Below the pieces are notes generated by a model that had not been told where the DNA came from, did no database searches, and saw only the letters and a program-made list of their open reading frames with translations. A stretch of 64,000 nucleotides of DNA. Source: Sulfurimonas paralvinellae. GTDB taxonomy: Bacteria; Campylobacterota; Campylobacteria; Campylobacterales; Sulfurimonadaceae. Positions 1-64,000 of this stretch are shown one piece after another. The position numbers and the translations under genes are program-made. Positions within the stretch are counted from its first letter, which is position 1. Every line of letters begins with the position of its first letter. The stretch lies in assembly GCF_014905135.1 (NCBI RefSeq), contig NZ_CP041406.1, forward strand, positions 248,001 through 312,000. The letters run 5' to 3'.

Positions 1-19
1 GAAATAATTTTTACAAAAA

Positions 20-1870
20 TTGTACTACTATAAACTTTCCATTATAGGCTCCCCTCTGGAGCCTTTTACCTATCATTCATCAAAAATTTTACAAAGAGGG
101 GCAGAAGTATCTGTCGAATTTAATAAACGTATAAAGAGAACTGTCGTACTTGAAACATGCATAAAGCCTGAATTTGATACATCTGAGATTATAGAAGTTC
201 ATGAGGAATACTATAGTGAAAAGCAGTTTGCTCTTGCTCAGTTTATTTCCTCGTATTATATCTGCTCACTTGGCGATGTCTTAGCCTTGATGACACCTTT
301 TTCTACTTCTGTTAGTGATGAAAATTCTGTAGATTGGGAGTGTGGAAAGCAGTTCTCAATTGAACTCTCACGCAAGCAAAACCAAGCACTTAATTTTTTA
401 AAACAGCACAAAGTCTCCCTTCTCTTTGGTGATACCGGAAGCGGCAAGACTGAAGTCTATATGAAGTATTTTGAAGAGATCTTAGCCATGGGAAAAAGAG
501 CTCTTTTCCTTATGCCTGAGATATCACTCACGCCGCAGATGTCAGAGCGCCTTAAAGTACATTTTGGAGATTTATTCGTCATATGGCACTCGAAACTCAC
601 ACCTTTACAGAAAAAAAAGGCCCTACAGAAAATTTACAGCGGTGAAGCAAAAATCATTGCCGGAGCGCGTTCTTGCCTCTTTTTACCTGTGAAGAATTTA
701 GGGCTTATTGTCGTTGATGAAGAGCATGATGAGAGTTACAAATCATCTTCACGCCCGCGTTACAACGCCCGTGATATAGCTATCTATATGGGAAAACTGT
801 ATGATATTCCTGTTGCGCTTGGCTCGGCGACACCTTCACTGAGTTCCTATGTAAAGTTTCCTCACGCGAGGCTTAAAGGTGGGCATTTTGTATCACAAAA
901 AGAGTTTGTGTACGAAAAGGCTCCCGAGTCTTTGACGCCGCTTATTGAGAACAGTCTGCGTGAGACCTTGGAAAAAGAGGAACAGTCCATTGTCTTTCTG
1001 CCGACCCGGGCAAATTTCAAGTATCTAGTCTGCGGCGATTGCGGCCATGCTTTTAAATGTGCTTTTTGCAGTGTTGGCATGAGTCTGCATCAGCACTCTC
1101 GGGCGTTGAAGTGCCACTACTGTAACTTCACGCAGGCGATTCCGCAGGTCTGTCCCCAGTGCCAGAGCTCACACTTGGTGAGTTCGCGACTTGGAACGGC
1201 TGAAGCTGTCAAGAACATTCAAGAGTTTCTACCTCACGCAAGAATAGAACAGTTTGATAGAGATACCATTACAACAGCGAACAAACTCAAAAAGGCACTC
1301 AAGCGCTTTAATGACAAAGAGAGTGATATCTTAGTGGGAACGCAGATGCTCTCTAAAGGACATGATTATCATGATGTTACACTTGCAGTTGTCTTGGGAA
1401 TGGATAATATGCTTAACATGGGAGATTATCGTGCCCGTGAAAAAGCACTCTCATCCCTCATTCAGGTTGCCGGACGCAGTGGACGTGCCAAAGATGCTCA
1501 TGTTATTGTGCAGACCTTCAATGAAGATTTTTTTAAAAGTTATATTGAAAATTATGAACTATTTTTGGAAGATGAAAAAGTTTTTCGTGAGGAGTTATAT
1601 CCGCCGTTTAAAAAGTTATGCCGCATATTGTTTGCTCATAAAAACGGTGCAAAGGCACAGGAAGCTATGCGTGAGATGGAAGCCAATCTACGTGCATTCT
1701 CAAATGTGGAAATAGTCGGGGCTAAAAAATGTGCCATAGAGAAAGTGGCCAATAAATACCGCTTTGAGATACTGCTGCGAGCCGATAAAAGTACCGATAT
1801 CATCAAGGCTGTCAAAACATCAAAGGTAGCTTTAGCCGAAGTGGATATGGACCCTATAGAATTTGGTTGA
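20..1870 (+). CDS. priA: Primosomal protein N' (replication restart helicase PriA)
   Basis: Superfamily 2 DNA helicase that recognises stalled forks and starts reloading of the replicative helicase DnaB, whose gene also lies in this window. The 616-residue protein has a Walker A motif GDTGSGKT at about residues 137-144, a VVDEEH Walker B near 235, and a cysteine-rich zinc region at about 337-385 (four CxxC pairs) that splits the helicase core as in PriA. The usual length in this group is about 610-620. The start is TTG at 20; an in-frame TAA at 5-7 leaves almost no room for a longer protein, so the gene appears complete. Its 3' end overlaps the convergent NUDIX gene by 17 bases. Four exact TGCGTGAG octamers lie inside it. 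Confidence 0.95.
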   Translation: MYYYKLSIIGSPLEPFTYHSSKILQRGAEVSVEFNKRIKRTVVLETCIKPEFDTSEIIEVHEEYYSEKQFALAQFISSYYICSLGDVLALMTPFSTSVSDENSVDWECGKQFSIELSRKQNQALNFLKQHKVSLLFGDTGSGKTEVYMKYFEEILAMGKRALFLMPEISLTPQMSERLKVHFGDLFVIWHSKLTPLQKKKALQKIYSGEAKIIAGARSCLFLPVKNLGLIVVDEEHDESYKSSSRPRYNARDIAIYMGKLYDIPVALGSATPSLSSYVKFPHARLKGGHFVSQKEFVYEKAPESLTPLIENSLRETLEKEEQSIVFLPTRANFKYLVCGDCGHAFKCAFCSVGMSLHQHSRALKCHYCNFTQAIPQVCPQCQSSHLVSSRLGTAEAVKNIQEFLPHARIEQFDRDTITTANKLKKALKRFNDKESDILVGTQMLSKGHDYHDVTLAVVLGMDNMLNMGDYRAREKALSSLIQVAGRSGRAKDAHVIVQTFNEDFFKSYIENYELFLEDEKVFREELYPPFKKLCRILFAHKNGAKAQEAMREMEANLRAFSNVEIVGAKKCAIEKVANKYRFEILLRADKSTDIIKAVKTSKVALAEVDMDPIEFG

Positions 1871-2426
1871 GTTTTGTGTTGAAAAACCAGTAAAATGCGA
1901 GTGATACACCTGTCGTTTTTTGATATGTTTCATCGAACATAAATTTCTTTGCTTCATTCAGGGGAATAGTGATAACCTCTATCTCCTCTTCTTCAAGCCC
2001 GCCGCCCTCATTTACTTTCATACTCTCATCTATCTCTGCGTAGTAGAGTGTCTGGTGGGTTCCTGATATACCCACAGAAGTGTAAAAGGAGCTTATCTTT
2101 TCGAGATTTTTTATAGGAAGATTATAGCCACACTCTTCAAGAATCTCCTCTTTTGCAATCTGCTCTAGTGAGCACTCTTTATCGACAATGCCGGCACAGA
2201 GTTCATACATATAGCCATTGTCCGGATTTTTATTCAGTACAGTAACACGAAGCTGTTTGACGAGAACAAAGGCATCTTTCTCTTTATGGTAAAGAAGTAT
2301 GGCAACACTGTCGTGGCTCAGTACCGCCTCCCATCTTTTTTGCCTGCCTTTTTGAGTGTAGTTTATCTCTATTGGCTTGATGAAGTGTGTCTCTTTGAGC
2401 TCTTTTATGGAGTCTATTTTAGCCAT
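1854..2426 (-). CDS. NUDIX hydrolase, ADP-ribose/nucleotide-sugar pyrophosphatase type
   Basis: Predicted cytoplasmic pyrophosphohydrolase of 190 residues. A NUDIX box is visible from the Gly of AGIVDKE through AKEEILEECGY, with Lys where the box usually has Arg. The fold and length resemble the ADP-ribose/UDP-sugar pyrophosphatase branch (NudF type), which cleaves nucleotide-diphosphate sugars to a nucleoside monophosphate and a sugar phosphate. The substrate cannot be told from sequence. The gene overlaps the upstream M23 peptidase gene by 8 bases on the same strand, so the two are probably cotranscribed. It converges on priA with a 17-base overlap. Confidence 0.85.
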   Translation of the reverse strand: MAKIDSIKELKETHFIKPIEINYTQKGRQKRWEAVLSHDSVAILLYHKEKDAFVLVKQLRVTVLNKNPDNGYMYELCAGIVDKECSLEQIAKEEILEECGYNLPIKNLEKISSFYTSVGISGTHQTLYYAEIDESMKVNEGGGLEEEEIEVITIPLNEAKKFMFDETYQKTTGVSLAFYWFFNTKLNQIL

Positions 2427-3606
2427 TGTTCTTTTCCATCAGGTGGATATAGGACATATTCTCAAACGGCGGCAGTTTTTTAAAGGATGTTTGATTGTTG
2501 AGATGCAGCTCGACGCTCTCGTCATAATTTTTCTTCAGTCGTAAAAAAGCTTTTTTCTCTTTGCCTCGTAATTTTTTTGTTGTTACTTGAACAACACGCA
2601 GTGGATTGATGGCACGACCGCGTTTACGAAGTTCAAAGTGAAGGTGTGGACCGGTTGAACGTCCTGTTGTTCCTACATAGGCAATGGTCTGCCCTTTTTT
2701 TACATATTTTCCACGATGAATGCCTCGTCTAAAGGATTTAAGATGGGCATACCGTGTTTCATAACCGTCATTGTGACGGATCTTGATCAGGTTTCCATAG
2801 GTTCCAAGTCGTGCCGCATAGATTATACGTCCGCTTCCCGCTGCAATGACTGGTGTACCACGGCGTGCAGCATAATCAACTCCAAGGTGTGCTTTCCATT
2901 TATGCAGTATCGGGTGCCAGCGTCTTTTGGTGAAGTAAGAAGATATTCTTGCTCCGCGTACCGGACGGGCTAAAAGAAAGCCTTCAACCTCGTGTGCTTT
3001 TTCATCATAATACCTGTCATCATCGTTGAGGTAAATATAGTGGCGTTTATGACGCATCTCTATCATGGCAACTTTGAGTGTTGGCATGGAAAAAGGGCGT
3101 CCAAGACGATACTTTTGTTCATAGATCATGACAAGAGGATCACCTTGCCTGATGTCATTTTTAAAGTTGAGTGAATGCTTGAAGCTTGCAACGAAGATCT
3201 GGGCGAGTTTTTTACTGCCTGTCTCTTTTAAAATAGTATACATCGGTGAGCTGATTATTTTTGAGCTGAACGCTTCTGTTTTTGTTTCAGAGATAATGGG
3301 AATAGCTTCAAATTTATAACTTTTTTTATCTTTATAAATATGAATCTGCAGCTCATCATTTAAAGGAAGGAGCATCTGTTCTATGTTGCCTGCATTGTCA
3401 CGGAGTATCTGGTAGTGAACACCCGAACGCATCTCTTCGGTTAGTCTTTGGTCATCTTTATCAAGGTTGTAGTAAAGCTTACGCAGAGGGAGTTTCTGCC
3501 TTTCTAAAAACTGAAGATAAGTTTCACCGTTACTCCATCTGTGTCTCTCAACAGTGGAAGAAAAGAGAGAAGTTGCCAATAAAAAAAGTATGAAAAATCG
3601 TATCAT
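2419..3606 (-). CDS. M23 zinc metallopeptidase, Csd3-like murein endopeptidase
   Basis: Predicted periplasmic peptidoglycan hydrolase. I place the start at 3606 (MIRFFILFLLATSLFSS), which gives a clean signal peptide; the open frame runs 10 codons further upstream. The C-terminal LytM domain is intact: HLGVDYAARRG supplies the HxxxD zinc ligands and GPHLHFELR supplies the HxH ligand. The N-terminal half looks like the regulatory region of Helicobacter Csd3/HdpA, the D,D-endopeptidase/carboxypeptidase that sets cell shape, and the length of about 395 residues agrees. Csd3-like identity is inference from architecture. It is followed directly by the NUDIX gene. Confidence 0.85.
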   Translation of the reverse strand: MIRFFILFLLATSLFSSTVERHRWSNGETYLQFLERQKLPLRKLYYNLDKDDQRLTEEMRSGVHYQILRDNAGNIEQMLLPLNDELQIHIYKDKKSYKFEAIPIISETKTEAFSSKIISSPMYTILKETGSKKLAQIFVASFKHSLNFKNDIRQGDPLVMIYEQKYRLGRPFSMPTLKVAMIEMRHKRHYIYLNDDDRYYDEKAHEVEGFLLARPVRGARISSYFTKRRWHPILHKWKAHLGVDYAARRGTPVIAAGSGRIIYAARLGTYGNLIKIRHNDGYETRYAHLKSFRRGIHRGKYVKKGQTIAYVGTTGRSTGPHLHFELRKRGRAINPLRVVQVTTKKLRGKEKKAFLRLKKNYDESVELHLNNQTSFKKLPPFENMSYIHLMEKNNG

Positions 3607-3674
3607 TAAAATTAGTCCGAAATAAATATTTGGCAAAGATTATCAAATTTTTGATTAATCTGAGGTTTGTTTGA

Positions 3675-3680
3675 TATAAT
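3675..3680 (+). promoter_or_regulatory. -10 element for the PgbA-N-like gene
   Basis: TATAAT preceded by TTTGA, 27 bases before the ATG at 3708. As is usual for sigma-70 promoters in Campylobacterota, there is no clear -35 box. The short divergent intergenic region also has to hold the promoter of the M23 peptidase gene. Confidence 0.55.
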
Positions 3681-3707
3681 CGCATAATATTAATACAAAG
3701 TTGAACA

Positions 3708-4502
3708 ATGAAATATACGATTTTACTCATATTGATGGTTTCGCAGATGTTTGCATCTGTTATTAAAGCACCTATTCTTTCTGTTGACAATGAAAAAGAG
3801 CAGGCGACAATCTCGGTCGATCATATTGACATCGGAGTCAGCGGTTTTGTCGTGCATCATATTACGCCAGAGCACAGCAGCATCTTAAACAATGCTACTG
3901 TTGTGGATTTTAACAAAGAGAAGAAGATAGCAACGATTAAAATGACTCCATTCAATGCACTGCGAAACAATGCACTGCCATATGGAAAATGGAAGCCGCA
4001 AGTTGGTGATACAGTGGAACTTGCTTTTGGATACAGTCGTGCACTCTTGATAGCACCTAATGAAGAGGTCTATCATCAGATATCCAAGGGTGTCCGCATT
4101 CAATGGGTTCATCCGGATCTTTTTGCAACAGTTCTTTCCTTTTCAGGGCATCCTACACCGCTTCGCTCTGATTTTACTTCGTTTGCAAATGCAGGAAGTG
4201 TAGGGCTTCTTTTTATCTATCTTGATAAAAAAGTATACACCGTTGACATTAAAAGTTTTAAGATACTGAATATCACCGATGCTCCGCTTGCAGTAAAGAA
4301 AAAACAGACACCTTTTTATACACGAGTAGAGAAGATCGATGCAAATTGGTGGGGAGCTGGAAGCAGCGAGATGGATGCCTATGAACCTCATTATTATGAG
4401 TTGTTGATAGAAGCAAACAAAAAGAACAAAGCGTTCTATGAAATCGTGAAAAGTCATAAAGAATTGCATGACTTGGCTGATGAATTTGAGATAGGGAAGT
4501 AG
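3708..4502 (+). CDS. Exported protein with PgbA N-terminal-like domain
   Basis: A 264-residue protein with an N-terminal signal peptide (MKYTILLILMVSQMFAS). After it, the segment around VDHIDIGVSGFVVHHI and a later KPQVGDTVELAFGYSRALLIAPN stretch resemble the N-terminal domain of the Helicobacter plasminogen-binding proteins PgbA/PgbB. That domain is widespread in free-living Campylobacterota, so plasminogen binding need not be its job. The lysine-rich C-terminal tail of true PgbA is absent. The function is unknown and probably lies in the envelope. The glcD start follows the stop codon by one base, suggesting cotranscription. The assignment is from memory of the family pattern. Confidence 0.6.
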   Translation: MKYTILLILMVSQMFASVIKAPILSVDNEKEQATISVDHIDIGVSGFVVHHITPEHSSILNNATVVDFNKEKKIATIKMTPFNALRNNALPYGKWKPQVGDTVELAFGYSRALLIAPNEEVYHQISKGVRIQWVHPDLFATVLSFSGHPTPLRSDFTSFANAGSVGLLFIYLDKKVYTVDIKSFKILNITDAPLAVKKKQTPFYTRVEKIDANWWGAGSSEMDAYEPHYYELLIEANKKNKAFYEIVKSHKELHDLADEFEIGK

Positions 4503-4503
4503 T

Positions 4504-5889
4504 ATGATTGAATCAAAACATATAGAACATTTTACGGGCATTGTCGGTGAAGAAAATATTTACTCAGATAAAGCGCATCTTATTGCATACTCGTATGATG
4601 CGACACGTGAGCATTTTGAGCCGGATGCTGTCATTTTTCCCCGTAATGAAGCGGATGTAAGCGAGATACTTAAATACTGTAATGAGCATAAGATCGTCAT
4701 TGTCCCTCGAGGAGCAGGAAGCGGTTTTACAGGCGGTGCACTGCCGAGTCATGGCGGCATCGTGCTTGCGATGGAAAAACATATGAATAAGATCTTAGAG
4801 ATCGATATGAAAAATATGGTTGCCATTGTTCAGCCGGGTGTTATCAATATGGACCTGCAGCGTGCCGTTGAAGAGGTAGGACTTTTTTATCCGCCGGATC
4901 CTGCAAGCCAGGACTACTCGACTATCGGCGGTAATGTCAGTGAAAATGCCGGTGGAATGCGTGCGGCAAAGTATGGCATCACAAAAGATTATGTGATGGC
5001 TACGCGTGCTGTTTTACCAAATGGTGATGTCATCAAAGCCGGAAAACGTACCATTAAAGATGTGGCAGGGTACAACATCAGCGGTATTTTGATAGCTTCT
5101 GAGGGAACACTTGCAGTACTTACGGAAATTACACTCAAACTCATTCCAAAACCGAAGATGACGAAGACGGCTATGGGAATATTTCCAACGGTAAACGATG
5201 CGATGGAAGCCGTCTATAAAACAATGGCAAGCGGGATTACACCGGTTGCTATGGAATTTTTGGACAATCTTACCATCCGCGCGGTTGAGCAGACTTTTCA
5301 TAAAGGACTTCCTGTAGATGCCGGTGCACTTTTAGTAACAGATGTCGATGGGAATCTTGAAGATGATCTGAACTTTCAACTTGATCAGATAGAAAAGGTC
5401 TTTAAAGAGAATGGTTGTTCTGAATTCCGTCGTGCAAAAGATGATAAAGAAGCGGCAGATATTTGGTTTGCACGTCGAAACGCTTCGCCAGCACTTTCAG
5501 TGTACGGCAGTAAAAAACTCAATGAAGATGTAACTGTACCACGTGCTGTGCTTCCGCAGCTTTTAGAGAAATTTTATGCTATTGCGGACAAATACAGTGT
5601 CAACATTCCGTGTTTCGGTCATACAGGTGATGGGAATGTCCATACCAATGTTATGGTTGACGGCAGTGAGCCCCAACAGGTAAAAATCGCTTACAAAGCC
5701 ATTGAAGAGGTTTTTCAGGCGACAATCGATCTCGGTGGAACACTCTCAGGTGAACATGGCATAGGTCTTGCAAAAGCGCCATATATGAAGATGGCCTTTA
5801 GCGATGCAGAAATGGCACTTTTCAAGTCAATCAAAAAAGCTTTTGACCCTAATAACATCTTAAATCCTGCAAAAATGGGATTGGACTAG
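4504..5889 (+). CDS. glcD: FAD-linked oxidase, glycolate/D-lactate oxidase subunit GlcD
   Basis: Flavoprotein of 461 residues that oxidises 2-hydroxy acids such as glycolate or D-lactate. The N-terminal PCMH-type FAD domain shows PRGAGSGFTGGALP, followed by DYSTIGGNVSENAGGMR. The C-terminal FAD-oxidase cap domain shows CFGHTGDGNVH and GEHGIGLAK, both typical of GlcD/D-lactate dehydrogenases. Length is normal for the family. No glcE or glcF partner lies next to it, so the electron acceptor is not visible here; the actual substrate (glycolate, lactate or another hydroxy acid) cannot be fixed. It sits between an envelope protein gene and a YihY gene with spacings of 1 and 4 bases. Confidence 0.9.
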   Translation: MIESKHIEHFTGIVGEENIYSDKAHLIAYSYDATREHFEPDAVIFPRNEADVSEILKYCNEHKIVIVPRGAGSGFTGGALPSHGGIVLAMEKHMNKILEIDMKNMVAIVQPGVINMDLQRAVEEVGLFYPPDPASQDYSTIGGNVSENAGGMRAAKYGITKDYVMATRAVLPNGDVIKAGKRTIKDVAGYNISGILIASEGTLAVLTEITLKLIPKPKMTKTAMGIFPTVNDAMEAVYKTMASGITPVAMEFLDNLTIRAVEQTFHKGLPVDAGALLVTDVDGNLEDDLNFQLDQIEKVFKENGCSEFRRAKDDKEAADIWFARRNASPALSVYGSKKLNEDVTVPRAVLPQLLEKFYAIADKYSVNIPCFGHTGDGNVHTNVMVDGSEPQQVKIAYKAIEEVFQATIDLGGTLSGEHGIGLAKAPYMKMAFSDAEMALFKSIKKAFDPNNILNPAKMGLD

Positions 5890-5893
5890 AGAG

Positions 5894-6718
5894 ATGCAGC
5901 CGCTTGCTCGAAAAATCTACAAAGAGACAAAGCATTTTGTTTTGGCCTTTGTAGATAAAGAGCTGACACTTTTTGCTGCAAGTTTGAGTTTTTACACTAT
6001 CTTTACGATTATTCCCCTTTTACTTATTGTGCTTACACTTTTAACTTCTATGCCGAGTTTTTCGGATCATTATGAGAAGATCAAAGGTTTTATCTTTTCC
6101 AATCTTATGCCGGTGCAGTCTGAGATGATTATGAATAATATTGACGGTTTTGTAGCCAACTCTGCCAAAGTCGGTGCATTTGGACTTTTGATGATACTGA
6201 TCGCCTCCCTGCTTTTTTTTAAAAACTTCGAATATATTGCCAACAAGATCTTTCACGCAAAGAACAGAACGCTTTGGGAGAGCATTACGACTTACTGGAC
6301 GATGCTTACGCTGACACCCATTGCTCTTGGTATATCTTTTTACATCACTGGTTACATTGCAACACTGATGGCTTCCAATGCGCTCACGTCAGGACTTAAT
6401 ATTCTGCCGATGGTTCCATATCTCATTATCTGGGGACTTTTCTTTCTTATTTTTCAGATTGGACCAAATGCAAAGGTCAACCCAAAAGCCTCAGCTATCA
6501 GCTCTTTTTTGGTCGCGATCATCTTCTCGGCAAGTAAAAATGCTTTTATCTACTATGTATTTTTGAACAAATCCTATGCAACGATGTACGGCTCTTTTGC
6601 TATTGTTATGTTTCTGTTTTTATGGATCTATGTTTCGTGGATTATCTTCATCTACGGACTGAAACTATGTTATATGATAGACCGCGTATATAAAAATAGA
6701 GAGATTATAGCCAAGTAG
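5894..6718 (+). CDS. YihY/virulence factor BrkB family membrane protein
   Basis: Integral inner-membrane protein of 274 residues with about six hydrophobic helices. The N-terminal LTLFAASLSFYTIFTIIPLL and the C-terminal YGSFAIVMFLFLWIYVSW are signatures of the YihY/BrkB family. Older annotation as ribonuclease BN is not supported for this family, and the transport or structural role is unsettled. It starts 4 bases after glcD and is probably in the same operon. Its last 54 bases overlap, antisense, the reading frame that once continued comEC. Confidence 0.85.
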   Translation: MQPLARKIYKETKHFVLAFVDKELTLFAASLSFYTIFTIIPLLLIVLTLLTSMPSFSDHYEKIKGFIFSNLMPVQSEMIMNNIDGFVANSAKVGAFGLLMILIASLLFFKNFEYIANKIFHAKNRTLWESITTYWTMLTLTPIALGISFYITGYIATLMASNALTSGLNILPMVPYLIIWGLFFLIFQIGPNAKVNPKASAISSFLVAIIFSASKNAFIYYVFLNKSYATMYGSFAIVMFLFLWIYVSWIIFIYGLKLCYMIDRVYKNREIIAK

Positions 6719-6862
6719 CAGGTAGAGAGCTTCTTTTTTAAAGACTCCAAAAAGTGAGAGTATGATCTCGATAATGAGATAGATGAATGGGAGTTGTATC
6801 TTTACTGCGTGAGGTTCTAGTGTCAGCAGATAGTGCAGTGGTGCATCGAGCAGATATCCAAA
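6665..6862 (-). pseudogene. Disconnected 3' remnant of comEC
   Basis: In the same frame as the comEC gene to its right, after the TGA at 6863-6865, the frame stays open for 65 codons to a TAG at 6665-6667. It begins FGYLLDAPLHYLLTLEP and ends in a hydrophobic helix (LYLLLGYNLSIFIYAVYHI), as expected for the missing end of a ComEC protein. The joined frame 6665-7948 would encode about 427 residues, near the usual length for ComEC in this group. The segment has no start of its own. A one-base change (for example GGA to TGA) would explain the break; a sequencing error is equally possible. Confidence 0.6.
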
Positions 6863-7948
6863 TCAAATGAGGTGTAAAAATATTGCCAGCGGATAAAAAA
6901 GCGTAAAGAGTGATGTCCAGAGAATTGAGAGCGGATGTAAAAGTGAAAAGTTGCCAAAGATTGCTAAGGAGTAGGGAAGCATCATCAGATAGACCCAGAA
7001 TGGCAATACCGCAAACTGCCATATCTTACTTTTGTCTTGAAAGTGAATGAGAAATAAAAATATATAAAAAACCCCGCTGAGGCTTAAGAATAAACCTATA
7101 TTGAAAATGAGTCTTGGAAAAAGTGCAATGATCAAAAGCGCACTCAAAAGCAGTGTTTGCATGGAGATGATCTTGATGCCCCTCTCATACAGAATAAATC
7201 CGACAACAAGCATAACAAAAGCGCGTAACAGTGATGGCGGCGAGCCGATAAAAAGCATATAGTTCAAGAGAATAAGAGTAATCAGCATAAAGGTATCACG
7301 CTTGTAACTGCGATAAGGAAAGTAGTTGTTCTGCAGATATATGTAAGGATATTTTATAAGTAAAAACAGCAGAGCCGAGAGCACACCAAGGTGAAAACCG
7401 CTGATAGCGACAAGGTGCGAGATACCAAGGTTTGAAAATGTTTTTTGCAGTGCATAGGGCAGTGGTTTTGCAAGAAAAAGAGCCTTGTAGATATCCTGCA
7501 TATCTTTTGTATTGTGTTGATGCATGATTGAGTTTGCAACTGTATTGTTGAAAGTTGGTTCGGTATTTACATGTAGAATTTTACTAAAAGCGAAAAAGCC
7601 TTTTAGGTACTCTAAAAATGAGATTTTTCCTGCCCAGACTTCGAGTTCTACATTTTTGCCTTTATAATTCGGCAGTTTTTTTGAAGCAGTGGAGTAGAAG
7701 CTAAAGCCATCGTCGCTTTGAAGCTTGAGTATCTGATAGGTTTTTGTTCTTCCTTTTTTCGTAATTTTTGTTTTTGTGTATTGTTTTAATATGGTTGCAT
7801 GAACAAGCTGCGAGTCGAATTTTGTAAGTTCACGGTATTTGTAGTACTCAAATCCAAGAGAGAGTGCAAGAAGAGTAACAAAGAGCGCAAAAAGGAGAGT
7901 AATGTCTCTTTTTGAACTGATAAGCTCAACACGCTCCAGTGATGCCAT
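6863..7948 (-). CDS. comEC: ComEC/Rec2-family DNA uptake channel, truncated by an in-frame TGA
   Basis: Polytopic membrane protein of 361 residues. ComEC forms the inner-membrane channel that carries transforming single-stranded DNA into the cytoplasm. Family marks are an N-terminal hydrophobic hairpin, an OB-like periplasmic segment (residues about 40-130), the competence-domain motif ISHLVAISGFHLGVLSALLF near residues 175-195, and GSPPSLLRAFVML near 235. The frame stops at TGA 6863-6865 after LAIFLHLI, in the middle of the membrane domain, and a coding-looking continuation follows in the same frame. The start overlaps the dnaB stop by one base, so it is the last gene of ispG-dnaB-comEC. The product may be non-functional. 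Confidence 0.8.
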   Translation of the reverse strand: MASLERVELISSKRDITLLFALFVTLLALSLGFEYYKYRELTKFDSQLVHATILKQYTKTKITKKGRTKTYQILKLQSDDGFSFYSTASKKLPNYKGKNVELEVWAGKISFLEYLKGFFAFSKILHVNTEPTFNNTVANSIMHQHNTKDMQDIYKALFLAKPLPYALQKTFSNLGISHLVAISGFHLGVLSALLFLLIKYPYIYLQNNYFPYRSYKRDTFMLITLILLNYMLFIGSPPSLLRAFVMLVVGFILYERGIKIISMQTLLLSALLIIALFPRLIFNIGLFLSLSGVFYIFLFLIHFQDKSKIWQFAVLPFWVYLMMLPYSLAIFGNFSLLHPLSILWTSLFTLFYPLAIFLHLI

Positions 7949-9393
7949 TAGATAGGCGGCATCTCGACATTTGGCACATCGACTTGAGCTGATTTTGTAT
8001 CAACATTTTCATAAACTGTCTCAACGGCACTTGCATAGCTTGGTGCATCGACAAAACGGGTGAGTTTTTTCTGAAATATCAGTTTAACGTGACCGGTAGG
8101 TCCATTACGCTGCTTACCGATAATGATCTCTGATTCTTCCTCTTCTTTTTCGACGTAGGTTGAGGTGAACTCTTTGCCTTCTGCTTTGGCGGCTTTCTCA
8201 CGCTCTTTTTCCTCTTTGTAGAGGTAAACATCGTCGCGGTAGACAAAGAGAATGATGTCGGCATCCTGCTCGATCGAACCTGATTCACGGATATCGCTGA
8301 GCATCGGGCGTTTGTCGTTACGAGATTCAAGACCACGGTTAAGCTGCGAAAGAGCGACTATCGGCATCTCAAGCTCACGTGCGAGCATCTTAAGCCCGCG
8401 TGAGATCTCAGAAACCTGCAGGTGGCGGTCTTGATTGCCGATTCCCGACATGATCTGCAGGTAATCGATAACAGCGATCTCGATCTCAGGATGCTGATTT
8501 TTTAGTTTTCTAAGCTTACTTCGCAGTTGATTGATATTGACACTTCCCTGATCATCGACAAAGAGCTTGGCAGAGTTCATCTTGTCTATGGCACCGTTGA
8601 GTGAGCTCCACTGCTCATCGTTCATATCACCGACACGCAGTTTTTGCAGCGGAATGGATGTCTGAATGGAAAGCAGTCTGAGCATCAGCTGTTCTGCCGG
8701 CATCTCAAGAGAGAAGAAAGCAACCCCTTTGCCTTGAAGGATGAGGTTATTGACGGTGTTGAGGATAAAAGAAGTTTTTCCCATTGCCGGTCTTGCGGCA
8801 ATAATGACAAGATCTCCTTTTCCAAAACCGGTCGTCATTTTATTTAGCTCTTTAAAACCTGTATCGACACCAACGAGAACAGAGTTTCCGCGGGCTTTCA
8901 TCTCTTTGATGTACTCCATCGTATCGAAGGTCATCTTTGGAGAATCTTTGAAATCGCTCGTCTGGTTGTCCTGCGTGATTTCATAGAGTTTTTTCTCGAC
9001 GATATCAACTACTTCGGCAGAAGGCAGCTCCTCTTCGACTGTCACTCTTTTTATCTCGGTTGTGAGTGTGAGCAGATGGCGTTTGAGTGATTTGTCTTTG
9101 ATCTCTTCGACATAGGCGGCTGTATTTGAGATAGGGTTTGCCGCGAGAATTTCGAGCATGACCTGCTCATCGAATTTTTTTGCCTTGATAAGCTCTTTTT
9201 TAATGAACTCCTCATCGATCGGCTGATCTTTTTGCAGCAGCGTGAGCATCGCTACAAAGATATCCTGATGGGCAGGTAGATAGAAGTCGTCTTTGTTTAG
9301 GGTGACACTCAGATCATCAAACTGGCTTGGTTCAAAGATGATGGAGCTGAGAATAGAACGTTCAAATGCGAGATTGTAGAGATTGTCCTGCAT
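7948..9393 (-). CDS. dnaB: Replicative DNA helicase DnaB
   Basis: Hexameric helicase that unwinds DNA ahead of the replisome; 481 residues, normal for the family. The N-terminal primase-interacting domain (NLAFERSILSSII) is followed by the RecA-like core. That core has Walker A AARPAMGKTSFIL near residue 200, VIDYLQIMSG (Walker B), and an arginine-finger region around SGSIEQDADIILFVYRD. No intein is present. The start overlaps the ispG stop by one base (TAATG arrangement), and the stop shares one base with the comEC start, so the three genes form a tightly coupled operon. Confidence 0.97.
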   Translation of the reverse strand: MQDNLYNLAFERSILSSIIFEPSQFDDLSVTLNKDDFYLPAHQDIFVAMLTLLQKDQPIDEEFIKKELIKAKKFDEQVMLEILAANPISNTAAYVEEIKDKSLKRHLLTLTTEIKRVTVEEELPSAEVVDIVEKKLYEITQDNQTSDFKDSPKMTFDTMEYIKEMKARGNSVLVGVDTGFKELNKMTTGFGKGDLVIIAARPAMGKTSFILNTVNNLILQGKGVAFFSLEMPAEQLMLRLLSIQTSIPLQKLRVGDMNDEQWSSLNGAIDKMNSAKLFVDDQGSVNINQLRSKLRKLKNQHPEIEIAVIDYLQIMSGIGNQDRHLQVSEISRGLKMLARELEMPIVALSQLNRGLESRNDKRPMLSDIRESGSIEQDADIILFVYRDDVYLYKEEKEREKAAKAEGKEFTSTYVEKEEEESEIIIGKQRNGPTGHVKLIFQKKLTRFVDAPSYASAVETVYENVDTKSAQVDVPNVEMPPI

Positions 9394-10454
9394 TATTTAC
9401 TCTCCTCGGCCATTTTTTCAACTTCGGTAACGAATTTATCGACAAGCTCTTTTTCATCGAGATTGGCCACAACTTCACCTTTTACCATGACAAGGCCTTT
9501 TCCTTTACCGTAAGCGATGGCGACATCTGCGTGAGCCGCCTCACCGATAGCATTGACAACGCAGCCCATTACCGAAACATTCAGCGGGGTTGTGATGTGT
9601 TTTGTGCGCTGTTCTATCTCTGCAACTGCTGAGACAAGATCGGCTTCGATACGTCCGCAGGTAGGGCAGGAGATGATATTGAGTCCGTCAGGCATGGCAC
9701 CGCTGTCTTTTAAAATAGCACGTCCGACATTTATCTCCTCTTCAAGTTCTCCTGTAATGCTCACACGCATCGTATCGCCGATACCATCGAGCAGTAAAGA
9801 ACCTAGTCCGATGGCACTTTTAACGGTTGCGTGAAAAATAGTTCCCGCCTCTGTAACGCCAAGATGAAAAGGGTAGTGGTTCTTTGGACGCAGCATTCTA
9901 TAGGCATCGACCGTTCTTTGTACATCGGAAGCTTTGAGAGAAATCTTAATGTTATCAAAGCCAAGGTCTTCTAAGAACTTGATGTTATACTCGGCAGATG
10001 CTACCATAGCCTCTGCAGTTGGACCGTACTTGTTGTCGAACTCTTTTTCAAGACTGCCGGCATTGACACCGATGCGGATAGGAAGATTTCGTTCCTGACA
10101 CGCTTTGACGATCTCTTTTATCTTTGTCTTATCACTGATATTTCCGGGATTGAAACGTATGCAGTCAACAGACTCTGCTGCAATAAGGGCGAGCTTGTAA
10201 TTGAAGTGAATATCTGCAACAAGCGGCAGTGATATCTGCTCTTTGATGGACTTGAGTGCAAGGGCATCTTCCATATCGGGTACAGCAACACGGACGATGT
10301 CCGCTCCTGCAAAATGCAGACGATTGATCTGCGCAACGGTAGCTGCAACATCATGTGTATTTGAGTAGGTCATCGACTGAATAGAGATAGGGGCATCGCC
10401 GCCTACGGCTACATCACCGACATAAATTTTTTTCGTTGGGTATCTTTGTATCAT
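9393..10454 (-). CDS. ispG: 4-hydroxy-3-methylbut-2-enyl diphosphate synthase (flavodoxin)
   Basis: IspG/GcpE, the [4Fe-4S] enzyme of the non-mevalonate isoprenoid pathway that reduces MEcPP to HMBPP. The 353-residue protein starts [33 protein letters not shown], typical of bacterial IspG. It carries the cluster ligands in [12 protein letters not shown] and [12 protein letters not shown]. Length is normal for the short bacterial form. It is the first gene of ispG-dnaB-comEC, and its promoter should lie in the short gap at 10455-10508. Confidence 0.97.
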
Positions 10455-10508
10455 AAAATGATTTTAGCTTGTTTTTTATGAAGAAGTGCTTTAGTGTAAT
10501 CGCAACCC

Positions 10509-10525
10509 AAAGTCTTAAAGACTTT
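10509..10525. terminator. Weak hairpin after the TonB receptor gene
   Basis: AAAGTCTT-A-AAGACTTT forms a symmetrical hairpin just beyond the TonB receptor stop codon. The stem is AT-rich and no long U-tract follows on either strand, so it is only a weak terminator candidate. Confidence 0.3.
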
Positions 10526-10531
10526 TAGGTT

Positions 10532-12496
10532 TTAAAATTTGAAATCTAAATTTGTATAGACATAACGTCCCGGTTCATTGAGTAAAACAGCATCTCCACC
10601 TGCTGTTACGAGTGTCAGATCAACATAGGTGTTACTTTGTGCATAGGTGACATCAAAAAGGTTATTGACACCGAGTGTAAAATCAAACTTTTTATTGACG
10701 GCGTGTTTTATTTTTGCATTGACTACTGCCCATCCTGATAAAACCTGCTCACCGTTATCGTCGTCTATTGTATCCCATCTATCACTCATAACTGTTTCAA
10801 GTGTTGCGAGTGAATTGTTTGCATACTCGTAATTGAGCGCGATATTTCCGCGTAGTGGTGCCATGTCCGCTAAGTTCGTATTTGTCTGACCCGTGAGTGC
10901 ATGATCTTTTTTCCCGCGTTTGTATGATGCACCCATGTCTATTGTCATATCATCTGTTGCATAGATCGATCCGCTTATCTCTCCTCCATAGACTGTTGCA
11001 TCTATATTTTCAAAGATGTTAGTTAGTTTGTTTGCATTGATGTAGATATAGTTATGCAGTTTTGAATAGAAAGCTTTGAGTTTGAGACTGAAGAGATCAT
11101 TATCTGTTGTAAAGCCAATATCTGCTTCACGGTTTCTTGTCTGATCAAGTGTCGGTGTTCCTTTAATACCGGATTTTAGAAAGTAGAGCTCACGCGCATC
11201 AGGAGTGCGGTATGCCTGACCAAGACCAAAAAAGAGTTGATTATCCTTGTTGAAGTTGTATGTCGTTAGAAGATTGGCTCCAAGAGAATGGTAGTTGTTA
11301 TTAGGCTGGGAATCGTTCGTGATACTTATATCATCAACACGTCCACCAAGTGACATACCAAGTGCACCATAATTTTTTTCCAGTTTTGCAAAAAGTGCTG
11401 CATCTTTTGTAATTGTCTGGTCGATGCTATTACCTTTAATAGCACCATTGTTATTATTTACATATTGGCCTTTCCACATACGCTTGCTACCGTCAAGTCC
11501 GAGAAGCAGTTTGTATGAGTTGATGTCAAAGCTGTTTTTGAGTTTTATTCCCTGCATTGTCGTCCACATATGGTTTGTTGTGTTCTTTGATGCATTCATA
11601 TCAGCAATTTTTCTGTACTCTGTACTCATAGGATGGTCAACATCGGAGTAGTAATACTCAAGATTGAGATTTTTATAACTCTCTGTCAGATTATCAATGT
11701 TGTAAGAGACTGAATAGATGTTTGAGTCATCATAGATTGCATCCATAGGAGAGTTTGGATAGAGAATGTTGTCACTTCTGTTGGCTGTTGCACTTAAGCG
11801 AAGTTCCTGATTTTTAGCCGTAGTGATGAAAGCCTTTGCCATCATAGAATTTTTTTTATAGGCCTGCATATCTTCATATTGTGTTTTGTATTGATTCCCT
11901 GGCTGTGCTTTTAATTTTAACTGCTGCGCCAAAGTATTACTGTCTCCGTCATGGTACTGATCCGAAGATTCAGTAGAAACAGCTGCTATCATACGGATGA
12001 AATCATTGCCACCGCTTGCAGATGCTCCGAACTTTTTATAGTTCCATGCACCAAAACCGAGATTGATCTGTGCTTTGAAATCTTTTGTCGGCTGTTTCGT
12101 TTTAATCTTTAACCCGCCGCTGAGGTTTCCGTATGTTGTTACATCATATGGCCCTTCGGTTACTTCAATAGAATCTATCTGGTTTGCCAGAATATGAGAG
12201 ACAGGAGGGTCCATTCTATTTGGGCATGCTCCATAAACTTTCGTGCCGTCAACTTCAACGGAGATATTATCCCTTTTTTGACCGCGGATAAGAACATCGT
12301 TAGCGATGCCGCTTCTGCGTGACATGTCAATGCTCGGTACTGATTTGCTAAGAGCATCGGCAACATCGGCAGAGGTTTGTGCATTTTGAGCGACTTCTGT
12401 AATGGTCGTTGACTGAACATCAATAGGTGCAAGTTCAATGTCTGCTGCGTAAAGTGCAGAGACAGCTAAGAGTGAGAGTGTTATGCTTTTTTTCAT
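10532..12496 (-). CDS. TonB-dependent outer-membrane receptor, copper-receptor (NosA/OprC) like
   Basis: A 654-residue outer-membrane receptor: signal peptide (MKKSITLSLLAVSALYA), plug domain of about 130 residues, then a 22-strand-type barrel ending in the aromatic C-terminus YTNLDFKF. The plug contains VYGACPNRMDPPVSHI. The Cys-x-x-Arg/His-Met-Asp-Pro-Pro pattern is what I remember from the NosA/OprC group of TonB-dependent copper receptors, which bind copper with Met and Cys and in some species are needed for nitrous-oxide reductase. Copper specificity is therefore inference. A good Shine-Dalgarno (AGGGAAA) precedes the ATG. No TonB/ExbBD or copper genes are adjacent. Confidence 0.85.
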   Translation of the reverse strand: MKKSITLSLLAVSALYAADIELAPIDVQSTTITEVAQNAQTSADVADALSKSVPSIDMSRRSGIANDVLIRGQKRDNISVEVDGTKVYGACPNRMDPPVSHILANQIDSIEVTEGPYDVTTYGNLSGGLKIKTKQPTKDFKAQINLGFGAWNYKKFGASASGGNDFIRMIAAVSTESSDQYHDGDSNTLAQQLKLKAQPGNQYKTQYEDMQAYKKNSMMAKAFITTAKNQELRLSATANRSDNILYPNSPMDAIYDDSNIYSVSYNIDNLTESYKNLNLEYYYSDVDHPMSTEYRKIADMNASKNTTNHMWTTMQGIKLKNSFDINSYKLLLGLDGSKRMWKGQYVNNNNGAIKGNSIDQTITKDAALFAKLEKNYGALGMSLGGRVDDISITNDSQPNNNYHSLGANLLTTYNFNKDNQLFFGLGQAYRTPDARELYFLKSGIKGTPTLDQTRNREADIGFTTDNDLFSLKLKAFYSKLHNYIYINANKLTNIFENIDATVYGGEISGSIYATDDMTIDMGASYKRGKKDHALTGQTNTNLADMAPLRGNIALNYEYANNSLATLETVMSDRWDTIDDDNGEQVLSGWAVVNAKIKHAVNKKFDFTLGVNNLFDVTYAQSNTYVDLTLVTAGGDAVLLNEPGRYVYTNLDFKF

Positions 12497-12592
12497 TATT
12501 TCCCTTTTTTAAAACTTAATATATATAGTTAGTTGTCTAAAATAATAATAAAAGAAGTGTTACAAAAGTATTAATAAGAATATTTTTTACGT

Positions 12593-12598
12593 TAAAAT
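12593..12598 (+). promoter_or_regulatory. -10-like element before a small membrane ORF
   Basis: TAAAAT, 6 bases before the ATG at 12605. If used, the transcript would begin at or next to the start codon. Confidence 0.3.
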
Positions 12599-12604
12599 TA
12601 CAGT

Positions 12605-12760
12605 ATGAGTAAAAGTGAAAAGATAAAACGAACTATATTAATAGCATTAGGTTTTGCGCTTGCAACGTATCTTATTATGAGTGCAATGGCAATTTTGGAT
12701 AAAGAATCAGCAAGAGAGACCAACACCGGCAGCGAAGTTCATCGTAACACAGTGAAGTGA
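12605..12760 (+). CDS. Possible small membrane protein, 51 residues
   Basis: An ATG-started frame encodes a 51-residue protein: a basic N-terminus (MSKSEKIKR), one hydrophobic helix (about residues 11-31) and a polar tail. This is the layout of a small single-span inner-membrane protein. It lies between the divergent TonB receptor gene and the convergent agmatine deiminase gene, overlapping the end of the latter by 54 bases. There is no clear Shine-Dalgarno; a TAAAAT element 6 bases upstream would suit a leaderless mRNA. No family is recognised. It could be a chance frame, since much of its 3' half is antisense to a real gene. Confidence 0.35.
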   Translation: MSKSEKIKRTILIALGFALATYLIMSAMAILDKESARETNTGSEVHRNTVK

Positions 12761-13705
12761 GCCGTGTTGACGGATAAGAACAGAAGAATCGATGGGAACT
12801 ATTTCTTTGTTCGGAAATATTTTTTGAAAGATTTGTAAGGCTTCTGCATCCTGTGGGACATTGTATGTGGGAACAAGCACCGCGCCATTGACAAATAAAA
12901 AATTTGCATAAGTCGCAGGAAGACGTTCATTGTCATAAAAAACAGCACTTGGCATTGGCAGGGCAATGAGTCGCAGGTCGTTCTCTTTAGCTATCATCTG
13001 CAGCTCTTCTTTCATAAGTTGCAGCTGGTGAAAATGTTCATCATTTTCATCTTCGCACTCCACATACATAATGGATCTTTCATCGATAAAGCGAGCCAAG
13101 GTGTCAATATGAGAGTCGGTATCGTCCCCTGCAAGGTAGCCGTGGTTGAGGTAAAGAATATGTTTGGCACCAAATATTTCATGGAGTCTTTCCGTGATTT
13201 GAATGTTATTTAGAAGAGGGTTGCGGTTCGGGTTGAGCATACATTGTGCCGTTGTGAGAATTGTGCCTAGTCCATTGCTTTCAACAGCGCCGCCTTCTAA
13301 GATAAAGTCGATTGTTTTGAGTTCGTTTTTATAGCAGGTTTGTAAAGCAGCTGACATGGCATTGTCTTTTTGTGCTTCAAATTTTCCTCCCCAAGCATTG
13401 AAAGTGAAGTCAAGCAGTTTTAAAGTTTTATCTTCGCTCACGCCCAGAGCAGAACAGTCTCTTGCCCAGGTATCATTAGTTTCATATGCTACAAAATGTA
13501 GATTGTGTTTGTTGGGAAAATGCTGTTTTACTGCAGCAACATCATGACAAATGATCAAACAGGGCTGAAAGCGTGCAATGTTGTTGATAATATTGGTAAA
13601 ACAGGTTTCTGCTTCATGCAGATAAGGAGCCCAATCTGTCCCTGCGTGAGGAAAGATAACCTGTGTGAAACTTTGGGGTTCAAACTCTGCAATTAAACGG
13701 CGCAT
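12707..13705 (-). CDS. aguA: Agmatine deiminase
   Basis: Peptidyl-arginine-deiminase-fold enzyme of 332 residues that converts agmatine to N-carbamoylputrescine and ammonia. Visible family marks are TNDTWARDCSALGV near residue 80, FILEGGAVESNGLGTILTT near 135 (catalytic acidic residue), HIDTLARF near 200, and the C-terminal nucleophile in HGSLHCVTMN. The next enzyme of the pathway, N-carbamoylputrescine amidase, is encoded at 41142-41999, so putrescine synthesis from agmatine is complete within the window though split over 28 kb. The start at 13705 lies 16 bases from the divergent alr start. Confidence 0.9.
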   Translation of the reverse strand: MRRLIAEFEPQSFTQVIFPHAGTDWAPYLHEAETCFTNIINNIARFQPCLIICHDVAAVKQHFPNKHNLHFVAYETNDTWARDCSALGVSEDKTLKLLDFTFNAWGGKFEAQKDNAMSAALQTCYKNELKTIDFILEGGAVESNGLGTILTTAQCMLNPNRNPLLNNIQITERLHEIFGAKHILYLNHGYLAGDDTDSHIDTLARFIDERSIMYVECEDENDEHFHQLQLMKEELQMIAKENDLRLIALPMPSAVFYDNERLPATYANFLFVNGAVLVPTYNVPQDAEALQIFQKIFPNKEIVPIDSSVLIRQHGSLHCVTMNFAAGVGLSC

Positions 13706-13709
13706 CTGA

Positions 13710-13715
13710 TATAAT
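13710..13715 (+). promoter_or_regulatory. -10 element of alr, 6 bases before the start codon
   Basis: TATAAT in the 16-base gap between the divergent aguA and alr starts, 6 bases ahead of the alr ATG. Transcription from this element would begin at about the A of the ATG, giving a leaderless mRNA. No Shine-Dalgarno is present. Confidence 0.5.
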
Positions 13716-13721
13716 TCCTTT

Positions 13722-14741
13722 ATGGCTTACATAACTTTAGATAAAAAACATTTTTTCAATAACTTAGATATTATTGCAAAACTCAGCTATGGTAAAGATA
13801 AAATCGCTCTTGTGCTCAAAGACAATGCCTATGGACATGGTCTGCGTGAGATGGCGCAAATGGCGCAGGAGTATGGCATAACAAAAGCTGTTGTGCGACT
13901 GCAGGAAGAGGCTGAGATAGTAGCAGATTTTTTTGATTATATTTTAGTATTGGCGGATATCCCCGAAGATGCAAATGAAAAGATCCGTTATACCATCAAT
14001 GATCTTGCAAACATTGAAAAATTTCCAAAAGGCACAAAGGTCGAGATTAAAGTTAATACCGGCATGAACAGAAACGGCATAGAGATGGATGAGCTGCGTG
14101 AGGCTTTTGAGGCGATTAAGAAACATGGTTTGCAATTGGAAGCTGTTTTTACGCATCACAGCTGTGCAGATGAGGATGCGTGTGTTTTTGAACAGCAAAA
14201 TAAAAACTTTGCAAAGATAAAAGAAGATGCAAGAGTGCTGCAAAAAGAGTTCGGTATGGAAAAACTTCGTTTTCACTCCTGCAACTCCGCTGCACTCTTT
14301 CAAACAAAGCATTTCAGTGAGGATATGGCGCGTGTAGGTATTGCGGCTTATGGCTGTATGGAACTTCCACAGAGTCAGGAAGTACAGCAGTTGCAGTCCG
14401 TGCTTTCGGTATATGCTAAAAAAATATCTACACGCCATCTGCATGAGGGAGATTGTGTCGGTTATGGTGCAAGCTACAAAGCGGATAAATCCTGTATAGT
14501 CGGAAATTATGATTTTGGTTACGGGGATGGATTTTTACGTATATGCTCGAACCAATATGTAACACCTCAAGGCATCAAACTTCTCGGGCGAATTTCTATG
14601 GATAACAGCTCTTTTTTATCGGATGATCGAGAGCTTTTGATATTTGACGATGCTCGTGAGATTGCAAAAGCGGCACAAACTATCAGTTATGAAGTGCTCA
14701 CATCTTTAAAAGCGAATCTTAAAAGAGTTGTTTTAGAGTAG
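13722..14741 (+). CDS. alr: Alanine racemase
   Basis: PLP enzyme that makes D-alanine for peptidoglycan. The 339-residue protein has the PLP lysine in VLKDNAYGHGL (about residue 33), and the catalytic tyrosine region CVGYGASYKA near residue 250. The closing DNSSFLSDD corresponds to the family's MD motif region. It is slightly short compared with the usual 350-370. The start ATG at 13722 has no Shine-Dalgarno and lies just after a TATAAT box. Its 3' end overlaps the convergent GGDEF/EAL gene by 9 bases. Confidence 0.92.
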   Translation: MAYITLDKKHFFNNLDIIAKLSYGKDKIALVLKDNAYGHGLREMAQMAQEYGITKAVVRLQEEAEIVADFFDYILVLADIPEDANEKIRYTINDLANIEKFPKGTKVEIKVNTGMNRNGIEMDELREAFEAIKKHGLQLEAVFTHHSCADEDACVFEQQNKNFAKIKEDARVLQKEFGMEKLRFHSCNSAALFQTKHFSEDMARVGIAAYGCMELPQSQEVQQLQSVLSVYAKKISTRHLHEGDCVGYGASYKADKSCIVGNYDFGYGDGFLRICSNQYVTPQGIKLLGRISMDNSSFLSDDRELLIFDDAREIAKAAQTISYEVLTSLKANLKRVVLE

Positions 14742-16697
14742 TGTCGGCGCAGGTTTACCGATATAGTAACCCTGAACGAAATCGACATCAAATGATTCTA
14801 GTATCTTTAATGATGCTTCATCTTCAACATATTCCGCGATCGTTTTCAGTCCTATGTTCTTAGCGAAAGAGACAATGGTCTGTGTGATTTTCTTTGCATT
14901 CTCATTGTGAGTGATGTTTTTCACAAGGGAAGCATCTATTTTGAGATAATCAACATTCAGCTCAAGAACATGAGAAAAGTTGGAGTATCCGCTTCCAAAA
15001 TCATCAATGGCAATTTTTACGTTATAGTGTTTTACCTTTTGAATAAAGATTCTTATCTCTTCATAGTTCTTGATCTCATTATCTTCAAGAATCTCAAAGA
15101 CAACTCTTTGCGGTGCTGGGTAATCAGAGAGTTTTTTGAGTATAAAGGCAACAGTTCTTTCATTAAGGATGTCATCTATTGAGAGATTAATGGAAAATTC
15201 AAATGCCTCTTTATCTTCAAAGAAAGCAAAGGTTTTTTCTATCATAGTATAGGTTATATGATGGTAAAGTTTTGATTTTGTTGCAATATTTAGAAATTGA
15301 TAAGGCGTAATGATATCGCCGGTATCTGTGATGATGCGTACAAGAGATTCATATTTTTCAATTTTTTGTGTATGGAGATTATAGATCGCTTGAAAATAGG
15401 GTGTTATCTTATCATTTTCTATAGCGTCTTTGAGCAGTGCGATACCTCGGATATTTTTATTGACATTTTCAGTAGTATCGACTACATTGTCATAAACAAC
15501 GAAGTTTGCTTTAGAACTTTTGGCTACTTGTAAAGCCATATCTGCTTTAATGATCAAATCATTTTCATCGGAAGCTATACCGCAGCTCACAGTTAAAAAA
15601 ATGGCATAGTCGCTGATAGTGTATTGGGTCTTATTGATTGTATGCAGCAGTTGAGAAATGCGCTGTTTAAAATCATCAGCAGTTATATCTTGACATGTAA
15701 AGACAGCGAACTCATCGCTGGGGAGTTTGTAGACTGTTGTGTGAGTATCACTGCAGGAAGTGTCAATCTTTCTGCCAAGTTCTATTAACAGGGCATCACC
15801 GATATCATGACCATAAAAATCATTGATATCTTTAAAATTATCAATGTTTATGAGTGCTAAGTGTTTATTGTTTTTATCTTTGGCACTGTCAATATCTTCT
15901 AAGAGTTGTAATCTGTTTGCTAAACCGGTCAAACGTTCTTTGACAAGTGTCTCTTTGAGCTTTTTTGTCTGTTCTATAACAGCTTGTTGGAGATAACTGT
16001 TTATCTGTTTTGATTTTTTCGCAATGAAATAGATAATAGTAAAGAGCATAATAAATGCAAGCGTATCATAAAGAGCAGAATAGATAAAATGCTGTATAAA
16101 GTAATTGTTGAGGTTTTCTTTTGGAATTTTTATGCTTACTATACCACGAAGTTGACCAAGTTTATAGTTGTAGGCATTTTTATACTTCTGACGGATAAAT
16201 TTCGGAGCATCTTCTCTTTGTGCATGACATTTTAAGCATCTGTTTTCTATGGTAAGAGCAGATGCGTATTGGTAATAGTTTGGATTATCGCTGCTGAAGT
16301 ACTCTTTTTGAGTTGGATGCTCTTTGAGATAGTTTATGGCTTGAAGCTCTTGGGCATCGGCTTTGTTTTTAGGATTTCTTGCTCGATCTGAAACAGTTTG
16401 CAGGCTGATTTTAAAAGGGTTATTTTGAGAGAATTTTTGATTGATAAAATAAGAACTGTATGCAGGAAGACCTTTGAGTGTGTTTTTATTGAGCGGTATG
16501 GTCTTGTTTACATAAAGCTCTTGGTAATAGTTTCTATGTGCAATGGCTAAAGATTGAAGTGATTGTGCCTCTTTATAGGCAAATTCATTCATCTGTTCCT
16601 GTGTATCAATATAACTGTAAAATATTCGAAATAAAAGAGCGAATAAAAAAATAATGGGAATAATAAAAAGAACTTTACGATTTAAATATTTTTCCAT
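14733..16697 (-). CDS. Membrane haem-sensor protein with GGDEF and EAL domains
   Basis: A 654-residue signalling protein. An N-terminal membrane helix is followed by a periplasmic Tll0287-like (DUF3365) sensor with a haem-binding CLKCH near residue 155, a second helix near 215, then GGDEF (about 255-375) and EAL (about 395-650) domains. The GGDEF signature is degenerate (LPSDEFAVF), so cyclase activity is doubtful. The EAL motif reads ESL but keeps the Glu, and DDFGSGYSNF and QGYYIGKP look intact, so c-di-GMP phosphodiesterase activity is plausible. The c-type haem suggests redox or gas sensing. Low G+C codon use is more marked than in neighbours. Confidence 0.85.
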   Translation of the reverse strand: MEKYLNRKVLFIIPIIFLFALLFRIFYSYIDTQEQMNEFAYKEAQSLQSLAIAHRNYYQELYVNKTIPLNKNTLKGLPAYSSYFINQKFSQNNPFKISLQTVSDRARNPKNKADAQELQAINYLKEHPTQKEYFSSDNPNYYQYASALTIENRCLKCHAQREDAPKFIRQKYKNAYNYKLGQLRGIVSIKIPKENLNNYFIQHFIYSALYDTLAFIMLFTIIYFIAKKSKQINSYLQQAVIEQTKKLKETLVKERLTGLANRLQLLEDIDSAKDKNNKHLALINIDNFKDINDFYGHDIGDALLIELGRKIDTSCSDTHTTVYKLPSDEFAVFTCQDITADDFKQRISQLLHTINKTQYTISDYAIFLTVSCGIASDENDLIIKADMALQVAKSSKANFVVYDNVVDTTENVNKNIRGIALLKDAIENDKITPYFQAIYNLHTQKIEKYESLVRIITDTGDIITPYQFLNIATKSKLYHHITYTMIEKTFAFFEDKEAFEFSINLSIDDILNERTVAFILKKLSDYPAPQRVVFEILEDNEIKNYEEIRIFIQKVKHYNVKIAIDDFGSGYSNFSHVLELNVDYLKIDASLVKNITHNENAKKITQTIVSFAKNIGLKTIAEYVEDEASLKILESFDVDFVQGYYIGKPAPTLL

Positions 16698-16728
16698 ATA
16701 TATCCTTGAAATATATTATAGCTGAATT

Positions 16729-17226
16729 TTAAAAAAGCAGGCGTCTTGCCTGATAATATTTTGCTCTCCAGTAGGGATTGTGAATGTTTGAGAGCATAAC
16801 GCCGTGCTTGCTTGAAGCATGAATGAAATCTCCCCGTTCGAGATAGATGCCTGAATGGAGTACATGATAGGATGTCTGAAAAAAGAGAAGATCACCCTCT
16901 TTAAGAGAGTTTTTTGAAACTTTCTTTCCTCTTTTGAGCTGCTGTTTTGTTGTTCGAGGTAGGTTGATGTTAAAAGCTTCTTTGTAGATTCTCTGCACAA
17001 GTGCGGAGCAGTCAAAGCCGTTGGCATCATTGCCACCGTAGCAATACTGCACACCTGCATACTTTTTGTACTCCTTATAGAGCTGCCTAGTGACAAAGTT
17101 TTGTTTATGCAGTTTGTATTTTACTTTTGTTTTGTGTTGCAGAGGCAGTGGTTTGTAACTCTTTGGAGCGGTGGAGCAGGCAGTAACAATGAACACTAAT
17201 GTGAGCCAAAACAGTAGTGTTCTCAT
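16729..17226 (-). CDS. NlpC/P60 family lipoprotein, cell-wall endopeptidase
   Basis: A 165-residue lipoprotein with signal and lipobox (FIVTACS). The NlpC/P60 domain shows the catalytic cysteine in GFDCSALVQRIY and the histidine in LHSGIYLERGDFIHASS, so it should cut gamma-D-Glu/diaminopimelate bonds in peptidoglycan. Length matches single-domain Spr-type proteins. It stands 7 bases downstream of a conserved hypothetical gene on the same strand. Confidence 0.88.
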   Translation of the reverse strand: MRTLLFWLTLVFIVTACSTAPKSYKPLPLQHKTKVKYKLHKQNFVTRQLYKEYKKYAGVQYCYGGNDANGFDCSALVQRIYKEAFNINLPRTTKQQLKRGKKVSKNSLKEGDLLFFQTSYHVLHSGIYLERGDFIHASSKHGVMLSNIHNPYWRAKYYQARRLLF

Positions 17227-17232
17227 GGATTT

Positions 17233-17625
17233 TTAAGAGCTGACTTTTACAATGGCTTGGGGAAAGATCACGCCGTCAATGCCTAAAAGTGCCATCTCTT
17301 CTATACTCTCTTCTTTGTTAATATGGACTAAGATCTTTGCATCGAAAAGATAGTTTTCCGCTATGCTTTGTGCTGTTTTTGCAAGCTCTTTCTCGACCAT
17401 AATGAATGAAGCTCCCAATGCAGAGGCATAGATAAGTTCGGTGATGTTTGTGACACCAAGTGCAAAAGGGATTTGATTGAGTTGCAGATGCGTGATGATG
17501 TCAAGATTCTTTTCACTGAATGTAAGATAGATCCTTGATGAAGAGGGTGTCTTTTCAATATTCTCTATATCAAAAACATGGTAAAAGAGCGTGTTTTTAA
17601 TGAATCTATGGCCAAAGAGAAGCAT
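17233..17625 (-). CDS. Conserved hypothetical protein, 130 residues
   Basis: No domain is recognised with confidence. The 130-residue sequence alternates predicted strands and helices (IYLTF, ASFIMVEKELAKTAQ, AKILVHI, GIDGVIFPQ), giving the impression of a partial alpha/beta barrel, but there is no catalytic motif I can name. There is no signal peptide. It abuts the PP0621-like gene at its 5' end (shared base at 17625) and is part of the leftward run rsmG, PP0621-like, this gene, NlpC/P60. Confidence 0.7.
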   Translation of the reverse strand: MLLFGHRFIKNTLFYHVFDIENIEKTPSSSRIYLTFSEKNLDIITHLQLNQIPFALGVTNITELIYASALGASFIMVEKELAKTAQSIAENYLFDAKILVHINKEESIEEMALLGIDGVIFPQAIVKVSS

Positions 17626-17861
17626 TATTTTTTAGCCTCTATGATGCACTCGTTGGAGCAGTAATATTTTCCATTACTTAAAATGCATTCCGAAATTTCA
17701 GTATATACACCGCAGTTGGCGCACTCTATCATTTCATTTGCCTCCGGTTTTTTCGTTTTCTTTGTCTGTTTCTCACTGCTGTTCTTGACAGCTTTTTGTT
17801 TGAAAAACATAATGTAAACAATGTAGATGACTGCACCTACAAGCAGTGCTTTTAGTATCAT
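17625..17861 (-). CDS. PP0621 family small membrane protein with Cys cluster
   Basis: A 78-residue protein with one N-terminal membrane helix ([18 protein letters not shown]), a basic linker, and a C-terminal domain [16 protein letters not shown]...YYCSNECI. The two CxxC-like pairs suggest a small zinc site. This layout fits the PP0621 family, whose function is unknown. It overlaps the rsmG stop codon by 4 bases and is probably translationally coupled to it. Confidence 0.75.
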
Positions 17862-18448
17862 AGTCCTTCTCCTAGAAGTAAATAGTGTCTGTTTTGTCTC
17901 TCTATAATCTTATGCGGCATATTCTGCGTCTCCTCAACTTCGTCAAAGACCTTCTCTCCTTTGTAAAAAAGAAGTTTTGAGTTTTCATCTCTATAATCTT
18001 TGCTGAGTTCTAGCAGCATTTTTGTATCGGTAACCGCCCGTGAGGTTATAAGTTCAAATGTTTCAGGCTGCATCTCTTCAACTCTTTTTTTGATAACACG
18101 AACATTTTCAAGCCCAAGATCAGCTTTGATGAACTGTAAAAAGCTGGCTCTTTTGGTAAGAGGTTCTACAAGCGTGACTTCTGTCTCAGGCAGTGCAAAT
18201 GCTAAAATCATACCGGGAAATCCGGCACCCGTACCGATGTCAAGCAAAGATGATACCTGGGGCAGAAAACTTACAGGATAGAGTGCATCAAAGATAAACT
18301 CATCCAAAGTCGCTTCATCACGTGCTCCTGTGAGGTTATGAACTCTGTTCCATTTGAGCAGGTTTGCTTTGTACTTTTCTATATTGGCAAAAAATGTATC
18401 TGGAACTTTTATGCCTGTTTCTTCAATGCGTCTGTGTAACTGCAACAA
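17858..18448 (-). CDS. rsmG: 16S rRNA (guanine-527-N7) methyltransferase
   Basis: RsmG/GidB, the SAM-dependent enzyme that methylates G527 of 16S rRNA. The 196-residue protein shows the SAM motif [17 protein letters not shown] near residue 65 and [13 protein letters not shown] upstream of it, both family signatures. The start is TTG at 18448, preceded by AAAAGGA; a TATAAT on the minus strand at 18467-18472 supplies a promoter. It heads a four-gene leftward operon. Confidence 0.93.
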
Positions 18449-18555
18449 ATATCCTTTTAAAATGACATTATACTCAAATTAATTTATAGATAAAATTTAG
18501 CATTGTTATTTACAATAGTTTGCAATACTATATATTTTTTTATGTGAAGGTGTGA

Positions 18556-18561
18556 TATAAT
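18556..18561 (+). promoter_or_regulatory. -10 element of the first CZB gene
   Basis: TATAAT preceded by TGTGA (extended -10 form), 30 bases before the ATG at 18592; AAGG at 18578-18581 may serve as the ribosome site. Confidence 0.5.
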
Positions 18562-18591
18562 TATATATGTTAAATTTTAAGGTATATTCGT

Positions 18592-19050
18592 ATGACAAAA
18601 AAAGAGGTTCTTAAAGCTATAGAACACGCTTATGAATACCATGTTGATCAAATGGAAAAAGTAACACATTTGGTTAATGGTGAAAAAGTGAAAAACCCTA
18701 CTCCCAGAATGCCGAATGAATGTGAATTCGGTCGATGGCTCTATGGTGATGCTAGTCGCATAAAAGGTCTTTTAGGCATACGATTTTATAAGAACATGGA
18801 ACTGATTCATGAGTTTTGGCATATACAGTATGAAAAGATATATGAAATATACTATGAACATGATCAAGAAAAGGGATTATTGACAAAAATTTTGCATCAC
18901 AGGCACAGATTATCAAAAGAAGAATTTGAAGAGGCACAGCACTACTATAAAGATCTCAAACAGGCTACTGAAGATCTTTTAGAAGTTCTGACTGCATCTA
19001 AAAGAAGAATCATAGCCTTAAAAGAGAGAATGTTTCTAAATATTGACTAA
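18592..19050 (+). CDS. Stand-alone CZB (chemoreceptor zinc-binding) domain protein
   Basis: A 152-residue soluble protein that is little more than a CZB domain. The expected 3-His/1-Cys zinc set is visible as H17, C44 (in ECEFGRWLYGD) and H73/H77 (LIHEFWHIQY). CZB domains sense zinc or oxidants such as hypochlorous acid and usually sit at the end of chemoreceptors or diguanylate cyclases; here the domain is free. A homologue with the same spacing lies at 19668-20114, with a PAS protein gene between them on the other strand, so the three probably act together. It shares its last bases with the PAS gene's end. Confidence 0.82.
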   Translation: MTKKEVLKAIEHAYEYHVDQMEKVTHLVNGEKVKNPTPRMPNECEFGRWLYGDASRIKGLLGIRFYKNMELIHEFWHIQYEKIYEIYYEHDQEKGLLTKILHHRHRLSKEEFEEAQHYYKDLKQATEDLLEVLTASKRRIIALKERMFLNID

Positions 19051-19610
19051 GAGAACATCTTTTTCATAGCTGTAAAAAATATTTTAAATATTCCTTTGTT
19101 GCCTACAAGTTCATTAATAAATTCATCATAGGTTATATTTTTTTCTTCTAAAAAACCGCGAAGATATTTTTCGCTTCCTTCCATTCCCCTCTCTTTCTCT
19201 ATCTCAAGCAATTTTTGATAGATAGGTTCGATAGCTTCAACCGCTTTTTTTGGTGCCGCTTTTCGAAATGCTGTATGGGAGATAATCTCATTAGTGATAG
19301 GATCAACCTTAGGCTCGAATTCTGTAACAACCCAGTAGTAGCTGCCGTCTTTTGCAAGGTTTTTGACAACTGCCATGATATTTTGGGCTTTGTTTATTCT
19401 ATCCCACATCATTTTAAAGACTATTTTGGGCATGTCAGGGTGCCTTATCAAAGAATGTGGTGTCCCAATAAGTTCCGCTTCACTGTAACCTGAGATTTCA
19501 ACAAAATAATCGTTTCCATATTCTATGATACCTTTTGGGTCTGTTTTGGAAACGATGTATCTTTTTGGATTTAATTGTATTTCGTTATCCTTTGGTAACG
19601 GACGTTTCAT
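19047..19610 (-). CDS. PAS-domain sensor protein, Aer/CetB-like, without signalling domain
   Basis: A 187-residue cytoplasmic protein. Residues about 20-130 form a PAS domain with GIIEYGNDYFVEISGYSEAELIGTPHSLIRHPDMP and YYWVVTEFEP, the pattern of FAD-binding Aer/CetB-type redox sensors. The remaining 55 residues are helical and contain no methyl-accepting or kinase domain. It therefore needs a partner, as CetB does with CetA in Campylobacter energy taxis. The flanking CZB proteins on the other strand are candidate partners (inference). Confidence 0.85.
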   Translation of the reverse strand: MKRPLPKDNEIQLNPKRYIVSKTDPKGIIEYGNDYFVEISGYSEAELIGTPHSLIRHPDMPKIVFKMMWDRINKAQNIMAVVKNLAKDGSYYWVVTEFEPKVDPITNEIISHTAFRKAAPKKAVEAIEPIYQKLLEIEKERGMEGSEKYLRGFLEEKNITYDEFINELVGNKGIFKIFFTAMKKMFS

Positions 19611-19642
19611 TGGGTTTTCCTTATTTTTAAGCTGTGTTATTA

Positions 19643-19648
19643 TATACT
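19643..19648 (+). promoter_or_regulatory. -10-like element of the second CZB gene
   Basis: TATACT 19 bases before the ATG at 19668, with AAAGG at 19654-19658 as ribosome site. Confidence 0.4.
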
Positions 19649-19667
19649 ATTTCAAAGGTAAATTTCA

Positions 19668-20114
19668 ATGAACAAAGAACAAACACTTGAATCTGTAAAA
19701 AAAGCAAGAGAAGCACATCTATTGCAAATGGATAAAATCAATGCTATTATAAATGAAGAAAAAGTTGACAACCCTACAGCCGTTTCAAAAAAAGAGTGTG
19801 ATTTTGGGCGTTGGATCTATGATGAAAATAGTAATGTTAAGCAGTTGATTGGAAGTCAGTTTTATGAGAAGCTCGATAATAAACATGAACAGTGGCATAC
19901 AGAATATTTTAAAATATACAGTATCTTTTTTAACCCAAAGAAAAAAAAGGGGTTCTTGTCCAAAGTATTAGGCTCAAGCGGTGTTGATCCGTTGGAGAAA
20001 GACAAAGCAAAACTTTATTATACAGAACTAAAGCAGACGACAGAGGAACTTCTCAAAGCTCTTGCATCTGCAGAGAGAAGACTTGAAGCACTGCCTGAGA
20101 GTAAATTTAAGTAA
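19668..20114 (+). CDS. Second stand-alone CZB domain protein
   Basis: A 148-residue paralogue of the protein encoded at 18592-19050. H17, C44 (ECDFGRWIYDE), H73 and H77 (KHEQWHTEY) occupy identical positions, so the zinc site is preserved. The middle (residues about 85-110) is basic and differs between the two. Its presence as a diverged duplicate around a PAS gene suggests a small redox or oxidant sensing module. It converges on ribA with a gap of 7 bases. Confidence 0.82.
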   Translation: MNKEQTLESVKKAREAHLLQMDKINAIINEEKVDNPTAVSKKECDFGRWIYDENSNVKQLIGSQFYEKLDNKHEQWHTEYFKIYSIFFNPKKKKGFLSKVLGSSGVDPLEKDKAKLYYTELKQTTEELLKALASAERRLEALPESKFK

Positions 20115-20121
20115 ATCTTGA

Positions 20122-20685
20122 CTAAAGCAGATGTCCCATTGCATCACGCTTGACATCCAAGTAATCCTCATTGTATTTATTTGACTTCATAATAATAGGC
20201 AGTCTTTCTACGATCTCAACATCGCAAATCGAGTTTATTTTATCAGGATTATTCGTCAGAAGTTTGATCTTCTTGATTCCAAAATGATGGAGAATGTAGG
20301 TGACAATATCATAGGTTCGCTCATCAGCTGCAAATCCGAGCTGATGGTTTGCTTCTACTGTGTCAAGACCTTTATCCTGAAGTGCATAAGCGTTTATCTT
20401 ATTTAACAGCCCGATATTTCTGCCTTCTTGACGCAGATAGATGACCATACCGCCTTTTTCACCGATAAGTGAGAGTGCATACTCGAGTTGATCACGGCAG
20501 TCGCATTTCAGACTGCCGATAGCATCACCGGTCAGACATTCAGAGTGTACACGTACAACAGGTATTTCATCAAGCTCTTTGGCATAGATGACAAGATGCT
20601 CTTTTTGCCCTTCTTTAAACGCTTTTACTTTAAAATTACCAAATCTTGAGGGAAGGTTTGCTACGTCGGAAATTTTTATATTCAT
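20122..20685 (-). CDS. ribA: GTP cyclohydrolase II
   Basis: First enzyme of riboflavin synthesis (GTP to the pyrimidine diamine 5-phosphate, formate and pyrophosphate). The 187-residue protein is the single-function form. The zinc cysteines are in VHSECLTGDAIGSLKCDCRDQL, and RQEGRNIGLLNKINAYALQD is the catalytic region; LLTNNPDKI binds the base. No fused ribB domain is present. The lumazine synthase gene ribH lies at 31864-32328. Confidence 0.95.
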   Translation of the reverse strand: MNIKISDVANLPSRFGNFKVKAFKEGQKEHLVIYAKELDEIPVVRVHSECLTGDAIGSLKCDCRDQLEYALSLIGEKGGMVIYLRQEGRNIGLLNKINAYALQDKGLDTVEANHQLGFAADERTYDIVTYILHHFGIKKIKLLTNNPDKINSICDVEIVERLPIIMKSNKYNEDYLDVKRDAMGHLL

Positions 20686-20752
20686 TAATTTAATCTTTAA
20701 AATGTTAAAATTTTCTCTAAAGATACTATTATAACAAATAAAGGTTTAAAAA

Positions 20753-21724
20753 ATGTTTCAAAGATTCCGTCGTACCCGTTTAAATAAACAGCTCAGAGCA
20801 CTTGTGCGTGAAACTCATGTGAGTACAGATGATTTTATCTATCCGCTTTTCATTAGAAGCGGTGAGGGAATAAAAACTGAAGTGGCATCTATGCCGGGTG
20901 TTTATCAGATGAGTATGGATGTCGCTATTAAAGAGTGTGAAGAGTTGAAATCCCTTGGACTCTACTCCATTATTTTATTTGGTATTCCCGATGTCAAGGA
21001 TTCTATTGGAAGTGATGCTTTGTGTGAACACGGCATCATCGCTACGGCTGTGCGTGAGATAAAAAAGGCACATCCAGATATGTTCGTTGTAACGGATCTC
21101 TGTTTTTGTGAATATACAGATCACGGACACTGTGGTATCATCGATGAAGCAAGGGAAACCGTCAATAATGATGCAACACTTGAAATATCAGGACAACAGG
21201 CTGTCGTTCATGCAAAAGCGGGAGCTGATATGATTGCACCAAGCGGTATGATGGATGGCATCATTGAGGTCTTGCGTGAGGCACTTGATACGGCAGGATA
21301 CAGTGAACTGCCTATTATGTCCTATTCTACAAAATTTGCAAGCGGTTACTATGGACCGTTTCGCGATGTCGCTGAATCAACACCGAGTTTCGGAGACCGT
21401 GCGAGCTATCAGATGGACCCTGCAAATCGTCGTGAAGCCATTGCTGAGAGTATCTCCGATGAAGCGCAGGGAGCAGATATTCTTATGGTGAAACCTGCAC
21501 TTGCTTATCTGGATATTGTGCGTGAGATAAAAGATGCGACTACACTTCCAATGGCTGTTTATAATGTAAGCGGTGAGTATGCAATGCTCAAATTTGCAGG
21601 CATGAACGATCTTATTGATTATGATCGTGTTGTGATGGAGACTATGGTGAGTTTTAAACGCGCAGGTGCAGATATAATTATCTCATACCATGCCAAAGAA
21701 GTGGCAAAACTGCTAAAAAAATAG
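20753..21724 (+). CDS. hemB: Delta-aminolevulinic acid dehydratase (porphobilinogen synthase)
   Basis: Condenses two 5-aminolevulinates to porphobilinogen in haem synthesis; 323 residues. The metal-binding region [17 protein letters not shown] carries the three cysteines of the zinc type. The two Schiff-base lysines are in [15 protein letters not shown] and [13 protein letters not shown]. hemJ, another haem gene, is at 25664. Three exact TGCGTGAG octamers lie within the gene. Confidence 0.97.
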
Positions 21725-21730
21725 TATAAT
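21725..21730 (+). promoter_or_regulatory. -10 element of argF
   Basis: TATAAT directly after the hemB stop codon and 30 bases before the preferred argF ATG, so argF probably has its own promoter. Confidence 0.5.
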
Positions 21731-21760
21731 AACCGCTTATTTAAAAATATGGATGGAAAC

Positions 21761-22684
21761 ATGAGACATTTTTTAACATTGAAAGATTTTACAAAAGAAG
21801 AGATTTTAGAGATTGTTGATCTTGGACTAAAGATCAAAAAAGATCTCAAAGCCGGTGTATACAATAAAGAGTTGCAGAACAAGACTCTGGCGATGATCTT
21901 TGAAAAAAGTTCAACGAGAACACGGGTCAGTTTTGAGACGGGTATGTTTCAGCTTGGCGGGCATGCGCTTTTTCTCTCAAACCGTGACATCCATTTAGGA
22001 CGCGGTGAACCTGTAAAAGACACGGCACGTGTCATATCTTCTATGTGTGATATGGTTATGATCCGTACGTTTGAGCATTCTATGATAGAAGAATTTGCAA
22101 GCTATTCAAAAGTACCGGTTATAAACGGATTAACGGACTCTTTCCATCCTGTTCAACTTTTGGCCGATTATATGACAATGATAGAATATGGAGTGGCCCA
22201 GAACGCTGTTGTGGCTTACATCGGTGACGGTAACAACATGACAAACTCATGGTTGATGCTTGCCGCAAAACTCGGTTTTGAGCTTCGCATAGCGACACCA
22301 AAAGGCTATGAAGTCGACGGTGATGTTCTGCGTGATGCACTTGATATGGCAAAAGAGAGCGGTGCTGTTATTAAAGTGATGAACGATCCAAAAGAGGCTG
22401 TTCGCGGTGCGACAATCGTAACTACAGATACCTGGGCATCTATGGGACAAGAGGATGAAAAAGAGCAGCGCATTAAAGATTTTGAAGGCTTTATGGTTGA
22501 TGGTCTGATGATGTGTTTAGCTGATCAAAAGGCAAAGTTTCTTCATTGTCTGCCTGCCTATCGTGGGCAGGAAGTGAGTGATGAGATTTTGGAATCTCAC
22601 GCAGATGTTGTTTTTTCAGAAGCTGAGAACAGACTTCATGCACAAAAAGGATTGATGGTCTGGTTAGACAAACAAAGGGGTTAG
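21761..22684 (+). CDS. argF: Ornithine carbamoyltransferase
   Basis: Makes citrulline from ornithine and carbamoyl phosphate. The carbamoyl-phosphate motif is [16 protein letters not shown] (residues about 50-65); [11 protein letters not shown] and the C-terminal [12 protein letters not shown] close the ornithine site. I choose the ATG at 21761 ([10 protein letters not shown]) rather than 21749, because TGGA sits at a fitting distance upstream of it and the family begins MRHFL. The product is 307 residues. It converges on the NIT-like gene with a 4-base overlap. Confidence 0.95.
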
Positions 22685-23532
22685 ATCCATCCCTTTGCAT
22701 CATTCATGATCGCTTGATTGCTTAGATCATAAACTTCTATGATTTTTGCAATAAGGGCTGTTCCTCTATCAAAATATCTATCCGCATCTACACTTTTTGG
22801 ATTTTTCAATAATTTTTTTTCTGCATATGCAGTATATGTTTTGACATCATTATTTACCGATGCAAGTGTATTGGTGATATTTGCAGGTAATTGATCAGGA
22901 TATTTGGCAATAATCTGTGTCATATCTTCTTGAAGTTGCTTGTTTAATGACTGCAGTTCGTATGACAACATTTTTATATCCTCAACGGCACCTTTATTGA
23001 CTTCCCCTTTTGCCGCTATTCCTGCACCAAGACCTCGAAGACGTCCTGTTTGTTCAGTCATAGGAAGCATAATTTCCATCATCACCGATGATATGTCCTT
23101 GCTAAACGGTGTCAGGTCTTTTGCAAAACGTTTACTTACACTTTGTGCAAGCATCAATGTCTGTTCTATCTGCTCTGTGTATGCGGAGAATACCTTGTTC
23201 GGAGGTCGCTTAAATGCTTTACGATTGAGTTTAATTAGTGACTGGGAGATGGCAGTTGCACGAGTATTGATGACAGGGTCACCGGCTAAAGGGAGTGATT
23301 CCATATTTCCGATGGCTGATTTCATATCTTCTCTTGTGGAGAAAACAAGCAGCATTGCTGCTGTATTTCCATTGAGGTAAGAGTTTGTAAGACCACGTGT
23401 TTTTTGTGTAGCGATGATCAATTTTTTAAGATTCTCTATATATTTGCTTGTGTTTAGCTGCTCTTGATTGCTGAAAAATGATTTTGCCTGGAGATTGAAA
23501 ACTAAAAGTAAAATAAGTAAAAAATAGCGCAT
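22681..23532 (-). CDS. Exported helical protein, NIT-sensor-like
   Basis: A 283-residue protein with signal peptide ([16 protein letters not shown]) and otherwise almost entirely helical. The stretch [18 protein letters not shown] resembles the opening of nitrate/nitrite-sensing NIT domains (LQKERGLSxxYL), and [19 protein letters not shown] resembles their second conserved arginine region. There is no output domain or second membrane span, so it would be a free periplasmic binding or sensing protein. The NIT link is a pattern impression only. AGGAAA precedes the ATG. Confidence 0.6.
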
Positions 23533-23623
23533 GTTATTTCCTGTTGATGTTATGAGATATTAATAACTAAAAATGTTATTAATATTGTGCCTTATTAATT
23601 TAAATAGAAACTTAAAAAATGAA

Positions 23624-24589
23624 TTAATATCGAATACCCGTTACGGTTCTTATCTTTTCTATCATTGGAAGGGCAATCTCTTTTGCTTTTGTTGCTCCCA
23701 GATCAAGGATATCGCGAACCTCATCTTGGTGTTCTTGATAATAAGCTCTTTTTTCACGATACGGTTTGAAATACTCCCAAATAACATCATGCAGATAGAG
23801 TTTGAAGTGTCCATGACCTTCGCCGCCGCGTTTATAACGTTCTTGCAGCTCTTTACACTCATTTTCGTTTAAAAAGAGTTTTGCCATATTGTATACATTA
23901 CAACTCTCATACTCTTTTGGCGCTTCCATAGGCACATTTTCAGTCACGATCTTTTTGATGGTCTTGAGCTGTTTTTTCTCTTCACCGAAGATATTGACGG
24001 TGTTGTTGTAACTTTTTGACATCTTTTGACCGTCAATGCCGGGAACGGTTGCTACATTTTCTTCTATTTTAAACGTTGGCAGTTTAAAGATGTCGCCATA
24101 TTCATTGTTGAATTTGATAGCGATGTCACGGGCAATTTCGACATGTTGAATCTGATCTTTTCCAACGGGAATAATATCTGGAGAGTAGAGTAAAATATCT
24201 GCCGCCATTAAAACAGGGTAGGAAAAGAGTGAATGGTTTGCTGCGATTCCTTTGGCTGTTTTATCTTTGTAGCTGTGTGCACGTTCAAGCAGCCCCATAG
24301 GTGTAAAAGAAGAGAGCGCCCAGTAAAGTTCAAGTACCTCTTTTACATCAGACTGTACCCAGAAAGTCGCTACCTTAGGATCTATTCCAAGTGCCAGAAA
24401 GTCTGTAGCGCTCTGCATGGTCAGTTCTGCCAGTCTTTTACCGTCACTTACACTCGTCATAGCATGATAGTTGGCTATAAAAGCAAAAGTGTCATTCTCT
24501 TTTTGTGCGTCTACCATCTGTTTGATCGAGCCGAAATAGTTTCCAATGTGTAAATCACCTGAAGGCTGAATACCTGTTAAAACTCTCAT
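23624..24589 (-). CDS. trpS: Tryptophan--tRNA ligase
   Basis: Class I aminoacyl-tRNA synthetase of 321 residues. The HIGH motif appears as HIGN at residues 14-17 (GDLHIGNYFG), KMSKS is intact in GQKMSKSYNNT near 195, and MAADILLYSPDIIPVGKDQ is the tryptophan-pocket region. Length and motifs are normal. It stands alone; the gap to hpf (24590-24693) holds the two divergent promoters. Confidence 0.97.
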   Translation of the reverse strand: MRVLTGIQPSGDLHIGNYFGSIKQMVDAQKENDTFAFIANYHAMTSVSDGKRLAELTMQSATDFLALGIDPKVATFWVQSDVKEVLELYWALSSFTPMGLLERAHSYKDKTAKGIAANHSLFSYPVLMAADILLYSPDIIPVGKDQIQHVEIARDIAIKFNNEYGDIFKLPTFKIEENVATVPGIDGQKMSKSYNNTVNIFGEEKKQLKTIKKIVTENVPMEAPKEYESCNVYNMAKLFLNENECKELQERYKRGGEGHGHFKLYLHDVIWEYFKPYREKRAYYQEHQDEVRDILDLGATKAKEIALPMIEKIRTVTGIRY

Positions 24590-24693
24590 TCTTGCATTCC
24601 TAAATATTTTTCGCGTATTATACCCATCTCAGCTTTATTTTGTTATTATAAGTAAGTATAAAAGATTAAAATATTTCATAAAAAGGATTTATC

Positions 24694-25023
24694 ATGAATT
24701 TACAAATTCGTGCAAAAGATTTAAAATTAAGTGATATGACAAAAGCTCATATTGAACATGCCGTAGAAGAATTTAAAAAATATTCACTTGATATAACAAG
24801 TATTCGTTGTAACTTAGTTGCTCAGAAAAAAGGTGTTTTGGTAGAGTTCGAGATTCATGTAGCTCATACAGAGCCTATAGTTATTTCACAAGAGGATGAT
24901 GTCCTCGATGCTGCAATTGACCTTGCAATAGACAGAGCAGAAAAAGCACTACGTCGTCTTCATGACAAAGTAACAGACCATCAGGCAGTGCCGTTAAAAG
25001 AATTAGAGCCAGCAGATGCGTAA
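24694..25023 (+). CDS. hpf: Ribosome hibernation promoting factor, short form
   Basis: A 109-residue HPF/RaiA protein that binds the 30S subunit and inactivates ribosomes in slow growth. It begins MNLQIRAKDLKLSDMTKAHIEHAVEEF and contains the conserved AIDLAIDRAEKALRRLHDK helix. It lacks the dimerisation domain of long HPF. AAAGGA precedes the ATG. The 3' end overlaps the next gene by 8 bases. Confidence 0.9.
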   Translation: MNLQIRAKDLKLSDMTKAHIEHAVEEFKKYSLDITSIRCNLVAQKKGVLVEFEIHVAHTEPIVISQEDDVLDAAIDLAIDRAEKALRRLHDKVTDHQAVPLKELEPADA

Positions 25024-25651
25024 GGCAACCCTTGCGCTATTTTTGACGGCTCTCTTTTTTACTACCATTATAAATGCTAACCAACAAGAGAAAAAATATT
25101 CATTGCGTGGTGTCTATGGAATGGCAACAAGTAATGATCTTGGTGAGATTGTCTTTGGAAAATTCAATCCTGATCAAAAAGATCTTAAAGTTTATTCAGT
25201 AGACGGTGGTTATCTTTTATGGAATGATCTTTTTGACTTGCCTATGGATATCTATGCTAAAGGCGGGCTCTCTTATTATGATGAAAATGATCATCCAAAT
25301 GCATATGGAGCGGATCTTTATATAAAAGCGTTTTGGAATTTTGACTTTTGGAAAAATAGGGTACGTTTTGGTTTTGGCGAGGGTATCTCCTATACAACTA
25401 GACTGCTTTGGACAGAAGAGAATGATGCTTACAATCCAGATGATTCTACCAATCCAGATCCAACATCGAAATTTTTAAACTATCTTGATATCAGTTTGGA
25501 TTTTGACCTTGGAAAACTTGTGCGCTCAAAAACATTTGAAGATCTCTATCTCGGTGTGATGATAAAACACCGTTCAGGAGTTTTTGGACTTTTTGATGGT
25601 GTCCATGGCGGTTCAAACTATAACTCTTTTTATATAGAGAAAAATTTTTAA
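25016..25651 (+). CDS. Exported beta-strand-rich protein, probable outer-membrane barrel
   Basis: A 211-residue protein with a signal peptide (MRKATLALFLTALFFTTIINA) and alternating aromatic beta strands ending in F (YNSFYIEKNF), the layout of a small outer-membrane barrel. The end IKHRSGVFGLFDGVHGGSNYNSF recalls the His-x-Ser region of PagL-type acyl hydrolases (lipid A 3-O-deacylases), but I cannot show the catalytic set. It overlaps hpf by 8 bases and is followed after 12 bases by hemJ, so the three are likely one operon. Confidence 0.6.
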   Translation: MRKATLALFLTALFFTTIINANQQEKKYSLRGVYGMATSNDLGEIVFGKFNPDQKDLKVYSVDGGYLLWNDLFDLPMDIYAKGGLSYYDENDHPNAYGADLYIKAFWNFDFWKNRVRFGFGEGISYTTRLLWTEENDAYNPDDSTNPDPTSKFLNYLDISLDFDLGKLVRSKTFEDLYLGVMIKHRSGVFGLFDGVHGGSNYNSFYIEKNF

Positions 25652-25663
25652 GAGGAAAATATA

Positions 25664-26092
25664 ATGCTGTATAATTGGATACTTTGGTTTCATGTTATCT
25701 CATTCATCTCATGGTTTGCGGTACTTTTTTATCTGCCGCGTCTCTATGTTTACCATGCAGAACACAGTGACAATAAAGGCTTTATCGAGGTTGTGAAAAT
25801 ACAGGAGATGAAGCTTTATAAATATATTGGAGTGCCTTCAATGTGGGCAACCATTATAAGCGGTGCAGTTTTGATCTATCTTGGTGACTGGATGAAAGCA
25901 CCATGGCTGCATGCAAAACTGCTCTTTCTTGCATTTCTTATAGCGTATTTTTATTCACTGGGAGTTTTGCGTATCAAACTGCTTAATGACAACTGTACAA
26001 AAAGTGGAAAATTCTTTAGAATGTATAATGAAGTGCCTACGATTTTAATGCTTCTCATCGTAGCAATGGTGGTTTTTAAACCTTTTAGCTAA
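25664..26092 (+). CDS. hemJ: Protoporphyrinogen IX oxidase HemJ
   Basis: Four-helix inner-membrane protein of 142 residues of the HemJ/UPF0093 family, which oxidises protoporphyrinogen IX in bacteria without HemG or HemY. Family marks are LWFHVISFISWFAVLFYLPRLYVYHAE at the N-terminus (with the haem-binding His) and KLYKYIGVPSMWATIISG. AAGAGGAAA precedes the ATG. Its stop overlaps the end of the convergent 37-residue ORF by three bases. Confidence 0.92.
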   Translation: MLYNWILWFHVISFISWFAVLFYLPRLYVYHAEHSDNKGFIEVVKIQEMKLYKYIGVPSMWATIISGAVLIYLGDWMKAPWLHAKLLFLAFLIAYFYSLGVLRIKLLNDNCTKSGKFFRMYNEVPTILMLLIVAMVVFKPFS

Positions 26093-26202
26093 TGCTTTTT
26101 CGCTTCCTGCTCATCTTGGGATACTCTTTTATAAAGGATAATCCCAAGTGTTGTCAATGCCGCTCCAGATAATAAAAATACAATAGCCAGTGATAAGTTC
26201 AT
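26089..26202 (-). CDS. Small membrane protein of 37 residues, coupled to der
   Basis: Starts MNLSLAIVFLLSGAALTT and continues with LGIILYKRV and a charged tail ending EAKKH: one hydrophobic helix and a short cytoplasmic tail. The ATG overlaps the der stop codon by one base (TAATG), and AGGAGAAAGATAATG supplies a strong Shine-Dalgarno inside the end of der, so translation looks coupled. It ends overlapping the convergent hemJ stop. No family is recognised. The ribosome site and hydrophobic content make a chance frame unlikely. Confidence 0.6.
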   Translation of the reverse strand: MNLSLAIVFLLSGAALTTLGIILYKRVSQDEQEAKKH

Positions 26203-27683
26203 TATCTTTCTCCTCTTTTTTTCGCTTTAAACAACAGTGGTGTCCCTGTAAAGTCAAAGGCCTCACGCAACTTGTTTGTAAGGTATCTTCTGTAGGTAAA
26301 GTGCAGGCCTTTTGGTTTGTTCATAATGATGGCTATTTTTGGCGGGCGTGTCTCATACTGTGTTGCATAGTAGATGCGAATTACCTGTCCATGCATACTT
26401 GGCAGTGTATGACGGCGAAGTGCTCTGTCGATGACATCGTTAAGCTTTGATGTAGGGATGCGCTGTGAGTAGTTTTCGTTTATCTCTAAAATGATGTCAT
26501 GAAGTTTATCAACACGCTGACCGCTCTTTGCTGAGAGGGTAATTATAGGCGCATAGGCTAAGAATTTAAAGCGGTCGCGTACCTCTTTAATGATTTTGTC
26601 GTGATCCTCTTTTTTTGCGATATCCCATTTGTTGAGGACAATTACACATGACAAACGGTTCTGATCGACCAATCCTGCTATCTTCTCATCGAGATCTAAA
26701 AAAGGTTCGCTTGCATCAAGAACAACGAGTGCCATATTGGCATTTTCCAGCATCTCTTTTGTTCGCATAAGCGCATACTTCTCTATGCCTACGATCTTGC
26801 CGCGACGGCGGAGTCCTGCCGTATCGACAAAAGTAAGCTGTTTATCTTTATAGACTATGGTCTCATCAATCGGATCGATGGTTGTGCCTGCAACGGAACT
26901 GACAACGGAACGATCCTCTTTTAAAAGAGCATTAAGCAGTGAGCTTTTACCAACATTTGTACGTCCGATGATTGCGATTTTGATGTGATTTATATCATTT
27001 TCATCAAACTCTTTGATACGGTCGTTTTGTCCAAAGATAGAGTCATCTTCAACATCATCTTCATCTTCATCCCAGTAGATGAAGCCGTCATCTTCTTCGT
27101 CACCATATTGATTGAAAAACTCCTCATCGCTGATTTCATCATCCTCTTCTTCTACAATTTCTACAGCGGATTCTTCATCTTCTTTGATGATGTCCTCATC
27201 AGGAATCTTCTCATAGAGCCAGTCGATAAGCTCGACGGTATTACGATTGTGTGAAACAGAGATTCCGAAGATGGCATCTGTGCCAAATTCGTAAAATTCC
27301 CAGAGTTTCTCTTTCATTTTGTCATTATCTATTTTGTTGACAACGAGGGCTATATCTTTGCCCATGGCTTGGAGTTCATAAAAAAGTTTCTTATCCTCTT
27401 CTTCGGGGAGACCTTTGCCGTCAACCATATACAGAATGATATCGGCTTTGTAGGCTGCTTTGAGAGACATCTCTTTTATCTTGTCAAAAAGCTCGCACCC
27501 TTTATCGAGTCCGCCTGTGTCTAAAAGCTGTGCTTCTTTGTCACGGATAATGGCAGTTTTTCGTTTGACATCACGCGTTGTTCCGGCGAGGTCAGATGTG
27601 ATTGCATCTCTTTTTTTAACAAGTCGGTTGAAGAGGGAGCTTTTTCCGACATTCGGACGTCCGATAATGGCGATTTTTTTCAT
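26202..27683 (-). CDS. der: Ribosome assembly GTPase Der (EngA), with long acidic linker
   Basis: Tandem-GTPase of 493 residues needed for 50S assembly. The first G domain has GRPNVGKSS (residues 8-16), the second GRTNVGKSS near 240, and a KH-like C-terminal domain follows. NKID and NKWD (G4) are present in the two domains. The linker between the G domains, residues about 166-230, is strongly acidic (EEEDDEISDEEFFNQYGDEEDD and similar) and some 40 residues longer than in E. coli Der; length is correspondingly above the usual 440-490. It overlaps a 37-residue membrane ORF at its 3' end. Confidence 0.96.
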   Translation of the reverse strand: MKKIAIIGRPNVGKSSLFNRLVKKRDAITSDLAGTTRDVKRKTAIIRDKEAQLLDTGGLDKGCELFDKIKEMSLKAAYKADIILYMVDGKGLPEEEDKKLFYELQAMGKDIALVVNKIDNDKMKEKLWEFYEFGTDAIFGISVSHNRNTVELIDWLYEKIPDEDIIKEDEESAVEIVEEEDDEISDEEFFNQYGDEEDDGFIYWDEDEDDVEDDSIFGQNDRIKEFDENDINHIKIAIIGRTNVGKSSLLNALLKEDRSVVSSVAGTTIDPIDETIVYKDKQLTFVDTAGLRRRGKIVGIEKYALMRTKEMLENANMALVVLDASEPFLDLDEKIAGLVDQNRLSCVIVLNKWDIAKKEDHDKIIKEVRDRFKFLAYAPIITLSAKSGQRVDKLHDIILEINENYSQRIPTSKLNDVIDRALRRHTLPSMHGQVIRIYYATQYETRPPKIAIIMNKPKGLHFTYRRYLTNKLREAFDFTGTPLLFKAKKRGER

Positions 27684-27794
27684 GAAAGGTAACCTTGTAA
27701 ATAAAACTTATGAAAGAGTAGACTTCTTGTAGAACTCTATTATTTTATGAAATTATAGCTAAATTATAAGGTGCTTTGCGTGAGAGGGAAGAAA

Positions 27795-27810
27795 TACCCT
27801 GTAAAGGGTA
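27795..27810. terminator. Hairpin after the LPP20-like gene
   Basis: TACCCT-GTAA-AGGGTA forms a 6-bp stem just beyond the lipoprotein stop; on the minus strand it is followed by ATTTCTT. It is a plausible but short intrinsic terminator. Confidence 0.45.
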
Positions 27811-27822
27811 CTTCAAAAAGAT

Positions 27823-28410
27823 TTATTCTGTCGGAAATTCTTTATCAAGTTGTTCTAATGCCTGTTTAGACTGAAACTGCTGCCAGAGTGCATTGTCGTT
27901 TTTAAAGCTTGATTTTACAGCTTTTTTCACTTCGGCATTGATATTTTCTTCAGGCACAGTTACGAGCATATAAAGAGCTCCTGAAGGTGCCTGCCACATA
28001 TCAACCGCTTTTGAGCCTTTGAGATCAACTTTTGCTATCTGTTTTGTAACGGCTGTTGTCACTTTGTCTACAGTTTCAGCAGAACCGTTTCCTGTAGCGC
28101 GAGTAAAACCTTCTATCTTGTCTTTTACCTGTGTCTGAATCTGCTGTGCCAGATCTGAACGACCGTTCATCAATGCGACTCGTCTCATATGAGCTATACC
28201 GGCAGCGGATTTTTCAGCAACACCGACACCTGCATAAAAACCTTCCACTTCAGGAATACATGTCCATCTTGGAGCGAGGACATTTTCCTGCATACATTTG
28301 AATGTGGGGTTGTATGCCTCTTTTTTTGCTTCGGGTTTTTTACTGCTACATCCTGTAATGGCTAAAGCAGCGAGTGCGAGTATTGCAGCACTTTTTATGA
28401 TTTTATTCAT
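27823..28410 (-). CDS. LPP20 family lipoprotein
   Basis: A 195-residue lipoprotein with lipobox ALAITGCSS. The body contains GFYAGVGVAEKSAAGIAHMRRVALMNGRSDLAQQI, the LPP20 (lipoprotein of 20 kDa) domain first described as a Helicobacter surface antigen. The function in free-living relatives is unknown; it is probably anchored in the outer membrane. It is a single-gene unit with a hairpin downstream. Confidence 0.82.
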   Translation of the reverse strand: MNKIIKSAAILALAALAITGCSSKKPEAKKEAYNPTFKCMQENVLAPRWTCIPEVEGFYAGVGVAEKSAAGIAHMRRVALMNGRSDLAQQIQTQVKDKIEGFTRATGNGSAETVDKVTTAVTKQIAKVDLKGSKAVDMWQAPSGALYMLVTVPEENINAEVKKAVKSSFKNDNALWQQFQSKQALEQLDKEFPTE

Positions 28411-28504
28411 TTATACTTTCCTTCTGTGAACTTTGTATAGTATACTAACATAAAACTTTATTTAGAATAATTAATACTCATTAGAAATAATTGTAAGGAA
28501 TATT

Positions 28505-28966
28505 TTGAAACAGTACTACTCATATGAAAATTTTAAAAGTGATACAAACAGGTTAATCAACAATGTTGCAGATTTTGAGGCAGAAGCGATACTCTCTATA
28601 GCAAGAGGCGGTTTCACACTCTCTCATGCAATGGCAGAGGGGCTGAATATTCGTGATGTGCAGAGCATACGCACAGAGTTGTATGACAATGAATGCAAAC
28701 GTGAAGAGTTGACTCTTTTTGGCACATGCCATTTCAATGTAAAACGGGTTCTGGTTGTTGATGACATCGCCGACAGTGGTGAAACACTGCGATTTATCAT
28801 GGAATATCTTCACAAGAACTTTTCAGGTATAGAGTTCAAATCTGCTACGCTTTTTTATAAAAAAACATCCTGTTATAAACCTGATTATTGGATAAATGAG
28901 GCAAATGCCTGGATAGAGTTCTTCTGGGAAAAGGATTTTATTTGTGAAAGGGATGACGCTTCGTAA
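28505..28966 (+). CDS. Phosphoribosyltransferase domain protein
   Basis: A 153-residue type I PRTase. The PRPP loop is VLVVDDIADSGETL near residues 81-94, and the PPi loop region is LSIARGGFTLSH. The sequence resembles the xanthine/hypoxanthine PRTase-like branch found in Campylobacterota, but the base cannot be assigned. The start is TTG at 28505 with AAGGAA upstream. It converges on the cytochrome gene with a 29-base overlap. Confidence 0.8.
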   Translation: MKQYYSYENFKSDTNRLINNVADFEAEAILSIARGGFTLSHAMAEGLNIRDVQSIRTELYDNECKREELTLFGTCHFNVKRVLVVDDIADSGETLRFIMEYLHKNFSGIEFKSATLFYKKTSCYKPDYWINEANAWIEFFWEKDFICERDDAS

Positions 28967-29297
28967 AGTCTGTATCGTAAATATAGGCTGCTATCTCTTC
29001 AAGAACATCTTTTTCATAAGCAAGCTGCGGCATCAGTTCATGTTTTGCTATGGCATCTTGCATGATGGATTTGTCTGCATCGGGATCATGTACCCACTCT
29101 GAGAGATATTTTATAAAGTCGGGTTTGTTTGGAAAAGCTTCTTTGTATCGTTTTCGCACCTCCTGCATCGAAGGAGCAGATCTCTCTGTTGTTTCATAAT
29201 GACAGGTGACACAATTACCGTGAAAAAGCAGTGCTCCCATTTTATCGGATGCTTCTAGTGAAAAAAGAGTTAAGCAAAAAAGGACAAAGTGTCGCAT
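28938..29297 (-). CDS. Periplasmic monohaem cytochrome c
   Basis: A 119-residue protein with signal peptide (MRHFVLFCLTLFSLEA) and one haem site CVTCH (residues about 31-35). A methionine in HELMPQLAYEKDVLEEIAAYIYD is the likely distal ligand; ending on a helix of the type EEIAAYIY is typical of class I c cytochromes. It should carry electrons in the periplasm; the partners are not visible. The start ATG overlaps the stop of the TerB/DnaJ gene by one base. Confidence 0.85.
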   Translation of the reverse strand: MRHFVLFCLTLFSLEASDKMGALLFHGNCVTCHYETTERSAPSMQEVRKRYKEAFPNKPDFIKYLSEWVHDPDADKSIMQDAIAKHELMPQLAYEKDVLEEIAAYIYDTDFTKRHPFHK

Positions 29298-30049
29298 CAG
29301 CCGCGGGCCTTTTTGATCATCTCGTATGCCTGATTGATCTCCTGCGTCTTTTGTGTCGCCTCTTTTATGTATGCTTCACTTTTTCCCTGCGATTTGATAA
29401 TGTCTGGATGATACTCACGTACAAGTTTTCTGTAGGCTTTTTTAATGGTCGCCATGTCGTCATTTTCAGAGACACCAAGCAGTCTGTAGGCATCTTCAAG
29501 AGTGTTTTGCGGATGAACATTTTGCATCATCTGTTCAAATTGATCGAAGATAGCATGGTAGGCCTGCGGGTCAAACTGCATTGTCTCGGCAATAAGAGCA
29601 AGGATCTTCTCTTCGCTTTTGCTCACTTCTCCGTCAGCAAAAGCGAGTTGGATGAGAAACTGCATAAACTGCTGCTGCATCGCTTTTGAGCGTTTTGTCG
29701 CATGTGAGAGAGCGTGAGCAAGGTGTTCTATGTTGTCCGTTCTCTCTTTTTCTTCGTTAAATATATCTTTGAGTATCTCTTTTGTCTTTGCAGGGTCAGG
29801 AAAAACGCTCGAGACATCATCGAGCATGTTTGAAATGAGTTCAGCTTCAAGCGCATCAATCCGGCCGTCGGCTTTGGCAACTTTCGCACAAAGGGCTACG
29901 AAAAGTCCGAGTTCACTTCTTTGAAGCGATTCTTTGGAAATTGAAAAGTCTTTAAAAGCCTCTTTTGAATAAGTTTCGTATTTTGCATAGCTTTTAAATA
30001 CGTAATAAAAAACAGCGCCAAGAATGGCAAAAAGTATAATGTTTCCCAT
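29297..30049 (-). CDS. DjlA-like co-chaperone with TerB and J domains
   Basis: A 250-residue protein with an N-terminal membrane helix (IILFAILGAVFYYVF), a TerB-like helical domain (LFVALCAKVAKADGRIDALEAELI, and a second LIQLAFADGEVSKSEEKILALI) and a C-terminal J domain (DAYRLLGVSENDDMATIKKAYRKLVREYHPDI) with the HPD motif intact. This is the DjlA architecture: a membrane-anchored partner of DnaK. It is cotranscribed with the downstream cytochrome gene. Confidence 0.88.
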   Translation of the reverse strand: MGNIILFAILGAVFYYVFKSYAKYETYSKEAFKDFSISKESLQRSELGLFVALCAKVAKADGRIDALEAELISNMLDDVSSVFPDPAKTKEILKDIFNEEKERTDNIEHLAHALSHATKRSKAMQQQFMQFLIQLAFADGEVSKSEEKILALIAETMQFDPQAYHAIFDQFEQMMQNVHPQNTLEDAYRLLGVSENDDMATIKKAYRKLVREYHPDIIKSQGKSEAYIKEATQKTQEINQAYEMIKKARG

Positions 30050-30100
30050 GGAAAATCCTTATAAATAATTTTTGCAATTATACACTTCAAAAGAAAATGC

Positions 30101-30106
30101 TACAAT
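30101..30106 (+). promoter_or_regulatory. -10-like element 7 bases before the EamA gene
   Basis: TACAAT, 7 bases ahead of the ATG at 30114; if active, the transcript would start at or within two bases of the ATG. Confidence 0.35.
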
Positions 30107-30113
30107 TCGCTTT

Positions 30114-31001
30114 ATGAAACGACTGAAAAACCTTAATAAGGGCGTGCAGTATATGCTTATCGCCTCTTTTACTTTTGCCATCATGGGTGCATTTGCCAAA
30201 CTTGCTTCACAGCATATGAGTTCGCTTGAAGTGGTTTTTTTTAGAAATATCGCCGGTGTTGTCATCGTCGGTGCGGCGGTTTTGAAAAAACCGATGCGCC
30301 ATGTCGGCGGCAAGCCTTTGTTACTCTTTTTTCGCGGTTTTATGGGCTTTGTGGCACTTCTGGCTTTCTTTTACAATATCGCTCATATCTCTCTTGGCGA
30401 TGCCATGACCTACTCAAAAACTTCTCCGATTTTTACGGCGATATTTGCATGGCTTTTTTTACATGAAAAATTAAGTATGAAAGCCTGGATAGCAGTTTTT
30501 ATTGGGTTTGTAGGTATTGTCTTCATTACACAGCCGAGCGGATTTGGATTTAGCAAATATGACTGGCTTGGAATATTCTCAGGTGTGGGTGCGGCACTTG
30601 CCTATACCTCTGTGCGTGAGCTGAAACAGTACTATGATACCCGTGCAATCGTGCTCTCGTTTATGGGAGTGGGAACGCTTGGCCCTGTTTTGCTTTTTTT
30701 TGTATCACCCTACATTGATGCTCCTGAACTTGATTTCATACTCGGTAAGTTTGTTATGCCTCACGGAGTTGTCTGGTTGTATGTCATAGCAATGGGACTT
30801 TTTGCAACGCTTTCGCAGGTCTTGATGACGAAAGCCTACGGTGAGACAAAAGCCGGAATCGTCGGAGCCGTGAGTTATACAAACATCTTTTTTTCCATTT
30901 TGGTAGGGCTCTTTTTGGGAGATGCACTTCCAAGCGTTATGACGACATTTGGAATAGTTCTCATTGTAGTTGCGGGAGTGATGGTAGCAAGAGATAAGTA
31001 G
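30114..31001 (+). CDS. DMT superfamily (EamA) transporter
   Basis: Inner-membrane transporter of about 295 residues with ten hydrophobic helices in two EamA repeats (AFAKLASQHMSSLEVVFFRNI and LLAFFYNIAHISLGDAMTYSKTSPIFTAIFAWLFLHEK in the first half, AKAGIVGAVSYTNIFFSILVG in the second). It probably exports a metabolite; the substrate is unknown. I use the ATG at 30114 (MKRLKNLNKG) because the open frame upstream of it is polar and lacks a ribosome site. Confidence 0.88.
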   Translation: MKRLKNLNKGVQYMLIASFTFAIMGAFAKLASQHMSSLEVVFFRNIAGVVIVGAAVLKKPMRHVGGKPLLLFFRGFMGFVALLAFFYNIAHISLGDAMTYSKTSPIFTAIFAWLFLHEKLSMKAWIAVFIGFVGIVFITQPSGFGFSKYDWLGIFSGVGAALAYTSVRELKQYYDTRAIVLSFMGVGTLGPVLLFFVSPYIDAPELDFILGKFVMPHGVVWLYVIAMGLFATLSQVLMTKAYGETKAGIVGAVSYTNIFFSILVGLFLGDALPSVMTTFGIVLIVVAGVMVARDK

Positions 31002-31019
31002 AAGTTAAAAAGAAAAAGG

Positions 31020-31025
31020 TATAAT
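31020..31025 (+). promoter_or_regulatory. -10 element of the kdsA-ribH-nusB operon
   Basis: TATAAT preceded by AAAAAGG, about 28 bases before the kdsA start. Confidence 0.55.
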
Positions 31026-31050
31026 AAGCCATATTTTTTAAAAGGCATTA

Positions 31051-31848
31051 GTGATGGTACTTTTAAGTGGACCATGTGTGATAGAGAGCGAAAAGAATAT
31101 CTTTAAAATCGCTCAAGAATTAGAAAAATATCACAATGATGAATCAATAGATTTTTATTTTAAAGCCAGTTTTGACAAAGCCAATCGTACGTCGCTGGAG
31201 TCATTTCGCGGGCTTGGTATGGATGAGGGACTTCGCATCCTGCAAAAGGTCAAGGATGATTTTGGCTACAAGGTAGTGACGGATGTGCATGAGTCACAGC
31301 AGGTTCCTGCTGTTGCAGAGGTAGTCGATATGCTGCAGATTCCGGCGTTTTTATGTCGTCAGACAGATTTGCTTGTAGCATGTGCGCAAACAAAATGCAA
31401 GATAAATATCAAAAAAGGGCAGTTCTTGGATGCCAAAGCGATGCAGTATCCGGTTTTAAAGGTACTCCAAACTCGCGGATGCAGTGAAGCGAACTATGAA
31501 AATGCGCAGAAATATGGAGTATATCTCTGTGAGCGAGGCAATACCTTTGGATACGGCAATCTCGTTGTCGATATGCGCAATCTTGTCTTTATGAGAGAGT
31601 TCGCTCCGGTTATCTTTGATGCGACGCACTCCGTTCAGATGCCTACAGCAGAGAACGGCAAGACAGGCGGTGACAGCTCTATGGTGCCTTATCTGGCAAG
31701 TGCAGCTGCTGCTGTGGGTGTGGACGGTTTCTTTTTCGAGACGCACTTTGACCCGAGTATAGCTTTGAGTGACGGTCCAAATATGATCACGCTTGATAAG
31801 CTTGAAACATTGATAGCAAAAATTCAAAAAATTCAAGAAATAAATTAA
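31051..31848 (+). CDS. kdsA: 3-deoxy-8-phosphooctulonate synthase
   Basis: KDO-8-phosphate synthase joins PEP and arabinose 5-phosphate, first committed step to the KDO of lipopolysaccharide. The 265-residue protein starts [15 protein letters not shown] and shows [20 protein letters not shown] and [11 protein letters not shown], all family motifs; the Cys of GPCVIE suggests the metal-dependent type. GTG at 31051 and ATG at 31054 are adjacent alternative starts. It leads kdsA-ribH-nusB, an order common in Campylobacterota. Confidence 0.96.
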
Positions 31849-31863
31849 ACACAAAGGAAAATA

Positions 31864-32328
31864 ATGAAACTTATTGAAGGTAAATTAAAAGTAGTAAACG
31901 GTAAAAAAATAGCGATCGTGAGTACACGATGGAATCACTTCATCGTCGATAGACTTGTAGAGGGGGCAAAAGATGCCTTTGACAGACACGGCGGGAATGC
32001 TGATGACTTGACACATGTACTTGTTCCGGGTGCTTTTGAGCTTCCGATGATCGTCGATCAGCTGCTTTCAAGCGGTAAATATGACGCCATCTGTGCTTTG
32101 GGAGCGGTTATCCGTGGCTCAACTCCACACTTTGATTATGTTGCGGCTGAAGCTACAAAAGGGATAGCATCTATGAGTCTAAAGTATCAAAAACCGGTCT
32201 CATTTGGACTTTTAACGACAGATACTATTGAGCAGGCAATCGAGCGTGCCGGTACAAAAGCAGGAAATAAAGGCTTTGAAGCAATGACGACTGTCGTTGA
32301 GATGTTAGATCTTTACGAGGCACTCTAA
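31864..32328 (+). CDS. ribH: 6,7-dimethyl-8-ribityllumazine synthase
   Basis: Penultimate enzyme of riboflavin synthesis, normally a 60-mer capsid. The 154-residue protein shows [39 protein letters not shown] and [27 protein letters not shown], the full set of lumazine synthase motifs with the catalytic His in TPHFDY. AAAGGA precedes the ATG. The stop overlaps the nusB start by one base. Confidence 0.97.
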
Positions 32329-32735
32329 TGGCAACAAGACATCACGCAAGAATGGCTGTTGTCAGCCTGCTGTACGCTTTTGATCTGGGAAACGGTAACA
32401 CTTCTGAACATACAACTGAGATCTTAGAAGAGAAGAAGATCCGCAACAAACAACGTGATTTTGCACTTGATCTCTATGAGGGAGTTATGTCACATCTTGA
32501 AGAGATAGACAAGGCGATTATCGAACATCTTAAAGATTGGGATTTTGAGCGCTTGGGTGCTATTGAGCGTGCGACACTCCGTTTGGCTGCCTATGAGATT
32601 TTATTTGGCGATTTGGATTCTGCCGTTGTTATCAACGAAGCGGTTGAAGTTACCAAAGCCTTTGGAACGGAGCAATCGCCGAAATTTATCAATGGTGTTT
32701 TAGACGCAATAGCAAAAGACAAAAATCAAAAGTAG
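32328..32735 (+). CDS. nusB: Transcription antitermination factor NusB
   Basis: A 135-residue all-helical protein that binds boxA RNA with NusE (S10) during rRNA transcription. ARMAVVSLLYAFDLGN, IERATLRLAAYEILF and VVINEAVEVTKAFGTEQSPKFINGVLDAI are the family signatures. It overlaps ribH by one base, as expected for the ribH-nusB pair. Confidence 0.96.
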   Translation: MATRHHARMAVVSLLYAFDLGNGNTSEHTTEILEEKKIRNKQRDFALDLYEGVMSHLEEIDKAIIEHLKDWDFERLGAIERATLRLAAYEILFGDLDSAVVINEAVEVTKAFGTEQSPKFINGVLDAIAKDKNQK

Positions 32736-32741
32736 ATAATT

Positions 32742-35174
32742 ATGAAAAAAATAGTCCTTTTATGGAGTCTTTTGGCTGCTGCACTTTTTGGCGGCGTAGA
32801 TTATCATAAGACAAACAACTGTCTTTTATGTCACGGCGGCATCGAGCATATTCGCCAACCCCAAACGGGCATGGCAAAAGCCATAGCGAAAAAGGCGGCA
32901 GAGGTCGGTTATGCAAGTAACAGCTGTATTGTCTGTCACGGCGGCAATCCTGCAACACGGCATAAAAGCAAAGCCCATAAGGGAACTATCAAGTACTTTT
33001 TAAAACATGAAGGGCCAAAAGAGTTCTATCCGGTTCCGGGAAGTCCATGGATAAACCAAAACACCTGCGGAATGTGCCATAAAGAGCAGGTCGCTGCACA
33101 GATGAACTCTCTGATGATGACAGAACAGGGGAAGATCCACGGTGTGCTTTACAGCTTTGGTGGACTCGAAGGGTATGAACATACAATGGCGAATTATGAT
33201 GCCAAAAATCCGAAAGACCCTCACGCAAGACTTGGAACGAAGGTTTACAAAGAGTACATGCAAAAGCTTGCAAAACTCAATCCTCAGGTCTATCCCAAAG
33301 CAAATAAACAGATCCCTCCGGCTCCTACGGCCGAAGAAGCGACCAAGCATCCCGAACTCGCAGCCTATACTTATCTGAGAAATCAGTGTCTTCGCTGCCA
33401 TACAGGCGGAAAAGGTCGACAAAAACGGGGTGATTACAGAGGTATCGGGTGTGCATCGTGTCATATTCCTTACTCTAACAGCGGTTTTTATGAGGGTAAA
33501 GACAAAACTATTCCTCATAATAAGCCGGGGCATCTTTTAGTGCATGAGATTCAATCCTCACGCAACGCCGTTGTTCATGTCAATGACATAAACTATACGG
33601 GTGTTCCGACGAAAACATGCTCAACCTGTCATAACCGTGGAAAAAGAATCGGCGTGAGTTATGAAGGGATGATGGAGACAAAGTACAATCCGACCTTTGA
33701 TGAGTATGGAAACACACAGCCAAAACTCCATACGAAGAATTATATCCATCTAAAAGATGACGTTCATAGAAGCAAAGGGATGCTCTGTCAGGATTGTCAT
33801 ACCTCAAGAGATCTGCATGGTGACGGATTTATCAGTGGTGCAACACTCGCTCCTGTCGAGATAGAGTGTCAGGATTGCCACGGAACGACAAAACGTTATC
33901 CTTGGGAGCTTCCTTTAGGTTACAGTGATGAGTTCGAGACAAAACCTGTTGAGGGAAAAGCCAGAGGCGTGAGCAAGACCTTGGCAAAATACCTGATGAA
34001 AGGTACACACTATAAGCCGCAGGATGGCTATCTTTTAACAGCACGTGGAAATCCTTACAAGAATGTCGTTAGAGATGGTAATGATGTCATTGTCCATTTG
34101 GCAAGTGGCAAAGATATTACACTCCATCCGCTTAAAAAGCTAAAACAAGAGGAAAAGATCTCTAAAAAAGGTCTGGTTGCGATGGATCAGATCAGTGCTC
34201 ATAATGACAAGATGGAGTGCTATACCTGTCATGATACCTGGGTGCCGCAGTGTTACGGATGCCATGTGAAAGTAGATTATTCTGGCGGGAAGAAGAGTGT
34301 TGACTGGCTTGCTTCTGCACACGACCATGATCTCCATGGTACAACAGCGCAGATGCGAAAAACATTGAAAGATCATCTCATTGACGGTAAAGTGACCGAA
34401 ACACGAAGTTATCTACGCTGGGAAGATCCGCCGCTCGTACAAAACGGAGAGGGACGAGTTTCTCCTGCTATGCCTGGCTGTCAAGTCGTTATTACTGTCA
34501 TTGGAAAAGACGGCAAGGCCGTGCAGCAAAATCATGTCAATATGATGCCAGATTATAAACATCCTGATTCAAACAGAACACTGCCGGGTATTGTGATGGC
34601 AGCTGTGCATTCACATACGGTTCAAAAAGAGGCGCGCGAGTGTGAGAGTTGTCACTCCAATCCAAAAGCGATGGGTTACGGCATTGAAGGCGGAAAGCTC
34701 TTTAGTGATCAGACACAGGATTGGAATGTAGGACTGAAAACGGCTTCGGGAGAGATGATTGCGAAGAGATTTAAAATCCAAAAACCAAAGATAGACAACT
34801 TTGGAATTGACTGGAGCCGGTTTGTGGATGAGAACGGAACACCGTTGCAGACCGTGGATAACCACTGGAATCTTGCCGGCCCGCTTTCAAATGAACAGAG
34901 GGATAAACTTGATAGACGCGGTGTCTGCCTCTCTTGTCATAAAGATATCCCTGAAGGGAATCTTGCCGTTTCCGCTATGACGCATATTGCCGAGATGGCA
35001 GATGTGAAGATAGATAATAAAGAGCATCAAAACATATTAAAAAAGATACTTAATATTGGCGCTTGGCTTCAGGTTTTAGGTGCTTTATTTATTATACTGC
35101 TTGTGTTGTATGTCCTTTACAGAAAATTTGTAAAGAAAAGATCGATTACATCGAAAAACAAAGGATGGAAATAG
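32742..35174 (+). CDS. Dodecahaem c-type cytochrome, membrane anchored
   Basis: An 810-residue exported protein with signal peptide (MKKIVLLWSLLAAALFGG), twelve CxxCH haem sites (the first at residues 27-31, 62-66 and 109-113, the last near 728) and a C-terminal helix (LGALFIILLVLYVLYRKF) followed by lysines, so it is anchored with the haem domain in the periplasm. About 190 haem-free residues occur between CYGCH and CESCH near 500-630. I do not recognise a characterised family; multihaem reductases or electron conduits for sulfur or nitrogen compounds are possible. It starts 6 bases after nusB and is followed by an overlapping DUF302 gene, so the two are probably made together. Confidence 0.88.
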   Translation: MKKIVLLWSLLAAALFGGVDYHKTNNCLLCHGGIEHIRQPQTGMAKAIAKKAAEVGYASNSCIVCHGGNPATRHKSKAHKGTIKYFLKHEGPKEFYPVPGSPWINQNTCGMCHKEQVAAQMNSLMMTEQGKIHGVLYSFGGLEGYEHTMANYDAKNPKDPHARLGTKVYKEYMQKLAKLNPQVYPKANKQIPPAPTAEEATKHPELAAYTYLRNQCLRCHTGGKGRQKRGDYRGIGCASCHIPYSNSGFYEGKDKTIPHNKPGHLLVHEIQSSRNAVVHVNDINYTGVPTKTCSTCHNRGKRIGVSYEGMMETKYNPTFDEYGNTQPKLHTKNYIHLKDDVHRSKGMLCQDCHTSRDLHGDGFISGATLAPVEIECQDCHGTTKRYPWELPLGYSDEFETKPVEGKARGVSKTLAKYLMKGTHYKPQDGYLLTARGNPYKNVVRDGNDVIVHLASGKDITLHPLKKLKQEEKISKKGLVAMDQISAHNDKMECYTCHDTWVPQCYGCHVKVDYSGGKKSVDWLASAHDHDLHGTTAQMRKTLKDHLIDGKVTETRSYLRWEDPPLVQNGEGRVSPAMPGCQVVITVIGKDGKAVQQNHVNMMPDYKHPDSNRTLPGIVMAAVHSHTVQKEARECESCHSNPKAMGYGIEGGKLFSDQTQDWNVGLKTASGEMIAKRFKIQKPKIDNFGIDWSRFVDENGTPLQTVDNHWNLAGPLSNEQRDKLDRRGVCLSCHKDIPEGNLAVSAMTHIAEMADVKIDNKEHQNILKKILNIGAWLQVLGALFIILLVLYVLYRKFVKKRSITSKNKGWK

Positions 35175-35617
35175 TGAAAAAAATAGTTTTTATACTGGCT
35201 TTGGGAGTCTCTTTGTTCGCAAATGACATTATTGTCAAAGAGAGTCACTGCAGTGTCAAGCAAACGGTAGAACACTTTAAAGGGATAGTCAAGGCAAAAG
35301 GATTACATGTCTTTGCCGTTATCAATCATAGCGGTAATGCCAGAGTGGTAAATATGAAGCTCAATGAATCAAAAATGATCGTATTTGGCAATGCAAAACT
35401 CGGTACTGCTCTTATGCAGCAGGATATGACGACAGGACTTGATCTGCCGCTGAGAGTTTTAGTTTTTAGAGATACGGATGGCAAAGTGAAAATGGCTTAC
35501 AGAGACGGTTCATGGCTGGCAAACCACCACCTTTTGAATGCTAAAAAGAAGATAGCTAAAATGAACAATGCAATGGACAAAATCACAACGAAAGCGGGAC
35601 AATGCAAGAGAGATTAA
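35174..35617 (+). CDS. Exported DUF302 family protein
   Basis: A periplasmic protein of about 147 residues: signal peptide (VKKIVFILALGVSLFA) and one DUF302 domain (SVKQTVEHFKGIVKAKGLHVFAVINHSGNA, then LRVLVFRDTDGKVKMAYRDGSWL). DUF302 function is unknown; such proteins often accompany sulfur-oxidation or redox genes. I choose GTG at 35174, which overlaps the cytochrome TAG by one base and has AAGGA 8 bases upstream; an in-frame ATG at 35165 is possible. The overlap couples it to the dodecahaem cytochrome. Confidence 0.78.
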   Translation: MKKIVFILALGVSLFANDIIVKESHCSVKQTVEHFKGIVKAKGLHVFAVINHSGNARVVNMKLNESKMIVFGNAKLGTALMQQDMTTGLDLPLRVLVFRDTDGKVKMAYRDGSWLANHHLLNAKKKIAKMNNAMDKITTKAGQCKRD

Positions 35618-36654
35618 CAAAAGAGCAGGCACTTGATCTGATTCGAAATGCCGACCTGAAAGAACTTGGTCGATTGGCAACGCAGCGAAAAAAAGAGCTG
35701 CATCCAAAGGGCATTACGACTTTTGTCATCGACAGAAACATCAACTACACCAATATTTGCTGGGTTGACTGTAAGTTTTGTGCTTTTTACAGACATGAAA
35801 AAGATACCGATGCCTATGTGCTTACCTTTGATGAGATAGATGCCAAGATAGATGAGCTTTTAGAGATCGGCGGAACGCAGATACTTTTTCAAGGCGGCGT
35901 GCATCCGAAGTTGAAGATAGAATGGTATGAGGATTTGGTTGAACATATCCATCAAAAATATCCGACGATCACCATCCATGGTTTCAGCTCCATTGAGATC
36001 GATTTTATAGCGAAGGTCTCACGCATCTCAGTTGAAGAGGTACTGGATCGTCTCAAAGCAAAAGGACTTGCTTCCATTCCCGGTGCTGGTGCAGAGATAC
36101 TCTCGGACAAAGTGCGTGATATCATTGCACCAAAGAAGATAGACTCTGATGTATGGATAGATATTCACAGAAAAGCGCATAAGCTTGGTATTATGAGTAC
36201 GGCTACAATGATGTACGGAACAATTGAGACGGATGAAGATATTATAGACCACTTGGATATGGTGCGAACGCTTCAGGATGAGACGGGTGGTTTTCGTGCA
36301 TTTATCATGTGGAGCTTTCAAGGGAAAAATACGGCACTTTTAGAGCAGATTCCGGATATGGAAAAACCTTCATCGAACCGTTATCTGCGACTGCTTGCCG
36401 TAGCACGACTCTACCTTGACAATGTGCCAAATATTCAAAGTTCATGGGTCACGCAAGGTCCTTACATCGGGCAGATGGCACTGCGTTTTGGTGCAAATGA
36501 TCTAGGCTCTACGATGATGGAAGAGAATGTAGTAAGTTCAGCCGGTGCGGCCTATGCAATGGCAAAAGATGAAATGGTGCACCTCATAAAAGATATCGGT
36601 GAAACGCCGGCAGTGAGAAATACAGCCTATGAGACTTTAGAGATTTTTGAATAA
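35602..36654 (+). CDS. mqnC: Cyclic dehypoxanthinyl futalosine synthase
   Basis: Radical SAM enzyme of the futalosine route to menaquinone. The 350-residue protein carries the cluster motif CWVDCKFCAFYRHE (Cx3Cx2C, residues about 50-63), GGTQILFQGGVHP, and PGAGAEILSDKVRDII. The YTNICWVDCKFCAFYR form fits MqnC rather than its relative MqnE. The gene overlaps the DUF302 gene by 16 bases and the M16 gene by one base; mqnC beside an M16 peptidase gene is also the order I remember from Helicobacter. mqnP lies at 47809. Confidence 0.93.
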   Translation: MQERLTKEQALDLIRNADLKELGRLATQRKKELHPKGITTFVIDRNINYTNICWVDCKFCAFYRHEKDTDAYVLTFDEIDAKIDELLEIGGTQILFQGGVHPKLKIEWYEDLVEHIHQKYPTITIHGFSSIEIDFIAKVSRISVEEVLDRLKAKGLASIPGAGAEILSDKVRDIIAPKKIDSDVWIDIHRKAHKLGIMSTATMMYGTIETDEDIIDHLDMVRTLQDETGGFRAFIMWSFQGKNTALLEQIPDMEKPSSNRYLRLLAVARLYLDNVPNIQSSWVTQGPYIGQMALRFGANDLGSTMMEENVVSSAGAAYAMAKDEMVHLIKDIGETPAVRNTAYETLEIFE

Positions 36655-37937
36655 TGAAATTTTTAATTTTACTTTTTTTAATAACAGGACAGATAGTAAT
36701 GGCAGCAAAGATTGAGCATATTGAAGTAAAAGGGATAAAGATTCCTTTGATATTTGAAGAAGATAGACGACTTCCTCTTGTAAATACACAGATAGTCTTT
36801 ACAAACAGCGGTAGCATAACCGACACCAAAAAAGCGGGGCTTGCGAAGTTCTCTGCAAAGATGTTAAATGAAGGCTCACGTGAGATGGGAGCCAACGGTT
36901 TTGCAGAGATGCTTGAATCAAAGGCTATCCATATGTCGGCATCAACCGGCAGTGAGACCTTTGTCATCGAGATGGGGTCGCTTAACGAGCAGTTCAAGCA
37001 GAGTGCGAAATATCTTAAAATGCTGCTCAAAAGTCCGAACTTTACAGAGCGTTCATTGAAAAAAGTAAAAACAATGACGATGGGTGCTATCTCACGCAAA
37101 GAGAATGACTATGACTACGTAGCTTCCAATGCACTTAAGAGTCTGCTTTTTAAAGGAACTGTCTTGGCACAGCCGGCATCCGGAACACTCAAAAGTGTGC
37201 AGAGTATCACACTTGAAGATGTCAAAAACTTTACAAAAAAACATCTTGTTCTCTCACGTGCCATTGTCGTAGTCGGCGGTGATGTCGACATTGAAGCAGT
37301 GAAAAAAGAGCTTGCAAAAGTGTTGAAGATTTTACCAAAAGGAAAAAGTGAGCCGCTGCCGTATTTTGAAGCTAACGGCGATGCGAAAACGGAAGTGCTC
37401 AAGCGAGAGACGGAACAGGCTTATATCTATTTTGGCTCGCCGTATAATATGGCTGTCAATGATGAAGATTACTATAAAGCGAGAGTGGCTACTTTCATTC
37501 TTGGAACAGGCGGCTTTGGAAGCAGACTGATGGAAGAGATACGCGTCAAGCGTGGACTTGCCTATTCAGCATATGCTAGAGTGCATGTGAGTAAGTCTGT
37601 AAGCTATCTCAACGGCTATTTGCAGACAAAGATCGAGTCTCAGGATGAAGCGAAAAAGACTGTCCAAGAGGTCATAGAGCAGTTTGTAAAAAATGGTGTG
37701 ACGCAAGATGAGCTTGAGCAGACGAAGAAGTTTCTCCTTGGAAGTGAACCGCTTCGTGTGGAGACGATGAGCCAGAGACTTAACCGTACTTTTATGGACT
37801 ACTACAAGGGATTTCCGCTTGATCACTCGAAAAAAGAGCTTCAAAAGATCAAAGATTTACAACTGGATGATCTTAACGATTTTATCAAACAGCATCGTGA
37901 GATTCTCAAATTAAGCTTCGCGATCGTTACAAAATAG
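36654..37937 (+). CDS. M16 family peptidase-like protein without the zinc motif
   Basis: A 427-residue protein with a possible signal peptide (MKFLILLFLITGQIVMA) and the duplicated M16 fold (FIKQHREILKLSFAIV at the end, LGTGGFGSRLMEEIRVKRGLAYS in the second half). Where active M16 enzymes have HxxEH, this one reads GLAKFSAKMLNEGS, so the zinc site is missing. It resembles the non-catalytic subunit of two-gene M16 systems, but no active partner is adjacent. It may act in the periplasm as a scaffold or need a partner encoded elsewhere. Confidence 0.85.
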   Translation: MKFLILLFLITGQIVMAAKIEHIEVKGIKIPLIFEEDRRLPLVNTQIVFTNSGSITDTKKAGLAKFSAKMLNEGSREMGANGFAEMLESKAIHMSASTGSETFVIEMGSLNEQFKQSAKYLKMLLKSPNFTERSLKKVKTMTMGAISRKENDYDYVASNALKSLLFKGTVLAQPASGTLKSVQSITLEDVKNFTKKHLVLSRAIVVVGGDVDIEAVKKELAKVLKILPKGKSEPLPYFEANGDAKTEVLKRETEQAYIYFGSPYNMAVNDEDYYKARVATFILGTGGFGSRLMEEIRVKRGLAYSAYARVHVSKSVSYLNGYLQTKIESQDEAKKTVQEVIEQFVKNGVTQDELEQTKKFLLGSEPLRVETMSQRLNRTFMDYYKGFPLDHSKKELQKIKDLQLDDLNDFIKQHREILKLSFAIVTK

Positions 37938-37943
37938 ATCGCA

Positions 37944-40193
37944 ATGACAATAATAGGGCAGATTGAGAGAATCCTGTTTGAAGGTGATGACGGTTTTTTC
38001 ATCGCTGTTTTAAAAACAGGAGAGAAGGTCAGCGGTACCTATTATGAAAGCGATATTAAAAATATAAAAGGCTCGGCCATTACCCTTGAGGGAGAGTGGC
38101 ATGAGCATAAGAAATACGGCAGGACCTTCAAATTTACCTCCATCAAAGTCAATCAAAATGAACTTTTTTTCTTCTTGACCAAGGTTCTCAAAGGCTTTAC
38201 GAAAAAACTCGCAGCCGATCTCATCGAGCAGTTTGGCTCAGAAAATCTTGTGAATATTTTAGACAATGACATTGAGCGGCTTTTAGAGGTCAAGGGCATT
38301 AAAGAGAAGCGCCTCAAAAAGATTCAGACATCATGGAAACAGTTTCGATCCATGCGTGAACTTGGTGAGTTCTTAAGCCCTTACAATGTCTCGCCTGTTC
38401 TTCTGACGACTATTGCCACAGCTATGAAAGACGTGGATGAGCCTTGCAGTAAAATAAAGAATAATCCTTACATCTTGACGGGTATCAGCGGCATCGGTTT
38501 TAAGCGTGCCGATGAGCTGGCTTTGAAGATGGGCGTGAGCAGGGAAGATGAGAACCGCATCAGTGCGGCGATGGATTATCTGCTGCTTGATTATTGTGAA
38601 GCAAACGGCAACTCCTGCATAGAGAAGTCTCTGCTCTTTAACGGGCTTGATGAACTGCTTGGCTTTGTTCAAAAAGAGCATCTTTATGAAGCGGCTTTAG
38701 TCGAGCGTGTAGGTGAGGGGAGCATCGTTATGATGAAAAACGATCGTCTCTCTCCTGCACGGCTTTATGATGCCGAGAAGTTTCTGTATGAAACATTTCG
38801 TGAGCGAGCCAAACGTGACAGCGGCGGTTATGTGAAAGTTCTTGATGCATTTTTGGCAGACTCTTCACTGAAACTCGGAGAGGAACAAAGACGGGCTGTG
38901 GAGATGATAAACAGTGGTGCTTCGATTTTGTTTTTGGTCGGGTATGCCGGAACCGGAAAAAGTACGACATCCAAGACGATACTTGAGCTTTTAAATACCC
39001 GTTATGATAACAAAGAGATCATCACCTGTGCGTTAAGCGGCATCGCCTCGCAGCGCATCAGTGACACGACAGGTTTTGAGTCTGCAACGATTCAGTCACT
39101 TTTGGTAAAACATGAAGAGAGTGATAAATTTCCCTACTCCGTTGTACTTATCGATGAGGCTTCGATGATAAATTCATCACTTTTTGCACGGCTTATGAGC
39201 AAGATATCAAATAAGGCCGTTGTCATCATCGTCGGTGATGATGCCCAACTGCCGCCGATAGGGGCGGGAAATGTGTTGAGTGATGTTTTAGCGCTGCAGC
39301 TCGCTCCTATTGTCAAGCTCACGCAGATATACCGCCAGTCACCCGAGCAGGCGATAACGCTCATCGCCAATGAGATACGTCGTGGCGAAGTACCGCACTA
39401 TCGCGGTGAGTATGCGGACTTTGATTTTGTAGATGTCAACATTGCCAACTACTATGCGCTGAAAAACCAGCTTACACAGGATGAGCTTAAAGAGCTGCGT
39501 GAGAAGAACTCGCAGGATATTATCGCCGAGATGCTGCACAGGGTTGTAGAGTCGATAGAAAAAGCTCGTTACCGACTCAACAACAAGCAGATAAAAGAGT
39601 ATCTCAACTATTTTCAGGTCATCACGCCGATGAAAGGCGGAACGCTTGGCAGTAACAATCTAAACAGGGTTCTGCAAGAGTATTTTAATCCCAATCCTAA
39701 AAAGTGCATAAAAAAGGGCGAGCAGGAGTTTCGTCTGATGGATAAAGTCGTGCATACTAAAAATGAAAATATGAACTCATGGAGTGCCGAGGGGTTTAAA
39801 ATGGGAGAAGATTCTCACGAGAGACGTATCTTTAACGGTATGAGCGGGTTGCTTTTTAAGATAGATGAGGATGAGGAACAGGCTTTTGTCTTCTACCCAA
39901 ATGAGGATGTCGTCGTGGTCTATGAGTATGACGAACTCAAATCACACCTGATGCTCTCCTATGCACTGACCATTCACAAGGTGCAGGGGATGGAGTATGA
40001 CATTGTCGTTATTCCGATGAGTTTTACGCACTTTATCATGCACAATACGAAACTCATTTACACCGCCATTACGCGTGCAAAACATAAATGTATCATCATA
40101 GGTGAAAGTGCTGCGTTTGAGAATGCCTGTAGACGCGTTGAAGTGACACGCAGAGATACTGTTTTACTTGAACTTCAAGGTGCTGCAGGGTGA
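37944..40193 (+). CDS. RecD2-like DNA helicase
   Basis: Superfamily 1B helicase of 749 residues. The N-terminal OB-like domain (ITLEGEWHEHKKYGRTFKF) and helix-hairpin-helix region (GFTKKLAADLIEQFGSENL, GISGIGFKRADELALKMG) precede the core with Walker A GYAGTGKSTTSKTI near residue 335, VLIDEASMI (Walker B) and YALTIHKVQGMEYD near the C-terminus (motif V/VI region). This is the RecD2 layout of bacteria without RecBC. The ATG at 37944 follows the M16 stop by 6 bases. The exact role (repair, recombination) is unknown. Confidence 0.9.
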   Translation: MTIIGQIERILFEGDDGFFIAVLKTGEKVSGTYYESDIKNIKGSAITLEGEWHEHKKYGRTFKFTSIKVNQNELFFFLTKVLKGFTKKLAADLIEQFGSENLVNILDNDIERLLEVKGIKEKRLKKIQTSWKQFRSMRELGEFLSPYNVSPVLLTTIATAMKDVDEPCSKIKNNPYILTGISGIGFKRADELALKMGVSREDENRISAAMDYLLLDYCEANGNSCIEKSLLFNGLDELLGFVQKEHLYEAALVERVGEGSIVMMKNDRLSPARLYDAEKFLYETFRERAKRDSGGYVKVLDAFLADSSLKLGEEQRRAVEMINSGASILFLVGYAGTGKSTTSKTILELLNTRYDNKEIITCALSGIASQRISDTTGFESATIQSLLVKHEESDKFPYSVVLIDEASMINSSLFARLMSKISNKAVVIIVGDDAQLPPIGAGNVLSDVLALQLAPIVKLTQIYRQSPEQAITLIANEIRRGEVPHYRGEYADFDFVDVNIANYYALKNQLTQDELKELREKNSQDIIAEMLHRVVESIEKARYRLNNKQIKEYLNYFQVITPMKGGTLGSNNLNRVLQEYFNPNPKKCIKKGEQEFRLMDKVVHTKNENMNSWSAEGFKMGEDSHERRIFNGMSGLLFKIDEDEEQAFVFYPNEDVVVVYEYDELKSHLMLSYALTIHKVQGMEYDIVVIPMSFTHFIMHNTKLIYTAITRAKHKCIIIGESAAFENACRRVEVTRRDTVLLELQGAAG

Positions 40194-40208
40194 AGGGTAT
40201 AAAAAGCG

Positions 40209-40709
40209 TTATTTGGAAAAAAGAGTATCTAACGCTTTTGCATCATCAAGGTTTTCTATCTTAGTGATGTTGCCGTTATCAAGAAGGATAACAACGATCT
40301 TCTCTTTGTTCATCCCTTTTGAGTATTCGGCTGAGAGTTTGTCGTCGTTGATAAGTAAAATAGGGAACTTTAGATCTTTTAAGTCTGGCAGAATGAACAT
40401 CTTTTTGATAATGCTCGGTGCTGCTGAAACATCCGCTACATAGAGTGCTTTATGCTCTTGTAAAAAGTTTGCAGGTTTTTTCTCCAAAAAATCGTTACAT
40501 GCGTGTCCTGTCGGCTTTGCGAATGAGAAAAAGACGATCTTCGTATCTGCTGTAATTGTACGTGGTTTACCGTTTTGGTCATTTAGTTTCATATCGGCTA
40601 AACTTTTTCCGACAGCGAGTTTTGCTTCTACATTTTTGTTTTCATCACTTTTTGAACTGCAGCCGACAAAGCTCAATGTCACAAGAAGGGCTAAAAGAAT
40701 ATTTTTCAT
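40209..40709 (-). CDS. Thioredoxin-fold lipoprotein, peroxiredoxin-like
   Basis: A 166-residue lipoprotein (lipobox SFVGCSS). After the anchor, VGKSLADMKLNDQNGKPRTI and TKIVFFSFAKPTGHACNDFL resemble the opening of AhpC/TSA or TlpA-type thioredoxin-fold proteins; only one cysteine is present in the expected active-site position and there is no CxxC. The role is uncertain; possibly a divergent envelope redox protein. It converges on the RecD2-like gene with a gap of 15 bases. Confidence 0.6.
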   Translation of the reverse strand: MKNILLALLVTLSFVGCSSKSDENKNVEAKLAVGKSLADMKLNDQNGKPRTITADTKIVFFSFAKPTGHACNDFLEKKPANFLQEHKALYVADVSAAPSIIKKMFILPDLKDLKFPILLINDDKLSAEYSKGMNKEKIVVILLDNGNITKIENLDDAKALDTLFSK

Positions 40710-40858
40710 ATTGTCTCCGTTTTTTTGATTATGTGAAATAATACAGAATTGTTGATGAGATTATAATACTAATTAGATTTACTTAATATATTTAATACTT
40801 TTGAAAGTAAGAAAATTATTGTAAAATTTCACCAACATAATTATAAAGGAATAATAAT

Positions 40859-41137
40859 ATGGCATGGGCAACAGCGAGACATATACTTGTAGACGATGAA
40901 GCAAAATGTAATGAATTAAAAACAGAGATAGAAAACGGAGCTGATTTCGGCGAAATAGCCAAACAGTACTCGACGTGTCCTTCTTCACGCAACGGCGGGG
41001 ATTTAGGGCAGTTTGGTCCGGGGCAGATGGTGCCTGAATTTGATAAGGCTGTATTTAGCGGTGATGTCGGTGTGGTTTACGGACCGATTCAGACACAGTT
41101 TGGCTATCATTTGTTGGAAGTTACAGGCAGAGGATAG
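40859..41137 (+). CDS. ppiC: Parvulin-type peptidyl-prolyl isomerase, cytoplasmic
   Basis: A 92-residue single-domain parvulin without signal peptide. ATARHILVDDEAKCNELKTEIENGADFGEIAKQYSTCPSSRNGGDLGQFGPGQMVPEFDKAVFS is a complete parvulin core including RHIL, SxxxGGDLG and FG(x)M(V)PEF; the C-terminal FGYHLLEV closes the sheet. It is the size of E. coli PpiC. AAAGGAAT precedes the ATG. The aguB gene starts 4 bases after its stop, so the two are probably cotranscribed. Confidence 0.92.
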   Translation: MAWATARHILVDDEAKCNELKTEIENGADFGEIAKQYSTCPSSRNGGDLGQFGPGQMVPEFDKAVFSGDVGVVYGPIQTQFGYHLLEVTGRG

Positions 41138-41141
41138 AGAG

Positions 41142-41999
41142 TTGCGTGAGGTAAAAGCAGCCGCTGTGCAGATGAGCATGAGCGAAGATAAAGCAGCCAA
41201 TGTCGCAAAAGCCAAACGCCTTGTGCGTGAGGCAGCGGCAAATGGTGCGAACATCATACTTTTACCCGAGCTCTTTGAGGGGCTTTACTTCTGTAAAGAT
41301 ATGGATGAGAAGTACTTTTCGTGGGCTTCTCCTCTTAAAGATAACAGACTTATAAAACAATTCAGTGAGCTCTCACGTGAGCTTGGTGTTGTTTTATTAG
41401 TCTCTTACTTTGAAAAAGCGGATGATGGCTACTTTAACTCTTTGGTGGTTATTGACAGTGACGGCAGTGTGATGGATAATTACCGTAAAACACACATTCC
41501 AGACGGTCCGGGATATGAAGAGAAGTTTTACTTCAAACCCGGCAATACCGGCTTTAGAGTTTATGACACAGCCTATGGAAAGATAGGTGTGGGCATCTGC
41601 TGGGATCAATGGTTTTGCGAAACGGCGCGGGCATTGACACTGCAAGGTGCAGAGATCATCTTCTATCCGACGGCCATTGGCAGTGAGCCTGAGATAGGAC
41701 TTGATTCAAAAGAGCACTGGCAGCGCGTACAGATGGGACACGCCGCGACAAATACAGTGCCGGTGGTCGTGGCAAATCGCATAGGACGCGAAGCAGGCGA
41801 GAGCTGTGAGCTTACTTTTTACGGTTCAAGCTTCATTACCGACTACACAGGCAAGAAGATAGCCGAAGCCTCACGCGATAAAGAGGAGATTATCTACGCT
41901 CTGTTTGACTTGGATGAGAACGCCAAACAAAGAGAATACTGGGGACTTCTGCGTGACAGACGACCTGAAATGTATGGTAAAGTTGTAGTTGTCACCTGA
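41142..41999 (+). CDS. aguB: N-carbamoylputrescine amidase
   Basis: Nitrilase-superfamily enzyme that hydrolyses N-carbamoylputrescine to putrescine, completing the pathway begun by agmatine deiminase (12707-13705). The catalytic triad is visible: Glu in LLPELFEG, Lys in YRKTHIPDGPGYEEKFYF, Cys in GVGICWDQWF. The product is about 285 residues. The frame is open further upstream inside ppiC, but homology begins at REVKAAAVQM, so I start at TTG 41142 with AGGA at 41131-41134. A TGCGTGAG octamer begins at the second base of this start codon. Confidence 0.9.
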   Translation: MREVKAAAVQMSMSEDKAANVAKAKRLVREAAANGANIILLPELFEGLYFCKDMDEKYFSWASPLKDNRLIKQFSELSRELGVVLLVSYFEKADDGYFNSLVVIDSDGSVMDNYRKTHIPDGPGYEEKFYFKPGNTGFRVYDTAYGKIGVGICWDQWFCETARALTLQGAEIIFYPTAIGSEPEIGLDSKEHWQRVQMGHAATNTVPVVVANRIGREAGESCELTFYGSSFITDYTGKKIAEASRDKEEIIYALFDLDENAKQREYWGLLRDRRPEMYGKVVVVT

Positions 42000-42062
42000 C
42001 CCCTTGTCTATGGACGAAATTCTTTATGAAAGATATGTAATAAAAGGAGAAAATTAAAATGG

Positions 42063-42968
42063 ATGCAAAGGCATATTTTGTTTGAAATTACTACGGCTTG
42101 GATTGCTCCTGTTGTAATAGCTTTTGGTGTTGTGCTACGTCCGTATATTTTAAAATATATGGGCAAAAAAGGTTTTGTACCAAATCTTCTTTACTTTATT
42201 GTTCTGATGTTTATAGTTGTTCCTTTGGAAATGTATCATTTTCGTTTTACTCTAACATCTTTAGATGATGAGAGTGCGAAAAGGGTTGTCAGTAAAGTGC
42301 TGCAGAGCAAAATTTTAAGTGAGTATAAAACACCGACAAATGTTCTCTGGAAACCTTATGATGCAAAAAAGAAACTCTATAATATAAAAGCCAATATTCA
42401 AAAAAATGAAGAAACTTTTAATATTTACATGCAAACGAAGTGTGAATTTTTTAAAGGCTGTGAGCTTGCCTTAAAAGATATTGTCATCTTGAGTCAAAAC
42501 GATAGACAAAACAGAGCGATACAAGATGTTACACAAGAGATGTTTTTCCATAGACCATGCTCTGACAAAATAGCACAAGATATGGCAATTACAAGAGTTA
42601 TTCCTGGAATCTTTAAAATATTATTCGATAAATTTTCCAAGATAAAAGATACTCACGCAGATTACAAATTAGAAAATATAGGACTCAGCAGTGCAAAAGA
42701 GTTCAATACAGCTGAGAAACTTAAAGTCGATGCAAAGAATTACACTTTGGTGAACGAGTGTAAAGCCGATTTGAAACTTGAAGGATATTTTCATGTTATA
42801 AGTAAAGAAGGCGACAGTGCAAAGCCAATTTTGAAATATATGTTTCGTTCACTTCAACAAGATAAAGACCTTTATCTTCTAGAGGGACCTTTTTATTTTA
42901 ATATTTATACAGATGATAGCAATGTAAATGTGATGGGTACTTTTTTAACTATAAAGAAGAAAAAATAA
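42063..42968 (+). CDS. Unknown membrane protein with two N-terminal helices
   Basis: A 301-residue protein with two hydrophobic helices (about residues 8-25 and 38-58: WIAPVVIAFGVVL and LLYFIVLMFIVVPLEM) and a soluble C-terminal domain of about 240 residues with no motif I recognise. AAGGAGA at 42044-42050 is better spaced for the ATG at 42059, which is out of frame and stops after 8 codons, than for the in-frame ATG at 42063. So the true start, or a frameshift near it, is uncertain. It converges on miaA with a 20-base overlap. The codon usage is AT-richer than its neighbours. Confidence 0.6.
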   Translation: MQRHILFEITTAWIAPVVIAFGVVLRPYILKYMGKKGFVPNLLYFIVLMFIVVPLEMYHFRFTLTSLDDESAKRVVSKVLQSKILSEYKTPTNVLWKPYDAKKKLYNIKANIQKNEETFNIYMQTKCEFFKGCELALKDIVILSQNDRQNRAIQDVTQEMFFHRPCSDKIAQDMAITRVIPGIFKILFDKFSKIKDTHADYKLENIGLSSAKEFNTAEKLKVDAKNYTLVNECKADLKLEGYFHVISKEGDSAKPILKYMFRSLQQDKDLYLLEGPFYFNIYTDDSNVNVMGTFLTIKKKK

Positions 42969-43845
42969 GAGTTTCTAACTCTTCAAGTTTTGCACTTGTA
43001 ATATCTTTGAACTGTGTGCGGTTAAATGTCTGCTGACGTTTTGCGAGTTGTGCGGTGTGGGTGGAGATGAGCTCTAGCATCTCATCTTTTGTTGTTTTTC
43101 CATCGAGGTAGTCAAGAACCTCTACTATCCCGATAGCTCCCATTGCGTGAGGTGCTCTTGTATATTTTTGCTCCAAGTAGCAGACTTCATCAATGAGTCC
43201 TGTCTCATACATCTTCTGTGTTCTTTTTTTTATGCGCTCACGCAGCAGAGCTCTTTCTACGTCTATGTTGAATATCGGCAAGTTTTTAATAATGGGCTGC
43301 GGTGGATTCTCAGTGAACCAGACACTTGGAATCTCTCCTGAAGCTTCGTAGATAAGCAGCGCTTTTTCTATGCGATAGCGATCATTGGGAGCAATTTTTT
43401 TCATGTAAAGCGGGTCGATTTTTTGCAGAAGTTCATAAGCAGCAGAAAGATTCTGCAGCTGTTCTTGCACACCCTCTTGAATGAGAGAAGTTATCTCCGG
43501 TAAAACAGAAAGCCCGTCAAGCAGGGACTTGAGATAAAAAGAAGTACCACCGACAATGATGAGGTTTTTATTCTCTTTTTCACACTGTTGCACTACATCT
43601 TTATAAAGTTTTATAAATATCTCGACACTGAAATACTCATTTGGATAGATCTCATCGATGCCGAAATGCTTGACCTCACGCAGCTCTTCTTTGGATGGTT
43701 TGGCGGAGACTATGTCAATCTCTTTGTAGATACTAAGTGAGTCTATGGAGAGAATGTAGGCATCTATCTTTTTGGCAATGGCGATGGCAAGGTCACTTTT
43801 ACCCGAAGCTGTTGGTCCTATGATGGCGAGTTGTCTGAAACTCAT
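42949..43845 (-). CDS. miaA: tRNA dimethylallyltransferase
   Basis: Transfers a dimethylallyl group to A37 of tRNAs reading UNN codons. The 298-residue protein has the P-loop GPTASGKSDLAIAIA (residues 10-24), DSLSIYKEIDIVSAKPS, GGTSFYLKSLLDGLS and NDRYRIEKALLIYEASG, all MiaA signatures. The start ATG overlaps the upstream lipoprotein stop by 4 bases (ATGA). The three prime end overlaps the convergent unknown gene. Confidence 0.94.
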   Translation of the reverse strand: MSFRQLAIIGPTASGKSDLAIAIAKKIDAYILSIDSLSIYKEIDIVSAKPSKEELREVKHFGIDEIYPNEYFSVEIFIKLYKDVVQQCEKENKNLIIVGGTSFYLKSLLDGLSVLPEITSLIQEGVQEQLQNLSAAYELLQKIDPLYMKKIAPNDRYRIEKALLIYEASGEIPSVWFTENPPQPIIKNLPIFNIDVERALLRERIKKRTQKMYETGLIDEVCYLEQKYTRAPHAMGAIGIVEVLDYLDGKTTKDEMLELISTHTAQLAKRQQTFNRTQFKDITSAKLEELETLIFSSL

Positions 43846-44513
43846 CTTTTCTCTTCGACTATTTCGACATCTTCTTCGATCTCATCGGTGAGCAGTTTTG
43901 GCTCTTCATTGGGTGCGATGTTACCGCTGAGGGCTTTGATGAGCTCACGCTGCTGCTCTTTGTCCAGCTCACCGCTTGCTACGGTGTCTATGATCTTCTC
44001 GGCGATGCGCATCTTTGTCATATTTTCCTGCTGATGGAAATATTTGTCGAGATTGTCCTGATAGGCACGTAGCTTATCATCATGTCTGCGTCTAAAGTAA
44101 AGATAAATAAAGTAACTTGCAATGACCAGAATGAGAAAGAGTATGACGAGCAGATAGCGTTTTATCTCCATGGAGTCTTGATGCTCTATCTCACGCAGTT
44201 TCGCTTCATTTGCCGCTTTCTCTTTTGCCTGTTCGAGCATGATTTTCTCTTTTTGGGCTTGGGCTTCAAGACGGATCTTCTCTAAAAGCTGCTCTTTCTC
44301 AAGTTTTGCCAGTGTCGTTTGTGATTCTATCTTGGCGAGTTCCTGCTCTTTTTGTGCATCTATCTTTTTGAGCTGAACCTCTTTGGAATCGGCTATCTTC
44401 TCTTCAAAAGCTTTTTTCTCCTGCAGTCTCTTTGCAGCGATCTCCTCTTTTGACTCTCCGAAATTGCATCCGCTGAAAAGAAGTGTCATTACCAGTAAAA
44501 TTATTAGTTTCAT
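43842..44513 (-). CDS. Lipoprotein with long coiled coil and membrane helix
   Basis: A 223-residue protein: lipobox-type signal (LLFSGCNFGES), a charged coiled coil rich in Glu, Lys and Gln (about residues 25-115), one membrane helix (YLLVILFLILVIASYFIYLYF near 120-140) and an acidic C-terminal region. A lipidated N-terminus plus an internal membrane helix would place the coiled coil in the periplasm and the tail in the cytoplasm. No family is recognised. It is coupled to miaA by a 4-base overlap. Confidence 0.65.
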   Translation of the reverse strand: MKLIILLVMTLLFSGCNFGESKEEIAAKRLQEKKAFEEKIADSKEVQLKKIDAQKEQELAKIESQTTLAKLEKEQLLEKIRLEAQAQKEKIMLEQAKEKAANEAKLREIEHQDSMEIKRYLLVILFLILVIASYFIYLYFRRRHDDKLRAYQDNLDKYFHQQENMTKMRIAEKIIDTVASGELDKEQQRELIKALSGNIAPNEEPKLLTDEIEEDVEIVEEKR

Positions 44514-44576
44514 TTAAAGCCTATATGTTAGAAATGTTCTAATATTTTACTGAAAAATTCATTAATTTACTTTTTA

Positions 44577-44582
44577 TATAAT
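44577..44582 (+). promoter_or_regulatory. -10 element 7 bases before the FIST kinase start
   Basis: TATAAT, 7 bases ahead of the ATG at 44590. A transcript from here would begin within about two bases of the start codon, leaving no room for a ribosome site. Confidence 0.45.
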
Positions 44583-44589
44583 AGAAGCA

Positions 44590-47500
44590 ATGAAACAGTA
44601 TAACTACATTTATGACACACAAGATGCATTTCAAAACTTTTTACAAGAAAGATCCATCAAGAATGAGGGTCGAAATATTCTCATTCAAATGTTCACTTCA
44701 GAACACTCTTTGGAAGATGCTGTAAAAATAGCCGAGGAGATAACGACGGTGCTGCCTCACGCAGCCATCATCGGTGCTTCAACCGCAGGTGAGATAATTT
44801 CAGGAAAGATTCTTGAAAAAAGTACAGTGCTGAGCATCTCTGTTTTTGAAAAAACTTCCATTGAACTTTTCAGTGCTTCTGCCGAGGACTCATACAAACT
44901 TGGACTCTTGCTTTCAAAACAGATATTTAACGCAAAGACAAAATGTGTCATTACCTTTGTAGACGGCTTACAGCATAACGGGCAAGAGTATCTTCAAGGC
45001 TTAAATGCGATGAACTACAACAATGCTGTTATTGCAGGCGGTATGGCAGCGGATATGCTGCACTTTGAAAAGACTTACACGATATGCGGTACAAAAGTTT
45101 CTCGCGGCTGTGCCGTCTGTGTCGCACTCTCGGGTGAAGAGCTCGAAGTACTGCAGGATTACAATCTCGGATGGAGAGCGGTAGGTCCGATATTTACGAT
45201 TACAAAATCAGACGGTGCAAGAGTCTATGAGATCAACAATCGCCCTGTAAAAGATCTCTATAAAGAGGTTTTGGGGAGTTTTGCAGTTGAAAATATGCCG
45301 GCTTCTACCATAGAGTTTCCTTTGATCTTACAAGATGGCGATATGCTCGTAGCGCGTTCTCTGCTCAGTGTTTCTAAAGACGGCAGTATACTTTATGGTG
45401 GTAATCTTGAAGAGGGTGCTGAAGTGCGCTTTGGCATTGGCAGCAGAACTTTGGTCAATCAGTACAATCCAAGTGAAGCGCTTCTGGAATCTCAGTCGCT
45501 GCAGGCCTGCTTCATCTACTCCTGTATCGCGCGGAAGATGTTTCTTGACAAAGAGCTTGAAAAGAGTTTCAAGATCATAGAAAATACAGCCCCTTCAAGC
45601 GGTTTTTTTACCTATGGGGAGTTTTTTTTCAATGATCAAAAGACGAAACTGCTCAATATTACAACAACACTGCTCTTTTTACGTGAAAAAGGCACAGTTG
45701 GTGACACAGAGCATCATGACAGAACCAAAGAGACTATTAAAAACCAATCAAAGACGGATGGTGCTCTTTTTAATCTCATAGATTATGTGACAACTGAGCT
45801 AAAAGAACAGGAAAAAGGCTTTAAAAGTTCAAAATTTCAGCTTGATGAGTTTTTAAAGGCACTCGATTCTGTTGTTATCATTTCTCGAACAGATACTGAT
45901 GGGATTATCACTTATGTAAATGAGCGATTTGAAGAGATAAGCGGTTACACAAAAGAAGAGTTGATAGGAAAACCGCACAGTATTGTCCGTAATCCGAATG
46001 TAGAAGATGCAGTCTTTGCAAAGATGTGGGAGACGATTACAAAAGGAAATATCTGGAAGGGCGAATTTTCCAATCGGGCAAAAGACGGCTCTCTCTATTA
46101 TGTGAAATCATCCATTATTCCTATCCATGACGAGAACAGCGAGATCATCGAGTATATGGCCATACGTGAGGACGTAACCTCTTTGGTGGAGAGCAGAAAA
46201 AAAGCCGAAGCTGCCGAAGCTGCACAGTCTATGTTCTTGGCAAATATGTCTCATGAGATTCGTACGCCTATGAACGGCATACTCGGTTTTTCAGAGCTGC
46301 TTGCCAAAACAAAACTTGATGCTTCGCAGCAGAAGTATATAAAAGCGATCAACAGCTCAACAAAGATACTGCTTGATATTGTCAATGATATTCTTGACTC
46401 TTCCAAGATAACAAGCAACAAGATAGTGTTTGAAAAACTTGCCATCAATCCTTACGAAGAGTTTGCGACGACCTATGAGCTTTTAAAAACAACGGCGCAA
46501 GAGAAATCGATTAACTATGTATCTGAAATCGATGAAAATATCTCAAAATGTCTGTTGGGCGATGCGACAAGACTGCGTCAAATCAAGATCAATCTGCTCT
46601 CAAATGCCATTAAGTTCACACCGAAGTTCGGCGAAGTGAGATTCACTGTCTCTTTGGTCACAAGTGATGCAAAGAGTCAGACGCTTCTTTTTAGTGTAGA
46701 GGACAGTGGTATAGGCATAGCAAAAGAGAAACTGCAAGACATTTTCAAACCATTCTCACAAGCAGATGCCTCCACTACTAGAAAATTTGGCGGTACGGGT
46801 TTGGGGCTGAGTATCAGTTCTGATCTCATCAAAGCCTTTGGCAGTGAACTGAAAGTAGATTCTGAGGTCGGTAAGGGAAGCAGATTCTATTTTACAATGC
46901 GTTTTGATATTTGTGAAGATGAGGTTACTAAAGAAGTGCCGGCTGCTGATGCAGTGTGTCAAAATGATGAAGAGTGCAACAAGCTGCACCTCAATGTGTT
47001 GGCAGCTGAAGATTATGATGTTAACAGAATGCTTATTGAATCCATTTTTGAAAAATACAAAAATATTGAACTCTCTTTTGCCGTTAACGGTAAAGATGCC
47101 ATAGAAAAACTGCAGCAAAATGATTTTGATCTCGTGTTGATGGATATCAATATGCCTGTTCTCAACGGTATTGACGCAACACGCTACATACGCCAAAAGC
47201 TGCACAGAAAAGTGCCTATAGTCGCTTTGACTGCAAATGCTCTTGAGGGTGACAGAGAAAAATTTCTTGAATGCGGCATGGATGAGTATCTCTCAAAACC
47301 CATCGATGTGGAAGCATTGGAAAATATTTTATGCAAATATTCAAAAACCGAAACAGAGATGTATTCACGTTACATAGATACGGTTTTGGAGCGTTTGAAG
47401 TTAAAACTTGGACTTTCTGAGACAGTTTCTAAAAAACTTTTGAAAACTTTTTTAGAGAGTTTAAAAGAGATACTTCCGGAGCTTCAAGAAGCACTGGAAC

Positions 47501-47691
47501 TTAAAGATGTTCAAAAAGTCTATGAAACTGCTCATAAGCTCAAAGGTGCGGCAGGAGCACTTTACATAGGTGAAATCTATGAGATAATGCTGAAAATTGA
47601 AACAGCGGCACAGCAGGGTATCATAGTTGAATGTGAAGAGGATATGAAACAAGTCTGTGAATATGTGACTGTTTTGGAGAAAGCACTTTAA
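44590..47691 (+). CDS. Hybrid sensor histidine kinase: FIST, PAS, HisKA, HATPase, REC, HPt
   Basis: A 1033-residue soluble multi-domain kinase. FIST_N (about residues 25-215) and FIST_C (about 225-365) form the sensor, a class thought to bind small ligands such as amino acids. PAS follows (about 415-520, GIITYVNERFEEISGYTKEELIGKPHSIVRNP), then HisKA with H555 in MSHEIRTPMNG, HATPase (NLLSNAIKFTPKFGEV, GTGLGLSIS), a receiver with D852 in LVLMDINMPVLNG, and a C-terminal HPt with H982 in AHKLKGAAGAL. All phosphorelay residues are present. There is no membrane helix, so it senses inside the cell. No response regulator is adjacent. Confidence 0.93.
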   Translation: MKQYNYIYDTQDAFQNFLQERSIKNEGRNILIQMFTSEHSLEDAVKIAEEITTVLPHAAIIGASTAGEIISGKILEKSTVLSISVFEKTSIELFSASAEDSYKLGLLLSKQIFNAKTKCVITFVDGLQHNGQEYLQGLNAMNYNNAVIAGGMAADMLHFEKTYTICGTKVSRGCAVCVALSGEELEVLQDYNLGWRAVGPIFTITKSDGARVYEINNRPVKDLYKEVLGSFAVENMPASTIEFPLILQDGDMLVARSLLSVSKDGSILYGGNLEEGAEVRFGIGSRTLVNQYNPSEALLESQSLQACFIYSCIARKMFLDKELEKSFKIIENTAPSSGFFTYGEFFFNDQKTKLLNITTTLLFLREKGTVGDTEHHDRTKETIKNQSKTDGALFNLIDYVTTELKEQEKGFKSSKFQLDEFLKALDSVVIISRTDTDGIITYVNERFEEISGYTKEELIGKPHSIVRNPNVEDAVFAKMWETITKGNIWKGEFSNRAKDGSLYYVKSSIIPIHDENSEIIEYMAIREDVTSLVESRKKAEAAEAAQSMFLANMSHEIRTPMNGILGFSELLAKTKLDASQQKYIKAINSSTKILLDIVNDILDSSKITSNKIVFEKLAINPYEEFATTYELLKTTAQEKSINYVSEIDENISKCLLGDATRLRQIKINLLSNAIKFTPKFGEVRFTVSLVTSDAKSQTLLFSVEDSGIGIAKEKLQDIFKPFSQADASTTRKFGGTGLGLSISSDLIKAFGSELKVDSEVGKGSRFYFTMRFDICEDEVTKEVPAADAVCQNDEECNKLHLNVLAAEDYDVNRMLIESIFEKYKNIELSFAVNGKDAIEKLQQNDFDLVLMDINMPVLNGIDATRYIRQKLHRKVPIVALTANALEGDREKFLECGMDEYLSKPIDVEALENILCKYSKTETEMYSRYIDTVLERLKLKLGLSETVSKKLLKTFLESLKEILPELQEALELKDVQKVYETAHKLKGAAGALYIGEIYEIMLKIETAAQQGIIVECEEDMKQVCEYVTVLEKAL

Positions 47692-47735
47692 AATATCATT
47701 AAAGTTTAAATCACTTTTTGTTAAAATATAACTAA

Positions 47736-47788
47736 TAGACTTCCTGCAAAACTCCTATAAGACATATAGGAGTTTTGCAGGAAGTCTA
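47736..47788. repeat. Perfect 24-bp inverted repeat with 5-base loop
   Basis: Arms at 47736-47759 and 47765-47788 are exact reverse complements, separated by AGACA. The arms begin TAGACTTCCTGC and end GCAGGAAGTCTA. It lies between the FIST kinase stop and mqnP. No U-tract follows on the plus strand, and the perfect long arms are unlike the other terminators here, so it may be the joined ends of a mobile element or MITE; it could still stop transcription or hide the mqnP leader. Confidence 0.85.
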
Positions 47789-47808
47789 ATTAAAATATGG
47801 GGTGAAGT

Positions 47809-48669
47809 TTGCAGAGACTGATACAAAAAGCAAAAGATTTTAATGAACTGGTGATGTTTGAACACTCCATTTTTTCACTGCCGTTTATTTTTATAGCTAT
47901 GGTGGTGGCAGCTGATGGCTGGTTTGGCTTTGGACTGCTCATTTTGGGTGTGTTGGCTGCTTTGAGTGCTCGTAATTTTGCAATGGGTGTCAATCGTTAT
48001 GCCGACAGTGACATCGATGCAAAAAATCCACGAACGGCAAATCGTCCCAATGTTGATGGCAGACTGGACAAATCAAGTATTTTGGTCTTTATCATTGTTA
48101 ATGCTTTGGTATTCATCGCTGTGGCTTATGTGATCAACTCGCTTGCCTTTGCTTTGAGTGTTCCTATCCTTGCCGTACTTGCCTCGTATTCGTACATGAA
48201 ACGTTTTTCCTCTTTAGCGCATGTCGTTTTAGGTGTAGCATTGGGGCTGGCACCTATTGCAGGTGTTATTGCCGTGAGTGCAGCGATCCCTCTTTGGTCG
48301 GTACTGCTTTCACTCGGTGTTATCTTCTGGGTTGCCGGATTTGATCTGCTCTATTCGCTGCAGGATATTGATTTTGACAAAGATAACGATCTCTACTCCA
48401 TTCCTTCACGCTACGGTGCGGATGCAACGCTTTTCATCTCTGCTCTTTTTCATGCTTTGGCGGTTCTTTTTTGGCTTCTTTTTGTCTGGGCGGCAGGGCT
48501 CGGCTTTTTTGCATTTGTCGCCGCAGCGGGAAGCGGCTTTGTGCTTGCCTATGAACAACGGCTAGTGAGACGGGACTTTACGCAGATAGACCGCGCTTTT
48601 TTTACGGTAAATGGTTATCTCGGGATCGCTTTTTTTGTTCTTATCGTACTTGACAGGATGGTATCATGA
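47809..48669 (+). CDS. mqnP: Menaquinone biosynthesis prenyltransferase MqnP (UbiA family)
   Basis: Integral membrane prenyltransferase of 286 residues. MFEHSIFSLPFIFIAM, the Asp-rich NRYADSDIDAKNPRTANRP (first prenyl-PP/Mg site) and DLLYSLQDIDFDKDNDLYSIPSRYG (second site) are the UbiA signatures in the form used by the futalosine-pathway enzyme. With mqnC at 35602 it supports menaquinone synthesis by that route. The start is TTG at 47809 with GGGGTGA upstream. It follows the 24-bp inverted repeat and leads a run to ftsW and murG. Confidence 0.9.
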   Translation: MQRLIQKAKDFNELVMFEHSIFSLPFIFIAMVVAADGWFGFGLLILGVLAALSARNFAMGVNRYADSDIDAKNPRTANRPNVDGRLDKSSILVFIIVNALVFIAVAYVINSLAFALSVPILAVLASYSYMKRFSSLAHVVLGVALGLAPIAGVIAVSAAIPLWSVLLSLGVIFWVAGFDLLYSLQDIDFDKDNDLYSIPSRYGADATLFISALFHALAVLFWLLFVWAAGLGFFAFVAAAGSGFVLAYEQRLVRRDFTQIDRAFFTVNGYLGIAFFVLIVLDRMVS

Positions 48670-49190
48670 GTGAACCCCGTTTAGTTCCCGCACCCATAAG
48701 CATAGCGTTCTCGGAAGCTTCTTTGGATAGAGAGACGTATGAGAGAGAGTTTCAACAGCTATCAGAAAGTGATGATGATCCTATCTCTCAGTGGCTAAAA
48801 CTTGCAAAAGCAAGAGGAGATACTGCAGAGAGCGATCCTGTCATCTTAAATCTTGTGGTTGAGCTTCATAGAAAGATAGACGCACTTGAGGCATTTTTGA
48901 AAAATGAAACGCCAAAACGGGTATCGCTGACGCAAGAGGCTGAGATAGAATCAATAGGATTTGAGCATTTCAAACTCAAAGAGCCGTTGCTTGAGGTTGG
49001 CAAAGAGTACTATGGGCGTGTTGCCATGCCTGTGCATCCAAAACGTGATATCGGAGTCTTCTTTAAAGCACTTACGCCGCAGCTTGCAGAGATAATAAAA
49101 ATACATGAGAGAGATGAAAAAGAGTGGGCTGCTTATATGACCGCCCGTGAGAGAATTCTCATTCGTCAGGCAAGAGAGAAGAGACAGTGA
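48666..49190 (+). CDS. Conserved hypothetical protein, PilZ-like end
   Basis: A 174-residue soluble protein. The N-terminal half is acidic and helical. The C-terminal half (LLEVGKEYYGRVAMPVHPKRDIGVFFKALTP) looks like a small beta domain that recalls PilZ barrels but lacks the RxxxR c-di-GMP motif, so the link is weak. It overlaps mqnP by 4 bases and the next gene by 4 bases. Confidence 0.6.
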   Translation: MSEPRLVPAPISIAFSEASLDRETYEREFQQLSESDDDPISQWLKLAKARGDTAESDPVILNLVVELHRKIDALEAFLKNETPKRVSLTQEAEIESIGFEHFKLKEPLLEVGKEYYGRVAMPVHPKRDIGVFFKALTPQLAEIIKIHERDEKEWAAYMTARERILIRQAREKRQ

Positions 49191-49711
49191 ACCTAGAAAA
49201 CTTTACTTTTAATATAGAATATGTCGTCGTTGCCATGGCAGCTGTTATCCTTTATCTGCTCTATTATGTCTATACGAAAGATTCGGATTACTCACGCAAT
49301 ATCCGTTCGGTCGCCTCAGTCGTAGAAGATCTTAACAGAGAACTTTTTTATCTTAAACGTCAACTCAAAGAGACGGAGTCATCAATTACAAAGGTACCTT
49401 CACATATGAGTGATGATGAGATATATCAGGAGATAGAACGCTCAGTCTATGACATGGTGCAGCCGCTCTCTATGGCTCTCAAACAGATACAGAACAACAT
49501 AGACAGCATTGAAGTGGAGATAGAATCACGTATAGCACAGCTTGAAAGCGGCGTGAAGCAGATATCTATGCCTGCATCCATTCATGGAAATGACGATGAG
49601 AAGATCATCTCACTTTACAAACAGGGCATCTCTATTGATGCTATCTCAAAAGAACTGCATATTTCAAAACCTGAAGTTGAATTTGTACTCAAAATAAATA
49701 AGATCAAGTAG
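49187..49711 (+). CDS. Membrane-anchored coiled-coil protein with C-terminal HTH-like end
   Basis: A 174-residue protein: one N-terminal membrane helix (YVVVAMAAVILYLLYYVYT), a coiled coil (about residues 35-125) and a C-terminal segment IISLYKQGISIDAISKELHISKPEVEFVLKINK that has the look of a helix-turn-helix. This is the layout of the DUF6115 family of unknown function. GTG start at 49187 overlaps the previous stop by 4 bases. It lies just upstream of ftsW, so a role at the envelope or divisome is possible but unproved. Confidence 0.65.
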   Translation: MNLENFTFNIEYVVVAMAAVILYLLYYVYTKDSDYSRNIRSVASVVEDLNRELFYLKRQLKETESSITKVPSHMSDDEIYQEIERSVYDMVQPLSMALKQIQNNIDSIEVEIESRIAQLESGVKQISMPASIHGNDDEKIISLYKQGISIDAISKELHISKPEVEFVLKINKIK

Positions 49712-49716
49712 CGTAG

Positions 49717-50883
49717 ATGACGGCGGATAGAAAGCTTTTTACCCTTGTTTGTATCTTGATAGGTATGAGTATCATCCTCTCATATACGCTGACGCCTTAC
49801 ACGACCATCCTTTTTGGCGTGAGCGAATTTCATTTCGTTATCAGGCAGGCAATTTTTGGTTTTATGGGTATTTTTATTATCTTTGGACTTTCACAGCTTG
49901 ATCCCGATAAATGGCTCAAACCAATTGGTTTTACACTCTTTTTTGGTTCTTTGATACTGATGATAGCAATGCCTTTTTTGCCGGAGAGCATTGTTTCAGC
50001 AGTTGGGGGTGCAAAGCGTTGGATAAAGATCGGTCCTGTCTCTTTGGCACCTGTTGAGTTTTTTAAGGTTGGTTTTGTCTATTTCTTGGCGTGGAGTTTT
50101 TCACGCAAGCTAGGACACCATGCAAATATGGGACTCTCGAACGAATTCAAGAGATTTTTGCCGTATGCGGTTGTTTTTGTTGCGGCTATGTTCATTATCG
50201 CTTTTTTGCAAAAGGACATTGGACAGGTTGTCGTGCTTGGTGCGACACTTCTTTTTATGCTCATCTTTGCGGGCAGCAGTTTCCGATTCTTCCTCGCTAT
50301 TTTGGGAGGGATATTCACGGCTATCACTCTTTTCATTTTAACGGCGGAACATAGGATCTTGCGTATAAAATCATGGTGGTCCATAGCGCAGAACTCGGTA
50401 CTAGGACTCCTTCCTGATTCCATGGCAGATAAACTCAGAGTTCCTGTTGAGGTCGAGCCCTATCAGATAGGAAATTCGCTCAATGCCATTCACAATGGTG
50501 GATTCTTTGGAACAGGATTAGCCGATGGGACTTTTAAGCTCGGGTTTTTATCTGAAGTTCATACCGACTTTGTTCTTGCAGGGCTTGCTGAAGAGTTTGG
50601 TTTTGTAGGAGTCTTTTTAGTTGTTTTCATCTTTATGTGGATGTTGCAGCGGATCTTCAAGGTCGCCAACCGTGTTGATGATACAAGTTTGTATCTCTTT
50701 AGCATAGGTATCGGGTTGGTTTTGGCATTTTCATTTTTGGTAAATGCCTACGGTATCAGTGGAATTACCCCTATCAAAGGGCTTGCTGTTCCCTTCCTTT
50801 CTTACGGGGGTTCTTCAATGCTGGGTGCGAGCTTTGGTGTGGGTATGGTGCTGATGGCTTCAAAAAAAGCAGATATGAGTTAA
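49717..50883 (+). CDS. ftsW: Peptidoglycan glycosyltransferase FtsW/RodA (SEDS) family
   Basis: Ten-helix SEDS polymerase of 388 residues. Family marks are GGAKRWIKIGPVSLAPVEFFKVGFVYFLAW, FLQKDIGQVVVLGATLL, GLADGTFKLGFLSEVHTDFVLAGLAEEFGFVG and GLAVPFLSYGGSSML, the last two typical of FtsW. Its position directly ahead of murG also favours FtsW over RodA. It makes septal glycan strands with a cognate PBP not present in the window. Confidence 0.9.
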   Translation: MTADRKLFTLVCILIGMSIILSYTLTPYTTILFGVSEFHFVIRQAIFGFMGIFIIFGLSQLDPDKWLKPIGFTLFFGSLILMIAMPFLPESIVSAVGGAKRWIKIGPVSLAPVEFFKVGFVYFLAWSFSRKLGHHANMGLSNEFKRFLPYAVVFVAAMFIIAFLQKDIGQVVVLGATLLFMLIFAGSSFRFFLAILGGIFTAITLFILTAEHRILRIKSWWSIAQNSVLGLLPDSMADKLRVPVEVEPYQIGNSLNAIHNGGFFGTGLADGTFKLGFLSEVHTDFVLAGLAEEFGFVGVFLVVFIFMWMLQRIFKVANRVDDTSLYLFSIGIGLVLAFSFLVNAYGISGITPIKGLAVPFLSYGGSSMLGASFGVGMVLMASKKADMS

Positions 50884-50903
50884 AAGTCAGAGAGGTCTAA
50901 TAG

Positions 50904-51926
50904 ATGAAATTATGTGTAACAGGCGGTGGAACTGGCGGGCATTTGATGATAGCTCAGGCACTTGTTGAAGCTGCTGTAGCTGATGGGCATGAAGTTATCT
51001 TCATAGGCTCACGCAATGGGCAGGATAGAAAATATTTTGAGAAGAATTCTCCTTTTTCACATACCTATTTTTTAGATACGACAGGCATTGTCAATCAAAA
51101 AGGTCTCGGAAAACTCAAAGCACTCTATAAGGTTTTCAAAGCATTCCTTCGTGCACGCAGAGTGCTTAAAGAACACAAGATTCAAGCGACCTACAGTGTC
51201 GGCGGCTTCTCAGCCGCACCGGCTTCTTTCGCTTCACTTTCGCTCTTTATTCCGCTCTTTATTCATGAACAAAATGCAGTTGAGGGACGTCTCAACAGAC
51301 TCTTAAAACCATATGCCAAGAGTTTTATTTCTGCGTATGATCCTAATTCCCCAATTAAAGGTTATCCTGTCAAGGAGATCTTTTATAAAACAGCGCATCT
51401 GCGTGAGGAGCTGAGAACTATCATCTTTCTTGGTGGTTCTCACGGGGCGAAGGCCATTAATGACCTTGCACTAAGCGTTGCATGGAAGCTGAAAAAAAGA
51501 GGCATCGGCATTATTCATCAAGCTGGGGAAGCTGACTATGAACGGGTAAAGGCTGAGTATGAAAAACTCGATGTTGAAGTAGAGCTATATGCCTTTACAA
51601 AAGAGCTGCCGGAACTTATAAACAGAGCCGATATGGCAGTCTCACGCAGCGGTGCTTCAACATTATGGGAACTTACCACAAACGGCTGTCCGGCACTTTT
51701 TGTTCCCTATCCGTATGCTGCAGGCGATCATCAATACTACAACGCAGAGTTCATTGTTAAAAATGGGATGGGATGGTGCGAGCGCGAGGGCGAGGGCTTG
51801 AAAGCAAAACTATTGCAGATCATCAAAGATCCCGAGCTTAAACAAAAGAGTGAAAAACTTTTGGCATATGCACAAAAAGATGTAGCGTATAAGATGATAA
51901 AAGATGTCGAAGCGAAGATCAAATGA
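50904..51926 (+). CDS. murG: UDP-GlcNAc:lipid I N-acetylglucosaminyltransferase MurG
   Basis: Converts lipid I to lipid II at the inner membrane face. The 340-residue GT-B enzyme shows TGGGTGGHLMIAQAL (the first G loop), YSVGGFSAAPASFAS, IHEQNAVEGRLNRLL (second loop), FLGGSHGAKAIND and SRSGASTLWELTTNGCPALFVPYPYAAGDHQYYNA. Gene order ftsW-murG is conserved. The stop overlaps the dedA-family start by 4 bases. Confidence 0.96.
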   Translation: MKLCVTGGGTGGHLMIAQALVEAAVADGHEVIFIGSRNGQDRKYFEKNSPFSHTYFLDTTGIVNQKGLGKLKALYKVFKAFLRARRVLKEHKIQATYSVGGFSAAPASFASLSLFIPLFIHEQNAVEGRLNRLLKPYAKSFISAYDPNSPIKGYPVKEIFYKTAHLREELRTIIFLGGSHGAKAINDLALSVAWKLKKRGIGIIHQAGEADYERVKAEYEKLDVEVELYAFTKELPELINRADMAVSRSGASTLWELTTNGCPALFVPYPYAAGDHQYYNAEFIVKNGMGWCEREGEGLKAKLLQIIKDPELKQKSEKLLAYAQKDVAYKMIKDVEAKIK

Positions 51927-52525
51927 TACATGAACTCGCACAGCAGTTAGTTGATCTGATCTTTGCCTGGGGATATCTGGGAATCTTTATAATGATGGCG
52001 ATCGAGTCGAGTTTTATCCCTTTTCCATCTGAAATTGTACTGGTACCCGCAGGATATCTCGCGGCAAACGATGAAATGTCCATAGGTGCCATTATGGCGG
52101 CTGCACTGGGCGGCTCTCTTGTAGGAGCATTTGTCAATTATTATCTTGCCATGAGTTTGGGGCGGAGATTTTTACTGCGCTATGGAAAGTACTTCTTTAT
52201 CAAAGAAGAGACACTCTTAAAGATGGAAGAGTATTTTAAAAAACACGGGCATATCTCTACGTTTACGGGCCGTCTTATCCCTGGAGTGCGACAGCTTATC
52301 TCCATACCTGCTGGTTTAGCCAAGATGAATTTGGCGGAGTTTACACTCTTTACACTTTTGGGTGCGGGTATATGGGCTCTTATTTTAGTGCTTGTGGGCT
52401 ACTTTATAGGCGAGAATCAGGAACTTATAAAAGCGTACTTAAGAGAGATAACGATCATTGTTTTTATAGTTGTCGTTGGACTTCTCCTGATATATTTTCG
52501 CTATCATAAAAAAAAGGATCAATAA
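51923..52525 (+). CDS. DedA family membrane protein
   Basis: A 200-residue inner-membrane protein with the DedA/VTT signature: ESSFIPFPSEIVLVPAGYLA near residues 30-50 and TFTGRLIPGVRQLISIPAGLAKM near 115. DedA proteins are linked to undecaprenyl-phosphate recycling, which fits its place behind murG; that is inference from context. It overlaps murG by 4 bases. Confidence 0.9.
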   Translation: MIHELAQQLVDLIFAWGYLGIFIMMAIESSFIPFPSEIVLVPAGYLAANDEMSIGAIMAAALGGSLVGAFVNYYLAMSLGRRFLLRYGKYFFIKEETLLKMEEYFKKHGHISTFTGRLIPGVRQLISIPAGLAKMNLAEFTLFTLLGAGIWALILVLVGYFIGENQELIKAYLREITIIVFIVVVGLLLIYFRYHKKKDQ

Positions 52526-52526
52526 G

Positions 52527-53006
52527 ATGGATTATATGTTTGCGCCGGGTTTTATCGGAACGAGAGCTCCGTTTTTCATGGATTTTGTAACATTGATAGT
52601 AGCATTGCTGCCCATTTTTGTCTATGGTGCGATTCTTTTAGCGCGTAGAAGAAAGTATAAACTGCATGCCATAGCACAGAATCTCATTTTTATTTTTTCT
52701 GTCATTATTATAGGCTATTTTGAAATGGGAGTGCGTATCGGCGGCGGATTTGATGCTTTTATCTCCGGAAGTGGTGTCTCTCATACCTACGCTTCTATTG
52801 TTTTAGGTATTCACATCCTCATTGCAACCGTTACCTTGTTTTATTGGGTTATGATAATTGTCTTTGGAAATCGGGAGTACAGGCTCAAACAGCTTCCCGG
52901 ACATGCATCCAAAGCACATAAACATCTGGCTGTGAAAACTTTTGTCGGGATCGTCCTGACATCTTTTAGCGGTATTTGGGTATATTTGCTATTATTCGTA
53001 TATTAA
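52527..53006 (+). CDS. DUF420 family four-helix membrane protein
   Basis: A 159-residue protein with four hydrophobic helices. GAPFFMD-type N-terminus (RAPFFMDFVTLIVALLP), HAIAQNLIFIFSVIIIGYFEMGVR and HKHLAVKTFVGIVLTSFSGIWVYLLL carry histidines at helix ends, as in DUF420 proteins sometimes found near haem-copper oxidase genes. No oxidase gene is near here. It starts one base after the dedA-like stop with AAGGA upstream. Confidence 0.8.
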   Translation: MDYMFAPGFIGTRAPFFMDFVTLIVALLPIFVYGAILLARRRKYKLHAIAQNLIFIFSVIIIGYFEMGVRIGGGFDAFISGSGVSHTYASIVLGIHILIATVTLFYWVMIIVFGNREYRLKQLPGHASKAHKHLAVKTFVGIVLTSFSGIWVYLLLFVY

Positions 53007-53026
53007 AAAATTTCAAGGAGTGAGAT

Positions 53027-53497
53027 ATGATAGAAGTTGGTCAAAAGGCACCGGATTTTTGTCTGCCGAATCAAGATGATGTAGAGATATGTCTGCGTGA
53101 CTTAAAAGGAAAGTGGATAGTGCTTTATTTTTATCCGCGAGACAATACTCCTGGATGTACGACAGAAGCGTGTGAGTTTACAGAAGCAGCGCCGGATTTC
53201 TCATCACTCGATGCGATTATTTTAGGTGTGAGTGCAGACTCGACGAAGAAACATAGAAATTTCATTGAAAAACATGATCTCGGCATTACGCTTTTAAGTG
53301 ATGAAAGTACAGATATGATGCAGCAGTACGGTGTTTGGCAGTTGAAGAAAAATTACGGTAAAGAGTATATGGGCATTGTTCGTTCAACGTTCATAATAGA
53401 CCCTGAAGGTATTGTTCGTGCCAAATGGGACAAGGTTCGTGTAAAAGGTCATGTTGAAGCTGTTAAAGAAAAGCTTGCCGAATTAAAGCAAGCATAG
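53027..53497 (+). CDS. bcp: Thioredoxin-dependent thiol peroxidase Bcp
   Basis: Peroxiredoxin Q of 156 residues that reduces hydroperoxides. The peroxidatic cysteine is in DNTPGCTTEACEF (residues about 43-55), and the second cysteine five residues on is retained, giving the atypical two-Cys form; YFYPRDNTPGCT is the Bcp hallmark. AAGGAG precedes the ATG. A strong bidirectional hairpin follows the stop. Confidence 0.95.
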   Translation: MIEVGQKAPDFCLPNQDDVEICLRDLKGKWIVLYFYPRDNTPGCTTEACEFTEAAPDFSSLDAIILGVSADSTKKHRNFIEKHDLGITLLSDESTDMMQQYGVWQLKKNYGKEYMGIVRSTFIIDPEGIVRAKWDKVRVKGHVEAVKEKLAELKQA

Positions 53498-53524
53498 ACT
53501 AAAAAGAGAAAATCTCTTTTTAGT
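53498..53524. terminator. Bidirectional intrinsic terminator between bcp and the DUF3373 gene
   Basis: Perfect 12-bp stem ACTAAAAAGAGA / TCTCTTTTTAGT with loop AAA. The A-run in one arm and T-run in the other let it work on both strands, as suits two convergent genes. It includes the stop codon of the minus-strand gene. Confidence 0.75.
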
Positions 53525-55145
53525 ATCTGTAGCGGAGATAGAAACGAATGTCCTGTGCTTTGTCAACATAATTTGCTGCACCAGGCATTGTTGAGGATAT
53601 CTCTGAAGCATCTCCTGAAGTGGCTCCGAAGAAACCGTTACTTCCTGCATATTTGTAATCTATATACGTATAGCGAATTTGAAGAGAAAAAATGTCATCT
53701 ACAAGCGGTTCTGTGAAATAGGCTTCATATGCATCACCACGTGCAGCGACTTTTGAACCGATGTTTGTGTCTTCAGCATACGTGATACTTCTCCAGTACT
53801 GTGTACCGTGGTTATATTCAAGCCCCCAGCGTCCCTCTTCTGAGATGAGTGAAGGAAATTGTGTACCAACCCAGTAAGAGTAACCTGTTTTACTTTCACC
53901 ATCTTGAGCAGTTGCATCAAGCATTTTTTGATCTTTCTTTGGATCAGTAATACTCATTGCTCCACTTACAAAGAAGATAGTGTCATCTAAGAAGTCAGAA
54001 AGACCGTCACCGATGCCGTTTGCAATAAAGTTCGCCGTGATTGAATGCATACCTCCAACAGTTGTAAAACCTTGGGGCTGATTTTGAGGGTTAACAGCAT
54101 CTATTAGGTTGTTAGCATAGTAATATTGTGTATTGATGCTATACTGTCCATTGTCATATGGGACAAAGATAAGACCTGCTAAATCAATATTTGGATTTGC
54201 CCCTTGTGAACTGTCAACACTTGAGTAAGGGGTAGAAGTGAATTTTGGAGCAGCATTGCTCATACCGCGGCCGGCACAGAATTTGACATACATACCATCA
54301 ACACCCGTAAGGCTCTCCAAACCAAATTTTGCGCTTAAACCGTCAAACTCGACATTGATAGAGTGTCCCATCGGAGATGAAGCGTGATCGTCATCTCTAA
54401 GATTGATAAGGTGACCGTTTGTTGATGGACGGCGACCGATGCTGAATGTCCATGGTATATCAGCTCCTGCAAATTCATCATCTTTATATAGGAAGTAGAC
54501 TGAACGAACTCTGAGTTTGTCATCATATGCATTTTCATTTGAAACCCAGTCAAATGTTTCAAAACTTGCATTTGCCGGATTACTTGCACCGCTTCTTGCA
54601 CCGAAAGCTTTATTGTAAGCTAGTTGACCGTGGAAGCTTAGGTTCTCAGTCGCTGCCCAAGACATATTCATCCAGAATCTGTTTGTCATGAAAGCATCGT
54701 TTTTAGCTTTTGAACCGTCTGCCATCTTATAGTCAAGGTTTTCAATGGCAAATCTGTAGTCAACACCAAATTTTAAATGATTTGAGTTCGTATTTTTGTT
54801 GAGCTCTGCAACATTTTCCTGAAGCTCTTCTACTTTATCTTCAATGCTCTCTTCATCATCTTCATCTTCGTCATCTGCCTCATCATCAGCTGACTCTTTG
54901 GAAGCGACTGCAACTTTCTCTTCATCCTCATCTGCTTCGTCATCGGCTTCATCGTCCGCTTCTTCTGCATCAGCGGATTCTGCAGATGCAGCTTTTTCAG
55001 CTTTGAGAGCGTCAAGCTCCTGTTTCATCTGCTTCATCTGAAGCTCCATCTGTTGAAAACGGTCATACATAGTATTGTCTGCACTGAGACTTGTTGTCCC
55101 AAGAAGTGCTGCTGTTACTAGTGAAAGTAGTAAAGGCTTATTCAT
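53520..55145 (-). CDS. DUF3373 family outer-membrane protein with acidic hinge
   Basis: An exported protein of 541 residues. I start it at 55145 (MNKPLLLSLVTAALLGTTSLSA), preceded by GGGAAG; the open frame reaches 13 codons further. After the signal come a short coiled coil (QQMELQMKQMKQELDALKAEK), an Asp/Glu/Ala-rich hinge (about residues 50-110), a second short coiled coil and a beta barrel ending YVDKAQDIRFYLRYRY. The barrel matches the DUF3373 porin-like family common in sulfur-oxidising Campylobacterota; cargo unknown. Confidence 0.82.
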   Translation of the reverse strand: MNKPLLLSLVTAALLGTTSLSADNTMYDRFQQMELQMKQMKQELDALKAEKAASAESADAEEADDEADDEADEDEEKVAVASKESADDEADDEDEDDEESIEDKVEELQENVAELNKNTNSNHLKFGVDYRFAIENLDYKMADGSKAKNDAFMTNRFWMNMSWAATENLSFHGQLAYNKAFGARSGASNPANASFETFDWVSNENAYDDKLRVRSVYFLYKDDEFAGADIPWTFSIGRRPSTNGHLINLRDDDHASSPMGHSINVEFDGLSAKFGLESLTGVDGMYVKFCAGRGMSNAAPKFTSTPYSSVDSSQGANPNIDLAGLIFVPYDNGQYSINTQYYYANNLIDAVNPQNQPQGFTTVGGMHSITANFIANGIGDGLSDFLDDTIFFVSGAMSITDPKKDQKMLDATAQDGESKTGYSYWVGTQFPSLISEEGRWGLEYNHGTQYWRSITYAEDTNIGSKVAARGDAYEAYFTEPLVDDIFSLQIRYTYIDYKYAGSNGFFGATSGDASEISSTMPGAANYVDKAQDIRFYLRYRY

Positions 55146-55303
55146 TTCTTCCCTTTTTTGTGATATATCTGTGATACTATACATAATCTATTATAAAGAT
55201 AGTTTTAAATGAGAGGATTTTTCTATAATATTTTTTTATATATCGTGGACTTATTTATATTATTAGAAAAATATGAAAAAGCTAGATTTAAACATAAGTT
55301 GAG

Positions 55304-55309
55304 TATAAT
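55304..55309 (+). promoter_or_regulatory. -10 element of rpsB-tsf
   Basis: TATAAT with TTGAG just upstream, 154 bases before the rpsB ATG. The predicted start site near 55316 gives a long leader of about 148 bases. Confidence 0.6.
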
Positions 55310-55359
55310 TCGCGGATTTTTCTTCTGTTTTTACACAAGAAAATATTAACAGGTTATGT

Positions 55360-55440
55360 CAAAAAACTGGTGCAGCTCTCTTTTTAGAGAGTCGATGTCC
55401 GACATTCCCGAAGCCAACCAGTGAAATTTCTGGCTTGAGA
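55360..55440 (+). ncRNA. Candidate structured rpsB leader RNA
   Basis: The leader between promoter and rpsB holds several complementary segments: CTCTCT/AGAGAG (55376-55381 with 55386-55391, loop of 4), ATGT/ACAT (55395-55398 with 55402-55405), AAGCCA/TGGCTT (55411-55416 with 55431-55436), and ACTGGT/ACCAGT (55366-55371 with 55417-55422), the last placing its 3' half inside the loop of the third helix, a pseudoknot-like arrangement. It may be the binding site through which protein S2 controls its own operon; this is inference from position and folding by eye. Confidence 0.45.
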
Positions 55441-55463
55441 CAACAGCCCTTAAAGGACCTTAA

Positions 55464-56246
55464 ATGGTAACTATGAAAGACCTCTTAGAATGTGGTGTAC
55501 ACTTCGGACACCAAACTCGTCGTTGGAATCCAAAAATGAAAAAATTCATTTTCGGTGTAAGAAAAAACATCTATATTATAGATCTTCAAAAAACACTTCG
55601 TTACTTCCGTAACACGTACCAAATCGTTGTAGATGCTGCAGCTGAAGGAAAAACTGTTCTTTTCGTCGGTACAAAAAAACAAGCACGCAACTCAGTTCGT
55701 GAAGCGGCTATCGCATGTGGTATGCCATATGTAGATAACAGATGGTTAGGTGGTATGCTTACTAACTTTCCTACTATCCAAAAATCTATCCGTAAACTTG
55801 ATGTTATCACTGAGATGCAAGAAAACGGACAAATCGATCTTCTTACAAAAAAAGAAGCATTGATGCTTTCAAGAAAAAAAGATAAACTTGAAATGTACTT
55901 CGGTGGTATCCGTGATATGAAAAAACTTCCTGATATGCTTTTCATCGTTGATGCTGTAAAAGAGCATACGGCTGTTCTTGAAGCACGTCGTCTTGGTATC
56001 CCTGTTGTAGCTCCACTTGATACTAACTGTGATCCGGATCTTATCACTTACCCAATCCCGGGGAACGATGATGCTATCCGTTCTATCCAACTTTTCTGTC
56101 GTGAAATGACAGCTGCGATCAACGAAGGTAAAGCACTTCGTGACGGTCAAGGTGAAGAAGTTGAGCAAACTGAAGAGGTTGCATCTGAGGAAGCAGCAGC
56201 TACAGAAGCTCCGGCAACTGAAGAAACTACTACAGAGGAAGCGTAA
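55464..56246 (+). CDS. rpsB: 30S ribosomal protein S2
   Basis: A 260-residue S2 protein; [31 protein letters not shown] and [39 protein letters not shown] are universal S2 motifs. The last 35 residues form an Ala/Glu/Thr-rich acidic tail beyond the E. coli length. AAAGGA precedes the ATG by 6 bases. rpsB-tsf is a conserved pair and is followed by a terminator-like hairpin. Confidence 0.98.
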
Positions 56247-56248
56247 TT

Positions 56249-57301
56249 ATGGCAGCAGTAACAGCAGCAATGGTTAAAGAACTTCGTCAGGCAACTGATG
56301 CTCCTATGATGGATTGTAAAAAAGTTTTAGTTGAAGCTGACGGAGATATGGAAAAAGCAAAAGAGCTTTTAAAAGAACGCGGTATCGCTAAAGCAGCTAA
56401 AAAAGCTGATCGTGTTGCAGCAGAAGGTCTTACAGGACTTAAAATCGCAGATGATTTTTCAAAAGCGGCAGTGGCAGAGGTAAACTCTGAAACTGACTTC
56501 GTTGCACAAAACGAAGGTTTTCAAAATCTTGTAAAAGATACTGTAGAAGAGATCTTCAACAACAATCCTGCAGATGTTGAAGCGTTCATGAGCAGTGATT
56601 TCGGAGAGAAATTCACAGAATCTGTAACAAAGATCGGTGAGAAGATCGAACTTCGCCGTTTTGCAGTTATGAATGCTGCACCGGATGAAGCTATGAACGG
56701 TTATATCCACTCAAACAACAGAATCGCTGTTATCGTAAAAGCGAAATGTGATTCTGAAAAAACTGCTGAGTGCATGAGAGATACTTTAAAACAAGTTGCA
56801 ATGCACGCTTCTGCAATGAAACCAAGTACATTAAGCTACAAAGATTTCGATACAGAGTATGTTGAAGGTGAGACGAAAGGTCGTATCGAAGCACTTAAAA
56901 AAGAGAATGAAGAGTTGAAAAGACTTGGAAAACCTCTTAAAAATGTACCAAAATACGTTTCTATGATGCAACTGACTGATGAAGTGATGGCACAGGCTGA
57001 AGCTGACATTAAAGCTGAGTTACTTGCAGAGGGTAAACCGGAGAAGATTTTAGATAAAATCATCCCTGGTAAAATCGCTCGTTTTATCTTAGATAACACA
57101 CTTTTAGATCAAGAACAAGCACTTCTTGACCAACAATATGTTTTAGACGACAAATTAACAGTAGCTCAGGCTATTGAAAAAGCTGCTAAAGCATGTGGTG
57201 GTACAGCTGAGATCACTGAATTCGTTCGCCTTGAAGTTGGTGAAGGAATCGAGAAAAAAGAAGACGATTTCGCAGCAGAAGTTGCAGCACAAATGAGCTA
57301 A
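56249..57301 (+). CDS. tsf: Translation elongation factor Ts
   Basis: Nucleotide exchange factor for EF-Tu; 350 residues. [48 protein letters not shown] is the N-terminal UBA-like region and [15 protein letters not shown] the core EF-Tu contact (TDFV). The protein is longer than E. coli EF-Ts (283) through an extension in the coiled-coil half, as in other Campylobacterota. It follows rpsB by 2 bases. Confidence 0.97.
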
Positions 57302-57327
57302 GCCTTTGGCTTAACTCATCTTTTGTC
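57295..57327 (+). terminator. Intrinsic terminator after tsf
   Basis: TAAGCC-TTT-GGCTTA (57299-57313) with an outer GAG/CTC extension after one mismatch, then ATCTTTTG. The stem includes the tsf stop codon. The U-run is short. Confidence 0.5.
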
Positions 57328-57388
57328 CCTTCTATTTAAAACTTTTTATAAAACTCCAAGAAAAATATTACAATAAGCTAGATTTGAT

Positions 57389-57394
57389 TATAAT
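57389..57394 (+). promoter_or_regulatory. -10 element 6 bases before the ABC ATPase start
   Basis: TATAAT followed by CTTTTT and then ATG at 57401; transcription would begin at about the A of the ATG, a leaderless arrangement. Confidence 0.5.
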
Positions 57395-57400
57395 CTTTTT

Positions 57401-58045
57401 ATGAATTTAGTATCCGCAAAAAATATATCACACTCTTTTGATTATGAACTTTTCTCCAATGTTTCTTTGGATCTTGCTACAAAAGAGAGCATCGCCATCA
57501 TCGGCATAAGCGGAAGCGGAAAATCAACACTTTTGCATCTTCTCTCAACACTCTTAAAACCTAACAGCGGAGAGGTTAAGATACTGGGTGAAGATGTACT
57601 CTCTTTAAAACCTAAAAAGCTTTCATATCTCAGACGTCATGAACTTGGTCTTGTCTTTCAGTCTCACTATCTTTTTAAAGGTTTCAGTGGGTATGAAAAT
57701 CTTGAAGTTTCAGAGATATTGGCGCAAGAACCCATTGAAGATGCACTACTAAAGCGGTTGGAGATAGAACACTGTATCCATCAAAAAGTGACGGAACTCT
57801 CAGGTGGACAGCAGCAGCGTGTTTCCATTGCAAGAGTGCTGACAAAAAAACCGACGATCATTTTTGCAGATGAACCGACAGGAAATCTTGATACGGTAAC
57901 GGCGCATGAGGTCATGGATCTTTTCTTTGAGTATATCGAGCAGCATGAAGCAGGCATGATCCTTGTCACACATGACGATACACTGGCACATCTGTGCGAT
58001 AAAGTCTATAAACTCGAAGACAAAGAACTTGTAAGGGTAAAATAG
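57401..58045 (+). CDS. LolD-type ABC transporter ATP-binding protein
   Basis: A 214-residue ATPase of the LolD/MacB group. Walker [15 protein letters not shown] near residue 36, Q-loop [16 protein letters not shown], signature [15 protein letters not shown] and Walker [13 protein letters not shown] are complete. No permease gene is adjacent; in this phylum such a subunit often serves lipoprotein release or FtsE-like roles, but the partner cannot be told. The stop overlaps the fliR GTG start by one base. Confidence 0.88.
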
Positions 58046-58809
58046 TGGAATTGGCGCAGATATTTAACGAAGCAAATATTGTCGCTTTTTTACTGCTTTT
58101 TTTTCGATTTGCAGCACTTTTTATTGCTGTACCCATCTTTTCGCACAACAACATTCCTATGAACATCAAAGCGACGATGGCCTTTTTCTTTACAGTGGTC
58201 TTTTATGCTTCCATGCCGCCTCTGCACATCGCTTTGGATATTCCGACAATTATATTAGCCATACTGAGTGAATTTTTTCTCGGAATGGTCGTAGGTGTCG
58301 CTTTGCAACTGGCATACAATGTCATCACTTTTGCAGGCGGACAGATATCTTTTATGATGGGTTTTTCCATGGCAAGTGCCATTGATCCCCAATCTGGTGT
58401 CTCGATGCCGATTATTTCACAGTTCTTATCGCTTTTGGCCTTGATGGTTTTATTGGCTTTAAATCTGCATCACTGGATGTTGCTCTTTATCGATCATAGT
58501 CTTAAAACGGTTCCGCTTGGCGGATTTTTGATGAGTAACGATGAGTTTCATTACCTTATGCATGCCGCGTCAAATATGTTCCTTGTCGGTTTTATAATCG
58601 CCTTTCCTATCATCGCTCTTTCATGGCTTGCCGATGTTATTTTTGGAATGCTTATGAAAACAATGCCGCAGTTTAACCTTTTGGTCATAGGGTTTCCTAT
58701 TAAGATCATGGTTGCCTTCGCTGTTTTAATTGCAACACTGACAGCTGTCATGCTGATACTCAAAGGTCAGGTGCAGGAAGCTTTTAATGCTTTGGAAATG
58801 CTTTTTTAG
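58045..58809 (+). CDS. fliR: Flagellar biosynthesis protein FliR
   Basis: Integral membrane component of the flagellar type III export gate; 254 residues with about seven helices. FRFAALFIAVPIFSHNNIPMNIKATMAFFFTVVFY and IDPQSGVSMPIISQFLSLLALMVLLALNLHHWML are FliR signatures. GTG start at 58045 overlaps the ABC ATPase stop. It is the only flagellar export gene in the window; fliP, fliQ and flhB are not here. Confidence 0.93.
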   Translation: MELAQIFNEANIVAFLLLFFRFAALFIAVPIFSHNNIPMNIKATMAFFFTVVFYASMPPLHIALDIPTIILAILSEFFLGMVVGVALQLAYNVITFAGGQISFMMGFSMASAIDPQSGVSMPIISQFLSLLALMVLLALNLHHWMLLFIDHSLKTVPLGGFLMSNDEFHYLMHAASNMFLVGFIIAFPIIALSWLADVIFGMLMKTMPQFNLLVIGFPIKIMVAFAVLIATLTAVMLILKGQVQEAFNALEMLF

Positions 58810-58861
58810 TTTTTTTTAGGTACAATAAGAGCAAATTGACAATCTCTCTCAAGGAAAATGC

Positions 58862-60856
58862 GTGAAGATACTACTTTTAAATGATAATCCGGTTGTAAAC
58901 AAGTTAGTTACATTAAGTGCTCAGAAAACTTCTGACGAATTGGATATAGTCACAAATGTTAATGATGTTGTAGGAACTTCATATGATTTAGTAGTAGTTG
59001 ATGATTCGATAGGCAGTGATGATGTTTTAGAAGCTTTGCGTTCAAAGCTGGCATTTTCGAAAAGTCTCTATATCTGTTCACGTGATGCCGTAGAAGCCAC
59101 AGGCTTTGATGCTACTTTGAAAAAGCCTTTTTTACCGACGGATCTTGTAGAGTTGTTTGCTATGTTTGACAAAGAGATAGAAAAAGATGCCGATGCTCCA
59201 CAAAGTCAAAGTGTTGAAGAAGGGTTGCAGGAAAGTGATACTGCCGCAACTGCAACGCACGAGGAAGAGATAGAAGAGCTGGAGGATATAGACGGCATGG
59301 GTGATTTGGATCATCTCGATGAGTTGGATGAGTTTGAAGATATTGCCCTTGATGAAGAAGTTGACCTTGAAATGGATGATCTTGAACTTGATGTAGAAGG
59401 TGGTGAAGATCTGGTACTCGATGATGACAGCGAAGATGAAACACTCATAGGCGAAGAATCTTTGGAAGATGAGAATCTTGGTGAGAGTGTTTTAGATGAT
59501 GAAGAGGCACAAAAAGTAAAAGAACTGCTTGATGAAACGGACGAAGAACCTTCGGATGATTTTACACTTGAACTTGATGAAGAGGGTGACACCTTTCATT
59601 TTGATCCGCATGTAGCATCTAAAGAACTGGGATTGCCTCTTGATGTAGTTGAGGATTTTGTAAATGATTTCATAGAACAGGCTTTGGAGTACAAAGAGGA
59701 GCTATATGCATCGGCAGTGGCACAAGATTATACTCGTATTCATGAAATATCTCATAAGCTCAAAGGTGTTGCAGCAAATTTACGTGTTGAAAATGCATTG
59801 AATGCTTTAACGACAATCAATACATCTTCGGATGAGAAAGAGATAAAAGAGAAACTCAATCAATTCTATGAAATAATAGATAAATTAAAAAGCACGCAAC
59901 ACGCAGATGAAGAAGTTGACTTTGATATGGCTTTAGACCTTGAAGATGAAGCAGATGCGGATATTGGTGATGATGATACACTCAATGAATTGGATGAAGC
60001 AGTCCAAGAGGAAGAGATAGAGGATCAGGAACTTGAGGAGCTTGAAAGTGACAGTGTAGAAGAGCTTGAGGATTTCATTGATGAAGCGGTCACGGAAGAA
60101 CTTGCTCTAGAGGAGAAAGAAGAAGAGATTGCTGAAGATGAAGAACTTGACTTTGATATGGCTTTAGATCTTGAAGATGAAGCTGATGCCGATATAGCAG
60201 AGGATGAAGATTTATTGACCTTGGATGATGAGTCAGAAGAGTTGGAATTGGATAGTTTTGAAGATGAGAGTGAACTTGAAAATGACAGCGAGGAAGAGCT
60301 TGAAGATATCATTGACGAAGCAGTGACAGAGGAACTGGAAGAAGAAGGTGATAGTGTCGAAGAGCTTGAGGATATGATTGATGAGGAAGTAACACAAGAA
60401 CTTACAGAGGAAGCATCTGAAGAACCGCAAGAGAGTGATGACATTGCAGATATTGAGCAGCAGATTCAAGAAGCGGTGGAAGATTTGAGCGAAGAGGACC
60501 TTGAGAGTGAACTCGATGATGAAACACTTCTTGAAATTGCAGCTTCTGAGATAGATTCGCTTGATGCATTAAGCTCGAAAGATCTGAAACTCGCTCTTGG
60601 TGAAGAAGTAGAAGATGATGAACCTGAAGAAGAAGTAACTCCAGAAGATGTGCAGGAGTTATTAGAAGATGCCGAGGTGGATGAAGATGTGCTAGAAGCT
60701 GCTGAAGAAGACTTGGAAGAGGAAAAGGAAGCCAAGATAGAAGGTGTGGATGCTCTGAAAAAACTTTTAAAAGCACTCGATGACAAAGAGATAGCGGCTT
60801 CAATGAAAGACATGAAAATCACTATAAATATAGAACTAGGTAGTAATAATGAGTAA
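58862..60856 (+). CDS. Highly acidic protein with receiver-like and HPt domains
   Basis: A 664-residue protein. Residues 1-110 form a receiver-like domain (MKILLLNDNPVV, LVVVDDSIG near 43-51 with candidate phospho-Asp 47/48, and LKKPFLPTDLVELF supplying the conserved Lys). An HPt-like domain follows near 250-345 with H298 in ISHKLKGVAANLRV. Most of the rest is Glu/Asp-rich repeats, including two near-identical copies of DFDMALDLEDEADADI and three of ELEDxIDEAVTEEL type. A lysine-rich end (LKKLLKALDDKEIA) closes it. Its place upstream of gmk-tatA-argS matches the poly-E-rich protein gene of Helicobacter (from memory). GTG start; TACAAT at 58821-58826 may be its promoter. Confidence 0.8.
   Translation: MKILLLNDNPVVNKLVTLSAQKTSDELDIVTNVNDVVGTSYDLVVVDDSIGSDDVLEALRSKLAFSKSLYICSRDAVEATGFDATLKKPFLPTDLVELFAMFDKEIEKDADAPQSQSVEEGLQESDTAATATHEEEIEELEDIDGMGDLDHLDELDEFEDIALDEEVDLEMDDLELDVEGGEDLVLDDDSEDETLIGEESLEDENLGESVLDDEEAQKVKELLDETDEEPSDDFTLELDEEGDTFHFDPHVASKELGLPLDVVEDFVNDFIEQALEYKEELYASAVAQDYTRIHEISHKLKGVAANLRVENALNALTTINTSSDEKEIKEKLNQFYEIIDKLKSTQHADEEVDFDMALDLEDEADADIGDDDTLNELDEAVQEEEIEDQELEELESDSVEELEDFIDEAVTEELALEEKEEEIAEDEELDFDMALDLEDEADADIAEDEDLLTLDDESEELELDSFEDESELENDSEEELEDIIDEAVTEELEEEGDSVEELEDMIDEEVTQELTEEASEEPQESDDIADIEQQIQEAVEDLSEEDLESELDDETLLEIAASEIDSLDALSSKDLKLALGEEVEDDEPEEEVTPEDVQELLEDAEVDEDVLEAAEEDLEEEKEAKIEGVDALKKLLKALDDKEIAASMKDMKITINIELGSNNE
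59918..60196 (+). repeat. Direct repeat pair in the acidic protein gene
   Basis: Two 48-base copies at 59918-59965 and 60149-60196 encode the same 15 residues and then I or A-starting context; they differ only at a few third positions. They lie 231 bases apart in frame, so recombination between them would delete or duplicate 77 codons without breaking the frame. Confidence 0.75.
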
Positions 60857-61469
60857 AATAAACGGTGCGGTACTGGTGCTTTCAGGTCCAAGCGGAGCTG
60901 GAAAAAGTTCTTTGATCCATAAGATCATTGATGATATAGGTGAATCTTATTTTTCTATCTCAACAACGACACGCCCGATCAGAAAAGGCGAAAAGAATGG
61001 TGTTGATTATTATTTTGTTGACAAAGAAGAGTTTGAACGTGAGATAGAAGAGGATCAGTTCTTAGAATATGCTGTTGTGCATGGCAACTATTACGGTACT
61101 TCATTAAGACCGGTCAAGCAGGCACTCTCTGAGGGTAAACTTGTCATATTTGATATAGATGTGCAGGGTAACAGCGCTATAAACAGTCGATTGGGAGATA
61201 TCACCACTTCAGTATTCATTACACCGCCGACACTTTCAGAACTCAAAAGAAGACTTGAGAATCGCTCAACTGATGAACAGGAAGTTATTGACAGACGAAT
61301 CAAAATGGCTAGAAAAGAGATACAAAGGGTTGCTGAATATGAGTATCTTCTGATCAATGACGACCTCGATGCAGCAGCAGACAAGCTGAGAATAATTGCA
61401 ACAACAGCTCGATTTAAAAAATCAAATGATGAAATAAATGCATTTGTCAATCAATGGGAAGATTTATAA
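60849..61469 (+). CDS. gmk: Guanylate kinase
   Basis: Phosphorylates GMP to GDP; 206 residues. P-loop LSGPSGAGKSSLIHK (residues 12-26), the GMP-binding STTTRPIRKGEKNGVDYYFV and VIFDIDVQGNSAI are complete. It overlaps the acidic protein gene by 8 bases, so the two are translated from one mRNA. Confidence 0.97.
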   Translation: MSKINGAVLVLSGPSGAGKSSLIHKIIDDIGESYFSISTTTRPIRKGEKNGVDYYFVDKEEFEREIEEDQFLEYAVVHGNYYGTSLRPVKQALSEGKLVIFDIDVQGNSAINSRLGDITTSVFITPPTLSELKRRLENRSTDEQEVIDRRIKMARKEIQRVAEYEYLLINDDLDAAADKLRIIATTARFKKSNDEINAFVNQWEDL

Positions 61470-61488
61470 AAACAACAAAAAAGTTTGC

Positions 61489-61494
61489 TATAAT
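61489..61494 (+). promoter_or_regulatory. -10 element of tatA
   Basis: TATAAT preceded by TTTGC, 29 bases before the tatA ATG; AAAGGAA at 61511-61517 is the ribosome site. It suggests a second promoter inside the gmk-argS run. Confidence 0.5.
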
Positions 61495-61523
61495 AACAAA
61501 CTTAAAAAATAAAGGAATATACC

Positions 61524-61754
61524 ATGGGAATGCCTAGTGGAACAGAGTTACTACTCATTTTTGGAATTATCGTACTGCTTTTTGGTGCGAAAAAAATACC
61601 TGATTTAGCGAAAGGTCTTGGTAAAGGGATCAAAAACTTTAAACAAGAGATGAAAGAAGTTGATGAAGTAGATGTTGAAGCTCCAAAGAAAGTTGAAAGT
61701 GCTGATGAAGTAGCTTCAAACGAAGAGACTCCAAAAACAACTACACAAGCGTAA
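61524..61754 (+). CDS. tatA: Sec-independent protein translocase component TatA
   Basis: A 76-residue pore-forming subunit of the twin-arginine system. [43 protein letters not shown] has the short membrane helix, the FGxKKxPDL hinge and the amphipathic helix of TatA, followed by an acidic tail. tatBC are not in the window. The gmk-tatA-argS order is conserved in Campylobacterota. Confidence 0.95.
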
Positions 61755-61757
61755 GCC

Positions 61758-63353
61758 TTGAAGCAAAGAGTATCAGCGCTGTTGCGTGAAAAACTTGGTC
61801 GTGAAGTTGTTTTAGAAAAACCTCGTGACCGTTCTTTTGGCCACTTTGCTACTCCTATTGCCTTTTCTTTGGCAAAAGAGTTAAAAAAATCTCCGATGAT
61901 TATTGCAGATGAACTTGCTTCATCTTTTAATGATTCCGATGAATTTTCAAGTGTTGAAGCTGTCAAAGGCTACTTAAATTTTCGTCTCAGTGAAGCATTT
62001 TTAACAGAGTATGCCTCTTGGGCACTTGACAATCCTGCACTCTTCGCGACACAGGAAAAAAATCAAAAAGTCCTTTTGGAGTTCGTATCGGCAAATCCGA
62101 CGGGACCACTTCATATTGGGCATGCTCGCGGTGCTGTTTACGGTGATACCCTCTACCGCCTTGCAAAGCATCTTGGTTATGATATCACTGCAGAGTATTA
62201 TGTAAATGATGCAGGCAATCAGATAGACCTTCTTGGACTTTCCATACAACTGCATGGTCGTGAAAATCTTTTGGATGAAACTGTAGAGTATCCGGAGAGC
62301 TATTACCGTGGAGAGTATCTCGATGCACTTTCACGAGAGGCTATGGAAAAATTCGGTGCCGATATCTTTCATGATGAATCACGTCAGCGTGAACTTGCTA
62401 TGTGGGCAAAAGATGAAGTGATGAAGATCATTGTCAAAGACCTTGCCGATACGAACATTCATTTCGATACTTTTGTATATGAATCTACTCTTTATGATGA
62501 CTGGGACAGAGTCATGAAGAAAATGGGTGATGGCATCTATGAAAAAGATGGCAAAGTCTGGATAGCTTCAGAGGCAAAAGGGGATGAAAAAGACAGAGTC
62601 GTTGTACGTGAAGATGGGCGTCCTACCTATCTTGCAGGTGATATAGTTTATCATAACCAGAAATTTGAGCGTGGATACGATCACTACATCAACATCTGGG
62701 GAGCAGATCATCACGGGTATATTGCACGTGTAAAGGCGGCTATTGAGTATCTTGGATATGATTCAAACAAGCTCGAGGTACTGCTTTCGCAGATGGTCAG
62801 TCTCTTAAAAGACGGTGAACCTTACAAAATGAGTAAGCGTGCGGGTAATGTCATTTTAATGAGTGACATAGTTGAGGAGATAGGTGCGGATGCATTGCGT
62901 TTTATCTTTGCGAGCAAAAAAAGTGATACGGCGTTAGAGTTTGACCTTGCAGAATTTAAAAAGCAGGACAGCTCAAACCCTATCTTTTACATTCAATATG
63001 CTCACGCACGTATTCAAACACTGCTTTCTAAGAGTGAGTTAAACAGAGATGAGATACTTGCTGCGACGCTCAAAGGGCTTGATGCGCAGGCAGATTCATT
63101 ACTCTTTGATGCGCTTTTACTGCCTGAAGTTGTCGAAGATGCATTCAATACGCGTCAAGTGCAAAAACTGACAGATTATCTCAAATCATTGGCGGCATCA
63201 CTGCATAAGTTCTACTATGATGTCCGGATGATCGGTACAGAAGATGAAGCAAAACTCTTAAAGCTAATGCTTGTTGTCGCACTTAGCATTAAAACAGGGC
63301 TTTCTCTTATGGGAATTGAAGCAAAAGACAAAATGGTAAAAGAAGAGGAGTAA
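61758..63353 (+). CDS. argS: Arginine--tRNA ligase
   Basis: Class I synthetase of 531 residues, typical of Campylobacterota. The HIGH motif is in NPTGPLHIGHARGAVYGD (about residues 114-131), with GAGNQ-type YVNDAGNQIDLLG following; YKMSKRAGNVILMSDI carries the KMSKR motif near 357, and the DALR domain ends the protein. The start is TTG at 61758, three bases after the tatA stop. The 3' end forms part of a strong terminator. Confidence 0.97.
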   Translation: MKQRVSALLREKLGREVVLEKPRDRSFGHFATPIAFSLAKELKKSPMIIADELASSFNDSDEFSSVEAVKGYLNFRLSEAFLTEYASWALDNPALFATQEKNQKVLLEFVSANPTGPLHIGHARGAVYGDTLYRLAKHLGYDITAEYYVNDAGNQIDLLGLSIQLHGRENLLDETVEYPESYYRGEYLDALSREAMEKFGADIFHDESRQRELAMWAKDEVMKIIVKDLADTNIHFDTFVYESTLYDDWDRVMKKMGDGIYEKDGKVWIASEAKGDEKDRVVVREDGRPTYLAGDIVYHNQKFERGYDHYINIWGADHHGYIARVKAAIEYLGYDSNKLEVLLSQMVSLLKDGEPYKMSKRAGNVILMSDIVEEIGADALRFIFASKKSDTALEFDLAEFKKQDSSNPIFYIQYAHARIQTLLSKSELNRDEILAATLKGLDAQADSLLFDALLLPEVVEDAFNTRQVQKLTDYLKSLAASLHKFYYDVRMIGTEDEAKLLKLMLVVALSIKTGLSLMGIEAKDKMVKEEE

Positions 63354-63372
63354 GACTCTTCTTCTATTTTTG
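63341..63372. terminator. Intrinsic terminator after argS, probably bidirectional
   Basis: AGAAGAGGAGT (63341-63351) pairs with ACTCTTCTTCT (63355-63365) around loop AAG: eleven pairs with one G-U, then ATTTTTG on the plus strand. On the minus strand TTTTACC follows. It serves the convergent argS and L,D-transpeptidase genes. Confidence 0.7.
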
Positions 63373-64000
63373 CGAGTTTCTTAAAGCTGGGTAGTACCTT
63401 TTGACCTCATTGAGATATTTCTTGGGAATCTGAATCAAGATTGGATTTTTTTTCTTGTCTAACCACATCACAATTCTTTTGAGATCCTTCTCTTTCATAG
63501 AAGTACACCCGACAGTCGGAATATTATCACCTCTTTGTATATGCAAAAAAATGCATGAGCCTCTTTGCGCTGCTGCGTGAGGGTTATGTGCGACAAAGAC
63601 ACCTGTTTTGTAGAGTTCATCGTCTCTACGCATATGTTCAAAGCTTTTTTCATCACCATGTGCCTGAATGATTTGATTGTAAAACGGAGAGTTGCTGTCA
63701 TCGACACAAATGGTGTCTGTATCGGCATGAATGTATGGAAGTTTTGTTCTGAATTTATAATCATAACCAAAAGCATCTGTTAGGCTAAAGATACCGGCAG
63801 GGGCTTTTTTATCGCCTTCATGCTTTACTGGTTCATTTGTTGCGTGAGGAATATTTTCTATGCCAATTCCCCATCCTAAACCATTTTTTCCAAGATTGAC
63901 TTTGAAATCTTTGCATACGACTTTTTCATTCTCATAGCATGTTAAAGTTGCACGGCTGCTGTTAAAATCATCGGCAACTACTAAGACAATCTGTTGTGAT
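63364..64000 (-). CDS. L,D-transpeptidase (YkuD) family protein, 5' end outside window
   Basis: The last 211 codons of a gene that runs off the right edge; the frame is open from 63999 to a stop at 63364. The catalytic region is intact: HIQRGDNIPTVGCTSM gives the His and the Cys of the YkuD motif, preceded by KTGVFVAHNPHAAAQRGSCIFL. The upstream part (KVNLGKNGLGWG, KKAPAGIFSLTDAFGY) is the usual YkuD strand layout. It should act on peptidoglycan in the periplasm, either as an L,D-transpeptidase or as an L,D-carboxypeptidase; the signal peptide is not visible because the N-terminus is missing. Confidence 0.88.
   Translation of the reverse strand, partial: SQQIVLVVADDFNSSRATLTCYENEKVVCKDFKVNLGKNGLGWGIGIENIPHATNEPVKHEGDKKAPAGIFSLTDAFGYDYKFRTKLPYIHADTDTICVDDSNSPFYNQIIQAHGDEKSFEHMRRDDELYKTGVFVAHNPHAAAQRGSCIFLHIQRGDNIPTVGCTSMKEKDLKRIVMWLDKKKNPILIQIPKKYLNEVKRYYPALRNSQK

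Follow-up and report, generated by a model that had tools for sequence, protein, structure and literature searches.

A ChePep-type protein of Sulfurimonas paralvinellae with a rare and apparently constrained histidine phosphotransfer domain, very probably gained by capture

Between fliR and gmk, Sulfurimonas paralvinellae carries a gene whose product joins a receiver-like domain, a histidine phosphotransfer (HPt) domain and long acidic stretches. The locus raises the question of what this protein is and how an HPt came to lie in it. The gene belongs to the window, that is, the whole stretch of 64,000 nucleotides that was analysed (contig NZ_CP041406.1, positions 248,001 to 312,000, forward strand), and its features are the following:

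58045..58809, plus strand: fliR, upstream neighbour (name taken from the initial annotation)
58862..60856, plus strand: chePep-type gene encoding 664 aa from a GTG start (assigned by receiver profile, C-terminal motif and gmk as neighbour)
58862..59197, plus strand: receiver-like domain, aa 1-112 (alignment, AlphaFold2 model, PDB matches and the NCBIfam ChePep model at E 2.6e-4)
59198..59578, plus strand: first acidic stretch, aa 113-239, holding the motif ESVLDDEEAQKVKELLDE from aa 208
59591..59902, plus strand: HPt domain, very probably captured, about aa 244-347, with the phospho-His motif HKLKG (Pfam, AlphaFold2, Foldseek and alignments)
59903..60736, plus strand: second acidic stretch (aa 348-625), in which the repeats are degenerate
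60737..60853, plus strand: conserved C-terminal motif, aa 626-664 (sequence comparison with ChePep relatives)
60849..61469, plus strand: gmk, downstream neighbour, sharing 8 nt with the end of chePep (ORF list)

By the window ORFs the gene starts 52 nt past the end of fliR, and the order chePep-gmk-tatA-argS is present at this locus. The initial annotation had noted its likeness to the Helicobacter poly-E-rich gene upstream of gmk-tatA-argS, and the neighbourhood is indeed that of ChePep. It had also taken the product for a conserved but uncharacterised protein, which we reject because the protein falls in the ChePep family: the 'poly E-rich protein' HP0322 of Helicobacter pylori was renamed ChePep and matters for chemotaxis (PMC3561388), with further support in PMC9665402 and PMC11237671. 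Based on the receiver profile, the C-terminal motif and the gmk neighbourhood, we regard the S. paralvinellae protein as almost certainly a member of this family. The NCBIfam equivalog model for the Helicobacter-type protein (NF041272) matched its N-terminus only, at 19.9 bits (E 2.6e-4), missing the curated cut-off of 650 bits, and two HPt-less Sulfurimonas ChePeps gave no match to the model at E<=0.1, so other evidence of membership was needed. In a phylum-wide sample of 200 genomes the cut-off was exceeded in 8, all of one genus, and it was exceeded in none of 14 controls. A receiver profile built from 39 Sulfurimonadaceae sequences matched 191 of the 200 phylum genomes. It also recovered the ChePep frame at all 30 loci examined from other families (E from 1.5e-7 down to 1.5e-23, against a small database), these being the best 30 of 44 genomes matched by the NCBIfam ChePep model within the same order. 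A C-terminal motif of the same kind, judged by eye, was seen in 23 of these 30 frames and gmk was found in the stretch at 23 of the 30 loci; among the remaining seven, six were cut by a contig or stretch end and one had a frame that stops early. tatA was located at 15 of the 30 loci and argS at 13, most of the remainder ending too soon, and fliR homologues lay upstream at two. Within Sulfurimonadaceae gmk adjoined chePep at 40 of 41 loci, the sole miss being a contig edge. The S. paralvinellae protein itself shows the N-terminal receiver-like domain with its KPFLPT motif, an acidic low-complexity centre and the C-terminal LL..L...NI.I motif.

Pfam gave no match to the N-terminus at E<=1, PF00072 included, so the domain is called receiver-like by fold only. 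Its AlphaFold2 model, made with the family alignment, has a receiver fold (pLDDT 87.0), and a Foldseek search of the PDB gave 111 matches with E no higher than 0.001, the best at 1.7e-5; of the 50 listed nearly all were receivers. By comparison with CheY we take the acidic pair, Asp47 as the phospho-accepting residue, Ser73 as the switch residue and Lys88 to play their usual roles. Asn7 replaces the first acidic residue in 39/39 Sulfurimonadaceae receivers; position 8 (Asp here) and Ser73 are variable, Asp47 and Lys88 are invariant in all 39, and in Helicobacter-type ChePeps the pair is mostly N-Q. Phosphorylation of the receiver across the family thus appears doubtful, and the term pseudo-receiver, used in the initial annotation, is therefore apt in a loose sense.

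The whole protein has a net charge of -215, and its acidic parts sum to 405 aa, 127 aa at 46% Asp plus Glu and 278 aa at 51%. The long acidic character first described is thus borne out, but its repeats are degenerate, with 77-82% to the reference copy for three 65-nt copies and 89% for two 72-nt copies, and TRF reported one 36-bp array. A tandem-repeat account of this part was set aside on these grounds. The strict ESVLDDEEAQKVKELLDE pattern occurs in 61 of 98 complete ChePep sequences, which range from 279 to 723 aa, and a segment of the second acidic stretch (aa ~530-588) is common to most complete relatives. Long Ser-rich ORFs lie antisense to the acidic part (59311-59592 and 60025-60444, minus strand), most likely an artefact of a composition rich in GAA/GAT codons. 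Elsewhere in the window, a gene at 53520-55184 (minus strand) encodes a 554-aa protein with an acidic N-terminal stretch rich in Ala, Glu and Asp followed by a putative outer-membrane porin, and it too has a Ser-rich ORF on its antisense strand.

Concerning the HPt, Pfam PF01627 scored 25.9 bits on the excised domain (cut-off 24.6) and 21.1 bits, below the cut-off, within the whole protein; the model is broad and exceeded its cut-off in 8 of 14 control genomes. The AlphaFold2 model, again with the family alignment, is a helical bundle (pLDDT 94.3). Its top seven Foldseek matches in the PDB are HPt proteins (top TM ~0.8, probability 1.00), with a best E of 6e-3, none reaching 0.001, and a designed four-helix bundle at rank 8. 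The structure check therefore agrees with the initial annotation on both folds, the models matching PDB receivers and HPts, and the HKLKG motif is intact as it had stated. The phospho-His is kept in all four ChePep HPts that we found. Across the six pairs among them NG86 dN/dS lies between 0.09 and 0.38 (0.11 for S. paralvinellae and G344, 0.20 for S. paralvinellae and G026), the pairs with G322 supplying both the highest values and the lowest; these ratios are rough because dS approaches saturation and YN00 gave a value for one of the six pairs, failing for the other five. The domain is under purifying selection. As its histidine, fold and sequence are all constrained, the capacity to exchange phosphate with receivers is probably retained, and a phospho-active HPt is the likely case.

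The HPt is a rare component of ChePep. A ChePep receiver was detected at E<=1e-10 in 123 of the 135 genomes surveyed from the genus, and at least four of these 123 (S. paralvinellae, G344, G026 and G322) bear an HPt within the ChePep frame among the HPt matches listed (to about 3e-7), a lower bound because some ChePep frames of draft genomes are cut by contig ends; the four frames were confirmed on their sequences. A further 26 HPt loci that we inspected (L107-L132) each hold two HPts and belong to a different, double-HPt protein (dHPt). Likewise, 4 of 98 distinct complete ChePep sequences bear an HPt, in a set reduced from 127 rows to 114 distinct sequences, less 16 without a recognised C-terminus, and weighted to close relatives because it was drawn from the best 80 of 207. 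The HPt is thus no part of the conserved protein, as the first description had implied; the folded domain missing from orthologues is the HPt and not the receiver. In the phylum draw, 49 genomes have a match to the HPt type of S. paralvinellae, and this type shares a frame with the receiver in 2 of the 191 (S. paralvinellae and G026) and is absent from the frame in the other 189. This count covers that type, and quite different HPts would escape it; for it, six HPt-matching genomes without a listed receiver position were searched again, together with one listed genome. The accessible text of the later ChePep papers (PMC9665402, PMC11237671, PMC5447363, PMC3561388, PMC7750401 and PMC11634455 among them) yielded no description of an HPt in ChePep, and in that of PMC9321776 ChePep appears solely in the reference list.

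The HPt sits directly after the motif ESVLDDEEAQKVKELLDE and is cleanly absent in the relatives L133, L134 and L135. We built a species tree from fliR, gmk, argS and the receiver (35 rows, quick method), in which the clade of S. paralvinellae has six members (SH-aLRT 95): the HPt is present in S. paralvinellae, G344 (locus L213) and G026 (L136) and missing in L133, L134 and S. indica NW8N (L135). At least four gains or losses are needed on this tree. In it the closely related metagenome-assembled genomes (MAGs) L134 and L213 pair as sisters, with short branches of 0.017 and 0.025; one has the entire HPt and the other lacks it, and their acidic regions also differ in repeat content. In their comparison the gap is placed in repetitive acidic codons, and no clear junction repeat is readable. 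L135 and L136 have common text on both flanks of the HPt, consistent with a loss or a gain there. Since sister lineages live without it, the HPt is not essential to ChePep.

In a 35-row tree of HPt domains, those of S. paralvinellae, G344 and G026 fall on one side of a branch (100/99) and that of G322 lies among the first HPts (HPt1) of the dHPt proteins. A single origin of all four is a borderline case, p-AU being 0.045 when they are forced together. With the second HPts included (67 rows), the ChePep HPts come out as a grade beneath dHPt HPt1, with no clade inside it, not even of the three from S. paralvinellae, G344 and G026; the grade may reflect a long-branch effect. Because of this grade, in place of a clade within dHPt HPt1, the trees do not fix the timing and direct source of the capture. 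An HPt ancestral to ChePep was rejected as the simplest account, its counts of 2/191 in the phylum and 4/123 in the genus calling for a single old gain and very many losses. These distributions and trees make a lineage-specific capture of the HPt into ChePep very probable; within the clade of S. paralvinellae one gain followed by losses is likely, and the HPt of G322 is a possible second capture.

The nearest relative of the HPt in its own genome points to the dHPt protein, whose gene lies in a signalling cluster. This cluster, its dHPt gene and a second hybrid kinase that bears on the argument are as follows:

Own genome, C1:1676406-1682293 (L233:6407-12294): PAS - dHPt - NIT hybrid kinase - receiver cluster (Pfam domains)
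Own genome, C1:1676832-1678532: double-HPt (dHPt) gene, in which Pfam finds HPts only
Window, 44590..47691, plus strand: FIST-PAS-histidine kinase-receiver-HPt hybrid kinase, 1033 aa (Pfam domains)

HPt1 of this dHPt protein has 52% identity to the ChePep HPt, while seven other stretches with HPts in the same genome reach 20-38%; the ChePep HPt and HPt1 have the whole SHKLKGVAANLR helix segment in common. The cluster encodes, in a row, a PAS protein of 137 aa, the dHPt protein of 567 aa, a NIT-HisKA-HATPase-receiver hybrid kinase of 1119 aa and a receiver of 125 aa. Pfam finds no HPt in the NIT kinase, which makes the dHPt protein its presumable natural relay partner. The lack of an own HPt, together with the SHKLKGVAANLR segment common to both domains, also makes the NIT kinase receiver the likeliest partner of the ChePep HPt, and this kinase may tentatively be named as its phosphate donor. 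The kinase is full length in S. paralvinellae, G036, G344, G346 and G322; a genome search found none of this type in G026 or G306. G026 thus keeps its ChePep HPt with no NIT kinase found, which counts mildly against that donor, while the pairing of the two cannot be judged there because its dHPt gene apparently runs off a contig end. The histidine of dHPt HPt1 is kept in 31/31 relatives compared and that of HPt2 is lost in 31/31, so that a degenerate HPt2 is retained beside an intact HPt1 in all of them.

Other HPt proteins also came to light. CheO was considered as the double-HPt protein and no link was found, the accessible part of PMC9665402 describing CheO as encoded on its own, with guaA and purD on either side, and offering no telling motif. 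Among the HPt matches listed, frames of 163-187 aa recur in several other genomes of the genus; a similar small HPt-like protein of 172 aa (L003:1363-1881, minus strand) keeps the histidine in a motif that otherwise differs (HKNLG). It lies beside a frame that we take to resemble the end of htpG.

In H. pylori, ChePep is found at the flagellar pole, and the localisation of ChePep and that of CheZ depend on each other (PMC5447363, PMC7750401; further polar work in PMC11634455). chePep mutants reverse too often (PMC11237671; for C. jejuni PMC9665402), and the mode of action is described as poorly understood (PMC7750401). The S. paralvinellae genome holds a che cluster whose CheA has the usual domains and, at C1:1698167, a CheZ relative of the H. 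pylori type (NF041271, E 3.7e-65, 219.8 bits, below the cut-off of 350). The Pfam CheZ model is sub-threshold in this genome (E 0.005) and has no match at E<=1 in G036, G344 and G026. By analogy, the Sulfurimonas ChePep is quite probably a polar partner of CheZ, and the polar scaffold role suggested in the initial annotation fits the published ChePep work. As in its relatives, the protein would sit with CheZ at the flagellated pole and lower the reversal rate by aiding the action of CheZ on CheY-P, its receiver-like and C-terminal parts serving as conserved interaction ends and the acidic stretch as a flexible spacer. In the present marine lineage an HPt of the dHPt family would have been inserted just after ESVLDDEEAQKVKELLDE and could swap phosphate with a receiver outside core chemotaxis, that of the NIT kinase being the best candidate. 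Through such a capture a second phosphorelay would gain input to the polar ChePep/CheZ site, or drain phosphate there, with an output through the shape of ChePep, through CheZ binding or through phosphate held near the motor. Overall, we consider it likely that domain capture has connected a polar ChePep/CheZ regulator to an additional phosphorelay. As a bolder and rather speculative extension, a sensor phosphorelay of the NIT (nitrate/nitrite) type might have been spliced into polar chemotaxis through this HPt, perhaps twice at the same site (in the S. paralvinellae clade and in G322), and the respiratory state might directly set how CheZ acts and how often cells reverse, bypassing chemoreceptors and CheA.

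The HPt could instead act inside chemotaxis, as a polar phosphate sink by CheZ that draws from CheY-P or from the C-terminal receiver of CheA. CheA here has such a receiver and an HPt of its own, and with ChePep acting together with CheZ near the H. pylori poles a polar HPt would be well placed; yet the captured domain resembles dHPt HPt1 and not CheA P1 (20% identity over 59 columns), and the dHPt gene lies beside a hybrid kinase, outside the che cluster. We therefore hold this reading to be possible and somewhat unlikely. Another donor, proposed in the initial annotation, is the FIST hybrid kinase of the window, which has a receiver and lies ~11 kb off in the same genome. It carries its own receiver and HPt at its end, the latter sharing 27% identity with the ChePep HPt across 90 columns, and shows no operon link, so it was set aside as the cognate donor and its part in phosphorylating ChePep is very improbable. 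The FIST kinase amounts to a complete phosphorelay in one chain.

The domain might also be a mere folded spacer or docking module with no phosphate chemistry, gained and lost freely as the acidic region tolerates insertions. Its absence from three of the six members of the S. paralvinellae clade and the wide range of complete protein lengths (279-723 aa, n=98) speak for this; nevertheless the histidine is kept in all four domains at dN/dS of 0.09-0.38, whereas HPt2 of the dHPt protein, seemingly free of need, lost its own in every relative, and we find a spacer unlikely. An error of assembly or binning as the source of the HPt-bearing frame could be argued from the other three HPt-bearing ChePeps, all of which come from MAGs. 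Four separate assemblies, however, show the HPt at one insertion site in an open, constrained frame, at 28-58% divergence from each other, and the S. paralvinellae genome consists of two contigs and is 100% complete by the tool's estimate; an artefact is extremely improbable. Domain capture into a polar ChePep/CheZ regulator thus remains our preferred reading.

The locus almost certainly encodes a known chemotaxis protein, and the HPt makes it a domain variant that is new, rare and apparently under constraint. Sister pairs with and without the HPt offer a handle on whether input from a second phosphorelay can determine how often cells reverse, and the insertion point marks a site of ChePep that tolerates input, which suggests that the acidic linker may serve as a landing site for signalling domains.

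Compared with known systems, the protein is like ChePep of H. pylori (HP0322) and C. jejuni (CJJ81176_1193) in its receiver-like N-terminus, acidic low-complexity middle, C-terminal motif and position before gmk, but it differs from them in the extra HPt at mid-protein and from Helicobacter-type ChePeps in position 8 of the acidic pair, Asp here and mostly Gln there. The HPt has the fold (TM ~0.7-0.8) and His motif of P. aeruginosa HptB (7c1i), the C. thermophilum HPt (8rqj) and the E. coli YojN HPt (1sr2), although these show ~20% identity to it and lie outside any ChePep-like protein. The dHPt protein shares with it the helix of the His motif but is a different protein, composed by Pfam of HPts only, the second without histidine. 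Finally, CheZ of the H. pylori type is the published partner of ChePep in that species, and its relative in S. paralvinellae, encoded by a separate gene and scoring below the NF041271 cut-off, is a candidate ChePep partner here.
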